From Phyllobacteriaceae bacterium UBA1940 (GTDB lineage Bacteria > Pseudomonadota > Alphaproteobacteria > Rhizobiales > Rhizobiaceae), in NCBI GenBank assembly GCA_002336975.1, contig DDFA01000114.1, positions 1 through 52,768 of the forward strand: DNA of 52,768 nucleotides, given 5' to 3'. Shown in pieces: positions 1 through 52,768 of the stretch. Each line of letters starts with the position of its first letter. Positions within the stretch are counted from its first letter, which is position 1. The translations under genes were made by a program, and so were the position numbers. Under the pieces are notes generated by a model, which ran no database searches, was not told the origin of the DNA, and worked only from the letters and a program-made list of their open reading frames with translations.

Positions 1-331
1 ACTCAGGGACTGAAGTGGCGGAGGGTAAGGGCCTGTCGTCGAACTCTCTCTGGACGCCGGCAGAGCAAGTGTCCGGGGTCGTGCGAGTTGTATCGAACTT
101 CTGCGAAATGGCGGAGGAACATCACCTGCCCGCGAACGCACTCGGAACCCGCGCAGCGGCATGATTCTCTTGCGAAAGTCAGCGCATTCGATTGCGCGGT
201 CTTTCGCTGATGGGATTTCCGCCAAGCGTTTCATAATAGGTCGCGTTGACTCCAGAACAGTCTCCGGATCGGCTGGGGCTGCGAGCGTGTCCATACGCTG
301 GCAGACGTGTCGTCAACGCCCTCCGACGCCC
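1..331. other. Sequence left of the IS, no supported gene
   Basis: Only short open frames occur on either strand and none has a recognisable domain or a convincing ribosome-binding site. This stretch was contiguous with the sequence from 1531 before the insertion sequence arrived, so any gene here would now be interrupted, but I cannot identify one. Confidence 0.5.
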
Positions 332-340
332 TGTCGCCGG
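332..340. repeat. Target-site duplication, left copy
   Basis: The 9 bases TGTCGCCGG abut the left end of the insertion sequence and recur exactly at 1522-1530 next to the right end. A duplication of 8-10 bp is what ISAs1-family elements make on insertion. Perfect conservation suggests the insertion is fairly recent. Confidence 0.9.
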
Positions 341-360
341 CAGGGGAATCGCATTTGAGG
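341..360 (+). repeat. ISAs1-type terminal inverted repeat, left
   Basis: Left end of the insertion sequence. It pairs with 1501-1521 at 17 of 20 positions; mismatches are at positions 6, 7 and 19 counted from the outer end. Confidence 0.9.
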
Positions 361-415
361 TTGCGGATCGGCCAAGGATGCATTCTTGGGGCATCTCTTA
401 TGATGGAGATGCGCG

Positions 416-1516
416 ATGGGTGTGGTTTCGGATTGTTTTTCGGATCTTCCCGATCCGCGCTATGGGAACGCGCTGCGGCATGATTTCTTTGAACTTTTGA
501 CGATCTCGCTGCTGGTCACATTGTCTGGTGCGAGCAGTTGTGTCGATTTCGCTCTGTTTGCTCGATCGAAGGAACCGTTTCTGCGTCAATTCTTAAGGCT
601 GGAAGGTGGCGCGCCAAGCCACGACACCTTCTCGCGGCTCTTCCGCATGCTCGATCCTGACGCTTTCGCCGGCTGCCTCATGCGGCTTTCGGCCGATCTG
701 TCGAGCGCCACGCAGAAAGAGGGTGTGGTGGCGATCGATGGCAAGAGCCTGCGCGCCGCTTTCGAGCGGGTGCGCGGCGGCTCCCCGCTTGCACTCGTCA
801 ACGCTTTCGCCACAGGCAGCGGCCTCACGCTTGGCGCGTTTCGCGTACCGCAGGGGACCGGCGAAATCGCAGCGCTGCGGGCGCTTCTCGATCTTCTCGA
901 CCTCGACGGGCGCGTCGTTACGGCGGACGCTATCCATTGCCAAAGGGAGACTGCCCAGGCCATCCTCGACAAGGGTGCCGACTATGTGCTCGGCTTCAAA
1001 TCGAACCGCTTCGCCATGTATGACCCTTCTCTTTCTCAATGATCCTGCGGTTCAGCCAGACGACGAAGCACACTCGGTCGACGCCGATCACGGACGCATC
1101 GAGACGCGGCGACTGCGCCTCTTCAGCGAAGTTGCCTGGCTCGCCGAGCGCTCGGCCTTTCCCGGCCTCAAGGCGCTGGCCGATCTCAGGGCGACCCGCG
1201 AGACGCCGGACGGGCGCATCACGACGACCCGACGGCTTACCTCTTGTCCCGGCCGGTCGCCGCCAAGGCCGCGCTGGCTGCCGTCCGCGATCACTGGGCC
1301 ATCGAAAATAAACTCCACTGGGTTCTCGACGCCGTCCTCGATGAGGATCGCGCCCGCGCCCGCGCCGACAACGCTCCCTTCAACCTTGCCCTCCTGCGGC
1401 GCATCGCCCTCAACATTGCACGCTCAGAACCGTCGAACGGCTCCATCCGCGGCAAGATAAAGCGCGCAGCATGGGACGACGCATTCCTCGCCAAACTCAT
1501 CCTTCAAATGCGATAA
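416..1516 (+). pseudogene. ISAs1-family transposase, disrupted by two frameshifts
   Basis: Three segments in two frames assemble into one DDE transposase. Residues from 416 to about 1024 (first frame) hold the N-terminal associated domain and the catalytic-core motifs AIDGKSLR and VTADAIH. The next segment (about 1026-1236, shifted frame) holds the HGRIETRR motif. The last returns to the first frame near 1238 and carries the C-terminal DHWAIENKLHWVLD region, ending at 1514-1516. The first break, just after MYD, looks like loss of a few bases; the second, near the YYLLSRPV region, looks like loss of one base. ISAs1 transposases are normally a single frame of about 370 residues and are not known to use frameshifting, so I read this as decay rather than recoding. 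Confidence 0.88.
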
Positions 1517-1521
1517 CCCTG
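1501..1521 (-). repeat. ISAs1-type terminal inverted repeat, right
   Basis: Right end of the insertion sequence, the inverted partner of 341-360. It overlaps the transposase stop codon. Confidence 0.9.
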
Positions 1522-1530
1522 TGTCGCCGG
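1522..1530. repeat. Target-site duplication, right copy
   Basis: Exact second copy of TGTCGCCGG, identical to 332-340. Confidence 0.9.
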
Positions 1531-1663
1531 TACTTCGGATGTACAGCCGTTGGACCGATATGCTAGCGCAGATAAACTGGGTCGTGCGATGCCCATGGCC
1601 ACCAGCCAGCGGCGGATGACAGCGAACCAACTCCATCATGCCTAACACACCGATCAGGTCAGG

Positions 1664-2083
1664 TCAGGCAGCATCAATTGGCGGCTGCATCAAAACATCG
1701 ACGTCAATCTTCTCTTCTCGGAACACTTCGCGCGCGATGCGGAAAGCTTCCACGCCCGCTGGAACGCCGCAATAGACCGCGACCTGCATCAGTGTGTCGC
1801 GGATCTCCTCCAGCGTGCAGCCATTGGTGATGGCGCCCTTGAGATGGGTGCGGAACTCGTGCTGCCGGTTCAGCGCGCTGAGGAGGCACAGGTTGTTGAG
1901 GCTGCGCTGCTTATCCGAAAGGGCGGTTCGGCCCCAGATATGGCCCCAACAATACTCGGTTAGGAAGGCCTGGAAACCCTTGCTGAAGGCATCGGCGTTG
2001 TTGATGGCATTCTCAACATAGGCCTCGCCGAGAACGCGCTTGCGGCTTTGAAGCCCAACTTCGTAAAGTTCGCGATCCGCCAT
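1664..2083 (-). CDS. Carboxymuconolactone decarboxylase (CMD) family protein
   Basis: 139 residues, all helical in character and the usual length for single-domain CMD proteins. The C-terminal half carries the family signature: a segment HLKGAITNGCTLEEIRDTL followed by VAVYCGVPAGVEAFRIA. The N-terminal half (ENA..NADAFSKGFQAFLTEYCWGHIWGR) resembles PcaC-type 4-carboxymuconolactone decarboxylases more than the AhpD peroxidase-linked type, because no CxxC pair is present. It is the last gene of a minus-strand set after a tautomerase and a dipeptidase-like protein. That set hints at breakdown of an unsaturated diacid or lactone, but the substrate cannot be read from sequence. There is a 131-base gap to the upstream gene and only a weak ribosome-binding site. 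Confidence 0.85.
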   Translation of the reverse strand: MADRELYEVGLQSRKRVLGEAYVENAINNADAFSKGFQAFLTEYCWGHIWGRTALSDKQRSLNNLCLLSALNRQHEFRTHLKGAITNGCTLEEIRDTLMQVAVYCGVPAGVEAFRIAREVFREEKIDVDVLMQPPIDAA

Positions 2084-2214
2084 TTCTGTTTAACCGTCCA
2101 TTGCCCGAGATGAAGAGGAACGGGCACGCTCGGGTTTCCGGCGTACCCGCGAAGAATGCCCAAGGGAGGACAACCAATCCAGGAGAGTCCTGCAAGGCGC
2201 TCCCGGACCTCGGA

Positions 2215-3243
2215 CTACTCTCCCCAGACTTCCTTGAAGACGCGTAGGAAGTTGCCGCCGAGAATCTTCTGCGCGTCTTCCTCGCTATAGCCGCGCCGCA
2301 AGAGCGCGCGCGTCAGGTTTTTAGCTTTGCGACGCTCGTCGAGGTCGGGCAGGTAGCGCACCTTCGGTGCCTTGCCTAGGCCGCGCGCCTTGCTGTGGAG
2401 GGTACGGACCTCGAGTTCGGTGCGCCCCTCGCCGGCATCGAGGCCAAAGCCGACATGATCGATGCCGATCTTGTTTACCATGTAGTCGATCTGGTCGATG
2501 AATTGGTCCATCGTTGCGCCCGTCTCATCGGCACCCGGCGCGATCACTTGGTTGTAGGCCGAGGCGCCGATAACGCCGCCCTTAGCTGCAAGCGCGACCA
2601 GCGTTTCGTCGTCGACGTTGCGCGGTGCATTGCACAGCGCCTTGGCGTTGCTGTGGGAGAAGATGACCGGCTGGCGAGATTCGCGGATCGTGTCGAGTGC
2701 GGTATTCGGGCCGGCGTGAGAGAGGTCGATCACAATACCGGCGTCGTTGAACGCATGCACCAGCGACACGCCGAACTTGCTGAGGCCGCTGTCGTTCTTT
2801 TCGCCGCAGCCGTCGCCGGCCGCGTTCTTCGACTGGTAGACTACTTGCGAGACGCTGATGCCGAGGCGCTTGGCCATCGGCACGAGGCTGAGATCCTCCT
2901 CCACCCAGTCCGAGTTCTGCGCGGTGAGGATGAAGGCCGTCTTGCCTTCCGCCTTTGCCTTGTGGACTTGGGCGACGCTGTGGGCGATGGCGAGTCGGTC
3001 CGCGCGCTCGGCGACACGCGTATACCAAGTGGAAAGGTTGCGCGCCAGGTCGGCGAAATCGTCGTAGAGCCAAATCGCGTCCACCAGGATGGCCGTGAGG
3101 CCGCCTTCGCGCATCGAATCGTAATAGTCGGGCTTCTCCTCGCGCGTGAAGAGATACATCAAATGCGTCGGGTCGCGCCCGTCAACGATGAGCGCCTTGT
3201 CGTGAACCAAATCTACCCTGTCTTCAGCCACAGTCTTGTCCAA
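2215..3243 (-). CDS. M19 membrane-dipeptidase-like protein with altered metal site
   Basis: 342 residues matching the M19 (renal dipeptidase) fold in order: VDGRDP near residue 21, QNSDWVEEDLSLV near 110, the KNAAGDGCGEKNDSGLSKFG segment, IDLSHAG, PVIFSHSNAKAL, HVGFGLDAGEG and a C-terminal GGNFLRVFKEVWGE. Canonical members bind two zinc ions with an HxD pair in DGHND, a bridging Glu in EGG, and two later His. Here the HxD pair is replaced (DGRDP) and the Glu position reads Gln, while both later His remain. A sizeable bacterial M19 subfamily carries QN in place of EGG, so this is probably a functional divergent enzyme rather than a dead one, but peptide hydrolysis should not be assumed. It lies 36 bases after the tautomerase gene, probably in one operon. 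Confidence 0.8.
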   Translation of the reverse strand: MDKTVAEDRVDLVHDKALIVDGRDPTHLMYLFTREEKPDYYDSMREGGLTAILVDAIWLYDDFADLARNLSTWYTRVAERADRLAIAHSVAQVHKAKAEGKTAFILTAQNSDWVEEDLSLVPMAKRLGISVSQVVYQSKNAAGDGCGEKNDSGLSKFGVSLVHAFNDAGIVIDLSHAGPNTALDTIRESRQPVIFSHSNAKALCNAPRNVDDETLVALAAKGGVIGASAYNQVIAPGADETGATMDQFIDQIDYMVNKIGIDHVGFGLDAGEGRTELEVRTLHSKARGLGKAPKVRYLPDLDERRKAKNLTRALLRRGYSEEDAQKILGGNFLRVFKEVWGE

Positions 3244-3279
3244 TCTCGCGTTTGAATGGGTCCCGTATCCGTTGCCGGC

Positions 3280-3495
3280 CTACTCTTTCTGCATGTATTT
3301 CGGCGGCTCCTTGTAGTCGGAGACAAGCTGTCCGCCTTTCGACCAATGTGTGGTCGGGACATCGACAAACAGAACCCGGACGATATCCTTTGGCGCCTTT
3401 GTCGCCTTCGAGATCACATCGGCAATCCCGTCCGCAACTTCTGCCCGCATCTCGTGAGTCCTTTCAGAGAACCAGTGAACCGTTACAATAGGCAT
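3280..3495 (-). CDS. 4-oxalocrotonate tautomerase family protein
   Basis: 71 residues. I chose the start at 3495 because it gives Met-Pro-Ile-Val; the family needs an N-terminal Pro (after Met removal) as catalytic base, and a GGAG sequence lies at a good distance upstream. An ATG 21 codons further out would bury that Pro. The segment SERTHEMRAEVADGIADVI supplies the conserved Arg region. Such enzymes isomerise enol and keto forms of unsaturated acids and assemble as hexamers. First gene of the minus-strand set with the dipeptidase-like and CMD genes, divergent from the IclR regulator gene. Confidence 0.88.
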   Translation of the reverse strand: MPIVTVHWFSERTHEMRAEVADGIADVISKATKAPKDIVRVLFVDVPTTHWSKGGQLVSDYKEPPKYMQKE

Positions 3496-3574
3496 GTCCG
3501 CTCCAATGTCCGATGTGAGGAAGTCTGAGGCACGGCATACTAGCCGCGGCCCGAGCAAGTCAACTATCTTTTAT

Positions 3575-3595
3575 GATAATAAATGAAATTTTATC
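3575..3595. promoter_or_regulatory. AT-rich imperfect palindrome, candidate IclR operator
   Basis: In the divergent gap between the tautomerase gene and the IclR gene, a 21-bp element starts GATAA and ends TTATC. The five outer base pairs are perfect and seven of ten pairs match overall. The region is much more AT-rich than its surroundings. IclR regulators usually bind palindromes beside their own divergent promoters, so this is a reasonable operator candidate. It is weak as a motif. Confidence 0.4.
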
Positions 3596-3642
3596 TATAT
3601 TAAAGATTGCCATTGTTTCGCGCGAAAGGTAACGAGATCGGC

Positions 3643-4455
3643 ATGAGAACCACCAAGGCGACGGCGAACCACGAGGGCGCAACTGGTCCCGTGAGCCGAG
3701 TGAAGAGCGTGCGCAAGATGGCCGCCATCATCCGGTTGGTGGCAGCGCACGATCCCGGCGGAATCCGTCTGAAGACGATCTGCGACGAACTGGGTTTCAA
3801 GTCGGCGGGCGCGCACCATCTTCTCCAGACGCTCGCAGCCGAGAAGCTGATCGCATTCGACGCGTCCACCAAGCGCTATCACCTTGCGCTGGAGCTGATC
3901 CTGCTTTGCCGCAGCGCCTATCCGATGAAGATTGCGGACTATTGCTCGGGGCTACTCCAGCGTGTCGCGGAGGCGACCGAGGACACGGTGATCCTCTATG
4001 TCCGCTCCGGTTTCCATGCGATCTGCGTCGACCGGGCCGAAGGCAGCTATCCGGTTCGTGCCCTGACGATCGATGTCGGGGATCGTCGCCCGATCGGCTA
4101 TGGCGCAGGCCCGATGGCGCTGCTCGCCTATCTGCCCGATGGGGAGGTGGACGAGATCCTGAAGATGAACCAGCGCGCCTATGTTGATCTCAATCTTCCT
4201 TCGAACGAGGCGGCCCTGCGGGCGCAGGTCGAGAGGTCGCGGCAGGCTGGCTTCGTACGCAACAACGGCGAGATCAACCCGAAGGTCTCGGCCGTGGCCA
4301 TCCCCGTTCGCAACGGGGAGGGAACTATCGTGGCGGGCGTGTCGGTAGTCGCCATCCTGGAACGTCTCCAGGACGAACGGGCGGCGACCATCGCGGCGCT
4401 GCTGGCAAAGGAAGTTTCCAGGGTGACCATTCCGGCGATGTCGCTCACCGGCTGA
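3643..4455 (+). CDS. IclR family transcriptional regulator
   Basis: 270 residues from the ATG at 3643. A TTG at 3607 is in frame but lacks a good ribosome-binding site, whereas GAGA precedes 3643. The N-terminal winged helix-turn-helix covers VKSVRKMAAIIRLVAAHDPGG through GFKSAGAHHLLQTL. The C-terminal GAF-like effector domain contains YVRSGFHAICVDRAEGSYPVR, GDRRPIGYGAGPMALLAYLP and SAVAIPVRNGEGTIVAGVSV, all in the usual places. It is transcribed away from the tautomerase set and most likely controls it. The effector is unknown; related regulators respond to aromatic or small organic acids. Confidence 0.9.
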   Translation: MRTTKATANHEGATGPVSRVKSVRKMAAIIRLVAAHDPGGIRLKTICDELGFKSAGAHHLLQTLAAEKLIAFDASTKRYHLALELILLCRSAYPMKIADYCSGLLQRVAEATEDTVILYVRSGFHAICVDRAEGSYPVRALTIDVGDRRPIGYGAGPMALLAYLPDGEVDEILKMNQRAYVDLNLPSNEAALRAQVERSRQAGFVRNNGEINPKVSAVAIPVRNGEGTIVAGVSVVAILERLQDERAATIAALLAKEVSRVTIPAMSLTG

Positions 4456-4495
4456 CGCCGCCCGGGCGGGGTGGCGCGTGTTCGTCATGCCGGAA

Positions 4496-5020
4496 TTAGC
4501 GGGGGGTCTTGGGGCCGATCGCTGGATAGGCGTCGCCGTGGTGCCACGGGAACACCAGGAAGAACCACTTGTTGAGCCGGTTGACGTAGTTGAACCAGCT
4601 CCACAGCAGGTCTTCCAGTTCCGACTTAGTCTCGACGGTGTCAAAAGCCTCAACGATGTCGTGACAGTAGGCAACGAGCTTCGGCATGTTGAGCCACGGC
4701 GCGGGGCATGCCGGCAGGTCGACGTCGCCCATCAGCTTGGCCATGTGAACGCTGATATATTTCCACATGCGCTTGCACTGCTCGACGTCGAACACCGGGT
4801 CCTTGAGTGCCGACTTCACCGCCGGCTCGGCCGTCCACCAGCCGAGCGCCTGCGTGTCACACACGAGGAAAAAAAGGTTGCCGAAGGCCTGGCCGTCCGT
4901 ACCGGCGCCGCTCGGAAACTCAAGCGCACGCGCCATGCGCACTTCTTCCGGCTCTTCCCACCAGATGCGGTCGATTTCCTGCTCGAGCGCGTCCTTCACA
5001 TCTTTCCAATGCTTGCCCAT
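4496..5020 (-). CDS. Helical protein, possibly a cucumopine-synthase C-terminal-like domain
   Basis: 174 residues rich in Trp and helix-forming segments (IDRIWWEEPEEVRMARALEF, WKYISVHMAKLMG, LEDLLWSWFNYVNRLNKWFF), without a signal peptide or catalytic signature I can name. It begins 2 bases after the stop of the upstream cyclophilin-like gene, so the two are surely co-translated. My best reading is a helical-bundle domain of the type described at the C-terminus of cucumopine-synthase-like proteins of rhizobia, here as a separate chain; this rests on recall of the family, not on a search. If wrong, it is a conserved hypothetical protein. Confidence 0.45.
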   Translation of the reverse strand: MGKHWKDVKDALEQEIDRIWWEEPEEVRMARALEFPSGAGTDGQAFGNLFFLVCDTQALGWWTAEPAVKSALKDPVFDVEQCKRMWKYISVHMAKLMGDVDLPACPAPWLNMPKLVAYCHDIVEAFDTVETKSELEDLLWSWFNYVNRLNKWFFLVFPWHHGDAYPAIGPKTPR

Positions 5021-5022
5021 GT

Positions 5023-5487
5023 TTAACCCTTCACGCGTTCGACGGTGATGATCGAGAGTTCATGCCTGCGGTAAGACGCTTGCCAGACATCGCGTCCAAG
5101 CTGCCAATAAAAATCGATGTCTTCCGGCAGCACGAGAGCGATGACTGGGCCGCGCGCCACCAGCGGCTCGGTGATATGGGGCCCGTAGCCGAACGACATG
5201 TCGTTCCCACCTGAATAGAGCACATCGCCCGCCTTCAACTGGCTGAGCAGGATCGGCACACCGCCGAACGGGGCAGCCTGCGACCCTGCGTGGGTAGGGT
5301 GCCGCGGCGGGCGCCCGCGCGAAAGGAAATAGTCGCCCGTCGACATCGTATGGTCGGCGGCCATGCGTAGCGGCTTCTCGGTTACCGTAAGAAACGCCTT
5401 AAGCACTTCCACGGAAAGGTCGCTCCGCAGCCGCGCCCGCGCGCGGGCCTTCGACTGGTTGGTCGAGATTTCAATAAGATCGCTCAT
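5023..5487 (-). CDS. Small cyclophilin-fold-like protein (DUF3830/opine-synthase-like), putative
   Basis: 154 residues from the ATG at 5487, preceded by an AGGTG sequence; a longer frame to 5610 is unlikely because it would cross the operator region. The C-terminal half (PFGGVPILLSQLKAGDVLYSGGNDMSFGYGP followed by ARGPVIALVLPE) has the beta-rich pattern of cyclophilin-like DUF3830 proteins. Mikopine and cucumopine synthases use a cyclophilin-like fold, which with the helical partner gene downstream suggests a split protein of that type. No catalytic residue is assigned. It is divergent from a GntR regulator gene with an operator-like palindrome between. Confidence 0.45.
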   Translation of the reverse strand: MSDLIEISTNQSKARARARLRSDLSVEVLKAFLTVTEKPLRMAADHTMSTGDYFLSRGRPPRHPTHAGSQAAPFGGVPILLSQLKAGDVLYSGGNDMSFGYGPHITEPLVARGPVIALVLPEDIDFYWQLGRDVWQASYRRHELSIITVERVKG

Positions 5488-5565
5488 CCTACACCTGATC
5501 TTCCTCGATTGACCTACTGGCCACGGCTTTGCCCGAAGCGCTGATAATGCCGCCCATGGAACGAG

Positions 5566-5577
5566 ATCGTATACAAT
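5566..5577. promoter_or_regulatory. Operator candidate for the GntR/FadR-type regulator
   Basis: ATCGTATACAAT matches the palindrome ATTGTATACAAT at 11 of 12 positions. GTATAC-centred sites are typical for the FCD subgroup of GntR regulators. It lies in the divergent gap between the cyclophilin-like gene start (5487) and the regulator gene, where it could control both. Confidence 0.6.
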
Positions 5578-5646
5578 ATTGTTTGTTCCATGGCTTGAAC
5601 GGTTTGGCAAGAGACCTTAGAATGAAGAGGTCGGACAACGAGCCAG

Positions 5647-6417
5647 TTGAGCGAAACGGAAGGCCTTCCGGTATCCTGCTGCGAGAGGGCCGTAGGGGAA
5701 CGAACGCACTTGCCAACTCCACCGAAATCGCAGGAACGTTCGCTACGGGTGAAAGCGCATCACGAGATGGTTTACTTGACGCTGCGCGACGACATCGTCG
5801 AGCAGCGTATCGGCAGCGGCGAGAAGCTGCTCGAGGTCGCGCTTGCCCACCGCTTCAACGTCTCCCGCACGCCTATCCGCGAAGCCCTCCACCGCCTCGA
5901 ACGCGACGGACTGGTAACGCGCACCCTAAATGTCGGCACCACTGTCGCGAAGAATTCCAGACGGACCATCCGCGACTATCTCGAGACGGTGATGGCGCTC
6001 GAATCATTTGCCATCGAGAAATGGATGACAGTCGGGTGGACGAAATCCGGCATCAAACGCCTGAAAGCGCTGCAGGCCGATATGAAGGCTGCCTATCGCG
6101 ACAAGGATGTTGACCGCTACGAGAACGCCAACCGGCTGTTTCATGTCTTCTTCATCAAGCAGAGCGGCAATGCGCATCTCAGCGAGGTGGTTGAGGCTAC
6201 CAAACGCAAGATGTACGACATGGCGGCCGAGAGCTTTCCCTCCGCCTTTCACATCGAGCAATATCTCGTCGATCACGATCGGATCGTGGCTGCGATCGAG
6301 CGGCTGGACGCGCCGGCGGCCGTGGCGATGATGCGCGCCCATCTGCGCAACGTGGGCGACAACCTCCTCGGGCGGCCCAGATCGTCCAGGGCATTGATGA
6401 GGGCCGCGGCCCGGTAA
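5647..6417 (+). CDS. GntR family regulator, FCD (FadR) subfamily
   Basis: Up to 256 residues. The winged helix-turn-helix is clear (GSGEKLLEVALAHRFNVSRTPIREALHRLERDGLV), followed by an all-helical FCD domain (DYLETVMALESFAIEKWM, YENANRLFHVFFIKQSGN, HIEQYLVDHDRIVAAIE, MMRAHLRNVGDNLL) that holds the metal- and ligand-binding His residues of this subgroup. The start is uncertain: 5647 is TTG, and an in-frame GTG at 5749 gives a more usual short N-terminus. It is transcribed away from the cyclophilin-like/helical pair, whose control it likely exerts through the GTATAC palindrome. Confidence 0.88.
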   Translation: MSETEGLPVSCCERAVGERTHLPTPPKSQERSLRVKAHHEMVYLTLRDDIVEQRIGSGEKLLEVALAHRFNVSRTPIREALHRLERDGLVTRTLNVGTTVAKNSRRTIRDYLETVMALESFAIEKWMTVGWTKSGIKRLKALQADMKAAYRDKDVDRYENANRLFHVFFIKQSGNAHLSEVVEATKRKMYDMAAESFPSAFHIEQYLVDHDRIVAAIERLDAPAAVAMMRAHLRNVGDNLLGRPRSSRALMRAAAR

Positions 6418-6437
6418 GCGCCTGAGGCGCAAGCGTC

Positions 6438-7370
6438 TCAGGCGACGCTCCAGTCGGTCAGCGTGTCCCGCACCAGCGCGGTAAAGGCGTCGGTGAGGCG
6501 CGACGACTGCTTCTGGTCAGGCAACACCACCCCGAAGGCGATCGGAGGGACGTACTCCTTCAGGTCCAGGTAGCGGATCTTCTCCTTCTCTCCGGGCGCG
6601 CCGAGTTTGGAGTTGAAGGCAAGGATCGCATAGCCCTGTCCCGAAGCGACGAGGTTCTGGATGATATGCGTCGAGCCGGTCCGGAAAGTGATGTTGGGTT
6701 TCAGCCCGTAGCGCTCGAATGAGGCGACGATGCGTTCGCGGCATTCGGGCAGGTCGAGCAGGATGAGCGGCTTGCGCGTGAGGTCGAAGAGGCTCACGGA
6801 ATCGCTGTCCTGATTCTCGTCGCTGCTGGCCATCGCCACGCGCTGGTTGACCTCGAAAAGCTTCTCGAAGGTCAATCCCTTGCCGAGCATCAGGTCGTAT
6901 GTCAGCGCGACGTCTATGGACCCGCATTTGAGCTGGTTGGAAAGTCCCGCCAGCGTGTCTTCGCGCAGGTCGATGGAAATGGCGGGATATTTCTTCTTCA
7001 TCGCCTGCAAGATCGGCGGCATCACATGGGGCGCGGCGGTTGGAAAGCAGCCGACGCGGATCGTTCCGGAGAGCCGGACGCTGAGCAACGCCGCCGTCTC
7101 CTCGAACTTGCGGGCCTGGTCCAGAAGGCGCCCGGCTTCCTCCATCAGGGTCGTTCCCGCAGGCGTCAGCGAGAGGCCGCGCCCGGGCTGGCGCAGGAAG
7201 ATGCGCACGCGCAGCAGGTCCTCGATATTGTTGATGGCTGCATTGACGGAAGCCTGCGACACGCCCAGCGCCTGTGCGGCGGCGGCGATGCTCCCCTGCT
7301 GGGCAGCCTCGACGGTGAACGCGACATGACGAATGTTCCAGCGCACAATACCTACCATCTTGCGGGTCAC
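6438..7370 (-). CDS. LysR family transcriptional regulator
   Basis: 310 residues. The N-terminal winged helix-turn-helix covers FTVEAAQQGSIAAAAQALGVSQASVNAAINNIEDLL with RIFLRQPGRGLSLTPAG, slightly divergent from the usual sqsavS pattern. Residues from about 100 form the substrate-binding domain (GTIRVGCFPTAAPHVMPPIL, SIDVALTYDL). The start could also be the Met at 7358. It follows the VOC gene on the same strand after a 331-base gap and ends 20 bases from the convergent GntR gene. The inferred targets are the VOC gene and the amine-oxidase/amidohydrolase genes. Confidence 0.9.
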   Translation of the reverse strand: MTRKMVGIVRWNIRHVAFTVEAAQQGSIAAAAQALGVSQASVNAAINNIEDLLRVRIFLRQPGRGLSLTPAGTTLMEEAGRLLDQARKFEETAALLSVRLSGTIRVGCFPTAAPHVMPPILQAMKKKYPAISIDLREDTLAGLSNQLKCGSIDVALTYDLMLGKGLTFEKLFEVNQRVAMASSDENQDSDSVSLFDLTRKPLILLDLPECRERIVASFERYGLKPNITFRTGSTHIIQNLVASGQGYAILAFNSKLGAPGEKEKIRYLDLKEYVPPIAFGVVLPDQKQSSRLTDAFTALVRDTLTDWSVA

Positions 7371-7701
7371 TAAGAAGTCCGGATGGTAGCATCAAGACGA
7401 GGGGAACTGAACACCATGCACGGCCCTGAATCCGCTTTAACAAATTCTTTCTCGGCGGAAACTGCGCCGCCGGCGGTTGTGGTCCATCGAAGGCCAGACT
7501 CGCAATACGGGTATTCAGTTGTCAGTGCCGGCTGCGAACCGAAGTCGGCTGGTCGGCATCGCAGCTTCGATCGATATGGTAGTCGTTTGTTAACCTGAGT
7601 TCAGAGCCGTGGAACACCATGCTGGTTGACGCCGAGACAACCTTTTCCTCGCCTGTGGCCGCCTTGCATCTGCGATCCGGGCTGGAAGCGTTTCCTGCGG
7701 C
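7371..7701. other. Intergenic stretch upstream of the LysR gene
   Basis: 331 bases between the end of the VOC gene and the LysR start. No credible coding frame, RNA gene or strong terminator was seen. It presumably holds the LysR promoter; no motif could be assigned with confidence. Confidence 0.5.
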
Positions 7702-8571
7702 TCATGCGCCCCTTGCGCTCGCGCAGAACTCGATGATCGTGCCGCTCGCATCCGCTGGTGCTACCGCGATGCCTTTGCCGGTTGTCTGTGTGCGAATGCC
7801 GTTTGCCTCAAGGATCGCCGCGGCCGTCGAAAGATCCGCAACCATTATCTGCAAAGCCGCGAAGGCGGTATCGGGAACCGGTGAAAGGTCGAGCGCGCCA
7901 TAGCGCTCGCGGAGTGCCGCCGGCGTGACGAACGACATCGGGATCGAGCCGGTTTCCACGCGCCACCCATTTTCCGTGGGCACGACCTCGCCCCTAGCAA
8001 AGAACCGTGAATAACCTCGCGCCGCGCGCTCGGGATCGCCGCAGGCCGCCACCGTTCCCGCCAATGCCAGCGCGGTGTTGGTGTGGCGCATCAGTTGCGG
8101 CTGCCAAACGAGTTCAGGCGTATGGTGCTGGCACATAAAGGCGACGCCGACCGGCACATCTTTGTCGGGAAAATGCAGCACCGAAAACGAGGCCAGGCCT
8201 TCGCTTCCATCGGCAAGCTCGACCGGCCGCGAGAAACGTTGCACATTGCCTGTCGCGATCCCCAGTTGGGCAAGCTCGGTCCTTGCTTCTTCCGCATCGC
8301 CGATACGGCAGGCCATCGCGTAAAGCCCTTCGCCGTCGCGTTCCAGCGTCTGCCTGCGTGCACGGTTGTCGTCCGTTTCCGCTAAAAGGCCGAGAAGCTC
8401 GAAATAGTCGTCTGCGGACAGCATGATCGTATGGTTGGCCGATCCCTTGGCGGCGCTATGCAATCCCCTCGGCGACAGCGTGAAGCCCAGACGCCGGAAC
8501 TGCTCCAGACTGCGGTCGATATCCCGCACCATCAGGTAACAATGGTCTATTCCGGAAACGGGGTGGCCCAT
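7702..8571 (-). CDS. VOC superfamily (glyoxalase-like) protein
   Basis: 289 residues. The N-terminal module GIDHCYLMVRDIDRSLEQFRRLGFTLSPRG is the classic start of a vicinal-oxygen-chelate domain, and a second copy of the fold occupies the C-terminal half (AALQIMVADLSTAAAILEANGI, AVAPADASGTIIEFC). The central HHTPELVWQPQLMRHTNTALALAG matches the glyoxalase-like single-chain type. Such proteins bind a metal and act as dioxygenases, isomerases or glyoxalases; the metal ligands here are probably His in GIDH and Glu near the C-terminus, but the reaction cannot be deduced. Divergent from the FAD oxidoreductase gene across a gap holding a perfect palindrome. Confidence 0.82.
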   Translation of the reverse strand: MGHPVSGIDHCYLMVRDIDRSLEQFRRLGFTLSPRGLHSAAKGSANHTIMLSADDYFELLGLLAETDDNRARRQTLERDGEGLYAMACRIGDAEEARTELAQLGIATGNVQRFSRPVELADGSEGLASFSVLHFPDKDVPVGVAFMCQHHTPELVWQPQLMRHTNTALALAGTVAACGDPERAARGYSRFFARGEVVPTENGWRVETGSIPMSFVTPAALRERYGALDLSPVPDTAFAALQIMVADLSTAAAILEANGIRTQTTGKGIAVAPADASGTIIEFCASARGA

Positions 8572-8653
8572 CTCGCCTCCTCACCGACCCGTTGACCGGA
8601 TGCTGGACAAGTCTTCTAGACCAGTGCATCGCCGGCGACCAACAATCGTTCGT

Positions 8654-8667
8654 CTTTGCTAGCAAAG
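8654..8667. promoter_or_regulatory. Perfect 14-bp palindrome, candidate regulator site
   Basis: CTTTGCTAGCAAAG reads the same on both strands. It lies in the 279-base divergent gap between the VOC gene and the FAD oxidoreductase gene and fits the loose T-N11-A form of LysR-type sites. The nearby LysR regulator is the natural candidate to bind it. Confidence 0.5.
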
Positions 8668-8850
8668 CTGATCAAGAAACTCAGCAAATGTAATGAAGCG
8701 ACCATTCTTGTTGACGTGAGTCACAGGCCTCTGCGACAATGAAGGCCGCGCCGACGAAGTGCGGCACGCCGAAATGCCCCCCAGTTCCGTATCGGCGGAT
8801 ACGCGGCCGTCGGTTGCAGGGTGGCCGCCACTCTTCACGCAAGGTACCGG

Positions 8851-10146
8851 ATGACCCCCGACATCGTTTGGCCACCATCGCTTTGGACAGACGTCACCGC
8901 CGCGCGAGATGTCGCGCCTCCGCTCTCGGGGAATACGGAGGCCGACGTGGCCATTGTCGGCGGGGGGCTCTCCGGGTTGTCGATCGCGCTTCACCTTGCC
9001 GCGCGCGGCAGCCAGGTCCTGCTGCTGGAGGGAGCGGAAGTAGGCTGGGGCGCTTCGGGGCGCAACAATGGACAGGTCATTCCCACCCTTTCTGCGGTAG
9101 AGCCGGACGCCATCGTCAAGCGCTATAGCGAGGCCGGCGAGCGTTTCGTGCGGCTGATCGCCCAAAGTGCTGAATTCCTTTTCCGATTGGCGGAGCAGGA
9201 GAACATCGACTGCGAGGCGGAGCAGACCGGTTGGCTGCAGCCTGCGCATTCGCCGGGGCGGGTGCGGCTGAGCGAAAGGCGTGTCGAGGCGTGGCGACGC
9301 TTCGGGTCGCCGGCGGAACTGCTCGACCGGGCGTCCGTAACCGCGATGGTCGGGTCGAGCTTCTGGCATGGTGGCATGTTCAATCCGACCGGCGGCCACA
9401 TCAACCCGCTTGCCCTTACGCGCGGATTGGCTGACGCCTGCCGGCGCAAGGGGGTGCGCATCCATGAACGCACCACCGTCACCGGCTATCGCCGCGAGGG
9501 CGACGGCTGGCGCCTCCTGACACGGGACGGCTCGGTCAAGGCCCGGGCCATGGCGCTTGCCACCAATGCGTATACCGATGCGTCGGTGCCTCATCTCGAT
9601 CCGCGCATCTCGCGCTCCATCGTGCCTTTGCTGTCCTGGCAGATGGCCACAGACCCAATCGGGGAGGCCGTGCGGGCACGGATCCTGCCCGGGCGGCAGG
9701 CGGTTTCGGACACAAGGGCGGACCTGCGCTTCTTCCGCTACGATGCTCGCAACCGCCTGGTCACCGGCGGTTCCGTACTGGGAATCCATGACGCCGAGCG
9801 GCGTGTCGTCCAGCATGTTTCGAAGCGCATGGCCGAGGCATTCCCCGACATGGCCCAGCTTCGCGTCACGCATGTGTGGAGCGGGCGCATCGGCATCACG
9901 CGCGATCGCTACCCGCACATTCATCGGCTCGGACCGGATTTCTGGTCCTGGGTGGGCTGCAACGGGCGGGGCGTCGCTCTCGCCGTGGCATTTGGCCGGG
10001 AACTGGCGGCTGCGATCGACGGTGCGCCGGCCAGCGAACTGGCGCTGCCTGTCACGGATGTCGACCCGTTGCCCTTCCACCCCGTCGCCCGCCGCATCGC
10101 TCCCTTCGTGCTGGCATGGCACAAGCGGCGCGACCATACCAACTGA
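8851..10146 (+). CDS. FAD-dependent amine/amino-acid oxidoreductase (DAO family, PuuB-like)
   Basis: 431 residues from the ATG at 8851, which has AAGG at proper spacing; the in-frame GTG at 8821 is less likely. The dinucleotide-binding motif VAIVGGGLSGLSIALHLAARG with LLLEGAEVGWGASGRNNGQV is the FAD site of the glycine/D-amino-acid oxidase family. The GASGRNNGQ context, the later FNPTGGHINPLALTRGLADACR, and the HVWSGRIGITRDRYPHIHRLG and GCNGRGVALAVAFGRELA segments match gamma-glutamylputrescine oxidase-like enzymes, which oxidise an amine to an aldehyde with release of ammonia. The N-terminal WPPSLW is also typical. It begins a plus-strand pair with the M20 hydrolase. The aldehyde dehydrogenase at 17078 could take its product. 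Confidence 0.85.
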   Translation: MTPDIVWPPSLWTDVTAARDVAPPLSGNTEADVAIVGGGLSGLSIALHLAARGSQVLLLEGAEVGWGASGRNNGQVIPTLSAVEPDAIVKRYSEAGERFVRLIAQSAEFLFRLAEQENIDCEAEQTGWLQPAHSPGRVRLSERRVEAWRRFGSPAELLDRASVTAMVGSSFWHGGMFNPTGGHINPLALTRGLADACRRKGVRIHERTTVTGYRREGDGWRLLTRDGSVKARAMALATNAYTDASVPHLDPRISRSIVPLLSWQMATDPIGEAVRARILPGRQAVSDTRADLRFFRYDARNRLVTGGSVLGIHDAERRVVQHVSKRMAEAFPDMAQLRVTHVWSGRIGITRDRYPHIHRLGPDFWSWVGCNGRGVALAVAFGRELAAAIDGAPASELALPVTDVDPLPFHPVARRIAPFVLAWHKRRDHTN

Positions 10147-10179
10147 AGCAGGCCTGATTAGAGGCGAGGAGCGAGGCTC

Positions 10180-11346
10180 ATGGCCGTCGAGCGCTGGGTT
10201 GCCGATCAACTGGACGAACTTGTCGCCTTTCGGCGGGACCTGCATACCTATCCGGAACTCCTCTACGATGTGGAGCGCACGGCTAGGCGGATTACCGAGG
10301 CGCTGCGCGCTGCGGGCATCGACGAGGTGGTCTCCGGAATAGGCCGCACAGGCGTTGTCGGCGTCATCCGCGGCCGCAGTGGTCCCAGCGGACGCTCGAT
10401 CGGGTTGCGAGCCGATATGGACGCCTTGCCGATCCATGAAGCGTCGGGCGTGCCGTGGGCGTCAAGCCGGCCCGGCATCATGCACGCCTGCGGCCATGAC
10501 GGGCATACCGCCATGCTGATCGGCGCCGCCCGCCACCTCGCCCGGACCCGCGAATTCGACGGCACCGTCTATGTCATCTTCCAGCCGGCCGAGGAGGGCG
10601 GTGCCGGTGCCAAGGCGATGATCGACGACGGGCTGTTCGAGCGCTTCCCGATGGACGAGGTCTACGGGCTGCACAACCGGCCGGGTCTCGCGGTGGGCAG
10701 CTTCGCCGTCGCTTCCGGTCCGGTGATGGCCTCGGTCGACGAAATCTACATCCGGGTTGAGGGCAAGGGCGGTCACGCCGCCTATCCGCACAATGCCGTC
10801 GATCCGATTCCCGTCACCGCCGCGATGATCCAGGCGCTGCAGACGATCGTGTCTCGCAACGTCGATCCGCTGAAGTCGGCTGTGGTGTCGATCACCACCA
10901 TCCATGGCGGCGATGCGTTCAACGTCATTCCGCAGGCCATCGAGTTGACCGGCACCGTGCGCACGCTCGACGCCGAGGTGCGCAGCCAGATCGAGGAGCG
11001 GCTGAATGAGGCCGTTGCCGGCATTGGCCTGGCGTTCGGCGTAACGGCCCTCCTCACCTACACGCGCTGCTATCCTGCGATGGTCAACCACGCCCTAAAC
11101 GCGGCGCTCACGGGGGAAGCGGCGAGCGCCGTCGCGGGATCGTCAAATGTGATGACGAACTCGCCCGCGAGTCTGGGAGGCGAAGACTTCGCCTTCATGC
11201 TAGAAAGGCGGCCGGGCGCTATGATCTTCGCAGGCAACGGCCCGTCCGCCGGGCTTCACCATCCCGCCTATGACTTCAACGACGAGCTTATCCCCTGGGG
11301 TTGCTCCTATTGGACCACCCTTGTGCGCCAGCGCCTTTCTCCCTAA
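10180..11346 (+). CDS. M20 family amidohydrolase (hippurate/N-acyl-amino-acid hydrolase type)
   Basis: 388 residues, normal length. Metal ligands are visible: Cys104 and His106 in HACGHDGHT, Glu138-Glu139 in QPAEEGG, His in GLHNRPG, and the late His in GLHHPAYDFNDE. The dimerisation-domain motif GKGGHAAYPH lies near residue 197. Such cytoplasmic enzymes remove acyl groups from amino acids or amines, or open amide-linked conjugates. It starts 34 bases after the FAD oxidoreductase gene with a GAGG ribosome-binding site, so they form an operon. A plausible role is release of the free amino compound from a conjugate. Confidence 0.9.
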   Translation: MAVERWVADQLDELVAFRRDLHTYPELLYDVERTARRITEALRAAGIDEVVSGIGRTGVVGVIRGRSGPSGRSIGLRADMDALPIHEASGVPWASSRPGIMHACGHDGHTAMLIGAARHLARTREFDGTVYVIFQPAEEGGAGAKAMIDDGLFERFPMDEVYGLHNRPGLAVGSFAVASGPVMASVDEIYIRVEGKGGHAAYPHNAVDPIPVTAAMIQALQTIVSRNVDPLKSAVVSITTIHGGDAFNVIPQAIELTGTVRTLDAEVRSQIEERLNEAVAGIGLAFGVTALLTYTRCYPAMVNHALNAALTGEAASAVAGSSNVMTNSPASLGGEDFAFMLERRPGAMIFAGNGPSAGLHHPAYDFNDELIPWGCSYWTTLVRQRLSP

Positions 11347-11669
11347 CACGCTCAGGCATAACCCCAATTGCCTCACCTTCCTCAGTTTTCGTGTGGATCA
11401 TCCTCATCGAATGTATCTTTTAGCGAGGTACCGTTGTGAGCGGGCACAGATCGTTGCATCATCCTTTCAGAACCGCCCTTCAGTCAAAGGTCTGGCGTCA
11501 CAGTGGAGGCTGAGGCTCCGCAGACATTTGATAGGAAACGCTTTCCAATATTACGAGCAGATGTTCGCTGCATAATTCAGATATTATTGCAACGAACGCA
11601 GTTCTTACTGGAATTAGAATGCTGAGACTACCCATCTGAACTCTTTCTTTTACCATCAAGGAGAACGAG
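11347..11669. other. Intergenic stretch before the transport operon
   Basis: 323 bases without a supported gene. The last 120 bases are AT-rich and probably contain the promoter of the DUF3830/ABC transporter run. A GGAGAACGAG stretch just before 11670 is the ribosome-binding site. I could not fix -35 and -10 boxes at good spacing. Confidence 0.5.
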
Positions 11670-12140
11670 ATGACTGCCCCACCCGTTTCATCGAAGAATA
11701 TCAAGCGCCGGATCGTGCTCGAGTTCGAGAAGGGCGGGAGGCTGATTGCCGATCTCCTGGACGAAGACGCGCCGGAGACCGCGCAGGCGTTCTGGGACAA
11801 ACTTCCTTTGCGCGAAATGTGCGAGCACGCGAAGTTCTCCGGGTTCGTGATCTCCATCCTTCCGGACCTTGACGTCCACAAGGCGGAGAATTCGCGCTCG
11901 ATCGGTGTCCTGCCGGGGCAGATCCTGTTCAACCCGCACCTTACCAACTCGACCTGGCACAAGCGCGAGATCGCGATCGTCTACGGCGTGGCGGCCATCC
12001 GCGACTCCTTCGGCTATGCGCCATGCAACCTCGTGGCCAACATCAGCGAGGGACAGGATCTCCTGCGTGAGATCGGCATTCGCATCCACCACGAGGGTCG
12101 CGAATATCTCGAGGTCAAGAAGTACGAACCGGAAGAATGA
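11670..12140 (+). CDS. DUF3830-like cyclophilin-fold protein
   Basis: 156 residues with a strong GGAG ribosome-binding site. The pattern of an initial beta strand (RRIVLEFEKGGRLIADLLDEDAPETAQAFWDKLP) followed by a Gly/Pro-rich turn (IGVLPGQILFNP) and a C-terminal strand (REIGIRIHHEGREYLEV) fits DUF3830, a cyclophilin-like family often found beside transporters and amidohydrolases. There is no signal peptide, so it is presumably cytoplasmic. It leads the transport operon, separated from the first permease by a strong hairpin. Function is unknown; a binding or small enzymatic role toward the imported compound is only an inference. A related fold may be encoded at 5023-5487. Confidence 0.6.
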   Translation: MTAPPVSSKNIKRRIVLEFEKGGRLIADLLDEDAPETAQAFWDKLPLREMCEHAKFSGFVISILPDLDVHKAENSRSIGVLPGQILFNPHLTNSTWHKREIAIVYGVAAIRDSFGYAPCNLVANISEGQDLLREIGIRIHHEGREYLEVKKYEPEE

Positions 12141-12148
12141 CGTTTCGC

Positions 12149-12174
12149 GGTCGCGGCCTTTGCGGGCCGCGACC
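12149..12174 (+). terminator. Strong hairpin between DUF3830-like gene and permease gene
   Basis: A perfect 10-bp GC stem (GGTCGCGGCC / GGCCGCGACC) with a 6-base loop lies 8 bases after the stop codon and is followed by CTTTCT. The T run is poor, so it may act as a partial terminator or as an RNA-stabilising element that sets the DUF3830-like gene apart from the transporter genes. Confidence 0.6.
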
Positions 12175-12226
12175 CTTTCTCGAACCCCCGGCGCCGTCCG
12201 GAAGGCAGGAAACAAGGGTGCCGCGT

Positions 12227-13060
12227 ATGAGCGCTTCTCAATCGAGGAAGACAGCCGTCGCACTTCTCTTTCCGGTGCTGGCCATTCTCGCCGTCTTTCT
12301 CGTCCTGCCGATCATCTACGTGGTCGCCTCGAGCATGATGGCCGATGTGGGCGGGGGGCCTTCGGGGCTTGCCGCCTATCTCAAGCTCGCCACCGACCCC
12401 TATTATCTGCTCGTCTTTTTCCAGACATTCGTCTTCTCCGTGGGCATCACGATCGCCACACTGGTGTTCGGCTATCCGCTCGCCAGCTTCATCGCCCGAA
12501 CCAGCGCGCCCGAGCGCGCCTTCGTCATCTTCATCGTCATCGCGCCGCTGCTCATCAGCATGGTGGTCAAGGCCTATGGCTGGCAGCTCATCCTTGGCAA
12601 CCAGGGCATCGTCAACACCATCCTCACCGCCCTCGGCTTCGCGCCGGCCCGCCTGATCTACAACTGGACCGGGGTCGTGATCGCAACCGTGCACGTGCTC
12701 TTGCCCTTCGCCGTCATCTCGATCGCCGGCGTGCTGTCGAACCTTGATTCCTCGATCGAGGAATCCGCGGCGGTGCTGGGGGCGTCGCCGGTGCGCGTGT
12801 TCTTCCTCGTCACGCTGCCGCTCGCGGTGAACGGTCTCATCACGGCCGCGACCTTCGTGTTCCTGCTCGCGCTCGGCAGCTTCGTGACGATCCTGATGCT
12901 GGGTGGAAACGGCACCATGGTGGTGCCGCTGCTGATCTACCAGCAAGTGACGATCACCTACAACCAGGCTTTCGCCTCGGCGATGGCCACCGTGCTCATG
13001 GCGATCACGCTGACGCTGCTGTTCACGCAGTTCCGCTTCCTGAGAAGGAGGGACGCCTGA
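12227..13060 (+). CDS. ABC transporter permease, PotB type
   Basis: 277 residues from the ATG at 12227; a longer frame to 12137 would cross the hairpin. Six hydrophobic segments are visible, starting with ALLFPVLAILAVFLVLPIIYVVAS. The cytoplasmic EAA loop reads EESAAVLGASPVRVFFLVTLPLAVNG, the docking site for the ATPase. The order and loop sequence match the first permease of spermidine/putrescine-type importers. Its stop codon overlaps the start of the second permease gene (TGATG). Acts in the inner membrane with the partner permease, ATPase and solute-binding protein encoded downstream. Confidence 0.9.
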   Translation: MSASQSRKTAVALLFPVLAILAVFLVLPIIYVVASSMMADVGGGPSGLAAYLKLATDPYYLLVFFQTFVFSVGITIATLVFGYPLASFIARTSAPERAFVIFIVIAPLLISMVVKAYGWQLILGNQGIVNTILTALGFAPARLIYNWTGVVIATVHVLLPFAVISIAGVLSNLDSSIEESAAVLGASPVRVFFLVTLPLAVNGLITAATFVFLLALGSFVTILMLGGNGTMVVPLLIYQQVTITYNQAFASAMATVLMAITLTLLFTQFRFLRRRDA

Positions 13061-13854
13061 TGCACAAGCCCGCCTCTTCGTGGCTGCGCGCCTATGTCTG
13101 GCTGATGATGGCGTTCCTGGCGCTGCCGCTGGTCGTCATTTTCATCTCCTCGTTCAACGAGGGCTCGGCGATCATCTTCCCGCCCAAGGGCGTCACGCTG
13201 CACTGGTACGGCGAGGCCTGGCGCAACGCGAGCATGATGCAGGCCGCGCTCAACAGCATCGTCCTCGCCTCGGCGGCGACGGTGCTGTCGCTGCTCATCG
13301 GCGTGCCGGCCGCGCTCGCGGTGGTGCGCTACGTGGTGCGCGGCCGCGAGGCGTTGCAGGCGTTCCTGCTCTCGCCCATGACCGTGCCGTCGATCGTCCT
13401 GGGCATCGCCTTTCTGGTGTTCTTCGCCCGAACGGGAATGGGCCTTTCCTTCACGACGCTGATGATCGCCCACATGGTCATCACGCTGCCCTACGTCATC
13501 CGCTCGGTCGCCGGCGTCTATATGGGCGTCTCGGTTTCGATCGAGGAGGCGGCGAAGGTGCTCGGCGCCAACAGCCGGCAGCTCTTCATGAAGATCACGC
13601 TTCCCCTCATCATGCCCGGCATCATGGCGGGAGGAATATTCTCTTTCATCATGTCTTTCGACAACGTTCCTGTCTCTATCTTCATCACGAGGCGCGATAC
13701 GTTGACCTTGCCCGTGTATATCATCAGCTATCTCGTCCATAATTTCGACCCGACGATTGCAGCGATATCGACCATACAGGTCCTCTTCACTGCGACACTG
13801 ATGTTCATACTGGAAAAGACATACGGAATACGCCGATTGACCGAAACGGTCTGA
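13060..13854 (+). CDS. ABC transporter permease, PotC type
   Basis: 264 residues with six predicted membrane segments, beginning AYVWLMMAFLALPLVVIFISSF. The motif SFNEG near residue 31 is a hallmark of PotC-like permeases. The EAA loop is EEAAKVLGANSRQLFMKITLPLIMPG. It overlaps the previous gene by one base, implying coupled translation. The last third is less GC-rich at wobble positions than the first, without any break in the frame. Second half of the membrane channel of the polyamine-type importer. Confidence 0.9.
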   Translation: MHKPASSWLRAYVWLMMAFLALPLVVIFISSFNEGSAIIFPPKGVTLHWYGEAWRNASMMQAALNSIVLASAATVLSLLIGVPAALAVVRYVVRGREALQAFLLSPMTVPSIVLGIAFLVFFARTGMGLSFTTLMIAHMVITLPYVIRSVAGVYMGVSVSIEEAAKVLGANSRQLFMKITLPLIMPGIMAGGIFSFIMSFDNVPVSIFITRRDTLTLPVYIISYLVHNFDPTIAAISTIQVLFTATLMFILEKTYGIRRLTETV

Positions 13855-13925
13855 TTGGTGCCACGACTATAAACGGATGACAGTGTCGAGGCGACACGGA
13901 AATTTCGAAGGGACCGCGAAGCGCA

Positions 13926-14780
13926 ATGACTGACCCGAACACCACCAGGCAAGACCAGGCCGCCGGCGGCAACTCTCGCATCGTCCGCGTCGCTTCCGTC
14001 CAGATGGGCTCCGTCACTGGCGACAAGGAGGCCAATCTGGCGCAGGCCGCGCGGCTCATCGCCGACGCCAAGGCCGACCTCGCCGTCCTGCCGGAGCTTT
14101 TCGCGACCGAGTTCTTCGCCGCTGAGAAGGACCACAAATATTTCGACTACGCCGAACCCGCGGACGGCGGGATCGTCACCCGGATGGCGGAGGTGGCCAA
14201 GGAAACCGCCACGACGATCGTGGTGCCCTTCTTCGAATACGCGGCCGACGGCCGCTTCTTCAACTCGACCGCGATCGTCGGGCCGAACGGCGGCACCATC
14301 GGCGTCTATCGCAAGACCCACATCCCCTTCACCAAGTCGTTCGAGAAGTTCTACTTCGCGTCGGGAAGCGGGTTTCCGGTCTTCGACACGCCGGCGGGCC
14401 GGGTCGCCGTGCTCATCTGCTACGACCGCTGGTATCCCGAGGCCTGGCGCAAGGTGTGCGAGCAAGGCGCGGAGATCGTCTGCGTGCCGATCGCGAGTTG
14501 GCGTTTCGAGGGGTTTTCCGAGCGTCCGTTCTGGGACGCGCTGCACCGGATCAGGACGCGCGAGAACCTCGTCTTCCTCGCCGCCTCGAACCGCACCGGC
14601 AAGGAGCCTCCCTACGAATACACTGGCCACAGCATGATCGTCAGCCCGGCCGGCGAGATCGTCGCCGAGGCCGAGGAGGAATTCGTCGGGGCGGTGGTGT
14701 TCGACTGCGATCTCGACCAGGTCCGCCGCGAGCGCGCCAAATGGCCGCTGCTCAGAGACCGGCGTCCGGAGCTCTACTGA
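13926..14780 (+). CDS. Carbon-nitrogen hydrolase (nitrilase superfamily, N-carbamoylputrescine amidase-like)
   Basis: 284 residues. The catalytic Glu-Lys-Cys triad is complete: Glu57 in LPELFATEFF, Lys130 in YRKTHIPF and Cys165 in LICYDRWYPEAWR. Downstream ENLVFLAASNRTG and GHSMIVSPAGEIVAEAEEE follow the superfamily pattern. These enzymes hydrolyse amides or N-carbamoyl amines to acid or amine plus ammonia and CO2; among known groups it looks closest to N-carbamoylputrescine amidase and beta-ureidopropionase, which I infer from motif context only. Its place between importer genes suggests that the transported compound or its derivative carries an amide or ureido group. Confidence 0.85.
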   Translation: MTDPNTTRQDQAAGGNSRIVRVASVQMGSVTGDKEANLAQAARLIADAKADLAVLPELFATEFFAAEKDHKYFDYAEPADGGIVTRMAEVAKETATTIVVPFFEYAADGRFFNSTAIVGPNGGTIGVYRKTHIPFTKSFEKFYFASGSGFPVFDTPAGRVAVLICYDRWYPEAWRKVCEQGAEIVCVPIASWRFEGFSERPFWDALHRIRTRENLVFLAASNRTGKEPPYEYTGHSMIVSPAGEIVAEAEEEFVGAVVFDCDLDQVRRERAKWPLLRDRRPELY

Positions 14781-14877
14781 AGAAGGAGGAAGTTGCCGGG
14801 CAGGGAGAGGCCGTTCCGGCAGCCTGTGGGGAAAGAGTGAACGTGGATCAACTGACAACAGGAATGGGAGTAAGGAA

Positions 14878-15927
14878 ATGCGATTGATCACCAAACGTAA
14901 TTTTCTCAAGCTGAGCGGGGCGGCGGGTGCGTTCACCCTCGCTGGCGGCCATCAGCTTCTTGCCGCCGGCCCGAAGATTACCGTCAACACCTATGGCGGC
15001 CTCTATGAGACGGCGGTAAAGGACAACTTCATCGCCAGCTACAAGAAGGCGACCGGCAACGATGCCGAGGCCGTCATCGATATCCCGTCGGCGGCGCTCT
15101 CGAAGATTCAGGCAACGCAGCCCAACTCGGACTATGACCTCTTCGTCGCGACGCCGAACGACACCATTCGCGCCATCGAACTGAACCTTGCCGAGGAACT
15201 GGACCCCTCCAAGCTCAGCAACCTGAAGGACATTCCCGAGGCCCACTACAAGAATTGGGACAACAAGGCCGTCAGCTTCTCCTACGGCATCTATGGCTTC
15301 CTCTACGACACGCGCAAGATCGCCAATCCGCCCAAGACGTGGGTCGAGTTCGTCGAGCGCACCATCGCCGGCGAGTTCGGCCGCACGGTCGCGGTCCATT
15401 CCGCCACGCAGGCCGGTATCCTCGAAGGCTATATCTGGCCGATCATCGATGCTTTCGGCGGCACCATCGAGGATCCGGGCGTGGCCTTCGACAAGATGCG
15501 CCAGATGGTTCCCTACACCGCCAAGAACTTCAGTGATATGTCGCAAGTGGTGCAGTTGATGTCGACGGGCGAGATTTCGATCGCGCCCTATGTCGACGGC
15601 CGCGCTTGGTCCTTCGTGGAGCAGAACCCGTGGGCGAATTTCATCGTTCCGGAGAAGGGCGGCTGCATCGTGTCCTCCCAGATCGTCAAGGTGAAGAACT
15701 CGCCGGAGGACGCCTGGAAACTGATGGACGCCTTCCTTGACAAGGAGGCGGGGGAAGGTTTCACCGAGACGATCCTCTATCCGGTGACCAACTCCACCGT
15801 CGAGTACTCGCCTCGCATGCAGGCGCGGCTGACGCCGATGGAGAACATCATCTACCCGCCCTATTTCGACCTCTACAAGCACACCTCCGCGCTCATCGAG
15901 CGCTGGAACAAAGAAGTCGGCGGGTGA
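14878..15927 (+). CDS. Extracellular solute-binding protein (PotD type)
   Basis: 349 residues. The N-terminus TKRNFLKLSGAAGAFTLAGG resembles a twin-arginine signal with Lys-Arg in place of Arg-Arg; export by either Tat or Sec is possible. The mature part (ITVNTYGGLYETAVKDNF at its start, later SFSYGIYGFLYDTRKI, MSTGEISIAPYVDGRAW and KGGCIVSSQIVKVKNSPEDAWKLMDAFLD) follows the periplasmic spermidine/putrescine-binding family. It captures the substrate in the periplasm for the two permeases encoded upstream. GGAGTAAGG precedes the start. Confidence 0.88.
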   Translation: MRLITKRNFLKLSGAAGAFTLAGGHQLLAAGPKITVNTYGGLYETAVKDNFIASYKKATGNDAEAVIDIPSAALSKIQATQPNSDYDLFVATPNDTIRAIELNLAEELDPSKLSNLKDIPEAHYKNWDNKAVSFSYGIYGFLYDTRKIANPPKTWVEFVERTIAGEFGRTVAVHSATQAGILEGYIWPIIDAFGGTIEDPGVAFDKMRQMVPYTAKNFSDMSQVVQLMSTGEISIAPYVDGRAWSFVEQNPWANFIVPEKGGCIVSSQIVKVKNSPEDAWKLMDAFLDKEAGEGFTETILYPVTNSTVEYSPRMQARLTPMENIIYPPYFDLYKHTSALIERWNKEVGG

Positions 15928-15930
15928 GGT

Positions 15931-17064
15931 GTGGCAGGCATCGGCGATAGGACGAGCCTGGAATACCAGGTCGAACTGCGCAAGGCGACGAAGCTCTACG
16001 GCAGCTTCGCCGCCATCGCGGACATCGACCTCGGCATTAGGCCGGGCGAGTTCTTTTCGATCCTTGGGCCTAGCGGCGGCGGCAAGACCACCGTACTGCG
16101 CTCCATCGCGGGTCTGATAGAACTGACGTCGGGAGACTTGCTGATAGAAGGCGCGCCCGTTCGGGGCGTGCCCGTTTACAAACGCGGGGTAGGCATCGTT
16201 TTCCAGAACTATGCCCTTTTCCCCCATATGAACGTGTTCGACAACATCGCCTTCGGCCTGCGCATGAGAAAGCTGGGCAGGGAGGAAGTGCGTGCCCGGG
16301 TGCTTGAGGCGATGGCTCGTGTCAGGCTGGAAGGGTTCGAGGAGAGACGCAGCTCGCAGCTTTCCGGCGGCCAGCAGCAGCGCGTCGCCCTGGCCCGCGC
16401 CATCGTGATCAATCCGAAGGTTCTGCTTCTGGACGAGCCGCTCGGTGCGCTCGACCGCAACCTCAGGATCGCCATGCAGGCGGAACTGAAGGCGTTGCAG
16501 CGCGACCTCGCGGTGACGACGATCTGTGTCACGCACGATCAGGAGGAGGCGCTCTCGCTTTCGGATCGCATCGCGCTCCTCAACAATGGACGGCTGGAGC
16601 AGGTCGGCACGCCATACGAAATCTACGAGCAGCCGGCCAACCGGTTCGCCGCGGAATTCGTCGGCGGCACCAATATCCTCACCGGCACAGCCGCCAACGG
16701 CGCGGGAGGATCGCTTGAGGTCGTGCTGCGGGATGGCACCAGGGTCCGATCGGCAAGCGAGGCGCAGGTGGCGGAAGGCGACAATTCGATGCTGTCTGTG
16801 CGCTACGAGAAGATCGCCCTTTCCAGGAACAAGCCGAAGGGCAGCGACCTGAACATGCTGAGCGGCACGATAACGAACGTCGCCTATTCGGGTTCAGGAA
16901 GCGTGGTGCATGTGCGCATCGACGACGAGCTCTCGCTGATCGCCACATGCCCGGGAAGGCCACCATACGAGCAGGGTGAAAGCGTGTTCGTATCGTGGGG
17001 GAACAAAGACGCTGTGCTGCTGCCTCTTGAGGGCGGCGCCATTCAATCAATACCGACTGCATAG
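15931..17064 (+). CDS. ABC transporter ATP-binding protein (PotA/UgpC type)
   Basis: 377 residues starting at a GTG three bases after the solute-binding protein gene, with GAGG just upstream. Walker A is GPSGGGKTT near residue 47, the signature LSGGQQQR near 145, Walker B LLLDEPLGALD with the D-loop near 166, and the switch His in CVTHDQEEA near 200. Beyond residue 240 lies a TOBE-type regulatory domain (PANRFAAEFVGGTNILTG at the junction). It powers the polyamine-type importer. Confidence 0.92.
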   Translation: MAGIGDRTSLEYQVELRKATKLYGSFAAIADIDLGIRPGEFFSILGPSGGGKTTVLRSIAGLIELTSGDLLIEGAPVRGVPVYKRGVGIVFQNYALFPHMNVFDNIAFGLRMRKLGREEVRARVLEAMARVRLEGFEERRSSQLSGGQQQRVALARAIVINPKVLLLDEPLGALDRNLRIAMQAELKALQRDLAVTTICVTHDQEEALSLSDRIALLNNGRLEQVGTPYEIYEQPANRFAAEFVGGTNILTGTAANGAGGSLEVVLRDGTRVRSASEAQVAEGDNSMLSVRYEKIALSRNKPKGSDLNMLSGTITNVAYSGSGSVVHVRIDDELSLIATCPGRPPYEQGESVFVSWGNKDAVLLPLEGGAIQSIPTA

Positions 17065-17077
17065 GAGAAGAGAAGAC

Positions 17078-18508
17078 ATGTATAGCGATACTCAGCTCTT
17101 TATCGCGGGCAAATGGCGAAAGAGTTCGGATGGACAGTCCCTGCCGGTGTTCAACCCGGCCGACGAACAGGAGATCGGCCGCGTCGCGGTCGCCACCCGC
17201 GCCGATCTCGACGAAGCGGTGGAGGCTGCCGTTCGCGGCTTTGCCGTCTGGCGCAAGACCTCCGCCTTCGAGCGTGGGAAGATCCTGCGCAAGGCGGCAG
17301 ACATCCTGCGCTCGCGCGCCGAAGAGATCGGCCGGATGATGACGATGGAGCAGGGCAAGCCGGTTCCCGAGGCTCGCATGGAAGCGATCCTCGGCGGCGA
17401 CATCATCGACTGGTACGCAGAAGAAGGGCGGCGCACCTACGGCCGCATCATCCCCGGCCGCGCGCCGGGCGTGCGCCAGTTCGTTGTCAAGGATCCGGTC
17501 GGCCCAGTTGCCGCGTTTACGCCATGGAACTTCCCAATCAACCAAGCAGTGCGTAAGCTCGCCGGGGCGATTGCCGCCGGCTGCTCGATTGTGCTCAAGG
17601 GTCCTGAGGAAACGCCGGCAAGCTGCGCCGAACTCGTCCGGGCCTTCAGCGACGCCGGCGTGCCTGAGGGAGTGGTCAACCTTGTCTATGGCGTGCCTTC
17701 GGACATCTCCTCCTACCTGATTCCGCATCCCGCTATCCGCAAGATCACCTTCACTGGATCAACGGCCGTGGGTAAGATCCTCGCGGCACTCGCCGGGCAG
17801 CACATGAAACGCATCACGATGGAACTCGGCGGTCATGCGCCGGTGGTGGTGATGGACGATGCGGACGTGGAAGGCGCTGTGAGTGCGCTGCGGGGTTCCA
17901 AGTATCGTAACGCTGGCCAGGTCTGCGTTTCGCCGACCCGCTTCCTGATCCACGATAAGGTCTATGACGAGTTCGTATCTACCTTCATCGACCAGGTGAA
18001 GACCATCCGAGTCGGCAACGGCCTGGAGGACGTAGACATGGGGCCGCTCGCCAACGAGCGCCGCGTGCAGGCTATGGAAACGCTGGTGGCCGATGCGGTG
18101 AGTCACGGCGCCACTGTCGCGACCGGCGGCCGGCGCATCGGCAATGCTGGCTATTTCTTCGAACCGAGCGTGCTTACAAACGTGTCGACCGATGCCCGCA
18201 TCATGAACGAGGAGCCGTTCGGCCCAGTCATCGTGGCAAACCGCTTCGAGGACATCGGTTCGGCGATCGCTGAATCGAACCGGCTGCCCTACGGGCTTGC
18301 TGCCTACGCCTACACGCGCTCGTCGAAGAACATCGATTTGCTGTCGGAAGCCTTTGAAAGCGGCATGGTGTCGGTGAACCAGCAGGGCCTCGCGCTGCCC
18401 GAGACTCCCTTTGGCGGGGTTAAGGATTCGGGCTATGGTTCCGAAGGTGGTTCCGAGGCACTTGAGCCGTTCCTCAACATCAAGTTCGTTTCACAGATCG
18501 GTGTCTGA
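17078..18508 (+). CDS. NAD(P)-dependent aldehyde dehydrogenase (succinate-semialdehyde dehydrogenase-like)
   Basis: 476 residues from the ATG at 17078 behind AGGAGAAG; the open frame extends upstream into the ATPase gene but that part is not coding. Catalytic residues are Asn151 in TPWNFP, Glu249 in MELGGHAP and Cys283 in GQVCVSPTRF; the NAD-site GSTAVGK lies near residue 228. The C-terminus carries NEEPFGPV and LPETPFGGVKDSGYGSEGG. It is closest in feel to the SSADH group. It ends the operon and could oxidise the aldehyde released by the FAD amine oxidase. A second, ruined copy of a similar gene lies at 19430-19715. Confidence 0.93.
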   Translation: MYSDTQLFIAGKWRKSSDGQSLPVFNPADEQEIGRVAVATRADLDEAVEAAVRGFAVWRKTSAFERGKILRKAADILRSRAEEIGRMMTMEQGKPVPEARMEAILGGDIIDWYAEEGRRTYGRIIPGRAPGVRQFVVKDPVGPVAAFTPWNFPINQAVRKLAGAIAAGCSIVLKGPEETPASCAELVRAFSDAGVPEGVVNLVYGVPSDISSYLIPHPAIRKITFTGSTAVGKILAALAGQHMKRITMELGGHAPVVVMDDADVEGAVSALRGSKYRNAGQVCVSPTRFLIHDKVYDEFVSTFIDQVKTIRVGNGLEDVDMGPLANERRVQAMETLVADAVSHGATVATGGRRIGNAGYFFEPSVLTNVSTDARIMNEEPFGPVIVANRFEDIGSAIAESNRLPYGLAAYAYTRSSKNIDLLSEAFESGMVSVNQQGLALPETPFGGVKDSGYGSEGGSEALEPFLNIKFVSQIGV

Positions 18509-18585
18509 CGCGTAATCGAGCGTTTTGCAGCAACGCAGGATATCTTGCGTCTCGAATCTAGCTAACTCGAGTAGGTATCAGTGAA

Positions 18586-18611
18586 GAGGCGCTTCTACGT
18601 TGAAGCGTCTC
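18586..18611 (+). terminator. Hairpin after the aldehyde dehydrogenase gene
   Basis: A 10-bp stem (GAGGCGCTTC / GAAGCGTCTC, one G-U pair) with a 6-base loop lies 77 bases after the stop codon. There is no T run, so termination would need Rho or another factor. Confidence 0.45.
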
Positions 18612-18635
18612 ACCGCTGATGAACCCGTCAAATCT

Positions 18636-18655
18636 AATACGGAGTACTCTGTATT
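18636..18655. promoter_or_regulatory. 20-bp near-perfect palindrome
   Basis: AATACGGAGTACTCTGTATT pairs at 9 of 10 positions around a central AGTACT. It sits between the convergent aldehyde dehydrogenase and DUF1028 genes, where no promoter for those genes is expected. It may be an operator left over from a rearrangement, or part of a transcription end. Confidence 0.4.
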
Positions 18656-18743
18656 CGACCGCCCCTTCGTAGTGCTCTTCCCGACTTCGGCATTGACTTG
18701 AGTAAACTTATATTATGCCCCGTTCACGTGGGGTTCGATTCCG

Positions 18744-19406
18744 TCAAAACTCTTCGCGAGGAATGTCGTTCGGTGCCAGCACCTGCTTGATGAAGTGATC
18801 GAGCTTGGGCTGGTTCATCTGCCAGAGTCTGCGCAGTTTGATCTGAGGGTCGTCTTCGTAATCGACGCGCAGGTCAACGAGCGGCCATGGATGCTTATCG
18901 ACCACCAGCAACGCCGCCGAATGGACCGGACCCCATTCGCCGCCAGCCTCGATGCCCACGTCGAGCGCGCCTAGAAGACGGTCGATGAAGGGCACTGCCC
19001 GGTTCGCCTCGAACCATTCGACCATCGCTTGCGGCACACCTGGGTTGTCGAGCCCGTTTCCAGTCGAGACGCAATGCTTGCCGGCAAAACCCGCGTGCAC
19101 AGTCTGGATGTCCGGACCAGAATACAGGGCTGTAATGCCATTGCGATCGATGACTGCGAGCTGCCGACGTTGGGGGTATTCACTTTCAGCGACCAGACGG
19201 TCGACTGCTTCCTGAGCCGTCAGTCCCGCCTCAAGAAAGTCGATCCCCTTCGGCCCGAGCCGAGTGTCTGTCCGAGCTTGCGTGGTGATCGCGCCGACGC
19301 CGGCCTTGGCCCACGGGCAGCGATTTCCCACCGCAAGCGAGGATGTCGTGATCGCGATCCCGAACCGGCCGGTATCGGCATCGTAGCCGATGAGTGAGAA
19401 AGTCAT
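18744..19406 (-). CDS. DUF1028 family protein (Ntn-hydrolase-like)
   Basis: 220 residues with the family start TFSLIGYDADTGRFGIAITTSSLAVGNRCPWAKAGVGAITTQA and later GKHCVSTGNGL and AGGEWGPVHSAALLVVD. DUF1028 proteins adopt an N-terminal-nucleophile hydrolase-like fold; their substrate is not established, though neighbours often include amidases and amine-metabolism genes, as here. GGAGG stands just before the start. The gene follows the aldehyde dehydrogenase remnant on the same strand, so it once belonged to that operon and has probably lost its native promoter. Confidence 0.88.
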   Translation of the reverse strand: MTFSLIGYDADTGRFGIAITTSSLAVGNRCPWAKAGVGAITTQARTDTRLGPKGIDFLEAGLTAQEAVDRLVAESEYPQRRQLAVIDRNGITALYSGPDIQTVHAGFAGKHCVSTGNGLDNPGVPQAMVEWFEANRAVPFIDRLLGALDVGIEAGGEWGPVHSAALLVVDKHPWPLVDLRVDYEDDPQIKLRRLWQMNQPKLDHFIKQVLAPNDIPREEF

Positions 19407-19429
19407 ATCAGCCTCCGCTGGTTGATTGT

Positions 19430-19715
19430 CGATGGCCTATGAGGCCAGGATAGGAACCGCTGAGAGATGTGCTTGGTCACCAGAAATGGTTCGAGAGCAT
19501 CGAGCCCCCTTCGGACCCATAGCCCGAATCCTTGACACCGCCAAACGGATTCCGGCAGGGCTAGCGACCCGTGATTGATCGAAACCATAGACCACATCGG
19601 AGCGGTGGACGAGCGCGATGAGGTGTAACCCAGTCGGTTCGTGGTGCCGGCAAACCGGTGCTTGCGACCGTCCGCTCGCTCGCCCCTGTTCGGGCCGGAA
19701 CATGGCCGTGCTCAT
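19430..19715 (-). pseudogene. Remnant of an aldehyde dehydrogenase (large internal deletion plus frameshifts)
   Basis: An AGGAG ribosome-binding site and an ATG at 19715 open a frame MSTAMFRPEQG that resembles an aldehyde dehydrogenase N-terminus. Within about 60 codons the sequence has jumped to C-terminal motifs: TNRLGYTSSRSS, MVSINHGSLALPE, then in a shifted frame FGGVKDSGYGSEGG, then back to LDALEPFLVTKHISQ. The intact gene at 17078-18508 has the same string of motifs at its C-terminus. About 400 codons are missing and at least two single-base shifts are present. It stands directly against the prophage end and ahead of DUF1028. Confidence 0.8.
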
Positions 19716-19972
19716 CGACGGTTCTCCTCTTGATGCTGATACGAAAACCCGCCTCGAATCCGTACCGACGTCTGAACCGCCGTGCGGCGCACGAGCCGAA
19801 TGCAGTCCAGGAGAGAACGCAGATCTCGGATGTCGAGTGCGGCCTCCTTGCCCTCGAGCCCGACGTCGGCGAGTGCGCGTTTCGCGCCTTCTTCGGCCGC
19901 GCGAGTCAGGATCGCCTCGAACTCGGCCTCGGGCATGCGCACGAAACCCTGATCGGATCGGAGTGGTGTCAT
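19712..19972 (-). CDS. DUF6127-like phage protein with a replaced C-terminus
   Basis: 86 residues. The core MPEAEFEAILTRAAEEGAKRALADVGL followed by EAALDIRDLRSLLDCIRLVRRTAVQT is a conserved small phage protein I recognise as DUF6127. Relatives, as I recall them, continue into a hydrophobic C-terminal segment, whereas here the sequence after about residue 71 (GGFSYQHQEENRR) is unrelated and hydrophilic. This suggests that the prophage DNA ends near 19760 and that the last 16 codons are host sequence. Last late gene of the prophage. Confidence 0.6.
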   Translation of the reverse strand: MTPLRSDQGFVRMPEAEFEAILTRAAEEGAKRALADVGLEGKEAALDIRDLRSLLDCIRLVRRTAVQTSVRIRGGFSYQHQEENRR

Positions 19973-19990
19973 CGGATCATCTCCCGCCGC

Positions 19991-21067
19991 TCAGCCGATC
20001 TTCGTGCCCCAGAAGGACGTGTGGGCGGCCGCGAAATAGCCATCGGCAACCCGGAAATACCCCTGCAGTTCGACGGTATCTCCTGCAGTAAGCGGCACCA
20101 TGGTCTGCAGCCAGATTGCGGTGGCGAGCGTGACGTGGGTACCGGAGATTTCGCCGAAGGATCCGCGAATTTCCGTGGTGCCATTGAGCACCAGTCGGCC
20201 GCGCATGCGTGCCGTCGTGCTGGAATTGACCTTGTACATGAGCGTGGCGCCGAACAGATATGTGCCATCGACCGGCGCCACGAAGCGGTTGGCGGCGGCG
20301 TCAAACGCGCCCTGATCGTTGGTGTCGGTGTTGTTGATAGCGATCTTCGTCCAGGTATCGACAGCGACGTAGTTGTCATAGTTGGTATAGCCCTTGAAGC
20401 GCGGCAGCCGCGGCTGGTCGACGATGCCGTTGGCATTGTCGACGATGAGTCCGTCAAAGAAGATCGAGCCATCGGCCGAAACAGCAAGTCGGAACTTGTC
20501 GGAGCCGAAGAGACCGAGCAGCGCCTTGGTGACATAGCCGGTCTGCAGCGTCAGGCCGAGATCGTCGCCTGCCGCCTCCTTGTTCATGGTGTAGAAGAGA
20601 TCGCCGGTGCCGCCCTCGGCGACAGTCTTTGACGTCCAGAGCGCGGCGTTGAGCTTGGCCGAGAACGGGTTCGCCGCGTCTGCCGTCGTGCCCAACCCCA
20701 ACAGCGCAAGACTCTGCAGCGTCGTGGGTGTGGTAGTGATCCAGCCGGAGCCGTTAAAGACCAGCAGCAGGCCCTCGTCCTCGACCCATGCCCGCCAGCC
20801 GGCGCCGGGTGGCAGGCGCAACCAGGCGCCGTCGGCCCAGAGGGCGATGTTGAGGTCCCAGGCGGCCCATGCACCGGTCGCGCCCGAGGCGACGATGTAG
20901 CGGTCGCCGTCGGCGGGGCTCGCGGGCGGCGTGGCCAGATTGCGATCCTTGACGGATAACTGCACGATGCCATCGAGCAGCCGCAGCGCCTCGTTGTGGG
21001 TGACATGCTTCTGGGCCTGCGCGGCCATGAGGAAGGGCAGCGCCAGATGCGCTGTGGTTTCGGGCAT
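19991..21067 (-). CDS. Tail fibre-like protein, DUF2793 with C1q-like tip
   Basis: 358 residues behind a clear AGCAGGAG ribosome-binding site. The N-terminal 100 residues (LALPFLMAAQAQKHVTHNEALRLLDGIVQLSVKDR, PADGDRYIVASGATGAW) are DUF2793, common at the end of alphaproteobacterial phage tail operons. The C-terminal 130 residues (VAVDTWTKIAINNTDTN, FVAPVDGTYLFGATLMYKVN) have the jelly-roll pattern of C1q-like trimeric tips. It probably contacts the host surface and is likely to be variable among relatives. Confidence 0.75.
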   Translation of the reverse strand: MPETTAHLALPFLMAAQAQKHVTHNEALRLLDGIVQLSVKDRNLATPPASPADGDRYIVASGATGAWAAWDLNIALWADGAWLRLPPGAGWRAWVEDEGLLLVFNGSGWITTTPTTLQSLALLGLGTTADAANPFSAKLNAALWTSKTVAEGGTGDLFYTMNKEAAGDDLGLTLQTGYVTKALLGLFGSDKFRLAVSADGSIFFDGLIVDNANGIVDQPRLPRFKGYTNYDNYVAVDTWTKIAINNTDTNDQGAFDAAANRFVAPVDGTYLFGATLMYKVNSSTTARMRGRLVLNGTTEIRGSFGEISGTHVTLATAIWLQTMVPLTAGDTVELQGYFRVADGYFAAAHTSFWGTKIG

Positions 21068-21082
21068 CGCAAAATCTCCTGC

Positions 21083-24000
21083 TCAGAACCAGAGAGTGGT
21101 GACGGACGGTACGCCTGCGCCAAAGGTCTGCCCGATCTGGGCAATGCGGACGGACAGGGAATCGCTCGGTCCGAGCAGCGCGCCCCAGTCGGCGGTCTGG
21201 TCGGCAGCGGTATAGACGACGCTGGTGGTGGCAGCTGCCAAGACCCGTTTGGCAACTGCACCGTCAAGGACCTCGACCGCCCATGTTTCGGATGCTTCGC
21301 TCATCGGGATTTCAGCAGCATTCCAGCTGTCGGCGGCAAGCGAGCGATCGCGGCGCACCCAGCTTATCGTCAGATCGCCGGGTGTACGAGCACTGCGCCA
21401 TGGCTGCTCGACATGGACCGGAGCGAAAGGCCGGAGCCCGACGCCTTCCGGCGTGAAAACCCGCGCCACATAGGTCTCGTCGCTGACGGGTTTCGATGCC
21501 GGGCCGATGCGCCAGTTCCATGGGATGCCAATGTCCGCTTCGGCCACAGGCAGATCGGCGAGCATGTTGTCGAGCGCCACAACCCTCGCGCCGGCTGGCA
21601 CCGGATTGCCCATCGCGCCCTCGGTGCCGCGCTGGCCACGCAACAGTCGCGTCAGCCGATAACGACCGGGCGCGATCAGTTCTGCTGATCCTGCCTGCAG
21701 GATTTCCCAGACGCCCGGCGCGCTTCCCACCGCCAGCGCATTGGCCCCACCGAAGAGCGTAATATCAGTGACGCTTTCGAGCGTGCCGGTGACGAGATCG
21801 ACAATCATGACGTTGCCATGATCGAAGCGCGAGACCGGCCCAGAATATAGATCATTCACGAGCATGCCGATGCGAGCGCGCGTCCCGAAGGTGGTGACGA
21901 GTTCGAAGCCGTCAGTCTCCGGGCTGCGGAACACCGCCATCTGCCCCGGCCAGGGAACAGCGTGAGCGGCGATAACCGGATGGTGCGGTGCACGCGCTTC
22001 CGTCAGTTGCGGCAGATCGAGGATCACCACCTCCGGCGCGCCAAAGGAGACGATCTTCGATGGTGCCGCCGGCCGGGCGGCACCGGGTGGCAGATCATAA
22101 TCCTGCCGATCCTGCCGGATGGCTTCGATATTGCGGGATTCGGCATCGGCAACCGAGACGAGGCGGAAACCGAGCTGACGACCGTCGTGATCGAGCCGGA
22201 TCACATCGGCGGGATCGAGCGCCAGCCGCGATGGCGGCAGCCGGAATATGGCGCTCTCGCGTCCCGTCCACGCTTCCATCAGGGCGCGGCGGCAGCGGCG
22301 TTCGGCTTCTTCGGGTGGCACGGCAAAGGGGAAGGTCTCGGCGCTGATGCGAGATGCCTCGACGGTGATGCGCCGGGCCTCGACCACCGCCGCATCGTAA
22401 TCCTCGTCGGCACGGGCCACCTGCCATTTGAGCGCCTGCGGCAGTTCGGTCTCCTGGCCACGGGTCAGTTCCAGCACCTCATCCTGACTGGCTGCCACCA
22501 TGGCGTCGGCCGAGATACTGGCGACAGATGCCCGCCCGCGCATGACGAAACGGATATTGCCTTCGCTCTCGACGGCATCGAAGCCGAAGTGGCGGGCAAG
22601 GTTCGAAATTGACGCCCGCGGGCTTTCCAGAGCGCCGATGACATAGCCTTCGATCGCGCCCCAGAGGCCCGAGACATCGATCTGCGCTTCGGCCATGCCG
22701 GCGCGCAGGCAAAGATGCCGCACGAGGGCGGCGAGCGAGACTGCACCGAGGCGGCCACTCAGCCAGTGCCCGAGCCGCCAATTGGGGCCGTCGGTCCAGA
22801 CGTCGGTCAGTCCCGGAAAGAACGGATAGGGCCGCGCGTCCCAGGTCCAGGCGGCGCATTCGGGAACATGCACCATCCGCCTTCCATCGACGCTCGAAGT
22901 CGGATTGTTCGCCGGATCGCCCCACCAGAGCCAGGTGGCTTCCAGATACGCCCGCTGGATCGCATCATCGCGCCAGCCGCGCGAGAAGTACGGGGTAAAA
23001 CTTTCCGACGACTTCGGATCGAAGAAGACGTTCGGCTGGTTGGTGCCGCGATCGATGGCGGGGCAGCCGAGCTCGGTGAACCAGATCGGTTTTGACTGTG
23101 GAATCCATGTGGTTGGCGTGTCGCTTTCGATCCCACTGGGGCGGTCATAATGCGGATTTGACCACCAGGAACGCAGATCCTTGGAGCGGAACACCCAAGG
23201 CTTGCCGGCGGCGCCATCGGTGATCGAAGTGCGGGCCTGATACATCCGGTCGGCATCGGAGGCATAGAACCAGTCAAACCCTTCGCCGCCGGCGATGTTC
23301 GCCTGCAGATAGGCGCGGTCGTAAATGGCGGGCCAGCCGGCTTGGGCGTCGAGATGATCGAACCCGTCGCGCCAGTCGGAAAGCGGCATGTAGTTGTCGA
23401 TGCCGATGAAGTCGATATTGGCGTCGGCCCAGAGCGGATCGAGGTGGAAGAACACATCGCCAGAGCCGTCCGGCGGCTGATGCCCGAAATACTCGCTCCA
23501 GTCGGCGGCATAGCCAATCTTCGTGCCCGCGCCGAGGATCGAGCGGACATCGGCCACGAGGCTCTTGAACGCCGCGACGGCAGGATAGGCGGATGCACCC
23601 GACCGGATTGTCGTGACCCCGCGCATTTCCGAGCCGATAATGAAGCCATCGACACCGCCCGCCGCCGCGCAGAGATGGGCATAGTGCAGCACCATGCGCC
23701 GCAGGCCCCAGTCGCTGGGTGAGCCGGTCCAGCTGACGGTCTCGCCCGAGACGGCAAAGTTGGCCGGGGTTGCGGCGCCGAAGAAGCTCGCGACCTGCGA
23801 AGCGGCAGCAGCGGCGGTCTTGTCGACGCTCCCGGCATACCCGGCCGCGGGCGAACAGGTGATGCGGCCACGCCATGGAAAGGCCGGCTGACCTGCTGCA
23901 CCCGCGTTGTCGCTGTAGGGATCCGGCAGCGTGTTGCCGGGCGGCACGTCCATCAGGATGAACGGATAGAAGGTGACGCGAAGCCCGCGCGCCTTCATCT

Positions 24001-25051
24001 CCCGGATCGCCTGCACGACGGCGAAATCCGCCGGCGTGCCGCCATAGCCGGGCCGGTTCTCGGCATCACGACTGACGAGATGCGCGCTGGCGCGGCTGAC
24101 ACCGTTCACAACCCACGTCTTCGGGCTAGTGGTTTTGGAGGGAACCTCGACGCCCGGACGGATCGTGCAATTGCCAGCACGCAGATCGTTGCCAAACCAG
24201 GCGACGACGAGGCTGACGCTTTCGACCTTCGGCGCCATGGCCTGCAGCCGGTCGAGCGCCACTATCATGTCAGCGCTGTCGGAAAGAGCATTGAGGTTTT
24301 CCGCCACCTGGGCGCCACTGTCACCCTTGCGGATGGCCTGTGTCGCATAGGTGAACTCACCCGAAGCGGGAATCATGGTGACGGCCTGCGTCAGGCCTTC
24401 AGCAGTATCGGGATCGGCAAGCGGCCGGAATATCTCAAAGGAGAGCTGCGGTAGACGGTTGCCATAATCGGCCAGCAGCAGTTCCTCGAACACCACATAG
24501 GCCGTGCCGCGATAGGCCGGCGTGTTGGCAGCACCCATCTTTGCGGCAAGGAACGGATCGACGGTCTGGTTTTCGTCGCCGGGATACCAGCGCCAGACGA
24601 TGCCGGCGGTGTCGAGTAGCTTGCCGTCAGCCCAGATGCGGCCGATGCCGGTAACCGGGCCTTCGCAGAGCGCGACGGCGAAGCTCGCGTAATAGAGATA
24701 TTCCGTCGTTCGGACCTTGCCGCCACCGCCGCCCTTGCCACCACCCTGTGTGGTGGTGTTCGTCTCCTCACGGAAATCCGTCGCCCAGATGATGTTGCCG
24801 CCGATGCGCATGCGGCCGTAAAGCCTCGGAATTACCGCGCCTTCGGTCGATGAGGTGATGCGCAGGCTGTCCAGCCGCGGCCCTTCGATGCGCTGGGTGG
24901 GCGCCAACGAGGAGATGATCCAGCTGTCGACCACCGAGCCCACGGTCGAGCCGATGAAGCCGCCGATGGTTGCGGCGCTGACGCCAAGGATCGTGCCGCC
25001 GATGCTGCCGCCAATGGCAGCGCCGGCAACGCCGAGAACAAGGGTGGCCAT
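21083..25051 (-). CDS. Large baseplate/host-specificity protein of gene-transfer-agent type
   Basis: 1322 residues, the largest gene here. The N-terminal 60 residues are Gly/Ala-rich and hydrophobic (GVAGAAIGGSIGGTILGVSAATIGGFIGS). The middle, about 250-760, is the GTA TIM-barrel-like glycoside-hydrolase domain with WFTELGCPAIDRGTNQPNVFFD. Following parts match the phage tail protein domains found in the gp15-like host specificity proteins of RcGTA and related siphophages. It should form the baseplate hub and penetrate the outer layers of the host. It lies directly after the NlpC/P60 gene, the same order as in gene transfer agents. Confidence 0.85.
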   Translation of the reverse strand: MATLVLGVAGAAIGGSIGGTILGVSAATIGGFIGSTVGSVVDSWIISSLAPTQRIEGPRLDSLRITSSTEGAVIPRLYGRMRIGGNIIWATDFREETNTTTQGGGKGGGGGKVRTTEYLYYASFAVALCEGPVTGIGRIWADGKLLDTAGIVWRWYPGDENQTVDPFLAAKMGAANTPAYRGTAYVVFEELLLADYGNRLPQLSFEIFRPLADPDTAEGLTQAVTMIPASGEFTYATQAIRKGDSGAQVAENLNALSDSADMIVALDRLQAMAPKVESVSLVVAWFGNDLRAGNCTIRPGVEVPSKTTSPKTWVVNGVSRASAHLVSRDAENRPGYGGTPADFAVVQAIREMKARGLRVTFYPFILMDVPPGNTLPDPYSDNAGAAGQPAFPWRGRITCSPAAGYAGSVDKTAAAAASQVASFFGAATPANFAVSGETVSWTGSPSDWGLRRMVLHYAHLCAAAGGVDGFIIGSEMRGVTTIRSGASAYPAVAAFKSLVADVRSILGAGTKIGYAADWSEYFGHQPPDGSGDVFFHLDPLWADANIDFIGIDNYMPLSDWRDGFDHLDAQAGWPAIYDRAYLQANIAGGEGFDWFYASDADRMYQARTSITDGAAGKPWVFRSKDLRSWWSNPHYDRPSGIESDTPTTWIPQSKPIWFTELGCPAIDRGTNQPNVFFDPKSSESFTPYFSRGWRDDAIQRAYLEATWLWWGDPANNPTSSVDGRRMVHVPECAAWTWDARPYPFFPGLTDVWTDGPNWRLGHWLSGRLGAVSLAALVRHLCLRAGMAEAQIDVSGLWGAIEGYVIGALESPRASISNLARHFGFDAVESEGNIRFVMRGRASVASISADAMVAASQDEVLELTRGQETELPQALKWQVARADEDYDAAVVEARRITVEASRISAETFPFAVPPEEAERRCRRALMEAWTGRESAIFRLPPSRLALDPADVIRLDHDGRQLGFRLVSVADAESRNIEAIRQDRQDYDLPPGAARPAAPSKIVSFGAPEVVILDLPQLTEARAPHHPVIAAHAVPWPGQMAVFRSPETDGFELVTTFGTRARIGMLVNDLYSGPVSRFDHGNVMIVDLVTGTLESVTDITLFGGANALAVGSAPGVWEILQAGSAELIAPGRYRLTRLLRGQRGTEGAMGNPVPAGARVVALDNMLADLPVAEADIGIPWNWRIGPASKPVSDETYVARVFTPEGVGLRPFAPVHVEQPWRSARTPGDLTISWVRRDRSLAADSWNAAEIPMSEASETWAVEVLDGAVAKRVLAAATTSVVYTAADQTADWGALLGPSDSLSVRIAQIGQTFGAGVPSVTTLWF

Positions 25052-25054
25052 GGA

Positions 25055-25531
25055 TCAGGACCTTGTCTTGCGCCGGGCCTTCTTGCATCGGACAAGGGCC
25101 GGTCGTGGAAAAAGGAAGGCGAAGGCGATGCGCCGCCGCCAGGACAGAGTGAGCGGCTCTTCGATCACGCCGAGCCGCTCATAGGCATGGATGAACGTGC
25201 CGGTATCGGTCAGGATGCCGACATGCTTGGCGATGGCCCGGCGCTCCATGCGGAAGATCAGCAGCGCGCCGGAGCCGGCGTTGTCTGGCGCGATCTCGAT
25301 CATCGCGCCGCGCGCACCTTCGGCCAGCACCTCGCGCGGGCCGGTTTCGCCCCAGTCACGGCTGTAGGGTGGGATGACAAATGGTTCGCCGCCTACCACC
25401 TCGCGCCAGACGCCGCGCGCGAGGCCGAGGCAATCGCAGCCGACGCCCTTGAGGCTCGCCTGGTCGTGGTAGGGCGTGCCAAGCCAGGAGCGGGCGACAA
25501 CAATGACACACTTGGGATTGGCGGGCTTCAC
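25055..25531 (-). CDS. NlpC/P60-family tail peptidase
   Basis: 158 residues. The motif GCDCLGLARGVWRE near residue 32 holds the likely nucleophile Cys34, and AKHVGILTDTGTFIHAY supplies the His. This matches the phage cell-wall peptidase encoded between DUF2163 and the large baseplate protein in gene transfer agents and related phages. It cleaves peptidoglycan cross-links during DNA entry. The start overlaps the end of DUF2163, and the C-terminus is rich in Lys/Arg. Confidence 0.88.
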   Translation of the reverse strand: MKPANPKCVIVVARSWLGTPYHDQASLKGVGCDCLGLARGVWREVVGGEPFVIPPYSRDWGETGPREVLAEGARGAMIEIAPDNAGSGALLIFRMERRAIAKHVGILTDTGTFIHAYERLGVIEEPLTLSWRRRIAFAFLFPRPALVRCKKARRKTRS

Positions 25532-26412
25532 AGCACCGCTCCGTTGTGACCACCGTCGCGCGACGCATAACGCAGTATGGCGTCCTGCCCCGGAATGTGC
25601 GGAAAGCCGCGGAAATTGGCGACATTGCCAAACTTGCCCGAGCAGGTGGCCAGCCGCTTGTCGCAGCCGGCACGAATAATGAAGGTGTCGGTTTCGGCAA
25701 TCGGCCGCACCGGCGCTTCCAGCAGGGTCAGGATGGCGATCCCGTCAACGAGATCATGCGACAACACCTCGGCCCGCCGTCCTGCATCGGCGCCGCTGGT
25801 CCATGTGATGGTGCCGAAGGCGAACCAGCTAGCCGCAAAGCCGCCAAGTCCCGATGCCGTGAATGCCCGGTCGCGCAACAGGTCGATCACCGCGCCGGTG
25901 CCCTTGAAGGCAGGTGCATCGAGATTGACCCGGCAGCGGGTGTCACCGAGCTCGGCGTCGCAATCCGCCTGGAACATGCGGCCGACGGTCTGGCCGAGCA
26001 CATGCGCCATGCTGCGCATCTCGGCGACAAAGACGAGCCGGCCGCGCCGGATCTGGCCGATGGCGCCATGGCGTAGCAGGACGCACTGACTCGGGTCCTG
26101 CCAGTTCACCCGCCAGACCTCGACCTCCGCATTGTCCCAGCGGCCGTCGAGAATATCGGTTTCGGTAATGCGGCCAGATGACAGCACACCCTGCGCGTCC
26201 TGCGCATCGACCGACAGGTCCGAGCCGGCACGTACCGCCGACGCCGTCAGCCCGCTTTCCGGCTCGAACGCGGTGCCGTCGAAGCTGAGCGTCCGGTCGT
26301 GGTCGGTGAAGCCGAAGACGGCGCCATCGGCGCGGGTGATGCGCCAGCACCAGCTGAGCGTCGTCGTGCCTTCGTCGAGATGGGCCTGCAGTTCAGGGGA
26401 AAGGTTTTTCAT
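25528..26412 (-). CDS. DUF2163 tail protein (GTA gp13-like)
   Basis: 294 residues. The motifs LSWCWRITRADGAVFGFTDHDRTLSFDG at the start and CDKRLATCSGKFGNVANFRGFPHIPGQD at the end, with four Cys near CDAELGDTRC and CDKRLATC, define the DUF2163/BR0599 phage family. In gene transfer agents this is a distal tail component encoded just before the peptidase. Its gene follows the holin gene rather than DUF2460, so the lysis genes have separated two normally adjacent tail genes. Confidence 0.88.
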   Translation of the reverse strand: MKNLSPELQAHLDEGTTTLSWCWRITRADGAVFGFTDHDRTLSFDGTAFEPESGLTASAVRAGSDLSVDAQDAQGVLSSGRITETDILDGRWDNAEVEVWRVNWQDPSQCVLLRHGAIGQIRRGRLVFVAEMRSMAHVLGQTVGRMFQADCDAELGDTRCRVNLDAPAFKGTGAVIDLLRDRAFTASGLGGFAASWFAFGTITWTSGADAGRRAEVLSHDLVDGIAILTLLEAPVRPIAETDTFIIRAGCDKRLATCSGKFGNVANFRGFPHIPGQDAILRYASRDGGHNGAVL

Positions 26413-26428
26413 TGTTGTTCACCGACCA

Positions 26429-26953
26429 TCACGACCGCGCGGTCCATTTGACAGCCAGGTCCTTGAGCGTGTGGCCGCCCATGTAGAGGCCCATGAACCA
26501 GGCGGTCAGCGTCATCATGGTGGGCAGATCAACAGTTGCCGCAATGTCGGAACCGAGGGCCGCATCGGCGATCGGAACCAACACAAGCCGGAACAGGAAG
26601 AGAAAGCCGAGGAACCACATCCATGCCGGCCGCCACGCCCATGTCCACCAACTCTCGCCCTTGTCCAGCTCGGCCAGCATCAGCCTGTTGGTCTCACGCT
26701 GCTGGTCGACCCATACGGCGACGAGCTGCGGCGTCTCCACCTCGGTAGCGGCCACGGCCGCTTCGAGATCCTTCGACGGAACTGAAGGAAGATCGTCTGG
26801 CGCCACACCCGCCTTGCTGGCAATCGCGTCGATGACCACGCCGCCAATCTCGCTGGCGGTGCCACCGAGATATTTCTCGAGCAAGCCCTTGATGATCGGT
26901 GCGCCGATTTTCGCCGCGGCGTCGATCAGGATGGAAGCAATGACAGTGTTCAC
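26429..26953 (-). CDS. Holin-like membrane protein (3TM type)
   Basis: 174 residues from the GTG at 26953, which overlaps the stop of the endolysin gene (GTGA). Two hydrophobic segments, WTWAWRPAWMWFLGFLFLFRLVLVPIADAAL and MMTLTAWFMGLYMGG, lie in the C-terminal half; WRP before the first is typical of the 3TM holin family. The N-terminal half is amphipathic (IASILIDAAAKIGAPIIKGLLEKYLGG). It is encoded beside the GH108 lysin and probably makes or regulates the lysis pore. Confidence 0.75.
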   Translation of the reverse strand: MNTVIASILIDAAAKIGAPIIKGLLEKYLGGTASEIGGVVIDAIASKAGVAPDDLPSVPSKDLEAAVAATEVETPQLVAVWVDQQRETNRLMLAELDKGESWWTWAWRPAWMWFLGFLFLFRLVLVPIADAALGSDIAATVDLPTMMTLTAWFMGLYMGGHTLKDLAVKWTARS

Positions 26954-27699
26954 AACATGACCCTTTCTGCCTCGGCGGCATAGGCTGCAGCGCGCTGCCG
27001 GTGGACGATGGCGCGGACGATGAGTATTGCGGCCACAACCGCCCCGGCCGTCAGCAGACCGCCCAGCACCCAGCCGGCGATCTGGTCGGCATGCTGCGGA
27101 TTGAGCAGCACATCGCCGCTGCCCGCCGTGGTCGCGGTGCCTGCTGTGCCGGCTCCAACGGTCTGCTTTTTCGAGGCGGTGGTGGCCGCCGCCGCTTCCT
27201 TCGCCAACTGCTCGCGGGTCTGGACAGGACCGACCGCGTTGGCGAGTGCCCACGCCACACCTTTGGCCTCGATTTCAGCCACACGCCGCGACCAGCCCTT
27301 GCCAAAAGTGGTCCAGATGGCGAGCGAACGCATGAAGCCGAGGCGCTTCGCGCAGAGTTTTTGAACTGTCTCGTGGTCGGGGCCTCCGATCGAGGCCATC
27401 AGCCATTTTCTGGCGCGTGTCGGGCCGGAGTTCACACCGGCATCGAAGGTGGCGAGATCGACCCCGGCGGCAAGCCGATCACCATTGACCGTGTCCCAGT
27501 AGCCGGCGCGGTAGATGGTCTCGACGTCCTTTGCCGGGATATTGCGCAACTGGGTCTTGGTCGCGCCCGTCCTGAAGCGGCGATAGGTGGCGAGCGTGAT
27601 GCCCTTCATGGTGGCGCCGCCGGGATCGGAGGGATGATCCGACCAGCCGCCCTCGTAGCCTAGCGTCACCGCCAGGCAGTTCTCAAAATTCCCATGCAT
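26950..27699 (-). CDS. GH108 muramidase (endolysin) with C-terminal membrane segment
   Basis: 249 residues. Glu16 in LGYEGGWSDHPSDPGGATMKGIT is the catalytic residue of the GH108 lysozymes; AGVDLATFDAGVNSGPTRARKWL follows. Instead of the usual peptidoglycan-binding domain, the C-terminus has an Ala/Thr linker and a single hydrophobic helix near 209-233 (IAGWVLGGLLTAGAVVAAILIVRAIV) followed by basic residues. The enzyme therefore seems anchored in the inner membrane by its C-terminus. GAGGTG precedes the start; the gene directly follows a 43-residue membrane protein gene. Confidence 0.87.
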   Translation of the reverse strand: MHGNFENCLAVTLGYEGGWSDHPSDPGGATMKGITLATYRRFRTGATKTQLRNIPAKDVETIYRAGYWDTVNGDRLAAGVDLATFDAGVNSGPTRARKWLMASIGGPDHETVQKLCAKRLGFMRSLAIWTTFGKGWSRRVAEIEAKGVAWALANAVGPVQTREQLAKEAAAATTASKKQTVGAGTAGTATTAGSGDVLLNPQHADQIAGWVLGGLLTAGAVVAAILIVRAIVHRQRAAAYAAEAERVML

Positions 27700-27703
27700 G
27701 GGA

Positions 27704-27835
27704 TCACCTCAAAAGGATAACGATCAGGATGAAGACCGCGACCATGGTCCCGACGCGCAGACGGTGGACGAAGGTCTCGCGCGGATCGGGGCTGTCGCAG
27801 CGAAGCTGGCGGGCAAGCCGCAGGAGCTCACGCAT
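27704..27835 (-). CDS. Small single-span membrane protein (43 aa) in the lysis cassette
   Basis: A 43-residue frame begins at 27835, overlapping the end of the upstream holin-like gene by 8 bases, and stops 4 bases before the endolysin start. Its basic N-terminal half contains RELLRLARQL and RETFVHRLRVG. The C-terminus is one hydrophobic helix, TMVAVFILIVILL. Position, overlap and topology favour a real lysis accessory protein (spanin- or antiholin-like), but no family was recognised. Confidence 0.6.
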   Translation of the reverse strand: MRELLRLARQLRCDSPDPRETFVHRLRVGTMVAVFILIVILLR

Positions 27836-28175
27836 CGGTGTCGCCTCCCTTGTTGCGCAGGCGCGCCAGCGTCACTTCGATGAAGGCGGGGCCGAAGACG
27901 CCGACGAGATAGGCGGCGGACCCTGCAGCGCCGCCCGCCGGAATGGCTTCTGACGGCAGGCCGAGCCAGTGGGTGACCAGCGCCATGGAAAAGCTGCCCA
28001 TGCCGGCGGCGATGATCCCGCCGAGCAGGATGTGACGTAGCGCATCGCGCAAATGCATCTTCGTGGTCAGTGCATTGGTGGCGCCGCCAAGCGCGCCCCA
28101 GGCGGCAAGGATCACCGCTGTCGATGCCGCAAGATCGCGCAGCGCGTTAGCGATGAAGCCGGGTTCGTCGTTCAT
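27828..28175 (-). CDS. Holin-like phage membrane protein
   Basis: 115 residues with three likely membrane spans: AASTAVILAAWGALGGATNAL, HILLGGIIAAGMGSFSMALV and GGAAGSAAYLVGVFGPAFIEV. The N-terminus is short and acidic and the tail charged (LARLRNKGGDTDA), the topology of class I holins. The gene overlaps the DUF2460 gene by a few bases and the 43-residue gene by 8, so it belongs to the lysis cassette. Two holin-like genes are thus present; one may be an antiholin. Confidence 0.65.
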   Translation of the reverse strand: MNDEPGFIANALRDLAASTAVILAAWGALGGATNALTTKMHLRDALRHILLGGIIAAGMGSFSMALVTHWLGLPSEAIPAGGAAGSAAYLVGVFGPAFIEVTLARLRNKGGDTDA

Positions 28176-28798
28176 CTTCGGATTTCCACAAGGGGAATGG
28201 AGGTGATCGAGCCGAGGCGCTCGAGATCGAGGGTGATGTCGAGCGTGTCGGTGTCGAAACGGACCGCCACGTCGAACTCGAAACCGGCGGTGATGGCGAC
28301 GCCGGAGAGAGGCGCGGTACTGAAGGTGACAAGGCCGGTGGCGGCATCGACCGACCAGCCGGAGGGTTTTGGCGTGCCGTTCAGCGCGATCTTGACGCTG
28401 CCGGCGACGAGCATGGTGATGGTCCGCACCCAGCTCTGGCTGCCCGATGGGTAACGCTTGACCAGCTGGAACACCTTGGTGCTGCCGTCGCCGGTGCCGA
28501 TCGTCTGATCGGTGGCAGCCGGGATTACCGACGGCAGGCAGGATTTGTAATCCGCCCAGTCCTTGAAGCGGAACCCGTGCAGTCGCCCGTTGCGCGCCTC
28601 GAAGAAGGCGACGACCGCCGCCAGATCATCGGCGCGGCGGATGCCATAGGCGACGTCGTAACGACGACGAGAATTGGCCCAGCTGGCATTGCGCTCCTCG
28701 TCGCCCGAGGCCAGTTCGACGATCTGGGTGCGCCGTTCCGGCCCACCGCGCGCGCCACGCGAAATGTCATCCGGAAACCGGACCTCGTGGAATGCCAT
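28172..28798 (-). CDS. DUF2460 tail protein (GTA gp12-like)
   Basis: 208 residues from the ATG at 28798; the longer frame to 28891 overlaps the tape measure gene without support. The start AFHEVRFPDDISRGARGGPERRTQIVELASGDEERNASW and FFEARNGRLHGFRFKDWADYKS are diagnostic for DUF2460 (TIGR02217). It is a distal tail component, encoded after the tape measure gene as in gene transfer agents. Confidence 0.9.
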   Translation of the reverse strand: MAFHEVRFPDDISRGARGGPERRTQIVELASGDEERNASWANSRRRYDVAYGIRRADDLAAVVAFFEARNGRLHGFRFKDWADYKSCLPSVIPAATDQTIGTGDGSTKVFQLVKRYPSGSQSWVRTITMLVAGSVKIALNGTPKPSGWSVDAATGLVTFSTAPLSGVAITAGFEFDVAVRFDTDTLDITLDLERLGSITSIPLVEIRR

Positions 28799-28808
28799 GA
28801 TCGAAACC

Positions 28809-30938
28809 TCAAAGCCCGCGCCGACCCAGCGACACCGCGCGGGCGATGTCGGCGGCGACCTGCGTGCGCGATTGCCGGAAGCTTGCCGCATCGCGGGTCA
28901 TGATGGTGACGTTGACGGTCGGAGCGGATGCACCATGTGCCGCCGCAGCCGTCTCACGACGGGAAAGCACCCGCTCGCCGCGTTGCAGGATCGCCGGCAC
29001 CTCGTCCGGTCTGAGGCCGGCCCAGCCGCCCGAATGCATGCGGGGTGCTGTTGCGAAGGCCATGGCTGGCACCATGCGGCCGGGACCGGATGAGCCGACC
29101 ACGCCACCGGCGTGCAGGATGTTGGCGAACAACCCTCCCGCACTGCCAAGAGCACCTGAAAGGACGTTGGCAATCGGGCCAAGGATGAAGCGCCGCGCGG
29201 CGAGCTTGGCCAGGTCGGCAATGAGCGAGGTGACCAGATCGCCAAACTTCAGCTTGCCGGTCTTGACGAACTCACCGATCGCATTCTCGGCACCCTGAAA
29301 GGCATTGACCAGTGCATTGCCGACATCGGCGCCAATGTCGCGTGCCTTTTCGGCATAGTCGGAGAGACTCTTGACCACCGCATCCCAACCGGTGACCGCT
29401 TCATCGGACGCATCCTTGTTCGCCTTGCCGGCCCTTTTGGCCGCCGCCGCCGAACTATCGAGCGCGTCGGTGACACGGCCAGCCGCTGCTGCGGCATCGT
29501 CGAGCGATACGGTACTGTCCGCCCCTTTGATGGCGTCGCCAAGCGCCTGCGCGGCTGGGCCGACAGCATCAAATGCATGGGCACGCGTGTCCGTTGCGCG
29601 CTGGCGATAGCGATCCGCCATGACACCGGCATTGCTGACGGCATGATCGAGCATCGAGGCGTAGGATTGCGCCCCGAACCAGTCGATCCGGGTATCGGCC
29701 CCGAGCGTCTCGGCAACGTTGTTGAAGGTCGGCCCGATTGTGCCGAGGAAGTCGGCCCACTTGTTCGACAGGAACGCCATCAGCTTGAGCCAGAGCTGCT
29801 CGACGCTGGCCTTGATCGAACGAAAATCGTCAACGAACGAGCCGGCAACAACCTTGATCCCGTCCCAGACGCCGCTGGCCAGATTGCCCATCAGTTCGAG
29901 CGCGTGCCCGAAACCGCCGGCACCCTTCACCAGTTGGCCGAACCAGTAAATGAGCTCACCCGCAGCAACGATCAGCGCCCCGATGCCGGTGCGGATGATG
30001 GCGCCGCGCAGCAGCGCCAGTGCGCCCGACAGGCTGAAGGTGGCAATTCGTGCCGCAACGAACGCCGCAACCCAGCGCCCAGCCATGAAACCGGCAAAAG
30101 CGACACCGATGGCGGCAAGGTGCTCGAGATTGTCGGCGAGCAGAATGATCGCGCCCGCAACCATGGATGATGCGCCTGCCATCGTGTCCCAACTGCCGAC
30201 CAGTTGCAGGGCGGCATTGGAAAGCAGCGTGAAGGCATCGCCGATGGTGGCGGGCATGGAGTCGGCTTCCTCACGCAGGCGCTCGAGATTGCCGACCAGT
30301 GCGCGCCGGATCACATCGCCGGTGATTGTGCCTTCCGCCCCGAGGCTGCGCAACTGATTGACGTTGAGGCCCAGCTCCGCCGCCAGCAGCTCGGCCACCC
30401 GGCCGCCGCTGGCGATCACGGTGTTGAGGTTGTCGCCGGAGAGTTTTCCCAGCGCCATCGCCTTTGACAGCGCATTCTGTACCGAGGCGGCGCGTTCGGC
30501 CTTGGCGCCCGACACCACCATGGCGTTGTTCAAAGCCTCGGTGAAATCTAGACTCTCCTTCGTGGAGAGCCCCAGCTCCCTGAGCGCCGTGGCATTGGTG
30601 AGCCAGGATTCCGTCGTCTGCTCGATGCCGGAATAGGTCTGCCGCGCCATGGCGGCGAGCCGTTCCATGACGGCCGCACCTTTCTCTTGGCTGCCGGTGG
30701 CGAGATCGACCCGCGAGCGCAGGTCGGTCCAGGTGTTGGTGTAGGTGACAAGCTGCTGGACGCTGATCGCCGCACCGAGCACCCCCATGACCCGGCGCAC
30801 GACCTTTCCGGTAATGTCGGCCTGTTTCTCGATGCGCTTGAAGCTCGCCTCGCCAGCCTCGCCAACACCCTGAAACTCGGACCTGACCAACCGGCCGCCC
30901 TCGGCAACGAGCCGGACGGAGACACGCTTTTCGGCCAT
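28809..30938 (-). CDS. Tail tape measure protein
   Basis: 709 residues. The N-terminal 230 residues form the tape-measure domain (ARQTYSGIEQTTESWLTNATALRELGLS, KLSGDNLNTVIASGGRVAELLAAELG). Hydrophobic Ala-rich segments follow (about 240-330), then a helical middle, and a C-terminal part similar to lambda-type tape measures (FGDLVTSLIADLAKLAARRFILGPIANVL). Its length would correspond to a tail of roughly 100 nm by the usual proportionality. It follows the tail chaperone gene by 21 bases. Confidence 0.88.
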   Translation of the reverse strand: MAEKRVSVRLVAEGGRLVRSEFQGVGEAGEASFKRIEKQADITGKVVRRVMGVLGAAISVQQLVTYTNTWTDLRSRVDLATGSQEKGAAVMERLAAMARQTYSGIEQTTESWLTNATALRELGLSTKESLDFTEALNNAMVVSGAKAERAASVQNALSKAMALGKLSGDNLNTVIASGGRVAELLAAELGLNVNQLRSLGAEGTITGDVIRRALVGNLERLREEADSMPATIGDAFTLLSNAALQLVGSWDTMAGASSMVAGAIILLADNLEHLAAIGVAFAGFMAGRWVAAFVAARIATFSLSGALALLRGAIIRTGIGALIVAAGELIYWFGQLVKGAGGFGHALELMGNLASGVWDGIKVVAGSFVDDFRSIKASVEQLWLKLMAFLSNKWADFLGTIGPTFNNVAETLGADTRIDWFGAQSYASMLDHAVSNAGVMADRYRQRATDTRAHAFDAVGPAAQALGDAIKGADSTVSLDDAAAAAGRVTDALDSSAAAAKRAGKANKDASDEAVTGWDAVVKSLSDYAEKARDIGADVGNALVNAFQGAENAIGEFVKTGKLKFGDLVTSLIADLAKLAARRFILGPIANVLSGALGSAGGLFANILHAGGVVGSSGPGRMVPAMAFATAPRMHSGGWAGLRPDEVPAILQRGERVLSRRETAAAAHGASAPTVNVTIMTRDAASFRQSRTQVAADIARAVSLGRRGL

Positions 30939-30959
30939 AATTGAGTGAACCCCGTCGGA

Positions 30960-31636
30960 TCAGCCGCGTTCGGCCGCCATCTGTTCGTTGAGCTTGCGCA
31001 CCATCACCGCCTCGATCTCGGGTAGGCATTCGGCAGCAATGAGCGGATCAAGGCGAAGGGCCCGCGACATGGCGAGAGCCGCCGTCATGTCCCAGCCGAT
31101 GACGACGCTGGCGCCCATGCCGCCGGCAATGCGCAATTGTCCGGTCAGGCGCAGCACCAGGTCCCAGACCTGCCAACCCTCGAGCGTTTCCGGACGGTTC
31201 AGCCGCGCCGGGCAGCCTTCGCACGAGGGCTCGCAGGCCGCGCAGTAGCTTTCGCCCCCGCCGAAGTGCCACTCGGCAAGGGCGATGAGACGTTTTTTTC
31301 CGATTCCAGCATCAGATGCGGCGCCAGACAGCGGGTCTGGAACGCCTCGAATACAGGCCAGATGTCGAGCAGCGCGTCGATGCCCTCCGGGGTAACGGGC
31401 ACGGGCTTGCCGTCGGCATCGCCGACGCCCTCCCAATCCGTCACCACACGCCGCGCGACAGCCCTGGCCATGACGAGCGCTATTTGCTCCTGGCTGGCAT
31501 CCTTGGGCAGCGCCTCGACGGCCGGATCGTTGCGGGCTGCAACCATGGTGGCCGTGGTGACCGGCAGGACATGCAGCCGCAAATCGTGGCCAAGATCGAG
31601 CCACTTCGGCTTAGCGGAAAGATCGAGACGGATCAT
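30960..31636 (-). CDS. Tail assembly chaperone, made by -1 ribosomal frameshift (G-GT type)
   Basis: Two overlapping frames lie just upstream of the tape measure gene. The 0 frame starts at 31636 (MIRLDLSAKPKWLDLG) and, unshifted, stops at 31199 as a 145-residue protein. At 31298-31292 (minus strand) it contains A AAA AAC in the correct X XXY YYZ phase. A -1 slip there yields KKRLIALAEWHFGGG and continues to 30960, giving about 225 residues. The -1 part is protein-like (conserved Cys in YCAACEPSCEGC), whereas the 31 codons left in frame 0 are Arg/Pro/Ala-rich. This is the lambda G/GT arrangement at the canonical gene position. Confidence 0.82.
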
Positions 31637-31638
31637 GG

Positions 31639-32583
31639 TCAGTAGTCCTCCATATCATTGATGAGAACGGCAGTGCACATGCGCCCGAGCGTGCCATCAC
31701 GCGCCGCCTGCCAGTCGAAGCTTGCCTGCACGCCCTGCGGCCCGGAAATCTCGATCCGGGGCTGCGGCAGATAGACGGCATGGACGGTGACGGTCAGGCT
31801 TTCGCCAGAACCGAGGTTGTAGGAGAATTCCAGCTCGCAGGGCGTGCCGTTGATGGCCTGTGTCACCAGCGTGCTGTCGGCAAAGCGGACCTCGGTGCGG
31901 CCAGTGAGTGCGGCAATGGATGGGTCGGCGCCATCGATCATGCCGTCGGCGCGGATGGTCTCGATCCGGTCGAGATTGTTGGCATAGGTGATCTCGGTCG
32001 AAATGACATTGCCGAGCGCGGTGCCGTTGCGTTTGATGGCGCCGTTGAAATGCCCGAAGCGGATGAGGTCGAGTTCGGCGGGCGTGCCGGCCTGCGTCGT
32101 GGTGCTGACCGTCTCGCCCTGTGCCACCAGCCGCGCGGTTGCGGTCAAGAGCCCGGAGCGCTGCATCTGCCAGGTCAGCTGATCGAGCACCACGCCGGAA
32201 TACATGGCGTAGCGCGGCACCTCCGGCATTCCGGTCTCGATCGCCATCGATGGCAGCGTCCAGGACCCCGACTGGAAAGTGTGGGTGAAGGGCCCGGGCG
32301 CGGTGCCGGTCGTCGTGGGCGCACCAAAGGCCGCTTTCAGCCAGAAGCCGAAGCTTGAAGTATCGATCGGCACCACCACGTCGCCGTCGGCAGTGACGGC
32401 ATCCTTGACCGGCGCCAGTGGATCGCGGCCATAGCCCAATAGCTCGGAATTGAGCAGCGGCTGCTCGGACCCGAGCGTCGTGCTGGCAAACGGCATGCGC
32501 GTGAAGCCGCTTGCCGGCGGCGTGCCATAAAGCGTCTCGAACGCGAGCGCCATCCGCGCTCGCGCCCCCTGGGCTCGTGCCAT
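31639..32583 (-). CDS. Phage tail tube (major tail) protein
   Basis: 314 residues from the ATG at 32583, which has AAGGA upstream; the frame extends to 32736 but that part overlaps the previous gene. The segments MALAFETLYGTPPASGFTRMPF, GDVVVPIDTSSFGFWLKAAFG, PFTHTFQSGS and SGVVLDQLTWQMQRSGLLTATARLVAQG are typical of the lambdoid tail tube proteins of rhizobial siphophages. It polymerises around the tape measure to form the tube. Confidence 0.82.
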   Translation of the reverse strand: MARAQGARARMALAFETLYGTPPASGFTRMPFASTTLGSEQPLLNSELLGYGRDPLAPVKDAVTADGDVVVPIDTSSFGFWLKAAFGAPTTTGTAPGPFTHTFQSGSWTLPSMAIETGMPEVPRYAMYSGVVLDQLTWQMQRSGLLTATARLVAQGETVSTTTQAGTPAELDLIRFGHFNGAIKRNGTALGNVISTEITYANNLDRIETIRADGMIDGADPSIAALTGRTEVRFADSTLVTQAINGTPCELEFSYNLGSGESLTVTVHAVYLPQPRIEISGPQGVQASFDWQAARDGTLGRMCTAVLINDMEDY

Positions 32584-32612
32584 GATCTTGTCCTTGTCAG
32601 ATGTTGTCGGGA

Positions 32613-33032
32613 TCAGCCGAGCGGATCGACCGTCGAATAGTGCAGCACCACCGCAATAACGGCGGCCTTGAGAGCTGCGGCGCCCTCGACCGGCAAATCG
32701 ACCGGCTTTGGCGCTTCCGCTTCCACCCAGTCGCACAAGCCCCCGAGCGTGTCGTCACCGGCAATCACCGTGCCGACGCTGGCGCAGAGCGCGTCAAATG
32801 CCGCATCCCGGCTTGCGCCTTGCACGATGGCCTCGATCTCGGACCTGTGCTGGTAATGGTAGGTGAGCGGCGACAGCGTCACCTCGGGGTCGCCCGGCTC
32901 GCCGTCGCGCAGGATCAGCAGCCCTGTGGCCGGTACGCGCTCAGGCAGCACGTCACCGCGCAAGACGGTGGCGGACAGTGCCGAAAGCCGCGTGTGCAAC
33001 GCGGCGAGGATGGTTTCGCGGGTGGTGGGCAT
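32613..33032 (-). CDS. Minor tail/tail terminator-like protein
   Basis: 139 residues with the pattern TTRETILAALHTRLSAL, VPATGLLILRDGEPGDPEVTLSPL, HRSEIEAIVQG. It is a well-spread phage protein, sometimes mis-annotated as an acyl-CoA transferase. Position directly before the tail tube gene and the length match the lambda U-type tail terminator, which caps the tube. No RBS problem; the start is at 33032, divergent from the toxin promoter. Confidence 0.7.
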   Translation of the reverse strand: MPTTRETILAALHTRLSALSATVLRGDVLPERVPATGLLILRDGEPGDPEVTLSPLTYHYQHRSEIEAIVQGASRDAAFDALCASVGTVIAGDDTLGGLCDWVEAEAPKPVDLPVEGAAALKAAVIAVVLHYSTVDPLG

Positions 33033-33055
33033 CTGATCCTGTCCAGAGACCCTTC

Positions 33056-33084
33056 TTGTAAAATTAGTGCTTTGAGGCTATATA
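33056..33084 (+). promoter_or_regulatory. Promoter of the HigBA pair with overlapping operator palindrome
   Basis: TTGTAA (33056-33061) and TATATA (33079-33084) are separated by exactly 17 bases, a good sigma-70-like arrangement. The -10 box lies inside a perfect 10-bp palindrome, GCTATATAGC (33077-33086), where the antitoxin could bind and repress its own operon. The toxin gene starts 22 bases downstream. Confidence 0.65.
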
Positions 33085-33106
33085 GCTTCCAAGACATGAG
33101 GATCGA

Positions 33107-33460
33107 ATGCCCTGGACGGTTTCCTTCGCCGACGAGTTTGAGCCGGAGTTCGACGAACTAGACGCGGAAGTTCAGGATGCGATCCTTGCGCGCGTGTTGC
33201 TGCTCGAGCGCGAGGGGCCGTCGCTCGGGCGACCGCATGCCGACACCCTGACCGGGTCGAAGCATGCAAACATGAAGGAGTTACGCTGCAACGCCGCCGA
33301 CGGCGTCTGGCGCATCGCCTTCGCATTCGATCCCGACCGGCAGGCAATCCTGCTCGTCGGCGGGGACAAATCGGGTGGCAGCGAGAAGCGCTTCTACAAG
33401 CAACTGATCGCACGAGCCGATGAACGGTTCGACAGCCATCTGGCTAAACGGAAAGGATGA
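33107..33460 (+). CDS. higB: RelE/HigB-type toxin
   Basis: 117 residues. The pattern WTVSFADEFEPEFDELDAEVQDAILARVLLLEREGPSLGRPHADTLTGSKHANMKELRC and WRIAFAFDPDRQAILLVGGDK with the C-terminal FYKQLIARADERF is the Gp49/HigB-like branch of the RelE fold, an mRNA interferase acting at the ribosome. The basic residues of the active site (Lys57, Arg61 region, RIAFA) are present. It is on the plus strand, opposite to the flanking phage tail genes, and its end overlaps the antitoxin start (ATGA). Confidence 0.85.
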   Translation: MPWTVSFADEFEPEFDELDAEVQDAILARVLLLEREGPSLGRPHADTLTGSKHANMKELRCNAADGVWRIAFAFDPDRQAILLVGGDKSGGSEKRFYKQLIARADERFDSHLAKRKG

Positions 33461-33840
33461 CGACCATGGCACGCAGCCTTCAGGACAAGCTCGCCACGCT
33501 CGACCCGGCCCGCCGCGCAAGGATCGAGGCGGAAGCCGATCGCCTGCACACCGAATATCTGACGTTGCAGCAGCTGCGTAAAGCCAAGGAGCTGACGCAG
33601 GTTCAGCTGGCCGAGACGCTCGGCATTCAGCAGGCCACCGTTGCCAAATACGAGCGCCAGAGCGACCTCCTGCTTTCGACACTCCGCAGCTACGTCGGCG
33701 CCATGGGTGGCTCGCTGAAGCTGATGGTCGAATTTCCGGGCAAGGCGCCGGTCGCACTCGAAGGCTTGGGTGAGAGCGAAGAGCCGCGCCGCCGGCGTCG
33801 CACGGAACGGCGTGAGCATCCCGCGACCGCACATCGCTGA
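33457..33840 (+). CDS. higA: HigA-type XRE antitoxin
   Basis: 127 residues from 33457 (an ATG at 33466 is also possible). The helix-turn-helix is LQQLRKAKELTQVQLAETLGIQQATVAKYERQ, and the DLLLSTLRSYVGAMGGSLKLMVEFPG part is typical of antitoxins paired with Gp49-like toxins. The toxin-first order is that of higBA. The C-terminus is very basic (EEPRRRRRTERREHPATAHR) and runs to within 4 bases of the convergent DUF6441 gene, perhaps because the pair has been fitted tightly into the late operon. Confidence 0.85.
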   Translation: MTTMARSLQDKLATLDPARRARIEAEADRLHTEYLTLQQLRKAKELTQVQLAETLGIQQATVAKYERQSDLLLSTLRSYVGAMGGSLKLMVEFPGKAPVALEGLGESEEPRRRRRTERREHPATAHR

Positions 33841-33843
33841 GCC

Positions 33844-34497
33844 TCACCGCGTCCCCCTCCAATGCGCCACGACGAGCCCCGGCAGGGCGTTCTCGACCGC
33901 GCGCGCATCCCGCGCCAGATCGAGGCGTTTCGGCAGTTTCACCTGCGGCACCAGCAGGAAGATCACGGCCGTGGCGCGACCTTTCAGCCGGCTCGAGACG
34001 CGACCATCCTTGTGCCGGGTGATGTTTTCGCGCACGCGACCAGACTTGCTGACGCGGACATTGTCGGCGACCAGCAGGCTCGGACCTGTGCGGCGATAAA
34101 CGAAGCGCAGGCGCATGCCGGTGCGGCGCTCCCATTCACCCGGTGTGATCCTGCCGCCTCGCAAGGATTTTCCAGCAGTCGGCATCGGGATCGCCAGCCA
34201 GAAGCCGTCCTTGGAGCGGATCAGCGGGCCGGTGTCATGGGCGCCGACGATGACCGGCGCCTTCGACCAGACCAGCGCGGCCGCGTTGAGACTGGCTCTG
34301 CCTTTCGGATATTGCTCGGAGCGAATGGTACGGGCGAGCCGGGACCCGAGACCCGCACCAGTGATCTGCGCACGCCAGGCAGTCTTGATGCCGGTGCCGG
34401 CACTACGCATGGCAGCGGTAACCGCCTTTTCGCCGGCCTTCACCTCGGCGTCCATGATCCGGGCGATGTCACCGAGGATGCTGATGCCGAGCTTCAT
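33844..34497 (-). CDS. DUF6441 phage protein (head-tail junction region)
   Basis: 217 residues, basic. The segments AVTAAMRSAGTGIKTAWRAQITGAGLGSRLARTIRSEQYP, SLNAAALVWSKAPVIVGAHDTGPLIRSKDGFWLAIP and RITPGEWERRTGMRLRFVYRR are those I recall for DUF6441. The position between the connector and the tail terminator matches the Z-like/HK97 gp10-like tail completion proteins, which I infer as its role. The start overlaps the stop of the upstream connector gene. Confidence 0.75.
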   Translation of the reverse strand: MKLGISILGDIARIMDAEVKAGEKAVTAAMRSAGTGIKTAWRAQITGAGLGSRLARTIRSEQYPKGRASLNAAALVWSKAPVIVGAHDTGPLIRSKDGFWLAIPMPTAGKSLRGGRITPGEWERRTGMRLRFVYRRTGPSLLVADNVRVSKSGRVRENITRHKDGRVSSRLKGRATAVIFLLVPQVKLPKRLDLARDARAVENALPGLVVAHWRGTR

Positions 34498-34805
34498 GCG
34501 GGGCGAAGATCCACGGTCCAGACGAGCCGCTCGCGATCACGCACGGGCTCGCCCTGAATAAGATATGCATCGCCAGCGATGTCGATCCGGTCGCCGGGAC
34601 GCGGGTTCGGGACCTCGGCGGCCCGCAGGTCGATACGGGTGGTTTCTGACCAGAGCCGCGCCTCGCCAAAGCCGGTGACCTCGTCGGCACGTCGGGCAAC
34701 GACGCGCACCGGCACCGGCGCACCGCCATCAACCGTATAGATCGCGTCCCTGCCGATATTCGGATCGGCAAAGAGCCGGTCGACGGCCGCCGTGAAAGCA
34801 CTCAT
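34494..34805 (-). CDS. Head-tail attachment protein (FII-like)
   Basis: 103 residues: SAFTAAVDRLFADPNIGRDAIY, VRVVARRADEVTGFGE, RPGDRIDIAGDAYLIQGEPVRDRERLVWTVDL. The beta-rich C-terminal half (defined by PGDRIDI and a closing WTVDL) is like the lambda FII family of head-tail joining proteins. It sits right after the decoration protein gene, sharing bases at both ends with its neighbours, as expected for late head genes. Confidence 0.72.
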   Translation of the reverse strand: MSAFTAAVDRLFADPNIGRDAIYTVDGGAPVPVRVVARRADEVTGFGEARLWSETTRIDLRAAEVPNPRPGDRIDIAGDAYLIQGEPVRDRERLVWTVDLRPA

Positions 34806-35149
34806 CAGAACGAGCCATTGAGCCGGGCCCGGCCGATCAAATCACCGGCGCCGGCGGCGACATCCGCGGCGGCAACACCGATCAAGGTGTTGGCAGGAGC
34901 AGAACCAACGGTCTTGGTCGCCTCCTTTGCGGTATTGTCCCAATAGATCTTGTCGCCGATGGACCATGCTTGGCTTGCGACCTTTTTCAGGTCGAACACA
35001 CCGACGAGGGCGGCCTCTATTGTTTCGCCGATGGCGGCGTCGCCGGATGCGATGCCGAAGATGGAGCCGACGAGCAGACCGTCGCCGGACGTGACAGCAT
35101 AGGGCGCGGTCAGCGTGATGGTGTTGCCAGTCTGGACGTAGTTTTTCAT
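34805..35149 (-). CDS. DUF2190 capsid decoration protein
   Basis: 114 residues with KNYVQTGNTITLTAPYAVTSGDGLLVGSIFGIASGDAAIGETIEAALVGVFDL and the late VGAAAADVAAG-like stretch. DUF2190 proteins are small beta-barrel head decoration proteins encoded beside the major capsid gene. It lies 82 bases downstream of the capsid fusion gene. Confidence 0.85.
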   Translation of the reverse strand: MKNYVQTGNTITLTAPYAVTSGDGLLVGSIFGIASGDAAIGETIEAALVGVFDLKKVASQAWSIGDKIYWDNTAKEATKTVGSAPANTLIGVAAADVAAGAGDLIGRARLNGSF

Positions 35150-35231
35150 GGGGAATGGCCTTTCGGAAGGACGAAGGGCGGCCCGTCAGGACCGCCCGCA
35201 CGCGTGGGTTCATGGAAGCAGTGTCCGGCTG

Positions 35232-37310
35232 TTACGCGCCGGGATTCTTGTAGAGGCCGCGCCAGTCGATGGCCTTGGCGCCGAAGTCGAGACGGCACTT
35301 GATCTCGACGCCATCGACGTCAAAACCGTTACGGGTTTCGACATAGGCACCCTGTTGGCCCTCGAGATACGCATATTCGATGGTGTCGATCTGGTTCGGG
35401 GACGCCGCCAGATACCAGCCGGTCTCGCTGGCAGCATCGAGCCGGGGCTCGCTGATCGGCGCCAACGTCCGGATCGATTGCGGCACGACGTTGCCGCTTG
35501 CAGCCGGTACGAGGTTCTGGGCCACCAGCTGCTCGGCCTTGAGCTCCAGCGCTGCGGGCACGATCAGGAAGGCAGGCCGGATGTTTAGCACCGTCTTCTT
35601 GTCGAGCCCGGTCTGTTTCGCCATGGCCGCACGCGACGCGCCGACGCTGGTGACGTCCAGTGCGGTACCCGAGCCCGCGAGGTTCTTGTGATTGGCGTGG
35701 AACAGCGCCGTACCGTCGGCCATGGCCGGGTTGGCGGTGATGATGCCCCAGACCACATCGCTTTCGAGCTGGGCGATGGAGTTGCCATACATGGCCGGGA
35801 TCCGGGTGAAGGCGTCGAGATCGTCATTGATCAGCACCTGCCTGGTGATGGCGACGACGCGGCCATAGGTCTTGACGCGATAGCTTTCCTTGGACTCACC
35901 CAGCGTGCCGCGCTTGAACTCGCCGCTTTCGCCCACTTCCAGCAACTGCGGCGCTTCGCCGAGCTGGACCCGGTGCATGGTCTTGAAGTCGGTCGCCAGC
36001 ACCTGACGGCAGAACAGCGCGAAGGTGCGTGGATAGGTGTCATAGGCCTGCCGGAGGGTCTTGTTGGTGACGGCCGACAGGATCTCGGGGAAGTCGGAGG
36101 TGGAATGCAACGCGCGCGTTGCCACCTCGTCACGCGACAAGCCGCGGGTGTTGACCCCAACATCGGCGAGGCTTTCGCGGGCCAGCTCCAGCAGCGTCAT
36201 GCCGCGATACTGGCGCGCGGCGTCCTCTAGCTGGAACAGCGTCGGGCTGTAGCGGTGCAGCAGCGCATTGGCCACCGCGTCGCGGCGGGTGGTGCGCTCG
36301 TCGCGCCCGCCGAGCGACACCGAGACCTGGCTGAAGGTCCGGGTTTCCTCGGACTTGGCGGCGACCTGATCGAGGATCAGGCGGCGGGCCTCGTCGAGAT
36401 CGGTGCCGCGTTTGACCAGATCCTCGGCGAAGCCGCGCTCAAGGTTCAGCCGCCCAGACAGATCGTAGATGGTGGAGACGCGGTCGCGCTCGGCCTCGCG
36501 GGCACGGGTGGCGATGGCCTCGGTGTCGGGTGCCTCCAGTTTTGGCGCGTTCGTCCGTACATGCGGTTCGACTCCTTCCGGTTTCGTCGGCGTGGGCGAA
36601 GGAGCCGGAATGGGCTGCGCGCGAGTTTCAATGATTGCGGGGTCATCTCCCGCTACGACAGTCGTGCTCTCGGGCATAAAGGCCTCCTTGTTCGAGCGGG
36701 TTTCGATGATTTCAACCGGATAGCTGGTCATGTCGGCGGCGCGCACCTGTGCGCGCGGGTCGGCGGGAACGGTGACGAAGCTGACCTCGAGCGGCGTCCA
36801 GCGCTCAACGATGCGCCGTTCGATTTCGCCCTTCTTCTCGGCTTCGACCACCTTCACCCGGTCAATGGAATAGCCGACCGAGACATTGCGGATGATGCCG
36901 TCGCCGATCAGCCCGAACATCCGGTCGGCGGCCTGGTCCAGCCCTTCGCGTGGAAAACGGATGGTGGCCTTGCCTTCCTTGCCCTCGATCCAGGCGCGCT
37001 CGACCACACCCACCTGCGACCAGGACGACCAGACCGAATGGCTGTCGAGCGCCGGCGCTCCGGCATTGAGCCGCGACAGATCAATCGCCGCAGCGCTGAC
37101 CTCAAGGATTTCGTCGAAAGGAACCGAGCTGTCCCAGCCGGTCCAGCGCCGGCGGCGCACCGGCGCGCCGGTAGTAAAGACGACATCGACGGAGCGCGCC
37201 TCAGTGTCGACCGATGATGGCGCAATGGGTTCTCGCCGCGTCTGCATCGGCAGCGATGCCGGCCCAGAAATTGTCTGGTCGGCCATGATCATGTCGGGCA
37301 TGGCGCTCAA
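35232..37310 (-). CDS. Prohead protease-major capsid protein fusion
   Basis: 692 residues. Residues about 15-205 are a U35-type prohead protease: ALDSHSVWSSWSQVGVVERAWI provides the His, IIRNVSVGYSI the Ser, and WTPLEVSFVTVPADPRAQV the conserved end. A Pro-rich linker (about 235-260) leads to a scaffold-like helical part (EAIATRAREAERDRVSTIYDL) and then the HK97-type capsid domain (about 330-690; YRVKTYGRVVAITRQVLINDDLDAFTRIPAMYG). Protease and capsid in a single chain is a known arrangement in rhizobial phages. The start overlaps the portal stop (ATGA). Confidence 0.9.
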   Translation of the reverse strand: MSAMPDMIMADQTISGPASLPMQTRREPIAPSSVDTEARSVDVVFTTGAPVRRRRWTGWDSSVPFDEILEVSAAAIDLSRLNAGAPALDSHSVWSSWSQVGVVERAWIEGKEGKATIRFPREGLDQAADRMFGLIGDGIIRNVSVGYSIDRVKVVEAEKKGEIERRIVERWTPLEVSFVTVPADPRAQVRAADMTSYPVEIIETRSNKEAFMPESTTVVAGDDPAIIETRAQPIPAPSPTPTKPEGVEPHVRTNAPKLEAPDTEAIATRAREAERDRVSTIYDLSGRLNLERGFAEDLVKRGTDLDEARRLILDQVAAKSEETRTFSQVSVSLGGRDERTTRRDAVANALLHRYSPTLFQLEDAARQYRGMTLLELARESLADVGVNTRGLSRDEVATRALHSTSDFPEILSAVTNKTLRQAYDTYPRTFALFCRQVLATDFKTMHRVQLGEAPQLLEVGESGEFKRGTLGESKESYRVKTYGRVVAITRQVLINDDLDAFTRIPAMYGNSIAQLESDVVWGIITANPAMADGTALFHANHKNLAGSGTALDVTSVGASRAAMAKQTGLDKKTVLNIRPAFLIVPAALELKAEQLVAQNLVPAASGNVVPQSIRTLAPISEPRLDAASETGWYLAASPNQIDTIEYAYLEGQQGAYVETRNGFDVDGVEIKCRLDFGAKAIDWRGLYKNPGA

Positions 37311-38806
37311 GTCTCCTGTTCCTGGCCCGCGTCCTGCGTCGGGTCATTCGATTGCGCGATACCGGATTTGGTGACGCGGCGCGGGTCGCTGTCGAGCACC
37401 AGCCCCAGCGCGTCGAGCTTGGCGTTGGTCGCGGCGATCTCGGCCAGTACCGCGTCGGGATTGCGGCCCTGCTTGGCGATCACCTCGGCCAGCGTCATGG
37501 TGCCGGAGCGGATCGACAGCAGGTTGGCCATTGCGTCCTTCTGCGGATCGACCGCCTCGAACTTCGGCGGCGACCATTCGACCGGGACGTCCGGTGTGGG
37601 GATCTGGCCCGCCGCCCATGCCGCCTCGGTGAACCAGCGCCAGACCGGCATGCACAGCATCGGGATGAACAGTTGCCACTGCACGGCATCGATCATGCGA
37701 CGGAACTCCACGAGCCCCGCCCGGATCGAGGAATAGTTGACCTGGGAAAGGTCCCCGGTCAGCAACTCGTAAGGCACCCGGAATCCGGCCGAGATGGTGT
37801 GCAGGCTGGCGCGTTTGTATTCGCCATATCCGCCGGTGGCGGCGGGCTGGTTGAAGCGGATGTCCTTGCCGCCGCGGGCATAGGCGATCAGGCCGGGTTC
37901 GAACTGCTCGACCCGATTGCCATCGGCATCGACCACGGCGGGCGCGATGCCCTGTTGCGCCTCGTCGTCCCCGAAGACGATGGCCGTGACGCAGGCTTCG
38001 GTCTTCTTGCGGACCAGTTCGGCAACCTCGTAATCGTCGAGATCGCGCAAGCTGCGGATCACCGGCACACCCCAGGGCACGCCACGTGCTTGCGTGCGCT
38101 GTTTTTCATAGATGTGAGCGATCTCCGTCGCCAGGATCGCGCGGCTCTGCAGGCCATTCTGCAATGCCCCATACGCGTCACCCGGATGCTCGGCATGCAG
38201 CCAGTAGGCGTGGCGTTTGCCGAGGGTGTCGAACTCAATCCCCTGTACGAGGCGACCGGACCCGGTTACGCCGGTCCTGGTGGCGTCGAGGAAATCGGCT
38301 TCCAGCACCTGCAATTGCAGCGGCACCGGCAGACCATCGGCAGATCGACGCGGGCGGCGGCGCACCAGCACCTCACCGGCCTCCACCATCTCGCGGCAGA
38401 TCAGCGTCTGCAGCCCGTAGAAGTCGAGCTGGCCATCGGCGTCACAGGCCCCGGCCCAGCGCTCGAACAGCGCATCGACCTTGCGGTCCAGCGCGTCGTC
38501 GCCGCTGGCGGCGCGCGGCATGATGCCGGCGCCGACGATATTGTTGACCAGCACCGCCACCGCCTTGGCCGCATGCGGGTTGTTGCGCACCAGATCGCGC
38601 ATCCGGTCACGCAGCAACGCCCCGGCCATGCCGATTTCGGTATCGGCCGAAGACCCCGGTGCGCGCCAGCCATCGGTGCGCCGCCCACGCGCGGCGCCAT
38701 CGTAACCGCGCGTCAGGGTTTCAAAGGCCTGCCGGGCAAGCACCCGGCGTGCAGCCGCGCGCGGCGCAACGGTCCCAATGGCGCGGTCAAACCAACTGGC
38801 ACTCAT
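37307..38806 (-). CDS. Phage portal protein, lambda (gpB) family
   Basis: 499 residues. SSADTEIGMAGALLRDRMRDLVRNNPHAAKAVAVLVNNIVGAGI near residue 50, ICREMVEAGEVLVRRRPR near 135, QVLEADFLDATR, and NYSSIRAGLVEFRRMIDAVQWQLFIPMLCMPVWRWF near 360 are family hallmarks. Twelve copies form the DNA channel at one vertex of the head. It is coupled to the gpW-like gene by a one-base overlap and to the capsid fusion gene by ATGA. Confidence 0.93.
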   Translation of the reverse strand: MSASWFDRAIGTVAPRAAARRVLARQAFETLTRGYDGAARGRRTDGWRAPGSSADTEIGMAGALLRDRMRDLVRNNPHAAKAVAVLVNNIVGAGIMPRAASGDDALDRKVDALFERWAGACDADGQLDFYGLQTLICREMVEAGEVLVRRRPRRSADGLPVPLQLQVLEADFLDATRTGVTGSGRLVQGIEFDTLGKRHAYWLHAEHPGDAYGALQNGLQSRAILATEIAHIYEKQRTQARGVPWGVPVIRSLRDLDDYEVAELVRKKTEACVTAIVFGDDEAQQGIAPAVVDADGNRVEQFEPGLIAYARGGKDIRFNQPAATGGYGEYKRASLHTISAGFRVPYELLTGDLSQVNYSSIRAGLVEFRRMIDAVQWQLFIPMLCMPVWRWFTEAAWAAGQIPTPDVPVEWSPPKFEAVDPQKDAMANLLSIRSGTMTLAEVIAKQGRNPDAVLAEIAATNAKLDALGLVLDSDPRRVTKSGIAQSNDPTQDAGQEQET

Positions 38807-39015
38807 TACCGATCACCGCGCGAAAAGCCAGCGAGGCCGGCAATGGGCAGCGGCCGGCTGGTGCCGGCGATGGCGCGCTCGATGGTGCGGATGCGGGCGA
38901 GCAGATCCTCGGCCGTGCCGTAATCGACGGATTTTCCGTCATAGCTGACCCTTGTCGTGCCGCTGGCATAGGCGCGGCGCAGCGCCGAGAGCTCGCTTTC
39001 CGTCCAATCCGTCAT
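38806..39015 (-). CDS. gpW-like head-tail joining protein
   Basis: 69 residues: DWTESELSALRRAYASGTTRVSYDGKSVDYGTAEDLLARIRTIERAI. The pattern of helix, beta hairpin with TRVSYDGKSVDYG, and helix is that of lambda gpW. It lies between terminase and portal, its usual place. Confidence 0.85.
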   Translation of the reverse strand: MTDWTESELSALRRAYASGTTRVSYDGKSVDYGTAEDLLARIRTIERAIAGTSRPLPIAGLAGFSRGDR

Positions 39016-39093
39016 TTCTCATTTCCCCGTCGGGCCGGAGCCTGTCCTCGGGCGGATCGTCGACCCGACCCGTGGGACCCTCACGCCTCTTGT

Positions 39094-41109
39094 TCAGAAC
39101 CATCCTTCACGTCGCCCCAGCCAGTCGGAACGGCGCTTGCCTTGCGGCACTTGTCCGGGCCGATTGATCTGCCCAGCGGGGTTATCGTCGGTGCTGGCGA
39201 CACCGAGTTGATCCTCGAGGTCGCGCCATTTTTCGTCGGTCCAGCGGTCCGCACCGGCGATCCAGGCAGCGGCACGGGCATAGACCCGGCAGTCCAGCGC
39301 CTCGTTGCGTTCGCGCAGCTTCTGCCATTCCAGCCGGGCGAAGCCGCGTTTCGTGCGGATCGTCACCAGTTGCTCGGCGACGAACTGCTTCAGCCATTCG
39401 TTCTCGACCCAACCCGGCAGGTGCACGGATCCCGGCGGAAACGCCACGCCGTCGGCCATGTCCTCTTCTGTCGGCCGATCCAGCCGCAGAAAGCGATAGG
39501 TCTCGGCCTTGAAGGTCGAGACCGCCACCGTCCAGAGCCGCGCCCCGCGACGGAGCCGCTTGCCGCCCTCGGTCGCGTCCACGAAGGTCGGCCCCGAGAC
39601 CGGGCTCGAGCGATTGAACCCCTCGACACCCTTGACCGGCGCCACCTGCGCGAAGCCCTGCGCCCGCGACCAGGAATAGACCGCCGGAGCCTCGTAGCCG
39701 GTGTCGATGGCCAGCCGCGCAATCCGCAGATGCGCGCCGCGTTCGTGCGGCCAGGTCCGATCCAGCAACGCGGTCAGGTTGGACCAAGCATCATGCCGGT
39801 CCGGTCCACCCTCGATGACGACATGATCGACGAGCCAGCTTTCCAGCCCGCGGCCCCAGGCCCAGACATCGACCTCGATCCGGTCCTTCTGGACATCGGC
39901 CCCGGCGGTCAGAAACAACCCGCCCGCAGGCACCGTGCCGGATTTCCAGCCCTCGCGACGGTCGTAGAGCCGCTGCCAGTCCGGCGCTTCGCCGGTCTCG
40001 ACCCAGGTCTCGCCGAGGATCGTGTTGCGGAACGCCTTGATCGCCTCGTCGCTCCCTTGTGCGGCTTCCCAGCTTCTGGCGATCTGCATCCAACTCATCC
40101 AGCCCACCGGCGAATAAAGCGCCGAGAGGTGATAGCCGACCGTCCGTGGATCGGCCGATGTAGCGGTCGCCCGCCACTCACCGGCTTCCAGCATCGCCGT
40201 CTTGTGGTGTTCCGCGATGGCGCTGTCGCAACCTTCGCAGTGATATTCCGCTGTTTCCGACTTGCCTTTGTCCCAGCGCAGACGCTCGAATTTCAGCCAC
40301 TGCTGATGGTCGCAATGCGGGCACGCCACGAAGAACCGCCGCTGGTCGCTCGCCTCGTATTCCCGTTCGATCCGGCTCAATCCCCGGATCGTCGGCGTCG
40401 AGACCAGCAACACCTTGCGCCGATGGGCGAAGGTCAGCGACCGCGCTTCCGCCAGCGTGACCGGATCACCTTCCTCGTCGGCGGACGCCGGATAGGCATC
40501 GACCTCGTCGAGGAAGATGTAGCGGGCCGGTGTCGAGCGCAGCCCGACCGCCGAGTTTGCACCCGTCATGATCAGGATGCCGCTGGCGAACTCCTTCGAC
40601 AGCATCGTGTTGCCGGCGTCGCGCGAGCGTGCCGGTTTGACCCGATCCCGAAGTTCGGGGCTTTCGTCGATCAGCGGATCGATGCGCTGGCGCGAATTGC
40701 GCTTGGCCAGCTCCACCGTCGGCTGGACCGCCAGCATCGGCCCCGGCGCCTGGTGGACGACAAAACCGATCCAGTTGTTGCCTGCCTCGGTCGCGCCGAC
40801 CTGTGCGGCTTTCATGAACACGACCCGCTGTGTCGGATCGCCGGGCGACAGTCGGTCCATGATCTCGCGCATGTAGGGCGTGCGCATGGTGCGATAGCGC
40901 CCCGGCTCGGCCGAGGCGCGCGACGACAGCCGGCGATGCCGATCCGCCCATTCCGAGACGGTCAGGTCCGGATCGGGCGTGAGACCCGCGCTCCAGGCGC
41001 GCAGGATGTCCGCTGCGCCGTCGAATTCCGTTAGGTCAGCATCACCATCGCGATCCTTACCGGAATTCGGGCCGGACCTCGGCGAGTTCGTCGAGGTGGG
41101 CGCGTACAT
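39094..41109 (-). CDS. Terminase large subunit (GpA family)
   Basis: 671 residues. I accept the ATG at 41109 because GGAG stands 8 bases upstream, although it overlaps the small subunit gene by 53 bases and no other start is in frame nearby. The ATPase shows VVFMKAAQVGATEAGNNWIG (adenine/Walker A region) and YIFLDEVDAYP (Walker B). A Cys cluster, CPHCDHQQWLKF and CEGCDSAI, forms a zinc-finger-like insert, and the C-terminal nuclease has LAIDTGYEA. It packages DNA into proheads; this family produces cohesive ends in lambda. Confidence 0.92.
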   Translation of the reverse strand: MYAPTSTNSPRSGPNSGKDRDGDADLTEFDGAADILRAWSAGLTPDPDLTVSEWADRHRRLSSRASAEPGRYRTMRTPYMREIMDRLSPGDPTQRVVFMKAAQVGATEAGNNWIGFVVHQAPGPMLAVQPTVELAKRNSRQRIDPLIDESPELRDRVKPARSRDAGNTMLSKEFASGILIMTGANSAVGLRSTPARYIFLDEVDAYPASADEEGDPVTLAEARSLTFAHRRKVLLVSTPTIRGLSRIEREYEASDQRRFFVACPHCDHQQWLKFERLRWDKGKSETAEYHCEGCDSAIAEHHKTAMLEAGEWRATATSADPRTVGYHLSALYSPVGWMSWMQIARSWEAAQGSDEAIKAFRNTILGETWVETGEAPDWQRLYDRREGWKSGTVPAGGLFLTAGADVQKDRIEVDVWAWGRGLESWLVDHVVIEGGPDRHDAWSNLTALLDRTWPHERGAHLRIARLAIDTGYEAPAVYSWSRAQGFAQVAPVKGVEGFNRSSPVSGPTFVDATEGGKRLRRGARLWTVAVSTFKAETYRFLRLDRPTEEDMADGVAFPPGSVHLPGWVENEWLKQFVAEQLVTIRTKRGFARLEWQKLRERNEALDCRVYARAAAWIAGADRWTDEKWRDLEDQLGVASTDDNPAGQINRPGQVPQGKRRSDWLGRREGWF

Positions 41110-41617
41110 GTTTCTCCAGGGCCTTCTGCATCGTGGCCGGCTCCATGCCGAGTTCGGCCGCCATCAGCGCCGCCGCTCGTGCCGGCCAGTTCACCCATGC
41201 GTCCCGCTCCTCTCGCGCCAGCCGGAAGACCAGCAGGGTTGCCCGGCTGCGGTCGATCAATTCTCCCTTGAGCTGCTGAAGCTTCAGCCGCCGTTCCTGC
41301 GCCTTCAGCACCTCGTTGGCGGTCTTGGCCTGCAGGAAGGTGGTGCCGCCGCCAACGGCCGACGCGGTGAGACCCTGTTCGCGCAAGGTGTCACCAACGG
41401 CGGTCACGGCCGCCTCGGGCACCGGCTTCAGCTTCGGTTGGGACGGTTTCCTGGTCTTGGATGGGTCGGTCGTCTCTGCGCGGCGGACGTCGCTGGCCTC
41501 GGCATTGATGCTGCCGTCGGGATAGAGGACCAGCCGCTCGGCCGTCTTTGCCTTCTGGATCGCACCCCGCGATAGCCCGACATGCGCGGCGTACTGACGC
41601 TCGCTCAGCCCTTGCAT
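41057..41617 (-). CDS. Terminase small subunit (Nu1-like)
   Basis: 186 residues. The N-terminal helix-turn-helix LSERQYAAHVGLSRGAIQKAKTAERLVLYPDGSINAEAS is Nu1-like; a linker rich in Pro/Lys follows, then a helical region with TFLQAKTANEVLKAQERRLKLQQLKGELIDRSRATLLVFRLAREERDAW. It recognises the packaging site and recruits the large subunit. First gene of the head operon on the minus strand, divergent from a small plus-strand gene. Confidence 0.85.
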   Translation of the reverse strand: MQGLSERQYAAHVGLSRGAIQKAKTAERLVLYPDGSINAEASDVRRAETTDPSKTRKPSQPKLKPVPEAAVTAVGDTLREQGLTASAVGGGTTFLQAKTANEVLKAQERRLKLQQLKGELIDRSRATLLVFRLAREERDAWVNWPARAAALMAAELGMEPATMQKALEKHVRAHLDELAEVRPEFR

Positions 41618-41737
41618 GACGCAATCCTTCTCCAGCTCATCATCGGCATGAAAACAGAAATGAAATGATCGACTTATTCAGTTGATGAAGCCGTCGATCA
41701 GAGCATCACTGTGAGCACGAACAGAAAGGACCACACC

Positions 41738-41950
41738 ATGGCGAATGCCAGAACTTCCATCGACGCCTTCATTGCTGCCAAGCTCGAGATCGACGACATG
41801 CTCGAACGCCTCAAGGCGCTGAGTGACGACCACTTCAATACCAACCCCGACGCAATCAACTGGGCCGATGTCGGCACGCTCGACCACTACCGTGCCAAAC
41901 TGCGAGAGATCTGCGACAGCGCTTTCCACGAAGGCGAGTACGCCCAGTAG
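41738..41950 (+). CDS. Small conserved phage protein, unknown function (70 aa)
   Basis: 70 residues from the ATG at 41738, which has AAAGGA upstream; a GTG at 41711 is in frame but less well placed. It is acidic and helical (IDAFIAAKLEIDDMLERLKALSDDHFNTNPDAINWADVGTLDHYRAKLREICDSAF). No domain is recognised. It is on the plus strand, divergent from the terminase genes, and with the DUF3489 gene makes a small counter-oriented block. Confidence 0.65.
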   Translation: MANARTSIDAFIAAKLEIDDMLERLKALSDDHFNTNPDAINWADVGTLDHYRAKLREICDSAFHEGEYAQ

Positions 41951-41970
41951 CACCGACATTTCCGGGTCCC

Positions 41971-41988
41971 GCCCGCCGACTGGCGGGC
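41971..41988 (+). terminator. Small hairpin between plus-strand genes
   Basis: A perfect 7-bp stem GCCCGCC / GGCGGGC with loop GACT follows the 70-residue gene. No T run; possibly a weak terminator or RNA-processing element. Confidence 0.35.
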
Positions 41989-42039
41989 TTGGCCTCGTAG
42001 GAGGGTCCGCATCCTGCGCGCCCAAATACGGAGACCACC

Positions 42040-42651
42040 ATGACCCAGCTTTCCGACACGCAAGCCATCATTCTCAGCGCCGCCGCCCAGCGCGACGACC
42101 GCATTGCCCTGCCATTACCTGCCAATCTGAAAGGCGGTGCCGCCACCAAAGTGGTCGACACCATGATTGCCAAGGGCCTCATCGAAGAGGTCGAGGCGCG
42201 ACGCATCGCTCTTCAGCCGCATCTCAGCGACCCCGTCTGGCGTGAGACCGGCGACGGTCACGGCTCCACGCTGGTCATCACCGACGCCGGCCTTGCCGCC
42301 ATCGGCATTGCACCCGACGAGCTCTCCGAACCGAACGCGCCACAGCCCACCACAGGTGGCGACACGGGCGCGTCCGCCGACGGCGCGGACCATGACGCCA
42401 CAGCAACCGACAGCGCGCCCGCTGGCGCAAAGTCGCGAACGCCGCGCGATGGTACCAAACAGGCAACACTGATCGCCATGCTGCGCGCGCCGGAGGGAGC
42501 GACCATTGCCGAGATCGTTGCCGCCACCGGCTGGCAACCGCACACCGTGCGCGGCGCAATGGCCGGCGCACTGAAGAAGAAACTCGGGCTCGAGGTCACC
42601 TCGGAAAAGGTCGAGGGGCGCGGGCGGATCTACAAACTCCCGGCCGCCTGA
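42040..42651 (+). CDS. DUF3489 domain protein
   Basis: 203 residues. The N-terminal 100 residues form one helical/winged-helix-like unit (TQLSDTQAIILSAAAQRDDR, VVDTMIAKGLIEEVEARR, VITDAGLAAIGI). A Thr/Ala/Asp-rich linker follows, then the DUF3489 domain (GTKQATLIAMLRAPEGATIAEIVAATGWQPHTVRGAMAGALKKKLGLEVTSEKVEGRGRIYKL), a winged helix-turn-helix. It is probably a DNA-binding protein. Found in both chromosomes and prophages of rhizobia; on the opposite strand to its phage neighbours. Confidence 0.85.
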   Translation: MTQLSDTQAIILSAAAQRDDRIALPLPANLKGGAATKVVDTMIAKGLIEEVEARRIALQPHLSDPVWRETGDGHGSTLVITDAGLAAIGIAPDELSEPNAPQPTTGGDTGASADGADHDATATDSAPAGAKSRTPRDGTKQATLIAMLRAPEGATIAEIVAATGWQPHTVRGAMAGALKKKLGLEVTSEKVEGRGRIYKLPAA

Positions 42652-42676
42652 CGCCGCAGGGTCCGACCAGATCATG

Positions 42677-42704
42677 ACCGCCGCCCCACCGGGGCGGCGG
42701 TTTC
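42677..42704 (+). terminator. Strong terminator hairpin after DUF3489
   Basis: A perfect 11-bp stem, ACCGCCGCCCC / GGGGCGGCGGT, with a 3-base loop is followed by TTCTC. It lies between the convergent ends of the DUF3489 gene (plus) and the 74-residue membrane protein gene (minus), so it likely stops transcription from the left side and perhaps attenuates that from the right. Confidence 0.75.
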
Positions 42705-42929
42705 TCACTTCGCGCTCCGCATCCGGATCGCCTCGAATACGCGCCGCAGGGTGAACGAGCGCGCGATGCTAACGCTTGTGAACACGGCCCCCATCTTCAG
42801 GTTCTGTGCCAGCGTCGTGTGCAAACCGAACACCGGAAAGATCAAAATCTGCGTGACGACCGCGACGCCGTAGCCGACGGCGACATTGGCGACGGATTCC
42901 ACTAGCGACATGACGCGCGACTGCTTCAT
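42705..42929 (-). CDS. DUF7220-like small membrane protein
   Basis: 74 residues: MKQSRVMSLVESVANVAVGYGVAVVTQILIFPVFGL is a hydrophobic N-terminal half, then LKMGAVFTSVSIARSFTLRRVFEAIR. Two membrane spans are likely. I recall this as a common rhizobial phage family (DUF7220). It starts 10 bases after the cytosine methyltransferase stop. Confidence 0.7.
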   Translation of the reverse strand: MKQSRVMSLVESVANVAVGYGVAVVTQILIFPVFGLHTTLAQNLKMGAVFTSVSIARSFTLRRVFEAIRMRSAK

Positions 42930-42938
42930 GCTGCAGCC

Positions 42939-44048
42939 TCATCCATCGGCCAGCAGCTCAGCCGCGAGAGTTCGGAGCGCATGCGCTGCAACCAAGGGAA
43001 CCACGCCGTTGCCACAGAGGCGAAGCCGGTCCACCCGGTGGGCCAGCCCATCAGCGCCTCGACGAACAGCGGGTTCAAGGTCCGGCGCTGTTCGCAGGTA
43101 TCGCTGCCAGCCATCGGCGTCACCAGGACCTGGCGGCCAAGCAAACCGTTCACCGGCGTGTTCACCAAACTCGTTGCCCCGTCCTTGTGATCGCGCGCCG
43201 TCGGCGTCATCCACATTCCGGCTACATGGGTCAGGTCGGCCGTCTTGCGGTTGCCCGCACTCGGCTTGCAGCCGTCGTTGGCCATCGGCGTCGGCCAGTC
43301 CCGCGCGGCGCCTTCCAATCCGACCTGTTTCTTCGAGCCATCGGGGGCCTTCCCGGTGAGGGAAGTGCCTTTCGGGTTTACCCGTCCACCATTCGGCATC
43401 GTCGGGGTCGGCCAGAGCCGCAGCATCTCCGTCCGGTTCCCGCCACTCGACCGCATCCCCGAGCAGGCGCGCGGGGTCGGCCAGCTCGTCCCCCTCGCGG
43501 ATGGCGAGGATGAACAGGCGCTCGCGCCGATGGGGCGCACCGACTTCCGCCGCCGTAAAAAGGCCTGCCGCAAGCCTGTAGCCCATGCCGACCAGTCCGC
43601 TGGCGACTTCGGGGAAACCGAGGCGCAGATGATGGGCGACGTTTTCGAGGAAGACGAAGGGTGGCTCGCATTCGCCGATGATACGGGCGACATGCGGCCA
43701 GAGATGGCGCGGATCCTCGGTGCCGAGCCGTCGGCCCGCGACCGAGAACGGCTGGCACGGATATCCCGCAGTGACGATGTCCACCGCGCCGCGCCACGGA
43801 CGGCCGTCGAATGTGGCAACGTCGTCCCAGACAGGCGTGCGATCCAGGGCCGCGTCTTCCATCCGCGCCACGAGGATGGCTGCGGCGAAGGTTTCCCGTT
43901 CGACATGGCCCACAGCACGATATTCGGGACAGGCAATGGTGAGCCCGAGGTCGAGCCCGCCTGCGCCGGAACAGAGCGAGAGGCCAAAGAGGCATGCGTC
44001 TCCGGTTCCGGAAGCGCGTCTGGAGGGATGTATAGCCAGGTCATGCAT
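42939..44048 (-). CDS. DNA (cytosine-5) methyltransferase
   Basis: 369 residues from the ATG at 44048, 4 bases after the previous methyltransferase gene. Motif I LSLCSGAGGLDLGL (23-36), motif IV GYPCQPFSVAG with catalytic Cys98, motif VI ENV (135-137), motif VIII RRERLFI and motif X GNGVVPLVAAHAL are all present in the usual order. The target-recognition part (about 190-320) is rich in Asp, Arg and Gly and looks loosely structured. No restriction enzyme gene is near, so its role is probably protection of phage DNA against host restriction. An overlapping 372-codon frame on the same strand is a shadow. Confidence 0.9.
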   Translation of the reverse strand: MHDLAIHPSRRASGTGDACLFGLSLCSGAGGLDLGLTIACPEYRAVGHVERETFAAAILVARMEDAALDRTPVWDDVATFDGRPWRGAVDIVTAGYPCQPFSVAGRRLGTEDPRHLWPHVARIIGECEPPFVFLENVAHHLRLGFPEVASGLVGMGYRLAAGLFTAAEVGAPHRRERLFILAIREGDELADPARLLGDAVEWREPDGDAAALADPDDAEWWTGKPERHFPHREGPRWLEETGRIGRRRAGLADADGQRRLQAECGQPQDGRPDPCSRNVDDADGARSQGRGNEFGEHAGERFAWPPGPGDADGWQRYLRTAPDLEPAVRRGADGLAHRVDRLRLCGNGVVPLVAAHALRTLAAELLADG

Positions 44049-44052
44049 GGCC

Positions 44053-45420
44053 TCAGGCTGCGAATTTTCGTTTGCCGGCGGGTTCGGGTTCGGCGTCGGT
44101 GTCGGGCGCATCGGCGGGCGCGTCAGCATTGTCGCCCAGCCGCTCAGCCCTGACCTGCGCGAAGGTCCAGCGATCGCCATCGAGGATCGCATCGCGGCCG
44201 GTCTCTGCCTGCCAGCGTTCGACGGCAACGTCGATGTAGGCCGGGCTGATCTCCATTGCGAAGACCCGCCTCCCATTGACTTCGCCCGCCATGATCTGGG
44301 AGCCCGAACCGCAGAACGGCTCGTAGCAGAGGCCGCCGCGCGCGACGTGCTGGCGCATCGGGATCCCGAAGGCGTCGAGGGGCTTCGGCGTCGGATGGTC
44401 GGGCCGGTCGTCCTTGGCGAAGCTGGGCAGCGCCCATGTGGACGCCAGCGTTTCCTCGGCCACCTTCGGCGGGCGCTTGCCTTTCACCCAGCCCATGAAG
44501 CAGGGCTCGTGCTTCCAGAGGTAAAGCGACCGGGTCAGAACCCCGCGGTCCTTCACCCAGATGATCTGCTGATGGACAAAGGCTCCGGCCTTCTCCCAAC
44601 AAGCCTCCAGCATCGCCTGGCGGCGCGAGGCGTGCCAGCAATACCAGGCCGCATCCTCGGCGATCGCCTCGGCCACGGCAGCGGCGATAAAATTGTCGTA
44701 AAGCTCGGCGCCCTGCGAGCTGTCGTCCCAGGTGACACCGTAGGACGGTGACCAATCCTTGTTCTGCGTCGGATGGTTGGTGCCGTCGTAATCAACGAGA
44801 TATGGCGGATCAGTGGCGAACAGGATAGCGCGCTCGCCGTTCATCAGACGGCGCACATCGGCGTGGTTCGTGCTGTCGCCGCAGAGCAGGCGATGATCGC
44901 CGAGGATCCACAGATCGCCGGTGCGCGAGGCTGGATTGCGCGGCGGCTCCGGGATTGTGACCGGCGGCGCGTTGGAACCGCCACCATCCTCGCCGTCGGG
45001 ATCGAAAGCCAGCAGCTTGTCCAGCTCGCCATCGGAAAAACCGACCAGTGACAGGTCGAAATCCTCGGCCAGCAATTCGTTCAGCTCGGCTGATAGCAGC
45101 GCCTCGTCCCAGGTGCCGAGTTCGGTCAGCTTATTGTCGGCAATGCGATAGGCCCGCCGCTGCGCTTCGGTCAGATGGCCGAGCACGATCACCGGCGCCT
45201 CGGTGAGCCCGAGCTGCGTGGCGGCCAACACCCGGCCATGGCCCGCGATCAGTTCGCCGTCGTCGCCGACGAGGCAGGGGACGGTCCAGCCGAACTCGGC
45301 CATGCTGGCGGCGATCTTCGCAACCTGGTCGGCGCCATGCACCTTCGCGTTCTTCGCGTAGGGTTGCAGGCGCGCAAGCGGCCAGGTCTCGATCCGCTCG
45401 GGAGCGAAGGCGAGGGTCAT
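44053..45420 (-). CDS. ParB-like domain fused to a DNA (adenine/N4-cytosine) methyltransferase
   Basis: 455 residues from the ATG at 45420, which overlaps the previous stop (ATGA). Residues about 10-100 are ParB/Srx-like (ARLQPYAKNAKVHGADQVAKIAASMAEFGWTVPCLVGDDGELIAGHGRVLAA). The methyltransferase part has DPPY at 204-207 before EPFCGSGSQIMAGEVNGRRVFAMEISPAYIDVAVERW, the beta-class order. Such fusions are common in phages of alphaproteobacteria and modify adenine, or cytosine at N4, in phage DNA. Downstream the cytosine-5 methyltransferase adds a second modification. Confidence 0.92.
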   Translation of the reverse strand: MTLAFAPERIETWPLARLQPYAKNAKVHGADQVAKIAASMAEFGWTVPCLVGDDGELIAGHGRVLAATQLGLTEAPVIVLGHLTEAQRRAYRIADNKLTELGTWDEALLSAELNELLAEDFDLSLVGFSDGELDKLLAFDPDGEDGGGSNAPPVTIPEPPRNPASRTGDLWILGDHRLLCGDSTNHADVRRLMNGERAILFATDPPYLVDYDGTNHPTQNKDWSPSYGVTWDDSSQGAELYDNFIAAAVAEAIAEDAAWYCWHASRRQAMLEACWEKAGAFVHQQIIWVKDRGVLTRSLYLWKHEPCFMGWVKGKRPPKVAEETLASTWALPSFAKDDRPDHPTPKPLDAFGIPMRQHVARGGLCYEPFCGSGSQIMAGEVNGRRVFAMEISPAYIDVAVERWQAETGRDAILDGDRWTFAQVRAERLGDNADAPADAPDTDAEPEPAGKRKFAA

Positions 45421-45815
45421 GAACGATCCTGTCGTTGGCGGTGTTGTGGTGATAGGTGGCTTCTGCGCGGTGGAATCCGCCTGACGGAGTCCACCGCTTC
45501 CGACTGGATTCCGGAGTCCAGGAAATCCGCACCGGAATCCACCTGCCAAGGGTTTGTTATTGCGTCGTTATTTCTGGTTCTCGGGTGGCTTCCGGCCGGG
45601 GTGGCTTCCCAAAATTTTAGGCCTGTCGCTGGCGATGTGCCGCGCTTCGCCCGCCAGCATACGAATATCGCCAGGAAGGACCCTGAATTCGCCCGGAGGC
45701 GGGAGCGAACTGCGATATGCGCGCTTCTCCCGAGGATAGCCCAAAATGTAGTTTGATCCGGCGTTTCTGTCCGTTCGAAAACTGTCCGGCGGACATCTTT
45801 TGATGGGCTACTCAT
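45417..45815 (-). CDS. Putative coupled small gene (132 aa), unknown
   Basis: The frame starts at 45815, sharing ATGA with the stop of the DUF6362 gene, and stops at 45417, sharing ATGA with the methyltransferase start. It therefore fills the gap exactly, with two 4-base overlaps, as every neighbour in this block does. The protein is basic and Ser/Arg-rich with no domain I recognise (for example FWAILGRSAHIAVRSRL, IQSEAVDSVRRIPPR), and its 3' part runs through DNA rich in overlapping inverted repeats. Translation as a coupling device is as likely as a stable product. Confidence 0.45.
   Translation of the reverse strand: MSSPSKDVRRTVFERTETPDQTTFWAILGRSAHIAVRSRLRANSGSFLAIFVCWRAKRGTSPATGLKFWEATPAGSHPRTRNNDAITNPWQVDSGADFLDSGIQSEAVDSVRRIPPRRSHLSPQHRQRQDRS
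45469..45543. repeat. Nested inverted repeats before the methyltransferase gene
   Basis: GGTGGAATCCG (45469-45479) can pair with CGGAGTCCACC (45485-45495, one mismatch) in a short hairpin, or with CGGAATCCACC (45533-45543, one mismatch) in a larger one; GGATTCCGGAGTCC lies between. The alternative pairings could form a switch in the message just before the methyltransferase start. Confidence 0.5.
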
Positions 45816-46246
45816 CGCTGCGCCGACCCAGCCATCTCGATTACCTTGCGCTTCGAGTGGTTGCGATTGAGCCGCCGACCGCTAAGCCGAAAAGCGATCA
45901 CGCACAGAGCGTAGAGCCAGCGTTCGTTGGCAGCCGAGCGCTGCAGGCCAACCGTCCAGCAAATCGTTTTCCAGCGCTCGCCGTGCGCACGCAGCCAGAT
46001 GATCTTGCCATCGATCGGATCGAGCCCCACCGTCCAGCTGAGGGTCTCCTCCATCCGGCTGATGGCGGCAGGCGAGGGCAGCACGCGCATCGGTTTCGGT
46101 TCCTGTCCGACCTTGTCCGCGAAGCTATGGATAACCTCGGGCCAGGTGTTGAAATATCCCTGCCGGCGTGGCTCCGGCAGGCGCTTGAGCACGTAGGCCG
46201 CTTCGGCCAGACGTTCCTCGACAAGGCTCGGTGTCCACTGGGTCAT
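45812..46246 (-). CDS. DUF6362 phage protein
   Basis: 144 residues: WTPSLVEERLAEAAYVLKRLPEPRRQGYFNTWPEVIHSFADKVG and a helix-turn-helix-like part IIWLRAHGERWKTICWTVGLQRSAANERWLYALCVIAFRLSG. I recall this as DUF6362, frequent in rhizobial prophages next to RuvC-like and methyltransferase genes. The second half resembles small sigma-factor-like or phage late-gene regulators, so a DNA-binding role is possible. Overlaps the neighbours at both ends. Confidence 0.75.
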   Translation of the reverse strand: MTQWTPSLVEERLAEAAYVLKRLPEPRRQGYFNTWPEVIHSFADKVGQEPKPMRVLPSPAAISRMEETLSWTVGLDPIDGKIIWLRAHGERWKTICWTVGLQRSAANERWLYALCVIAFRLSGRRLNRNHSKRKVIEMAGSAQR

Positions 46247-46440
46247 CGGCGGGCCTCCTTCACCTGATCGCGATCGCCATAAAGCTTCTCGCCGAGTTGG
46301 CGGATCAGTTCGCGTTCGGGCCAGGTCAGGCGGTCGTCATCGAGCGACACCGCGAGAACGCGCTGCTCGCGCCAGCCATCGCGCTTGACCTCATCGGCGT
46401 TGCGGCGCTGACCGCCATATCCCCGCGGAGCCCACCTCAC
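46243..46440 (-). CDS. Small hypothetical phage protein (65 aa)
   Basis: 65 residues beginning at a GTG that overlaps the RuvC-like stop (GTGA) and ending in an ATGA overlap with the DUF6362 gene. It is highly charged (ADEVKRDGWREQRVLAVSLDDDRLTWPERELIRQLGEKLYG). Function unknown; the overlaps make translation very likely. Confidence 0.65.
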   Translation of the reverse strand: MRWAPRGYGGQRRNADEVKRDGWREQRVLAVSLDDDRLTWPERELIRQLGEKLYGDRDQVKEARR

Positions 46441-46970
46441 AGCACACCGCCGCGGGTCTGCATCGCCCAGAGGAGGATGGCGATCGCATCGGCCTCGTTG
46501 TCGTCAGCGGGCCGAAACCCGCGCTGGCGCATCGCGGCGACAACGGCGTCCTTGCCGGCATTGCCTTTGCCCGTGGCGAACCGCTTGATGGTTCCGACCG
46601 GCACGCCCTGATAGGCGACGCCCTGCCGTTCGCACCACGCGGTCAGCGTCGCGAGAAACCCGCCATAAAGGTGCGCGGCGTCGGTGCCGATATGGCGACG
46701 GACCTCCTCAAAATAGATTGCGGCCAGCCCGCCGCTATCGTCATCCAGTTGGTCGAGCCAGTGCTGGAAGCGCAGATACCGCATGCCGCCGCCGTCATAA
46801 CGCCCGGCCCGGAATGTTGCCGCGCCGCTGTGAATGATCCCATCAACCTGGCTGGCCCAGCCGGTGGTGGTGCCCAGATCGAGCGCCAAAATGGCGCTGC
46901 CTGCAGACGCTGAAGCAACGGGCGCCGTCTGGAGGTCGGCTATGGGGATGGGTGACGGATACATGATCAT
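46437..46970 (-). CDS. RuvC-like Holliday junction nuclease
   Basis: 177 residues from the ATG at 46970. The RNase H-fold acidic residues are visible: Asp31 in LALDLGTTTGWA, a Glu in IYFEEVRRH and an Asp in DNEADAIAILLWAM. VGTIKRFATGKGNAGKDAVVAAM is the RuvC-like C-terminal helix region. It would resolve branched DNA during replication or packaging. The open frame continues upstream to an ATG at 47384 that shares ATGA with the primase-helicase stop; those 138 extra codons cross the repeat region and show no domain, so I prefer the shorter form. Confidence 0.85.
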   Translation of the reverse strand: MIMYPSPIPIADLQTAPVASASAGSAILALDLGTTTGWASQVDGIIHSGAATFRAGRYDGGGMRYLRFQHWLDQLDDDSGGLAAIYFEEVRRHIGTDAAHLYGGFLATLTAWCERQGVAYQGVPVGTIKRFATGKGNAGKDAVVAAMRQRGFRPADDNEADAIAILLWAMQTRGGVL

Positions 46971-47039
46971 GCTGCTCGATCCTTCTGTTGGGCTGTCCGG
47001 GAGGAGAGGTCCTGCACGCCTTGCGCGCACGAAGCCCCT

Positions 47040-47101
47040 GGGGGTGGGAGTGGGAGAACCCGCCTGTGGCGTTCTCCCCCACCCCCGTAGGGGTGGGTTT
47101 T
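47040..47101. terminator. Two competing hairpins, one followed by four T
   Basis: GGGGGTGGGA at 47040-47049 plus GGGAGAAC at 47052-47059 can pair with GTTCTCCCCCACCCCC (47071-47086). The bases 47078-47085 can instead pair with GGGGTGGG (47090-47097), giving an 8-bp stem with loop CGTA followed by TTTT (47098-47101), a plus-strand intrinsic-terminator shape. The two structures exclude each other. On the minus strand the same region would be a structured leader of the RuvC-like message. Confidence 0.5.
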
Positions 47102-47154
47102 CACCCCCAGTATTTGTGACCAGCATCAACGCATTGATACGGCTGGCGAATTTC

Positions 47155-47333
47155 CAGTTTCGGGAGTTTAGGACGGCGCATCCGACCCAATCTGGTTGCA
47201 GCGAAGCCGATCTGGTCTGCGCGCAATCCTGCAGGGGCAGTTTCGGCGACGGGCCTAATCTGGTCACAACTGCGCGGAGCGTAGTTCTGCGTGGTGATGA
47301 CGGGGCAGTTTCGGAATTGCGCCCAATCTGGTT
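47155..47333. repeat. Iteron-like direct repeats with 68-bp period
   Basis: AATCTGGT occurs at 47189, 47257 and 47325, exactly 68 bases apart, with a fourth near-copy GATCTGGTC at 47209. GGGGCAGTTTCGG occurs at 47234 and 47302, also 68 apart, and CAGTTTCGG again at 47155. Sequence between these cores has largely diverged. The period is not a multiple of three, so this is a DNA-level and not a protein-level repeat. Confidence 0.65.
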
Positions 47334-47380
47334 CAAACTGGTCGGCGCGTAATTTTTCGGGAGGCGATCTGCCTGAACGA

Positions 47381-49720
47381 TCATGGCCGTTCGTCCTCCG
47401 GATAGACCCAGACAAGGGGGTTCTCGACCTCGAGCAGCGCGCCGGTCTGCGGCGATTTGTAGTGGGTGGGCAGCACGGTGATGCTGACGCTCGATACCTC
47501 GCCGGTGATGGGATCGACCTCCTCGCTATCGCCGGGAATGGCCATCCCTTCGACGCACAGGAAACCGAAGCGGGACCGCGACGCCCCAAGCCCATAGGGT
47601 GCGCCGTCGCGTACGAATTTGATGAAACCCTTGGTCGCCTGCACGCTGATCCGTTCACGGATTCCGTCCTTGCCTCCAAGACCGGCCTTGTTCTCAAACG
47701 CCTCGGCAAACTGGTTGATCGTGTAAAGCCGTCCCTCGGCCGCTTCATCGAGGAGAATGCCGAGGATGACATCCTGCTTGCGCACACGCTCGGCATCGTG
47801 CCTGGCGCCGACCTCGGCACGAACCAGCCGCTCGTTCATCGGGTTGAGCTCGGCCCATCGGCCGCCCACCTTGTCGACGAGTTTTGCCGGCAACGCCGGA
47901 CCGTTGCGCAGTTCGATTTCGAGGCGGCGTTGCGATGAATCTTCGTCAGGTCGGTGCAGGATCAGCCCGGTCGTATAGAAGCCGCGTAGAGCGCTGGCGC
48001 CGGAGAGCGCGAGGAACGGGTCGTCCTTGACCTGTTGTTTCGAGAGCTTCTTGGTGTGATGGACGAGGATGACACCGCAATCAGGATCGATATGATCGCA
48101 CAGGACCTCGACCCGGTCTTTGAGGAAGAACATCATGGCGGCGTTGTCATTCTCGCCGCCGCCATCCGGGCCGCCATCGAAGAGATTGCGGATCGGGTCG
48201 ATGCAGATGATGTCGACGGGCTTGGCCGGGAAAGCGCGGCGGATCGCCTCGGCGACATGCACGCTGCCTTCCGCATCGAGCAGCATCTGGAGCTTCGGCG
48301 TAGCGACGAGATTGTCGCGTGCAGCAGCGAGAATTTCCGGCGGCAGACCGATCTGCTGCACGCGTTCGCGCAGATAGTGGTACTGGATCTCGGCCTGCAG
48401 ATAGAAGATCCGTAGTGGCTGCGGTGGCGTGAAGCCGAGGAAAGGCACACCCGCCGCCATATGCACGAGCCAGGTGATCAACAGGTCGCTCTTGCCGACC
48501 TTCGGCGCGCCGCCGAGCACGAGCAACCCACCCGGCGTCAGGACGCGCGGCGCAATGATGTCTGCCGGCATCGGGCTGATATCGTCGAGCAGCGCGCCGA
48601 GGGTGAAGGTAGGAAGCTCGTTCGGCGCCGGCGCTGCACTGTCGAGGCGAATGAGCGGCGCTCCGTGCTTTTCGACATGGATGGCCCAGAGCCGCTCGGA
48701 CTCGCGCTTGAGCCGCTCCACAGGCCAGGCCGGGCGCAGCATGGCGGCGTTGTATTCGCAGATCGCCTGCCAGCCTTCGTCCTTCGACAGCCGACCATCG
48801 TGCACCATGCGGATGTAATGGCCGATGGCGGCCGAGGCGCCCTCGAAGCGTGACCAGTCATCCTGCGCGCCCTCCCGCACTGGTGTGACCAGCACATCGG
48901 CGACGGTGGGCTTGTCGGGCGTCGAGAAATCGGGCTGGAGCGAAATGCCCGGTGCGGGCGGCATGTCGGTGACCGCCTCGATGAATTCCTCGAGGTCGCG
49001 CTCAAGGCGAGCGTTCAGCTCGACGATCCGCACCTGCGTCTTGAGGCTGTTCTTGTAGTAAACCGAGCCCGCCACCCGGATCGGCTGATGCGCCGAGCGG
49101 AAATGCGTGTCACCGCCGACCTTGGCGGCAATGTCACCGCGCAGACGACAGATACGGGCGATGTCGTCACCATCGACGGGTTCGTTCAGCTTCCACCAGA
49201 TATGGGCCTTGCGCTGGCCTTCGGGTGTCACGCCACCGCTTTCCACCACCATGGTGGGTGGACCGAGATGGCGCTCGAGGTGGGCGCGCTTGGCGGCAAT
49301 GTCACCGGTGTCGACATCGACCACTACCGTCTGCATCTGCAGGATGTCGGCGGCCTTGGCCTGGCCCTTGGCGGCGACGGTACCGGGGATGACATAGACG
49401 GCGGCACCCTCACGGCCTGCCCAGTTGGCGAAGGTCGCCATCTTGTCGGCAACCGTGCGGTCGGCATCGATCCAGATGTTGTGGGGGCGCCCGTTGAAGC
49501 CCTGACCCTTGTCGATGAAGCTGCGCACCGGGATCAGGCCGTCGCAGTAACCGAACACCACCTCCATGAACTGCGTGATCTGATCGGGATCGGGCTCGTC
49601 GCCGAACACGTCGAGCTGGCAAGGCGCATCGTTGAAATCGCGCCAGGGATTGAAGTGGACGATCTCGCCAGTGACGTGCTGCTCGGTGGTGTCGGCCGTG
49701 TCGTCGTGCTCCTTGCTCAT
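47381..49720 (-). CDS. Phage primase-helicase (RepB-type primase plus RepA-like ATPase)
   Basis: 779 residues from the ATG at 49720, which shares ATGA with the nuclease gene stop. The N-terminal part (about 50-260) looks like a RepB/archaeo-eukaryotic-type primase domain: VVVDVDTGDIAAKRAHLERHLGPPTMVVESGG, KAHIWWKLNEPVD, HQPIRVAGSVYYKN. Residues about 390-640 form a RecA-fold ATPase with Walker A LVLGGAPKVGKSDLL, Walker B DIICIDPIRNLFDG and VILVHHTKK. A winged-helix-like C-terminal part follows. It should open and prime the phage origin; the iteron-like repeats lie directly downstream of it. Confidence 0.85.
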   Translation of the reverse strand: MSKEHDDTADTTEQHVTGEIVHFNPWRDFNDAPCQLDVFGDEPDPDQITQFMEVVFGYCDGLIPVRSFIDKGQGFNGRPHNIWIDADRTVADKMATFANWAGREGAAVYVIPGTVAAKGQAKAADILQMQTVVVDVDTGDIAAKRAHLERHLGPPTMVVESGGVTPEGQRKAHIWWKLNEPVDGDDIARICRLRGDIAAKVGGDTHFRSAHQPIRVAGSVYYKNSLKTQVRIVELNARLERDLEEFIEAVTDMPPAPGISLQPDFSTPDKPTVADVLVTPVREGAQDDWSRFEGASAAIGHYIRMVHDGRLSKDEGWQAICEYNAAMLRPAWPVERLKRESERLWAIHVEKHGAPLIRLDSAAPAPNELPTFTLGALLDDISPMPADIIAPRVLTPGGLLVLGGAPKVGKSDLLITWLVHMAAGVPFLGFTPPQPLRIFYLQAEIQYHYLRERVQQIGLPPEILAAARDNLVATPKLQMLLDAEGSVHVAEAIRRAFPAKPVDIICIDPIRNLFDGGPDGGGENDNAAMMFFLKDRVEVLCDHIDPDCGVILVHHTKKLSKQQVKDDPFLALSGASALRGFYTTGLILHRPDEDSSQRRLEIELRNGPALPAKLVDKVGGRWAELNPMNERLVRAEVGARHDAERVRKQDVILGILLDEAAEGRLYTINQFAEAFENKAGLGGKDGIRERISVQATKGFIKFVRDGAPYGLGASRSRFGFLCVEGMAIPGDSEEVDPITGEVSSVSITVLPTHYKSPQTGALLEVENPLVWVYPEDERP

Positions 49721-50484
49721 GAAGGCCGCTCCCAGCAGCGGTCGGCCCATGGACAGAAGCGGCACTCGAAGAAATCGCGATTGGTGGCGATGCGGGGCAG
49801 AAGCTCGCCGGCATCGGTTGCCTGCAAGATGCGCACACCCCGGTCCGACATGCGCTGCGCCAGATCGACATCGAAGGGGACGAACTCGTGGTGGAGCTCG
49901 GCGGTGTCCTTGTTGATCGCGGTGAACAGCGCCGGCGCGGCCGAGATGCCGGGCACCGTGCTTTCCATATAGGCCTGGTAGAGCGCGATCTGGGCAGCGT
50001 AGACGGGCTTGGACTTCGTCACACCGTCCTTGATGCAGGCGCGCCAGTTCTTCGCGTTCATGGTCTTGCATTCCCACAGCGCGGGAACGGCAAGATCAAA
50101 ACCTTTCGGGCCAGCGGCGATGATACCGTCGACATGACCACGGATGCGTCCGTCCGCGACCGAGAAACCGAACTGGTCGCCGTCGGGCCGGTTGCCCTTG
50201 CCCGTATAGAGATCGAAGCCGGCGGCGCGCAGCCAGCGAATGGCGAGGTCTTCGAGCGCATGACCGATGGCGAAGATGCGCAGCGTCTGGCCGGAAAAGC
50301 CGGCGCCATCATCCTTGGGTGTTGCCGTGAACTCGAATTGCAGGGCGCGCTGGCAGGCGTGCCCGAGGCGCGAACCGCCGAGATAGTCGCGTGGCGGCGT
50401 GGCGGTCTGTTCAGCCTCGAGCGAGGTGTCGATCATGGTGGTGATCTGCTCGCCGGGCTTGGGTTGGTGATTGAAATCCAGCAT
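49717..50484 (-). CDS. PD-(D/E)XK nuclease with four-Cys cluster (Cas4/AddB-like)
   Basis: 255 residues. The nuclease core is His75 (AIGHALEDL), Asp119 (GHVDGII), Glu138 and Lys140 (LWECKTMN), and Gln165 with Tyr169 (AAQIALYQAY). Cys44 (GHACQRAL) together with Cys241, Cys244 and Cys250 (ECRFCPWADRC) matches the iron-sulfur arrangement of Cas4 and AddB nucleases. In phages such genes act in recombination or DNA-end processing. No cas genes are near. It shares TAATG with the upstream stop and ATGA with the downstream start. Confidence 0.86.
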   Translation of the reverse strand: MLDFNHQPKPGEQITTMIDTSLEAEQTATPPRDYLGGSRLGHACQRALQFEFTATPKDDGAGFSGQTLRIFAIGHALEDLAIRWLRAAGFDLYTGKGNRPDGDQFGFSVADGRIRGHVDGIIAAGPKGFDLAVPALWECKTMNAKNWRACIKDGVTKSKPVYAAQIALYQAYMESTVPGISAAPALFTAINKDTAELHHEFVPFDVDLAQRMSDRGVRILQATDAGELLPRIATNRDFFECRFCPWADRCWERPS

Positions 50485-50702
50485 TAGAACGGCACCTCGG
50501 GATCGGCGGCGCGATTGGCCGCTGCGTATTCGCGCAAGGCGTCCTGGAAGCCGGTGACGGTGACCTCGATCAGCGTGAGCACCTGTTGTTCGGAGAGATC
50601 GGCAAGCCGGGTCTGCCAGCCGATTTCCTCCATGATCTCGGCGACAGGCTTCATGGCGCTGCGGATCGCTGCCTGTTCGGCCAGGGTCGGATCAACCATC
50701 AC
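50484..50702 (-). CDS. Small DUF6511-like phage protein
   Basis: 72 residues. The core WQTRLADLSEQQVLTLIEVTVTGFQDALREYAAANR is, as I recall, the DUF6511 motif found in rhizobial prophages beside this nuclease and helicase. The start is a GTG that overlaps the helicase stop (GTGA), with an ATG one codon later. Function unknown. Confidence 0.65.
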   Translation of the reverse strand: MMVDPTLAEQAAIRSAMKPVAEIMEEIGWQTRLADLSEQQVLTLIEVTVTGFQDALREYAAANRAADPEVPF

Positions 50703-52381
50703 GCCGCCCTCGCCAGATCTTGTCCGTCCGCGCCGAAGACGAGGCCGCGGATGGCGGCACGGTTGAACTGGAAGGAAAGCAATGCCGAAGCCTGATAGCG
50801 GGTCAGCCCGAAATCTTGCCGGTAGTTGGCCGGGAGATACGCAAGTTGCTTGTCCGTCGGCGGCTGCGATAGCCAGTGCCGGGTCTTGTGTGCGCTCTCG
50901 TCGGATTCGTGCTCGTTTAGCCAGTCATCGGCGGCAGCAAGGCACACCATGCGCTCGCCGATCGACAACAGGCGCGGCTCGCTCCCCTTCGCTGCGCCCA
51001 CCGCATACCAGCGGCCATTGAGAAAGAAGGCGCCGGACCATGCGGAAAACCCGTTCGCCATCAGCGCGGCGTCGTCACCAAAGAGATCGCACCAGCGGAA
51101 GCTGGAGCGCTTCAGGAGGTCGATCTCCGACATCATGAAATCGTTGAGCGGAATGTCGCCACCGTCGTCATCGATGCTGTCGAAGACAAAGCCGCAGAGC
51201 GGGCATTCCTGGCAGCCGAGAGGGATGTCGGCCTCGCATTGCGGGCAGCATTTTGTGGGCGCATCGCCGGAGGCCTCGTGTCCGACGAGATCGACCTCTT
51301 GTTCGAGCGAACCATGCATCAGGCTGGAGGTGCCGAAGTCGAGCACCACGCAGTCGGTTTTGACGATGCTCGGATGTTCGTTGGGATCGATAGTGCGCAA
51401 GCCGCGCCCGACCATCTGGATCATGGTCGACTTCCAGGAACTGGGGCGCAGCAGCACGACGCAGGAGGTCGGCGGGTGATCCCAACCCTCGGTCAGGACG
51501 GCGACATTGACTACGACCTGCATTTTGCCGGCGGCATATTCGGCAAGCACCGCCTTGCGTTCGCCATCCCCCATCTCGCCGTGAATGAGCGCAGCGGCGA
51601 TACCCGCTGCGTTGAAGGCATCGGTGACGCTGCGGGCATGATCGACCGTGGAGCAGAACACCACGGTCCGCCTTTGGGCTGCCTTCTCCTTCCAATGCCG
51701 GATGACCGCATCGGTGATCGGCGCGCGGTTCATGATGCGCTCGACTTCGCCCATGTCGAAATCGCTGGCGGTCTTTTTGACCCTGACCAGCTCGTCCTTG
51801 ACGCCGACGTCGATGACGAAGGTGCGCGGCGGCACCAGATGGCCGGAGCGGATCAGGTCACAGATGCGAATCTGGTCGGAGACATTGGAGAACACCGTCC
51901 GCAATCCCTTGCGGTCGCCGCGATTGGGCGTGGCCGTGACGCCGAAGATGCGGCAGGACGGATTGCGCTTCAGCGCCTCGTCGATGATGCGCCGGTAGCT
52001 GTCGGCGGTGGCGTGGTGCGCCTCGTCGATCACCAGCAGGTCGAGCGCCGGCATACTGGTGAGGTTGGTGCTGCGGGCAAGCGTCGGAACCATGGCGAAG
52101 GTGACCCGGCCGCCCCAGGACTTTTCGCCCGCATCGATCACGGAGGTGGTGATGGCCGGATTGACGCGGGCGAACTTCTCCCTGTTCTGAGCGGTCAGTT
52201 CGTCGCGATGGGCGAGCACAGCGGCCTTCGCATCGGTATCGCCGATCATCCGGCCAGCAACGGCCGACAGCATGATGGTCTTGCCGGCACCTGTCGGGGC
52301 CACACCCAACGTGTTGGCGTGGGTATCGAGCGCAGCGACACTGCGCTCGACAAAGAGTTTCTGGCGGGGACGAAGCAGCAT
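50699..52381 (-). CDS. SF2 DEAD/DEAH-box helicase with zinc ribbon
   Basis: 560 residues. Motif I VAPTGAGKTIML (about 27), motif II VIDEAHH (about 116), motif III GVTATPNR, motif V/VI LTEGWDHPPTSCVVLLRPS and QMVGRGLR are complete. Near residue 385 a zinc-ribbon-like cluster CCPQCEADIPLGCQECPLCGF follows. The C-terminal 150 residues (RSSFRWCDLFGDDAALMANGFSAWSGAFFLNGRWYAVG) are typical of this phage helicase group. Likely role in phage DNA replication or recombination. First complete gene of the block. Confidence 0.9.
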   Translation of the reverse strand: MLLRPRQKLFVERSVAALDTHANTLGVAPTGAGKTIMLSAVAGRMIGDTDAKAAVLAHRDELTAQNREKFARVNPAITTSVIDAGEKSWGGRVTFAMVPTLARSTNLTSMPALDLLVIDEAHHATADSYRRIIDEALKRNPSCRIFGVTATPNRGDRKGLRTVFSNVSDQIRICDLIRSGHLVPPRTFVIDVGVKDELVRVKKTASDFDMGEVERIMNRAPITDAVIRHWKEKAAQRRTVVFCSTVDHARSVTDAFNAAGIAAALIHGEMGDGERKAVLAEYAAGKMQVVVNVAVLTEGWDHPPTSCVVLLRPSSWKSTMIQMVGRGLRTIDPNEHPSIVKTDCVVLDFGTSSLMHGSLEQEVDLVGHEASGDAPTKCCPQCEADIPLGCQECPLCGFVFDSIDDDGGDIPLNDFMMSEIDLLKRSSFRWCDLFGDDAALMANGFSAWSGAFFLNGRWYAVGAAKGSEPRLLSIGERMVCLAAADDWLNEHESDESAHKTRHWLSQPPTDKQLAYLPANYRQDFGLTRYQASALLSFQFNRAAIRGLVFGADGQDLARAA

Positions 52382-52396
52382 GATCGGCGCCTCGCT

Positions 52397-52768
52397 CTAC
52401 TGCGCCCATGACGGGCGCGCCGACGGTGTGGCGCCCGGCTGTCTGGCAGTGGCATAGGCATTGCCCTGCGGCGCGCTCGCCGGTGCGACGCTGGCCTGCG
52501 GCGTTGCCGTGACCAGGCCCATGATGGCGGCATAGTCCTTGTGGTTGGCGGTGACGGCGGCGCGGACCTCGTTCTTGTCGTCGCCATTGGTGTCGGTGCC
52601 AATGTCGATGCGGGCGACGAACTCCAGCCCGTCAAGATCGGCAAAGCCGCTGATGCGCCGCGCGGCCTGCGCGGCTTCGCTCAGGTCCTTGTCGGAGAGG
52701 CCGCGGGCCGAGTTCAACATGCCGCGGATCAGCCCACGCCCCATATTGGCCCATTCCGGGCCCTTGGG
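52397..52768 (-). CDS. Partial phage protein, 5' end outside window
   Basis: The frame is open to the right edge (KGPEWANMGRGLIRGMLNSARGLSDKDLSEAAQAARRISGF), and an internal ATG at 52744 is probably not the true start because the residues before it look protein-like. The middle LEFVARIDIGTDTNGDDKNEVRAAVTANHKDYAAIMG and Pro/Ala-rich tail do not identify a family. Genes upstream of a phage helicase often encode single-stranded-DNA or annealing proteins, but I cannot assign that here. Confidence 0.6.
   Translation of the reverse strand, partial: PKGPEWANMGRGLIRGMLNSARGLSDKDLSEAAQAARRISGFADLDGLEFVARIDIGTDTNGDDKNEVRAAVTANHKDYAAIMGLVTATPQASVAPASAPQGNAYATARQPGATPSARPSWAQ

Follow-up and report, generated by a model that had tools for sequence, protein, structure and literature searches.

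A tail module in DNA of Phyllobacteriaceae bacterium UBA1940 carries a chaperone gene whose reading frame runs into a stretch of seven adenines, beyond which a second, overlapping frame opens, and this raises the question of whether one gene here specifies two chaperones, a short and a long one, by programmed -1 ribosomal frameshifting. A precedent is found in lambda, where a low-level -1 frameshift occurs in the chaperone gene and the short and long forms act on the tape measure protein, as described in PMC5009743. A sequence-only reading of the window, by which we mean the whole stretch of DNA analysed (52,768 nucleotides of contig DDFA01000114.1), had proposed such a frameshift. Judging by sequence comparison, we consider it very probable that this gene, part of a siphophage-type tail module, undergoes programmed -1 ribosomal frameshifting of the lambda G/GT type.

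The module lies on the minus strand in the order tail tube, chaperone, -1-frame extension and tape measure, with the following features:

31639..32736, minus strand: tail tube protein, 365 aa (Pfam Phage_tube_2, 6.5e-57)
31199..31636, minus strand: 0-frame open reading frame, short tail assembly chaperone (G form), 145 aa (PHROG 313, E 1.4e-24)
31292..31298, minus strand: slippery heptamer A_AAA_AAC, identified by sequence and phase
30960..31292, minus strand: -1-frame extension (T part), 110 codons plus stop, with CxxCxxxCxxC near its start (DUF7697, phrog_11212, AlphaFold)
28809..30938, minus strand: tape measure protein, 709 aa (Pfam TMP_3, 6.4e-51; Tape_meas_lam_C, 1.1e-21)

The chaperone gene is therefore placed between the tail tube and tape measure genes, as in lambda G/GT-type modules, and its 0-frame product belongs by PHROG assignment to a tail assembly chaperone family. 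Its location directly 5' of the tape measure gene, which the sequence-only reading had given, is confirmed by the gene order and the TMP_3 match. By analogy, the tape measure protein would be the expected client of G/GT, and the tail tube protein, which PHROG 290 names minor tail protein, the expected partner of the T part. Elsewhere in the window, positions 21083-28891 hold distal tail genes like those of gene transfer agents and phiJL001, including DUF2460, a Gp84-like hub, NlpC/P60 and a 1322-aa protein with a GTA TIM barrel and an Rcc01698 C-terminal domain. A single 692-aa open reading frame at 35232-37310 matches both a capsid protein and a prohead protease (Peptidase_S78, weakly) and is likely a protease-capsid fusion; a fusion of capsid and protease is also described, in PMC8601537, for the RcC phages.

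At the site itself, a run of G, seven A and C reads GAA AAA AAC in the 0 frame, which sets the heptamer A_AAA_AAC in 0-frame phase at 31298-31292, exactly the sequence, coordinates and phase first claimed for it. The window has a single AAAAAAC, against an expectation of 1.65 copies over both strands and all phases; within the 412-nt overlap of the two frames about 0.002 in-phase copies are expected, and no second in-phase X_XXY_YYZ heptamer was found in that overlap. Joined by a -1 shift, the G and T parts give a 225-aa GT form, so that the two chaperones of about 145 and 225 residues that had been predicted agree with the sequence. The -1 frame past the heptamer is open and protein-like in composition, as described before, and counts 110 codons plus stop rather than 111 codons. 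The fusion peptide would be ESEKK-RLIAL, the version earlier proposed (ESEKKRLIAL), if slippage precedes decoding of AAC, and ESEKN-RLIAL (ESEKNRLIAL) if both tRNAs slip in tandem after the A-site tRNA has decoded AAC. The preference for GC at each codon position shifts frame at about the position of the heptamer. Past this point the 0 frame runs on for 30 Ala/Pro/Ser/Arg-rich codons, which look like an Ala/Pro/Arg-rich by-product tail. When the -1-frame codons of 45 representatives were resampled, the 0 frame stayed open for about 30 codons with a mean probability of 0.87; since the -1-frame codons alone give this value, openness is not evidence of selection for the tail.

Is the arrangement shared by relatives? 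DNA relatives were collected via the T half, a choice blind to the frame relation of G and T, from genome contigs (best 80 of 100), two viral-contig sets (best 80 each), two further viral-contig sets of 5 and 7 loci, five phage records, and a whole-genome source (7 of 201 genomes of relatives, the window's own genome among the 7). The merged sets comprised 205 distinct 130-nt segments and, after removal of the window's own, 204 relatives. The heptamer was A_AAA_AAC in 188 of these, G_GGA_AAC in 12, and A_AAA_AAG and A_AAA_AAA in one each, so that 202 of 204 distinct relatives have an in-phase slippery heptamer at the equivalent site. The two others are L018, with eight A and one frame, and L038, which is without a G part. 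Where phase was taken from G-part matches, a recognisable G part was present in 168 of 169 loci, and T lay at -1 relative to G in 166 of these 168 (two copies of the window itself included) and in the same frame in 2, L018 and L130, which are one and the same contig; in a further set (L175-L264), phase was read from the T frame. Of 40 representatives at 90% identity, 38 vary mainly at third codon positions, those of the 0 frame up to the heptamer and those of the -1 frame beyond it. Conservation of heptamer and phase across divergent relatives is what is looked for in a frameshift signal. The alignment of homologues thus bears out the proposed frameshift, as do the switch of coding phase and the joined coding sequences of three Rhodobacter phage records.

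Several of these relatives deserve separate mention. L038 (2316-3441) is a Shinella fusca T sequence behind a 195-aa open reading frame that we take to be transposase-like, and because of this neighbour it is probably a remnant. Through L171 and L172 the family extends to cyanophages, with Synechococcus and Nostoc as the recorded sources; the version found there has the heptamer A_AAA_AAA, and both records give two unjoined coding sequences. The 0 frame ends one codon past the heptamer in 42 of 202 distinct relatives (for example L047, 2995-3007), and 20-39 codons past it in the remaining 160.

The repeated exchange of one heptamer for another bears on the mechanism. Between G_GGA_AAC and A_AAA_AAC, at least three changes are forced on well-supported branches of a tree that has several long branches, of which the tree program warns. 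The swap to G_GGA_AAC turns a 0-frame Lys into Gly and abolishes the run of seven A, while the tandem-slip rule is retained, which favours ribosomal over transcriptional slippage. In the latter case RNA polymerase would slip on the A run and mRNAs of mixed length would give both proteins, for which the seven A of the window and the eight A of a cyanophage relative are suggestive. However, the relatives with G_GGA_AAC keep the two-frame layout at the equivalent site with no long homopolymer. Adherence to the X_XXY_YYZ rule fits ribosomal slippage, as does a hairpin 6-7 nt past the site. Seven A would also be short for transcriptional realignment, as A runs longer than 7 are named for it in PMC3711429. 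We therefore regard transcriptional slippage as very unlikely.

It might also be asked whether the A run was simply miscounted or the gene broken, the true gene being one continuous frame. Homologues with one frame and six or eight A, which the sequence-only reading had named as the sign of such an error, do exist; they are rare among the DNA relatives (1 of 204), and in-frame junctions are also seen in at least 14 of the 120 database proteins listed, a list whose ranking favours fusions. The DNA case is L018 from Chelatococcus sambhunathii (2993-3001; also L130), a prophage with eight A and one continuous G-T frame, and a second copy on that contig (L055) has a normal site. The protein cases come from a search with the 225-aa query in which 120 of 2367 matches were listed, fusions at the top. 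With the window's own protein set aside, G and T are in one frame in 48 of the 119 listed proteins, a figure that is not a rate since the listed matches favour fusions. In at least 14 of these the join falls at the true junction and reads EKKR or EKR (13 by pattern, 10 EKKR and 3 EKR, and P0125 by eye), and about 34 further listed proteins are fused where the frames meet elsewhere. Against an error stand the 188 of 204 distinct relatives with A_AAA_AAC in phase and the 12 that have G_GGA_AAC without a long A run. Moreover, whereas fusions rank first in the protein search, the T-anchored, frame-blind DNA sample contains a single one, and the fusion points, scattered over mostly single-contig proteins, resemble scattered indels. 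An erroneous or decayed gene is thus, in our view, extremely improbable. True-junction fusions do occur in isolate genomes, including those of Celeribacter indicus, Rhodovulum euryhalinum and Roseisalinus antarcticus, where they may be either real or assembly errors.

With programmed -1 frameshifting as the preferred reading, the next question is what might stimulate it. Downstream of the heptamer we find:

31285..31291, minus strand: spacer from heptamer to hairpin, 7 nt to the 12-bp core, or 6 nt counting the U-A pair 31285/31252
31253..31284, minus strand: predicted stimulatory stem-loop with 12-bp core (MFE -27.4 kcal/mol, z -3.59)
31284-31273, 31272-31265 and 31264-31253, minus strand: 5' arm, loop and 3' arm of this stem-loop in the fold of 31240-31291

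The stretch 31240-31291 folds into a long stem-loop, the stability of which was equalled in 1 of 200 shuffles. Its predicted stem of 12-13 bp begins 6-7 nt past the heptamer, within the 5-8 nt at which frameshift-stimulating structures are placed in PMC4066793. In a 121-nt context the identical stem forms, but the z of the whole stretch is just -1.71. Of 203 relatives, 190 form no fewer than 11 of the 12 standard pairs of the 12-bp core; another 8 form 9 or 10, and the remaining 5, L057 and L261-L264, form 8 or fewer. Synonymous codon choice within the stem is strongly skewed. The Leu codon is CTC or CTT in 200 of 203 relatives and CTG in none, CTG being 43% of background Leu; at the Ala position the third base is a pyrimidine in 199 of 203, GCG being 42.5% of background Ala; and the Gly codon is GGG in 175 of 193 with Gly, versus 16.6% in the background. 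When folding was compared with synonymous resampling in the -1 frame, mean z was -2.45 across 65 representatives, 49 of which fell below -2. The 19 with a 0-frame stop one codon past the heptamer averaged -3.01. These values are descriptive because the relatives are not independent. Five control windows further along T gave z from -0.40 to 0.11, and in L166 the folding excess was absent by the same resampling (z 0.02).

Dual coding was considered as a source of this bias and rejected, as the bias is equally strong in the 19 representatives with an early 0-frame stop; the openness of the 0-frame tail in 45 representatives, explained at 0.87 by -1-frame codons alone, disfavours it too. In the close set (the window and 65 representatives), a search for two-sided covariation gave one such change and did not clearly exceed shuffles. 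In a 77-sequence set, double-change cells numbered 6, whereas shuffling gave 2.2 on average and reached that count in 5 of 500 trials. The covariation score of this set was reached by 3 of 500 shuffles; these figures are inflated by relatedness. Two-sided covariation being weak, the case for the hairpin rests on codon choice and folding energy. Nor is the hairpin universal, since L261-L264 (around 1995-2047), a distant lineage, keep A_AAA_AAC without a stable hairpin. On the 5' side of the heptamer, inspection by eye gave no consistent Shine-Dalgarno-like stimulator. In the host genome, listed as 81% complete, the loci examined covered 30 of 38 tRNA matches; among these, tRNA-Lys UUU is present and tRNA-Lys CUU was not found.

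The T half has an identity of its own. It matches Pfam DUF7697 (E 3e-24; 85.1 bits, cut-off 27) over residues 60-110 only, and phrog_11212 at E 4.1e-22, and its AlphaFold model has a pLDDT of 88.0 and a pTM of 0.79. The Pfam model spans 52 positions, leaving outside it T's first half with the conserved cysteine cluster, where W8 and four Cys are invariant in an alignment of 57. The region of DUF7697 and phrog_11212 corresponds to 30960-31157 of the window, and databases list separate proteins of unknown function for it; judging from sequence, both families appear to stem from gene calling that cut the frameshifted T half short.

The same entries could be taken to mean that T is translated separately from an internal start and never fused, given the hundreds of separate short DUF7697 proteins in databases (713 matches) and the two cyanophage records with two coding sequences and no join. 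However, none of the earliest possible T starts, codons 46, 53 and 59, is preceded by a clear ribosome binding site when inspected by eye; a product begun there would lack the domain's first half with W8 and the four invariant Cys, and conservation of the -1 frame starts at the heptamer. A separately started T seems to us exceedingly unlikely compared with a T made as part of GT.

How does this gene compare with known systems? Lambda-type G/GT frameshifting is well described, and the homologous gene already has a joined annotation in three RcC phage records. The Rhodobacter capsulatus RcC-cluster phages RcKemmy, RcOceanus and RcKai are homologous in both halves (46-47% identity in T) and share the gene order and junction of the window, with the heptamer G_GGA_AAC in place of A_AAA_AAC. 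In the RcKemmy stem, which is part of alignments A1 and A4, there are U-A pairs and a single mismatch. All three Rhodobacter phage records examined, of 11 matched, annotate a joined tail assembly chaperone coding sequence, and PMC8601537 treats the frameshift as present in most phages of its set. Lambda G/GT shares the scheme of short and long chaperones and differs in heptamer, given as G_GGA_AAG in PMC7618472; the likeness is one of scheme. HK97-type tail assembly chaperones (for example 2ob9) gave no significant sequence or fold score, and the g-t genes of the haloarchaeal viruses HCTV-1, -2 and -5, unlike that of the window, belong to viruses of archaeal hosts. We know of no hairpin identified for the lambda G/GT frameshift. 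Fold matches of the T model to the PDB were weak. In the viral fold library no tape measure or tail assembly chaperone scored at E <= 0.001; among its top 13 rows the model resembled six tape measure chaperones and the Loki chaperone weakly (TM 0.44-0.54, Foldseek E 0.04-0.57). In Acinetobacter phage Loki, AAAAAAC adjoins the gp12 stop in gp12-gp13, according to PMC5313236.

From the heptamer, its phase, the phase switch, conservation, the constraint on the hairpin and the gene order, all of which can be read in the sequence, we infer the slippage itself, its rate, the stimulatory role of the hairpin and the roles of G and T, as follows. The 145-aa chaperone G would be the product of most ribosomes, which would keep to the 0 frame. 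The remaining ribosomes, a minority, would stall at the hairpin 6-7 nt downstream with tRNA-Lys and tRNA-Asn on AAA AAC, move back by one base on A_AAA_AAC and translate 110 more codons, which would yield the 225-aa GT. If lambda is a guide, the tape measure protein would be bound by G and GT, and T would recruit tail tube subunits.

In the open-licence PubMed Central papers searched, neither the hairpin of this family nor its T half or DUF7697 was found; within that literature, the downstream hairpin and the likely identity of DUF7697 with the T half are new, and both go beyond the sequence-only reading. It is tempting to speculate, at somewhat less than even confidence, that throughout this family, which is found mainly in Alphaproteobacteria and in two cyanophages, G/GT is governed by a two-part signal, a repeatedly exchanged heptamer together with a conserved, stimulatory hairpin by which the G:GT ratio is set, and that T is a metal-binding chaperone domain with a four-cysteine cluster, split off and cut down as DUF7697 in public databases. 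The analysis suggests that DUF7697, to which databases assign no function, is the tail end of a frameshifted chaperone, and re-annotation of T would touch hundreds of database proteins. If the in-frame fusions are real, such prophages may make GT alone. The 42 relatives with a 0-frame stop next to the heptamer and the 160 with a later one offer a natural contrast for the effect of a nearby stop on frameshifting. More broadly, the family forms a large natural series varying in heptamer, hairpin and 0-frame stop distance, so that the contribution of each to the G:GT ratio would be measurable.
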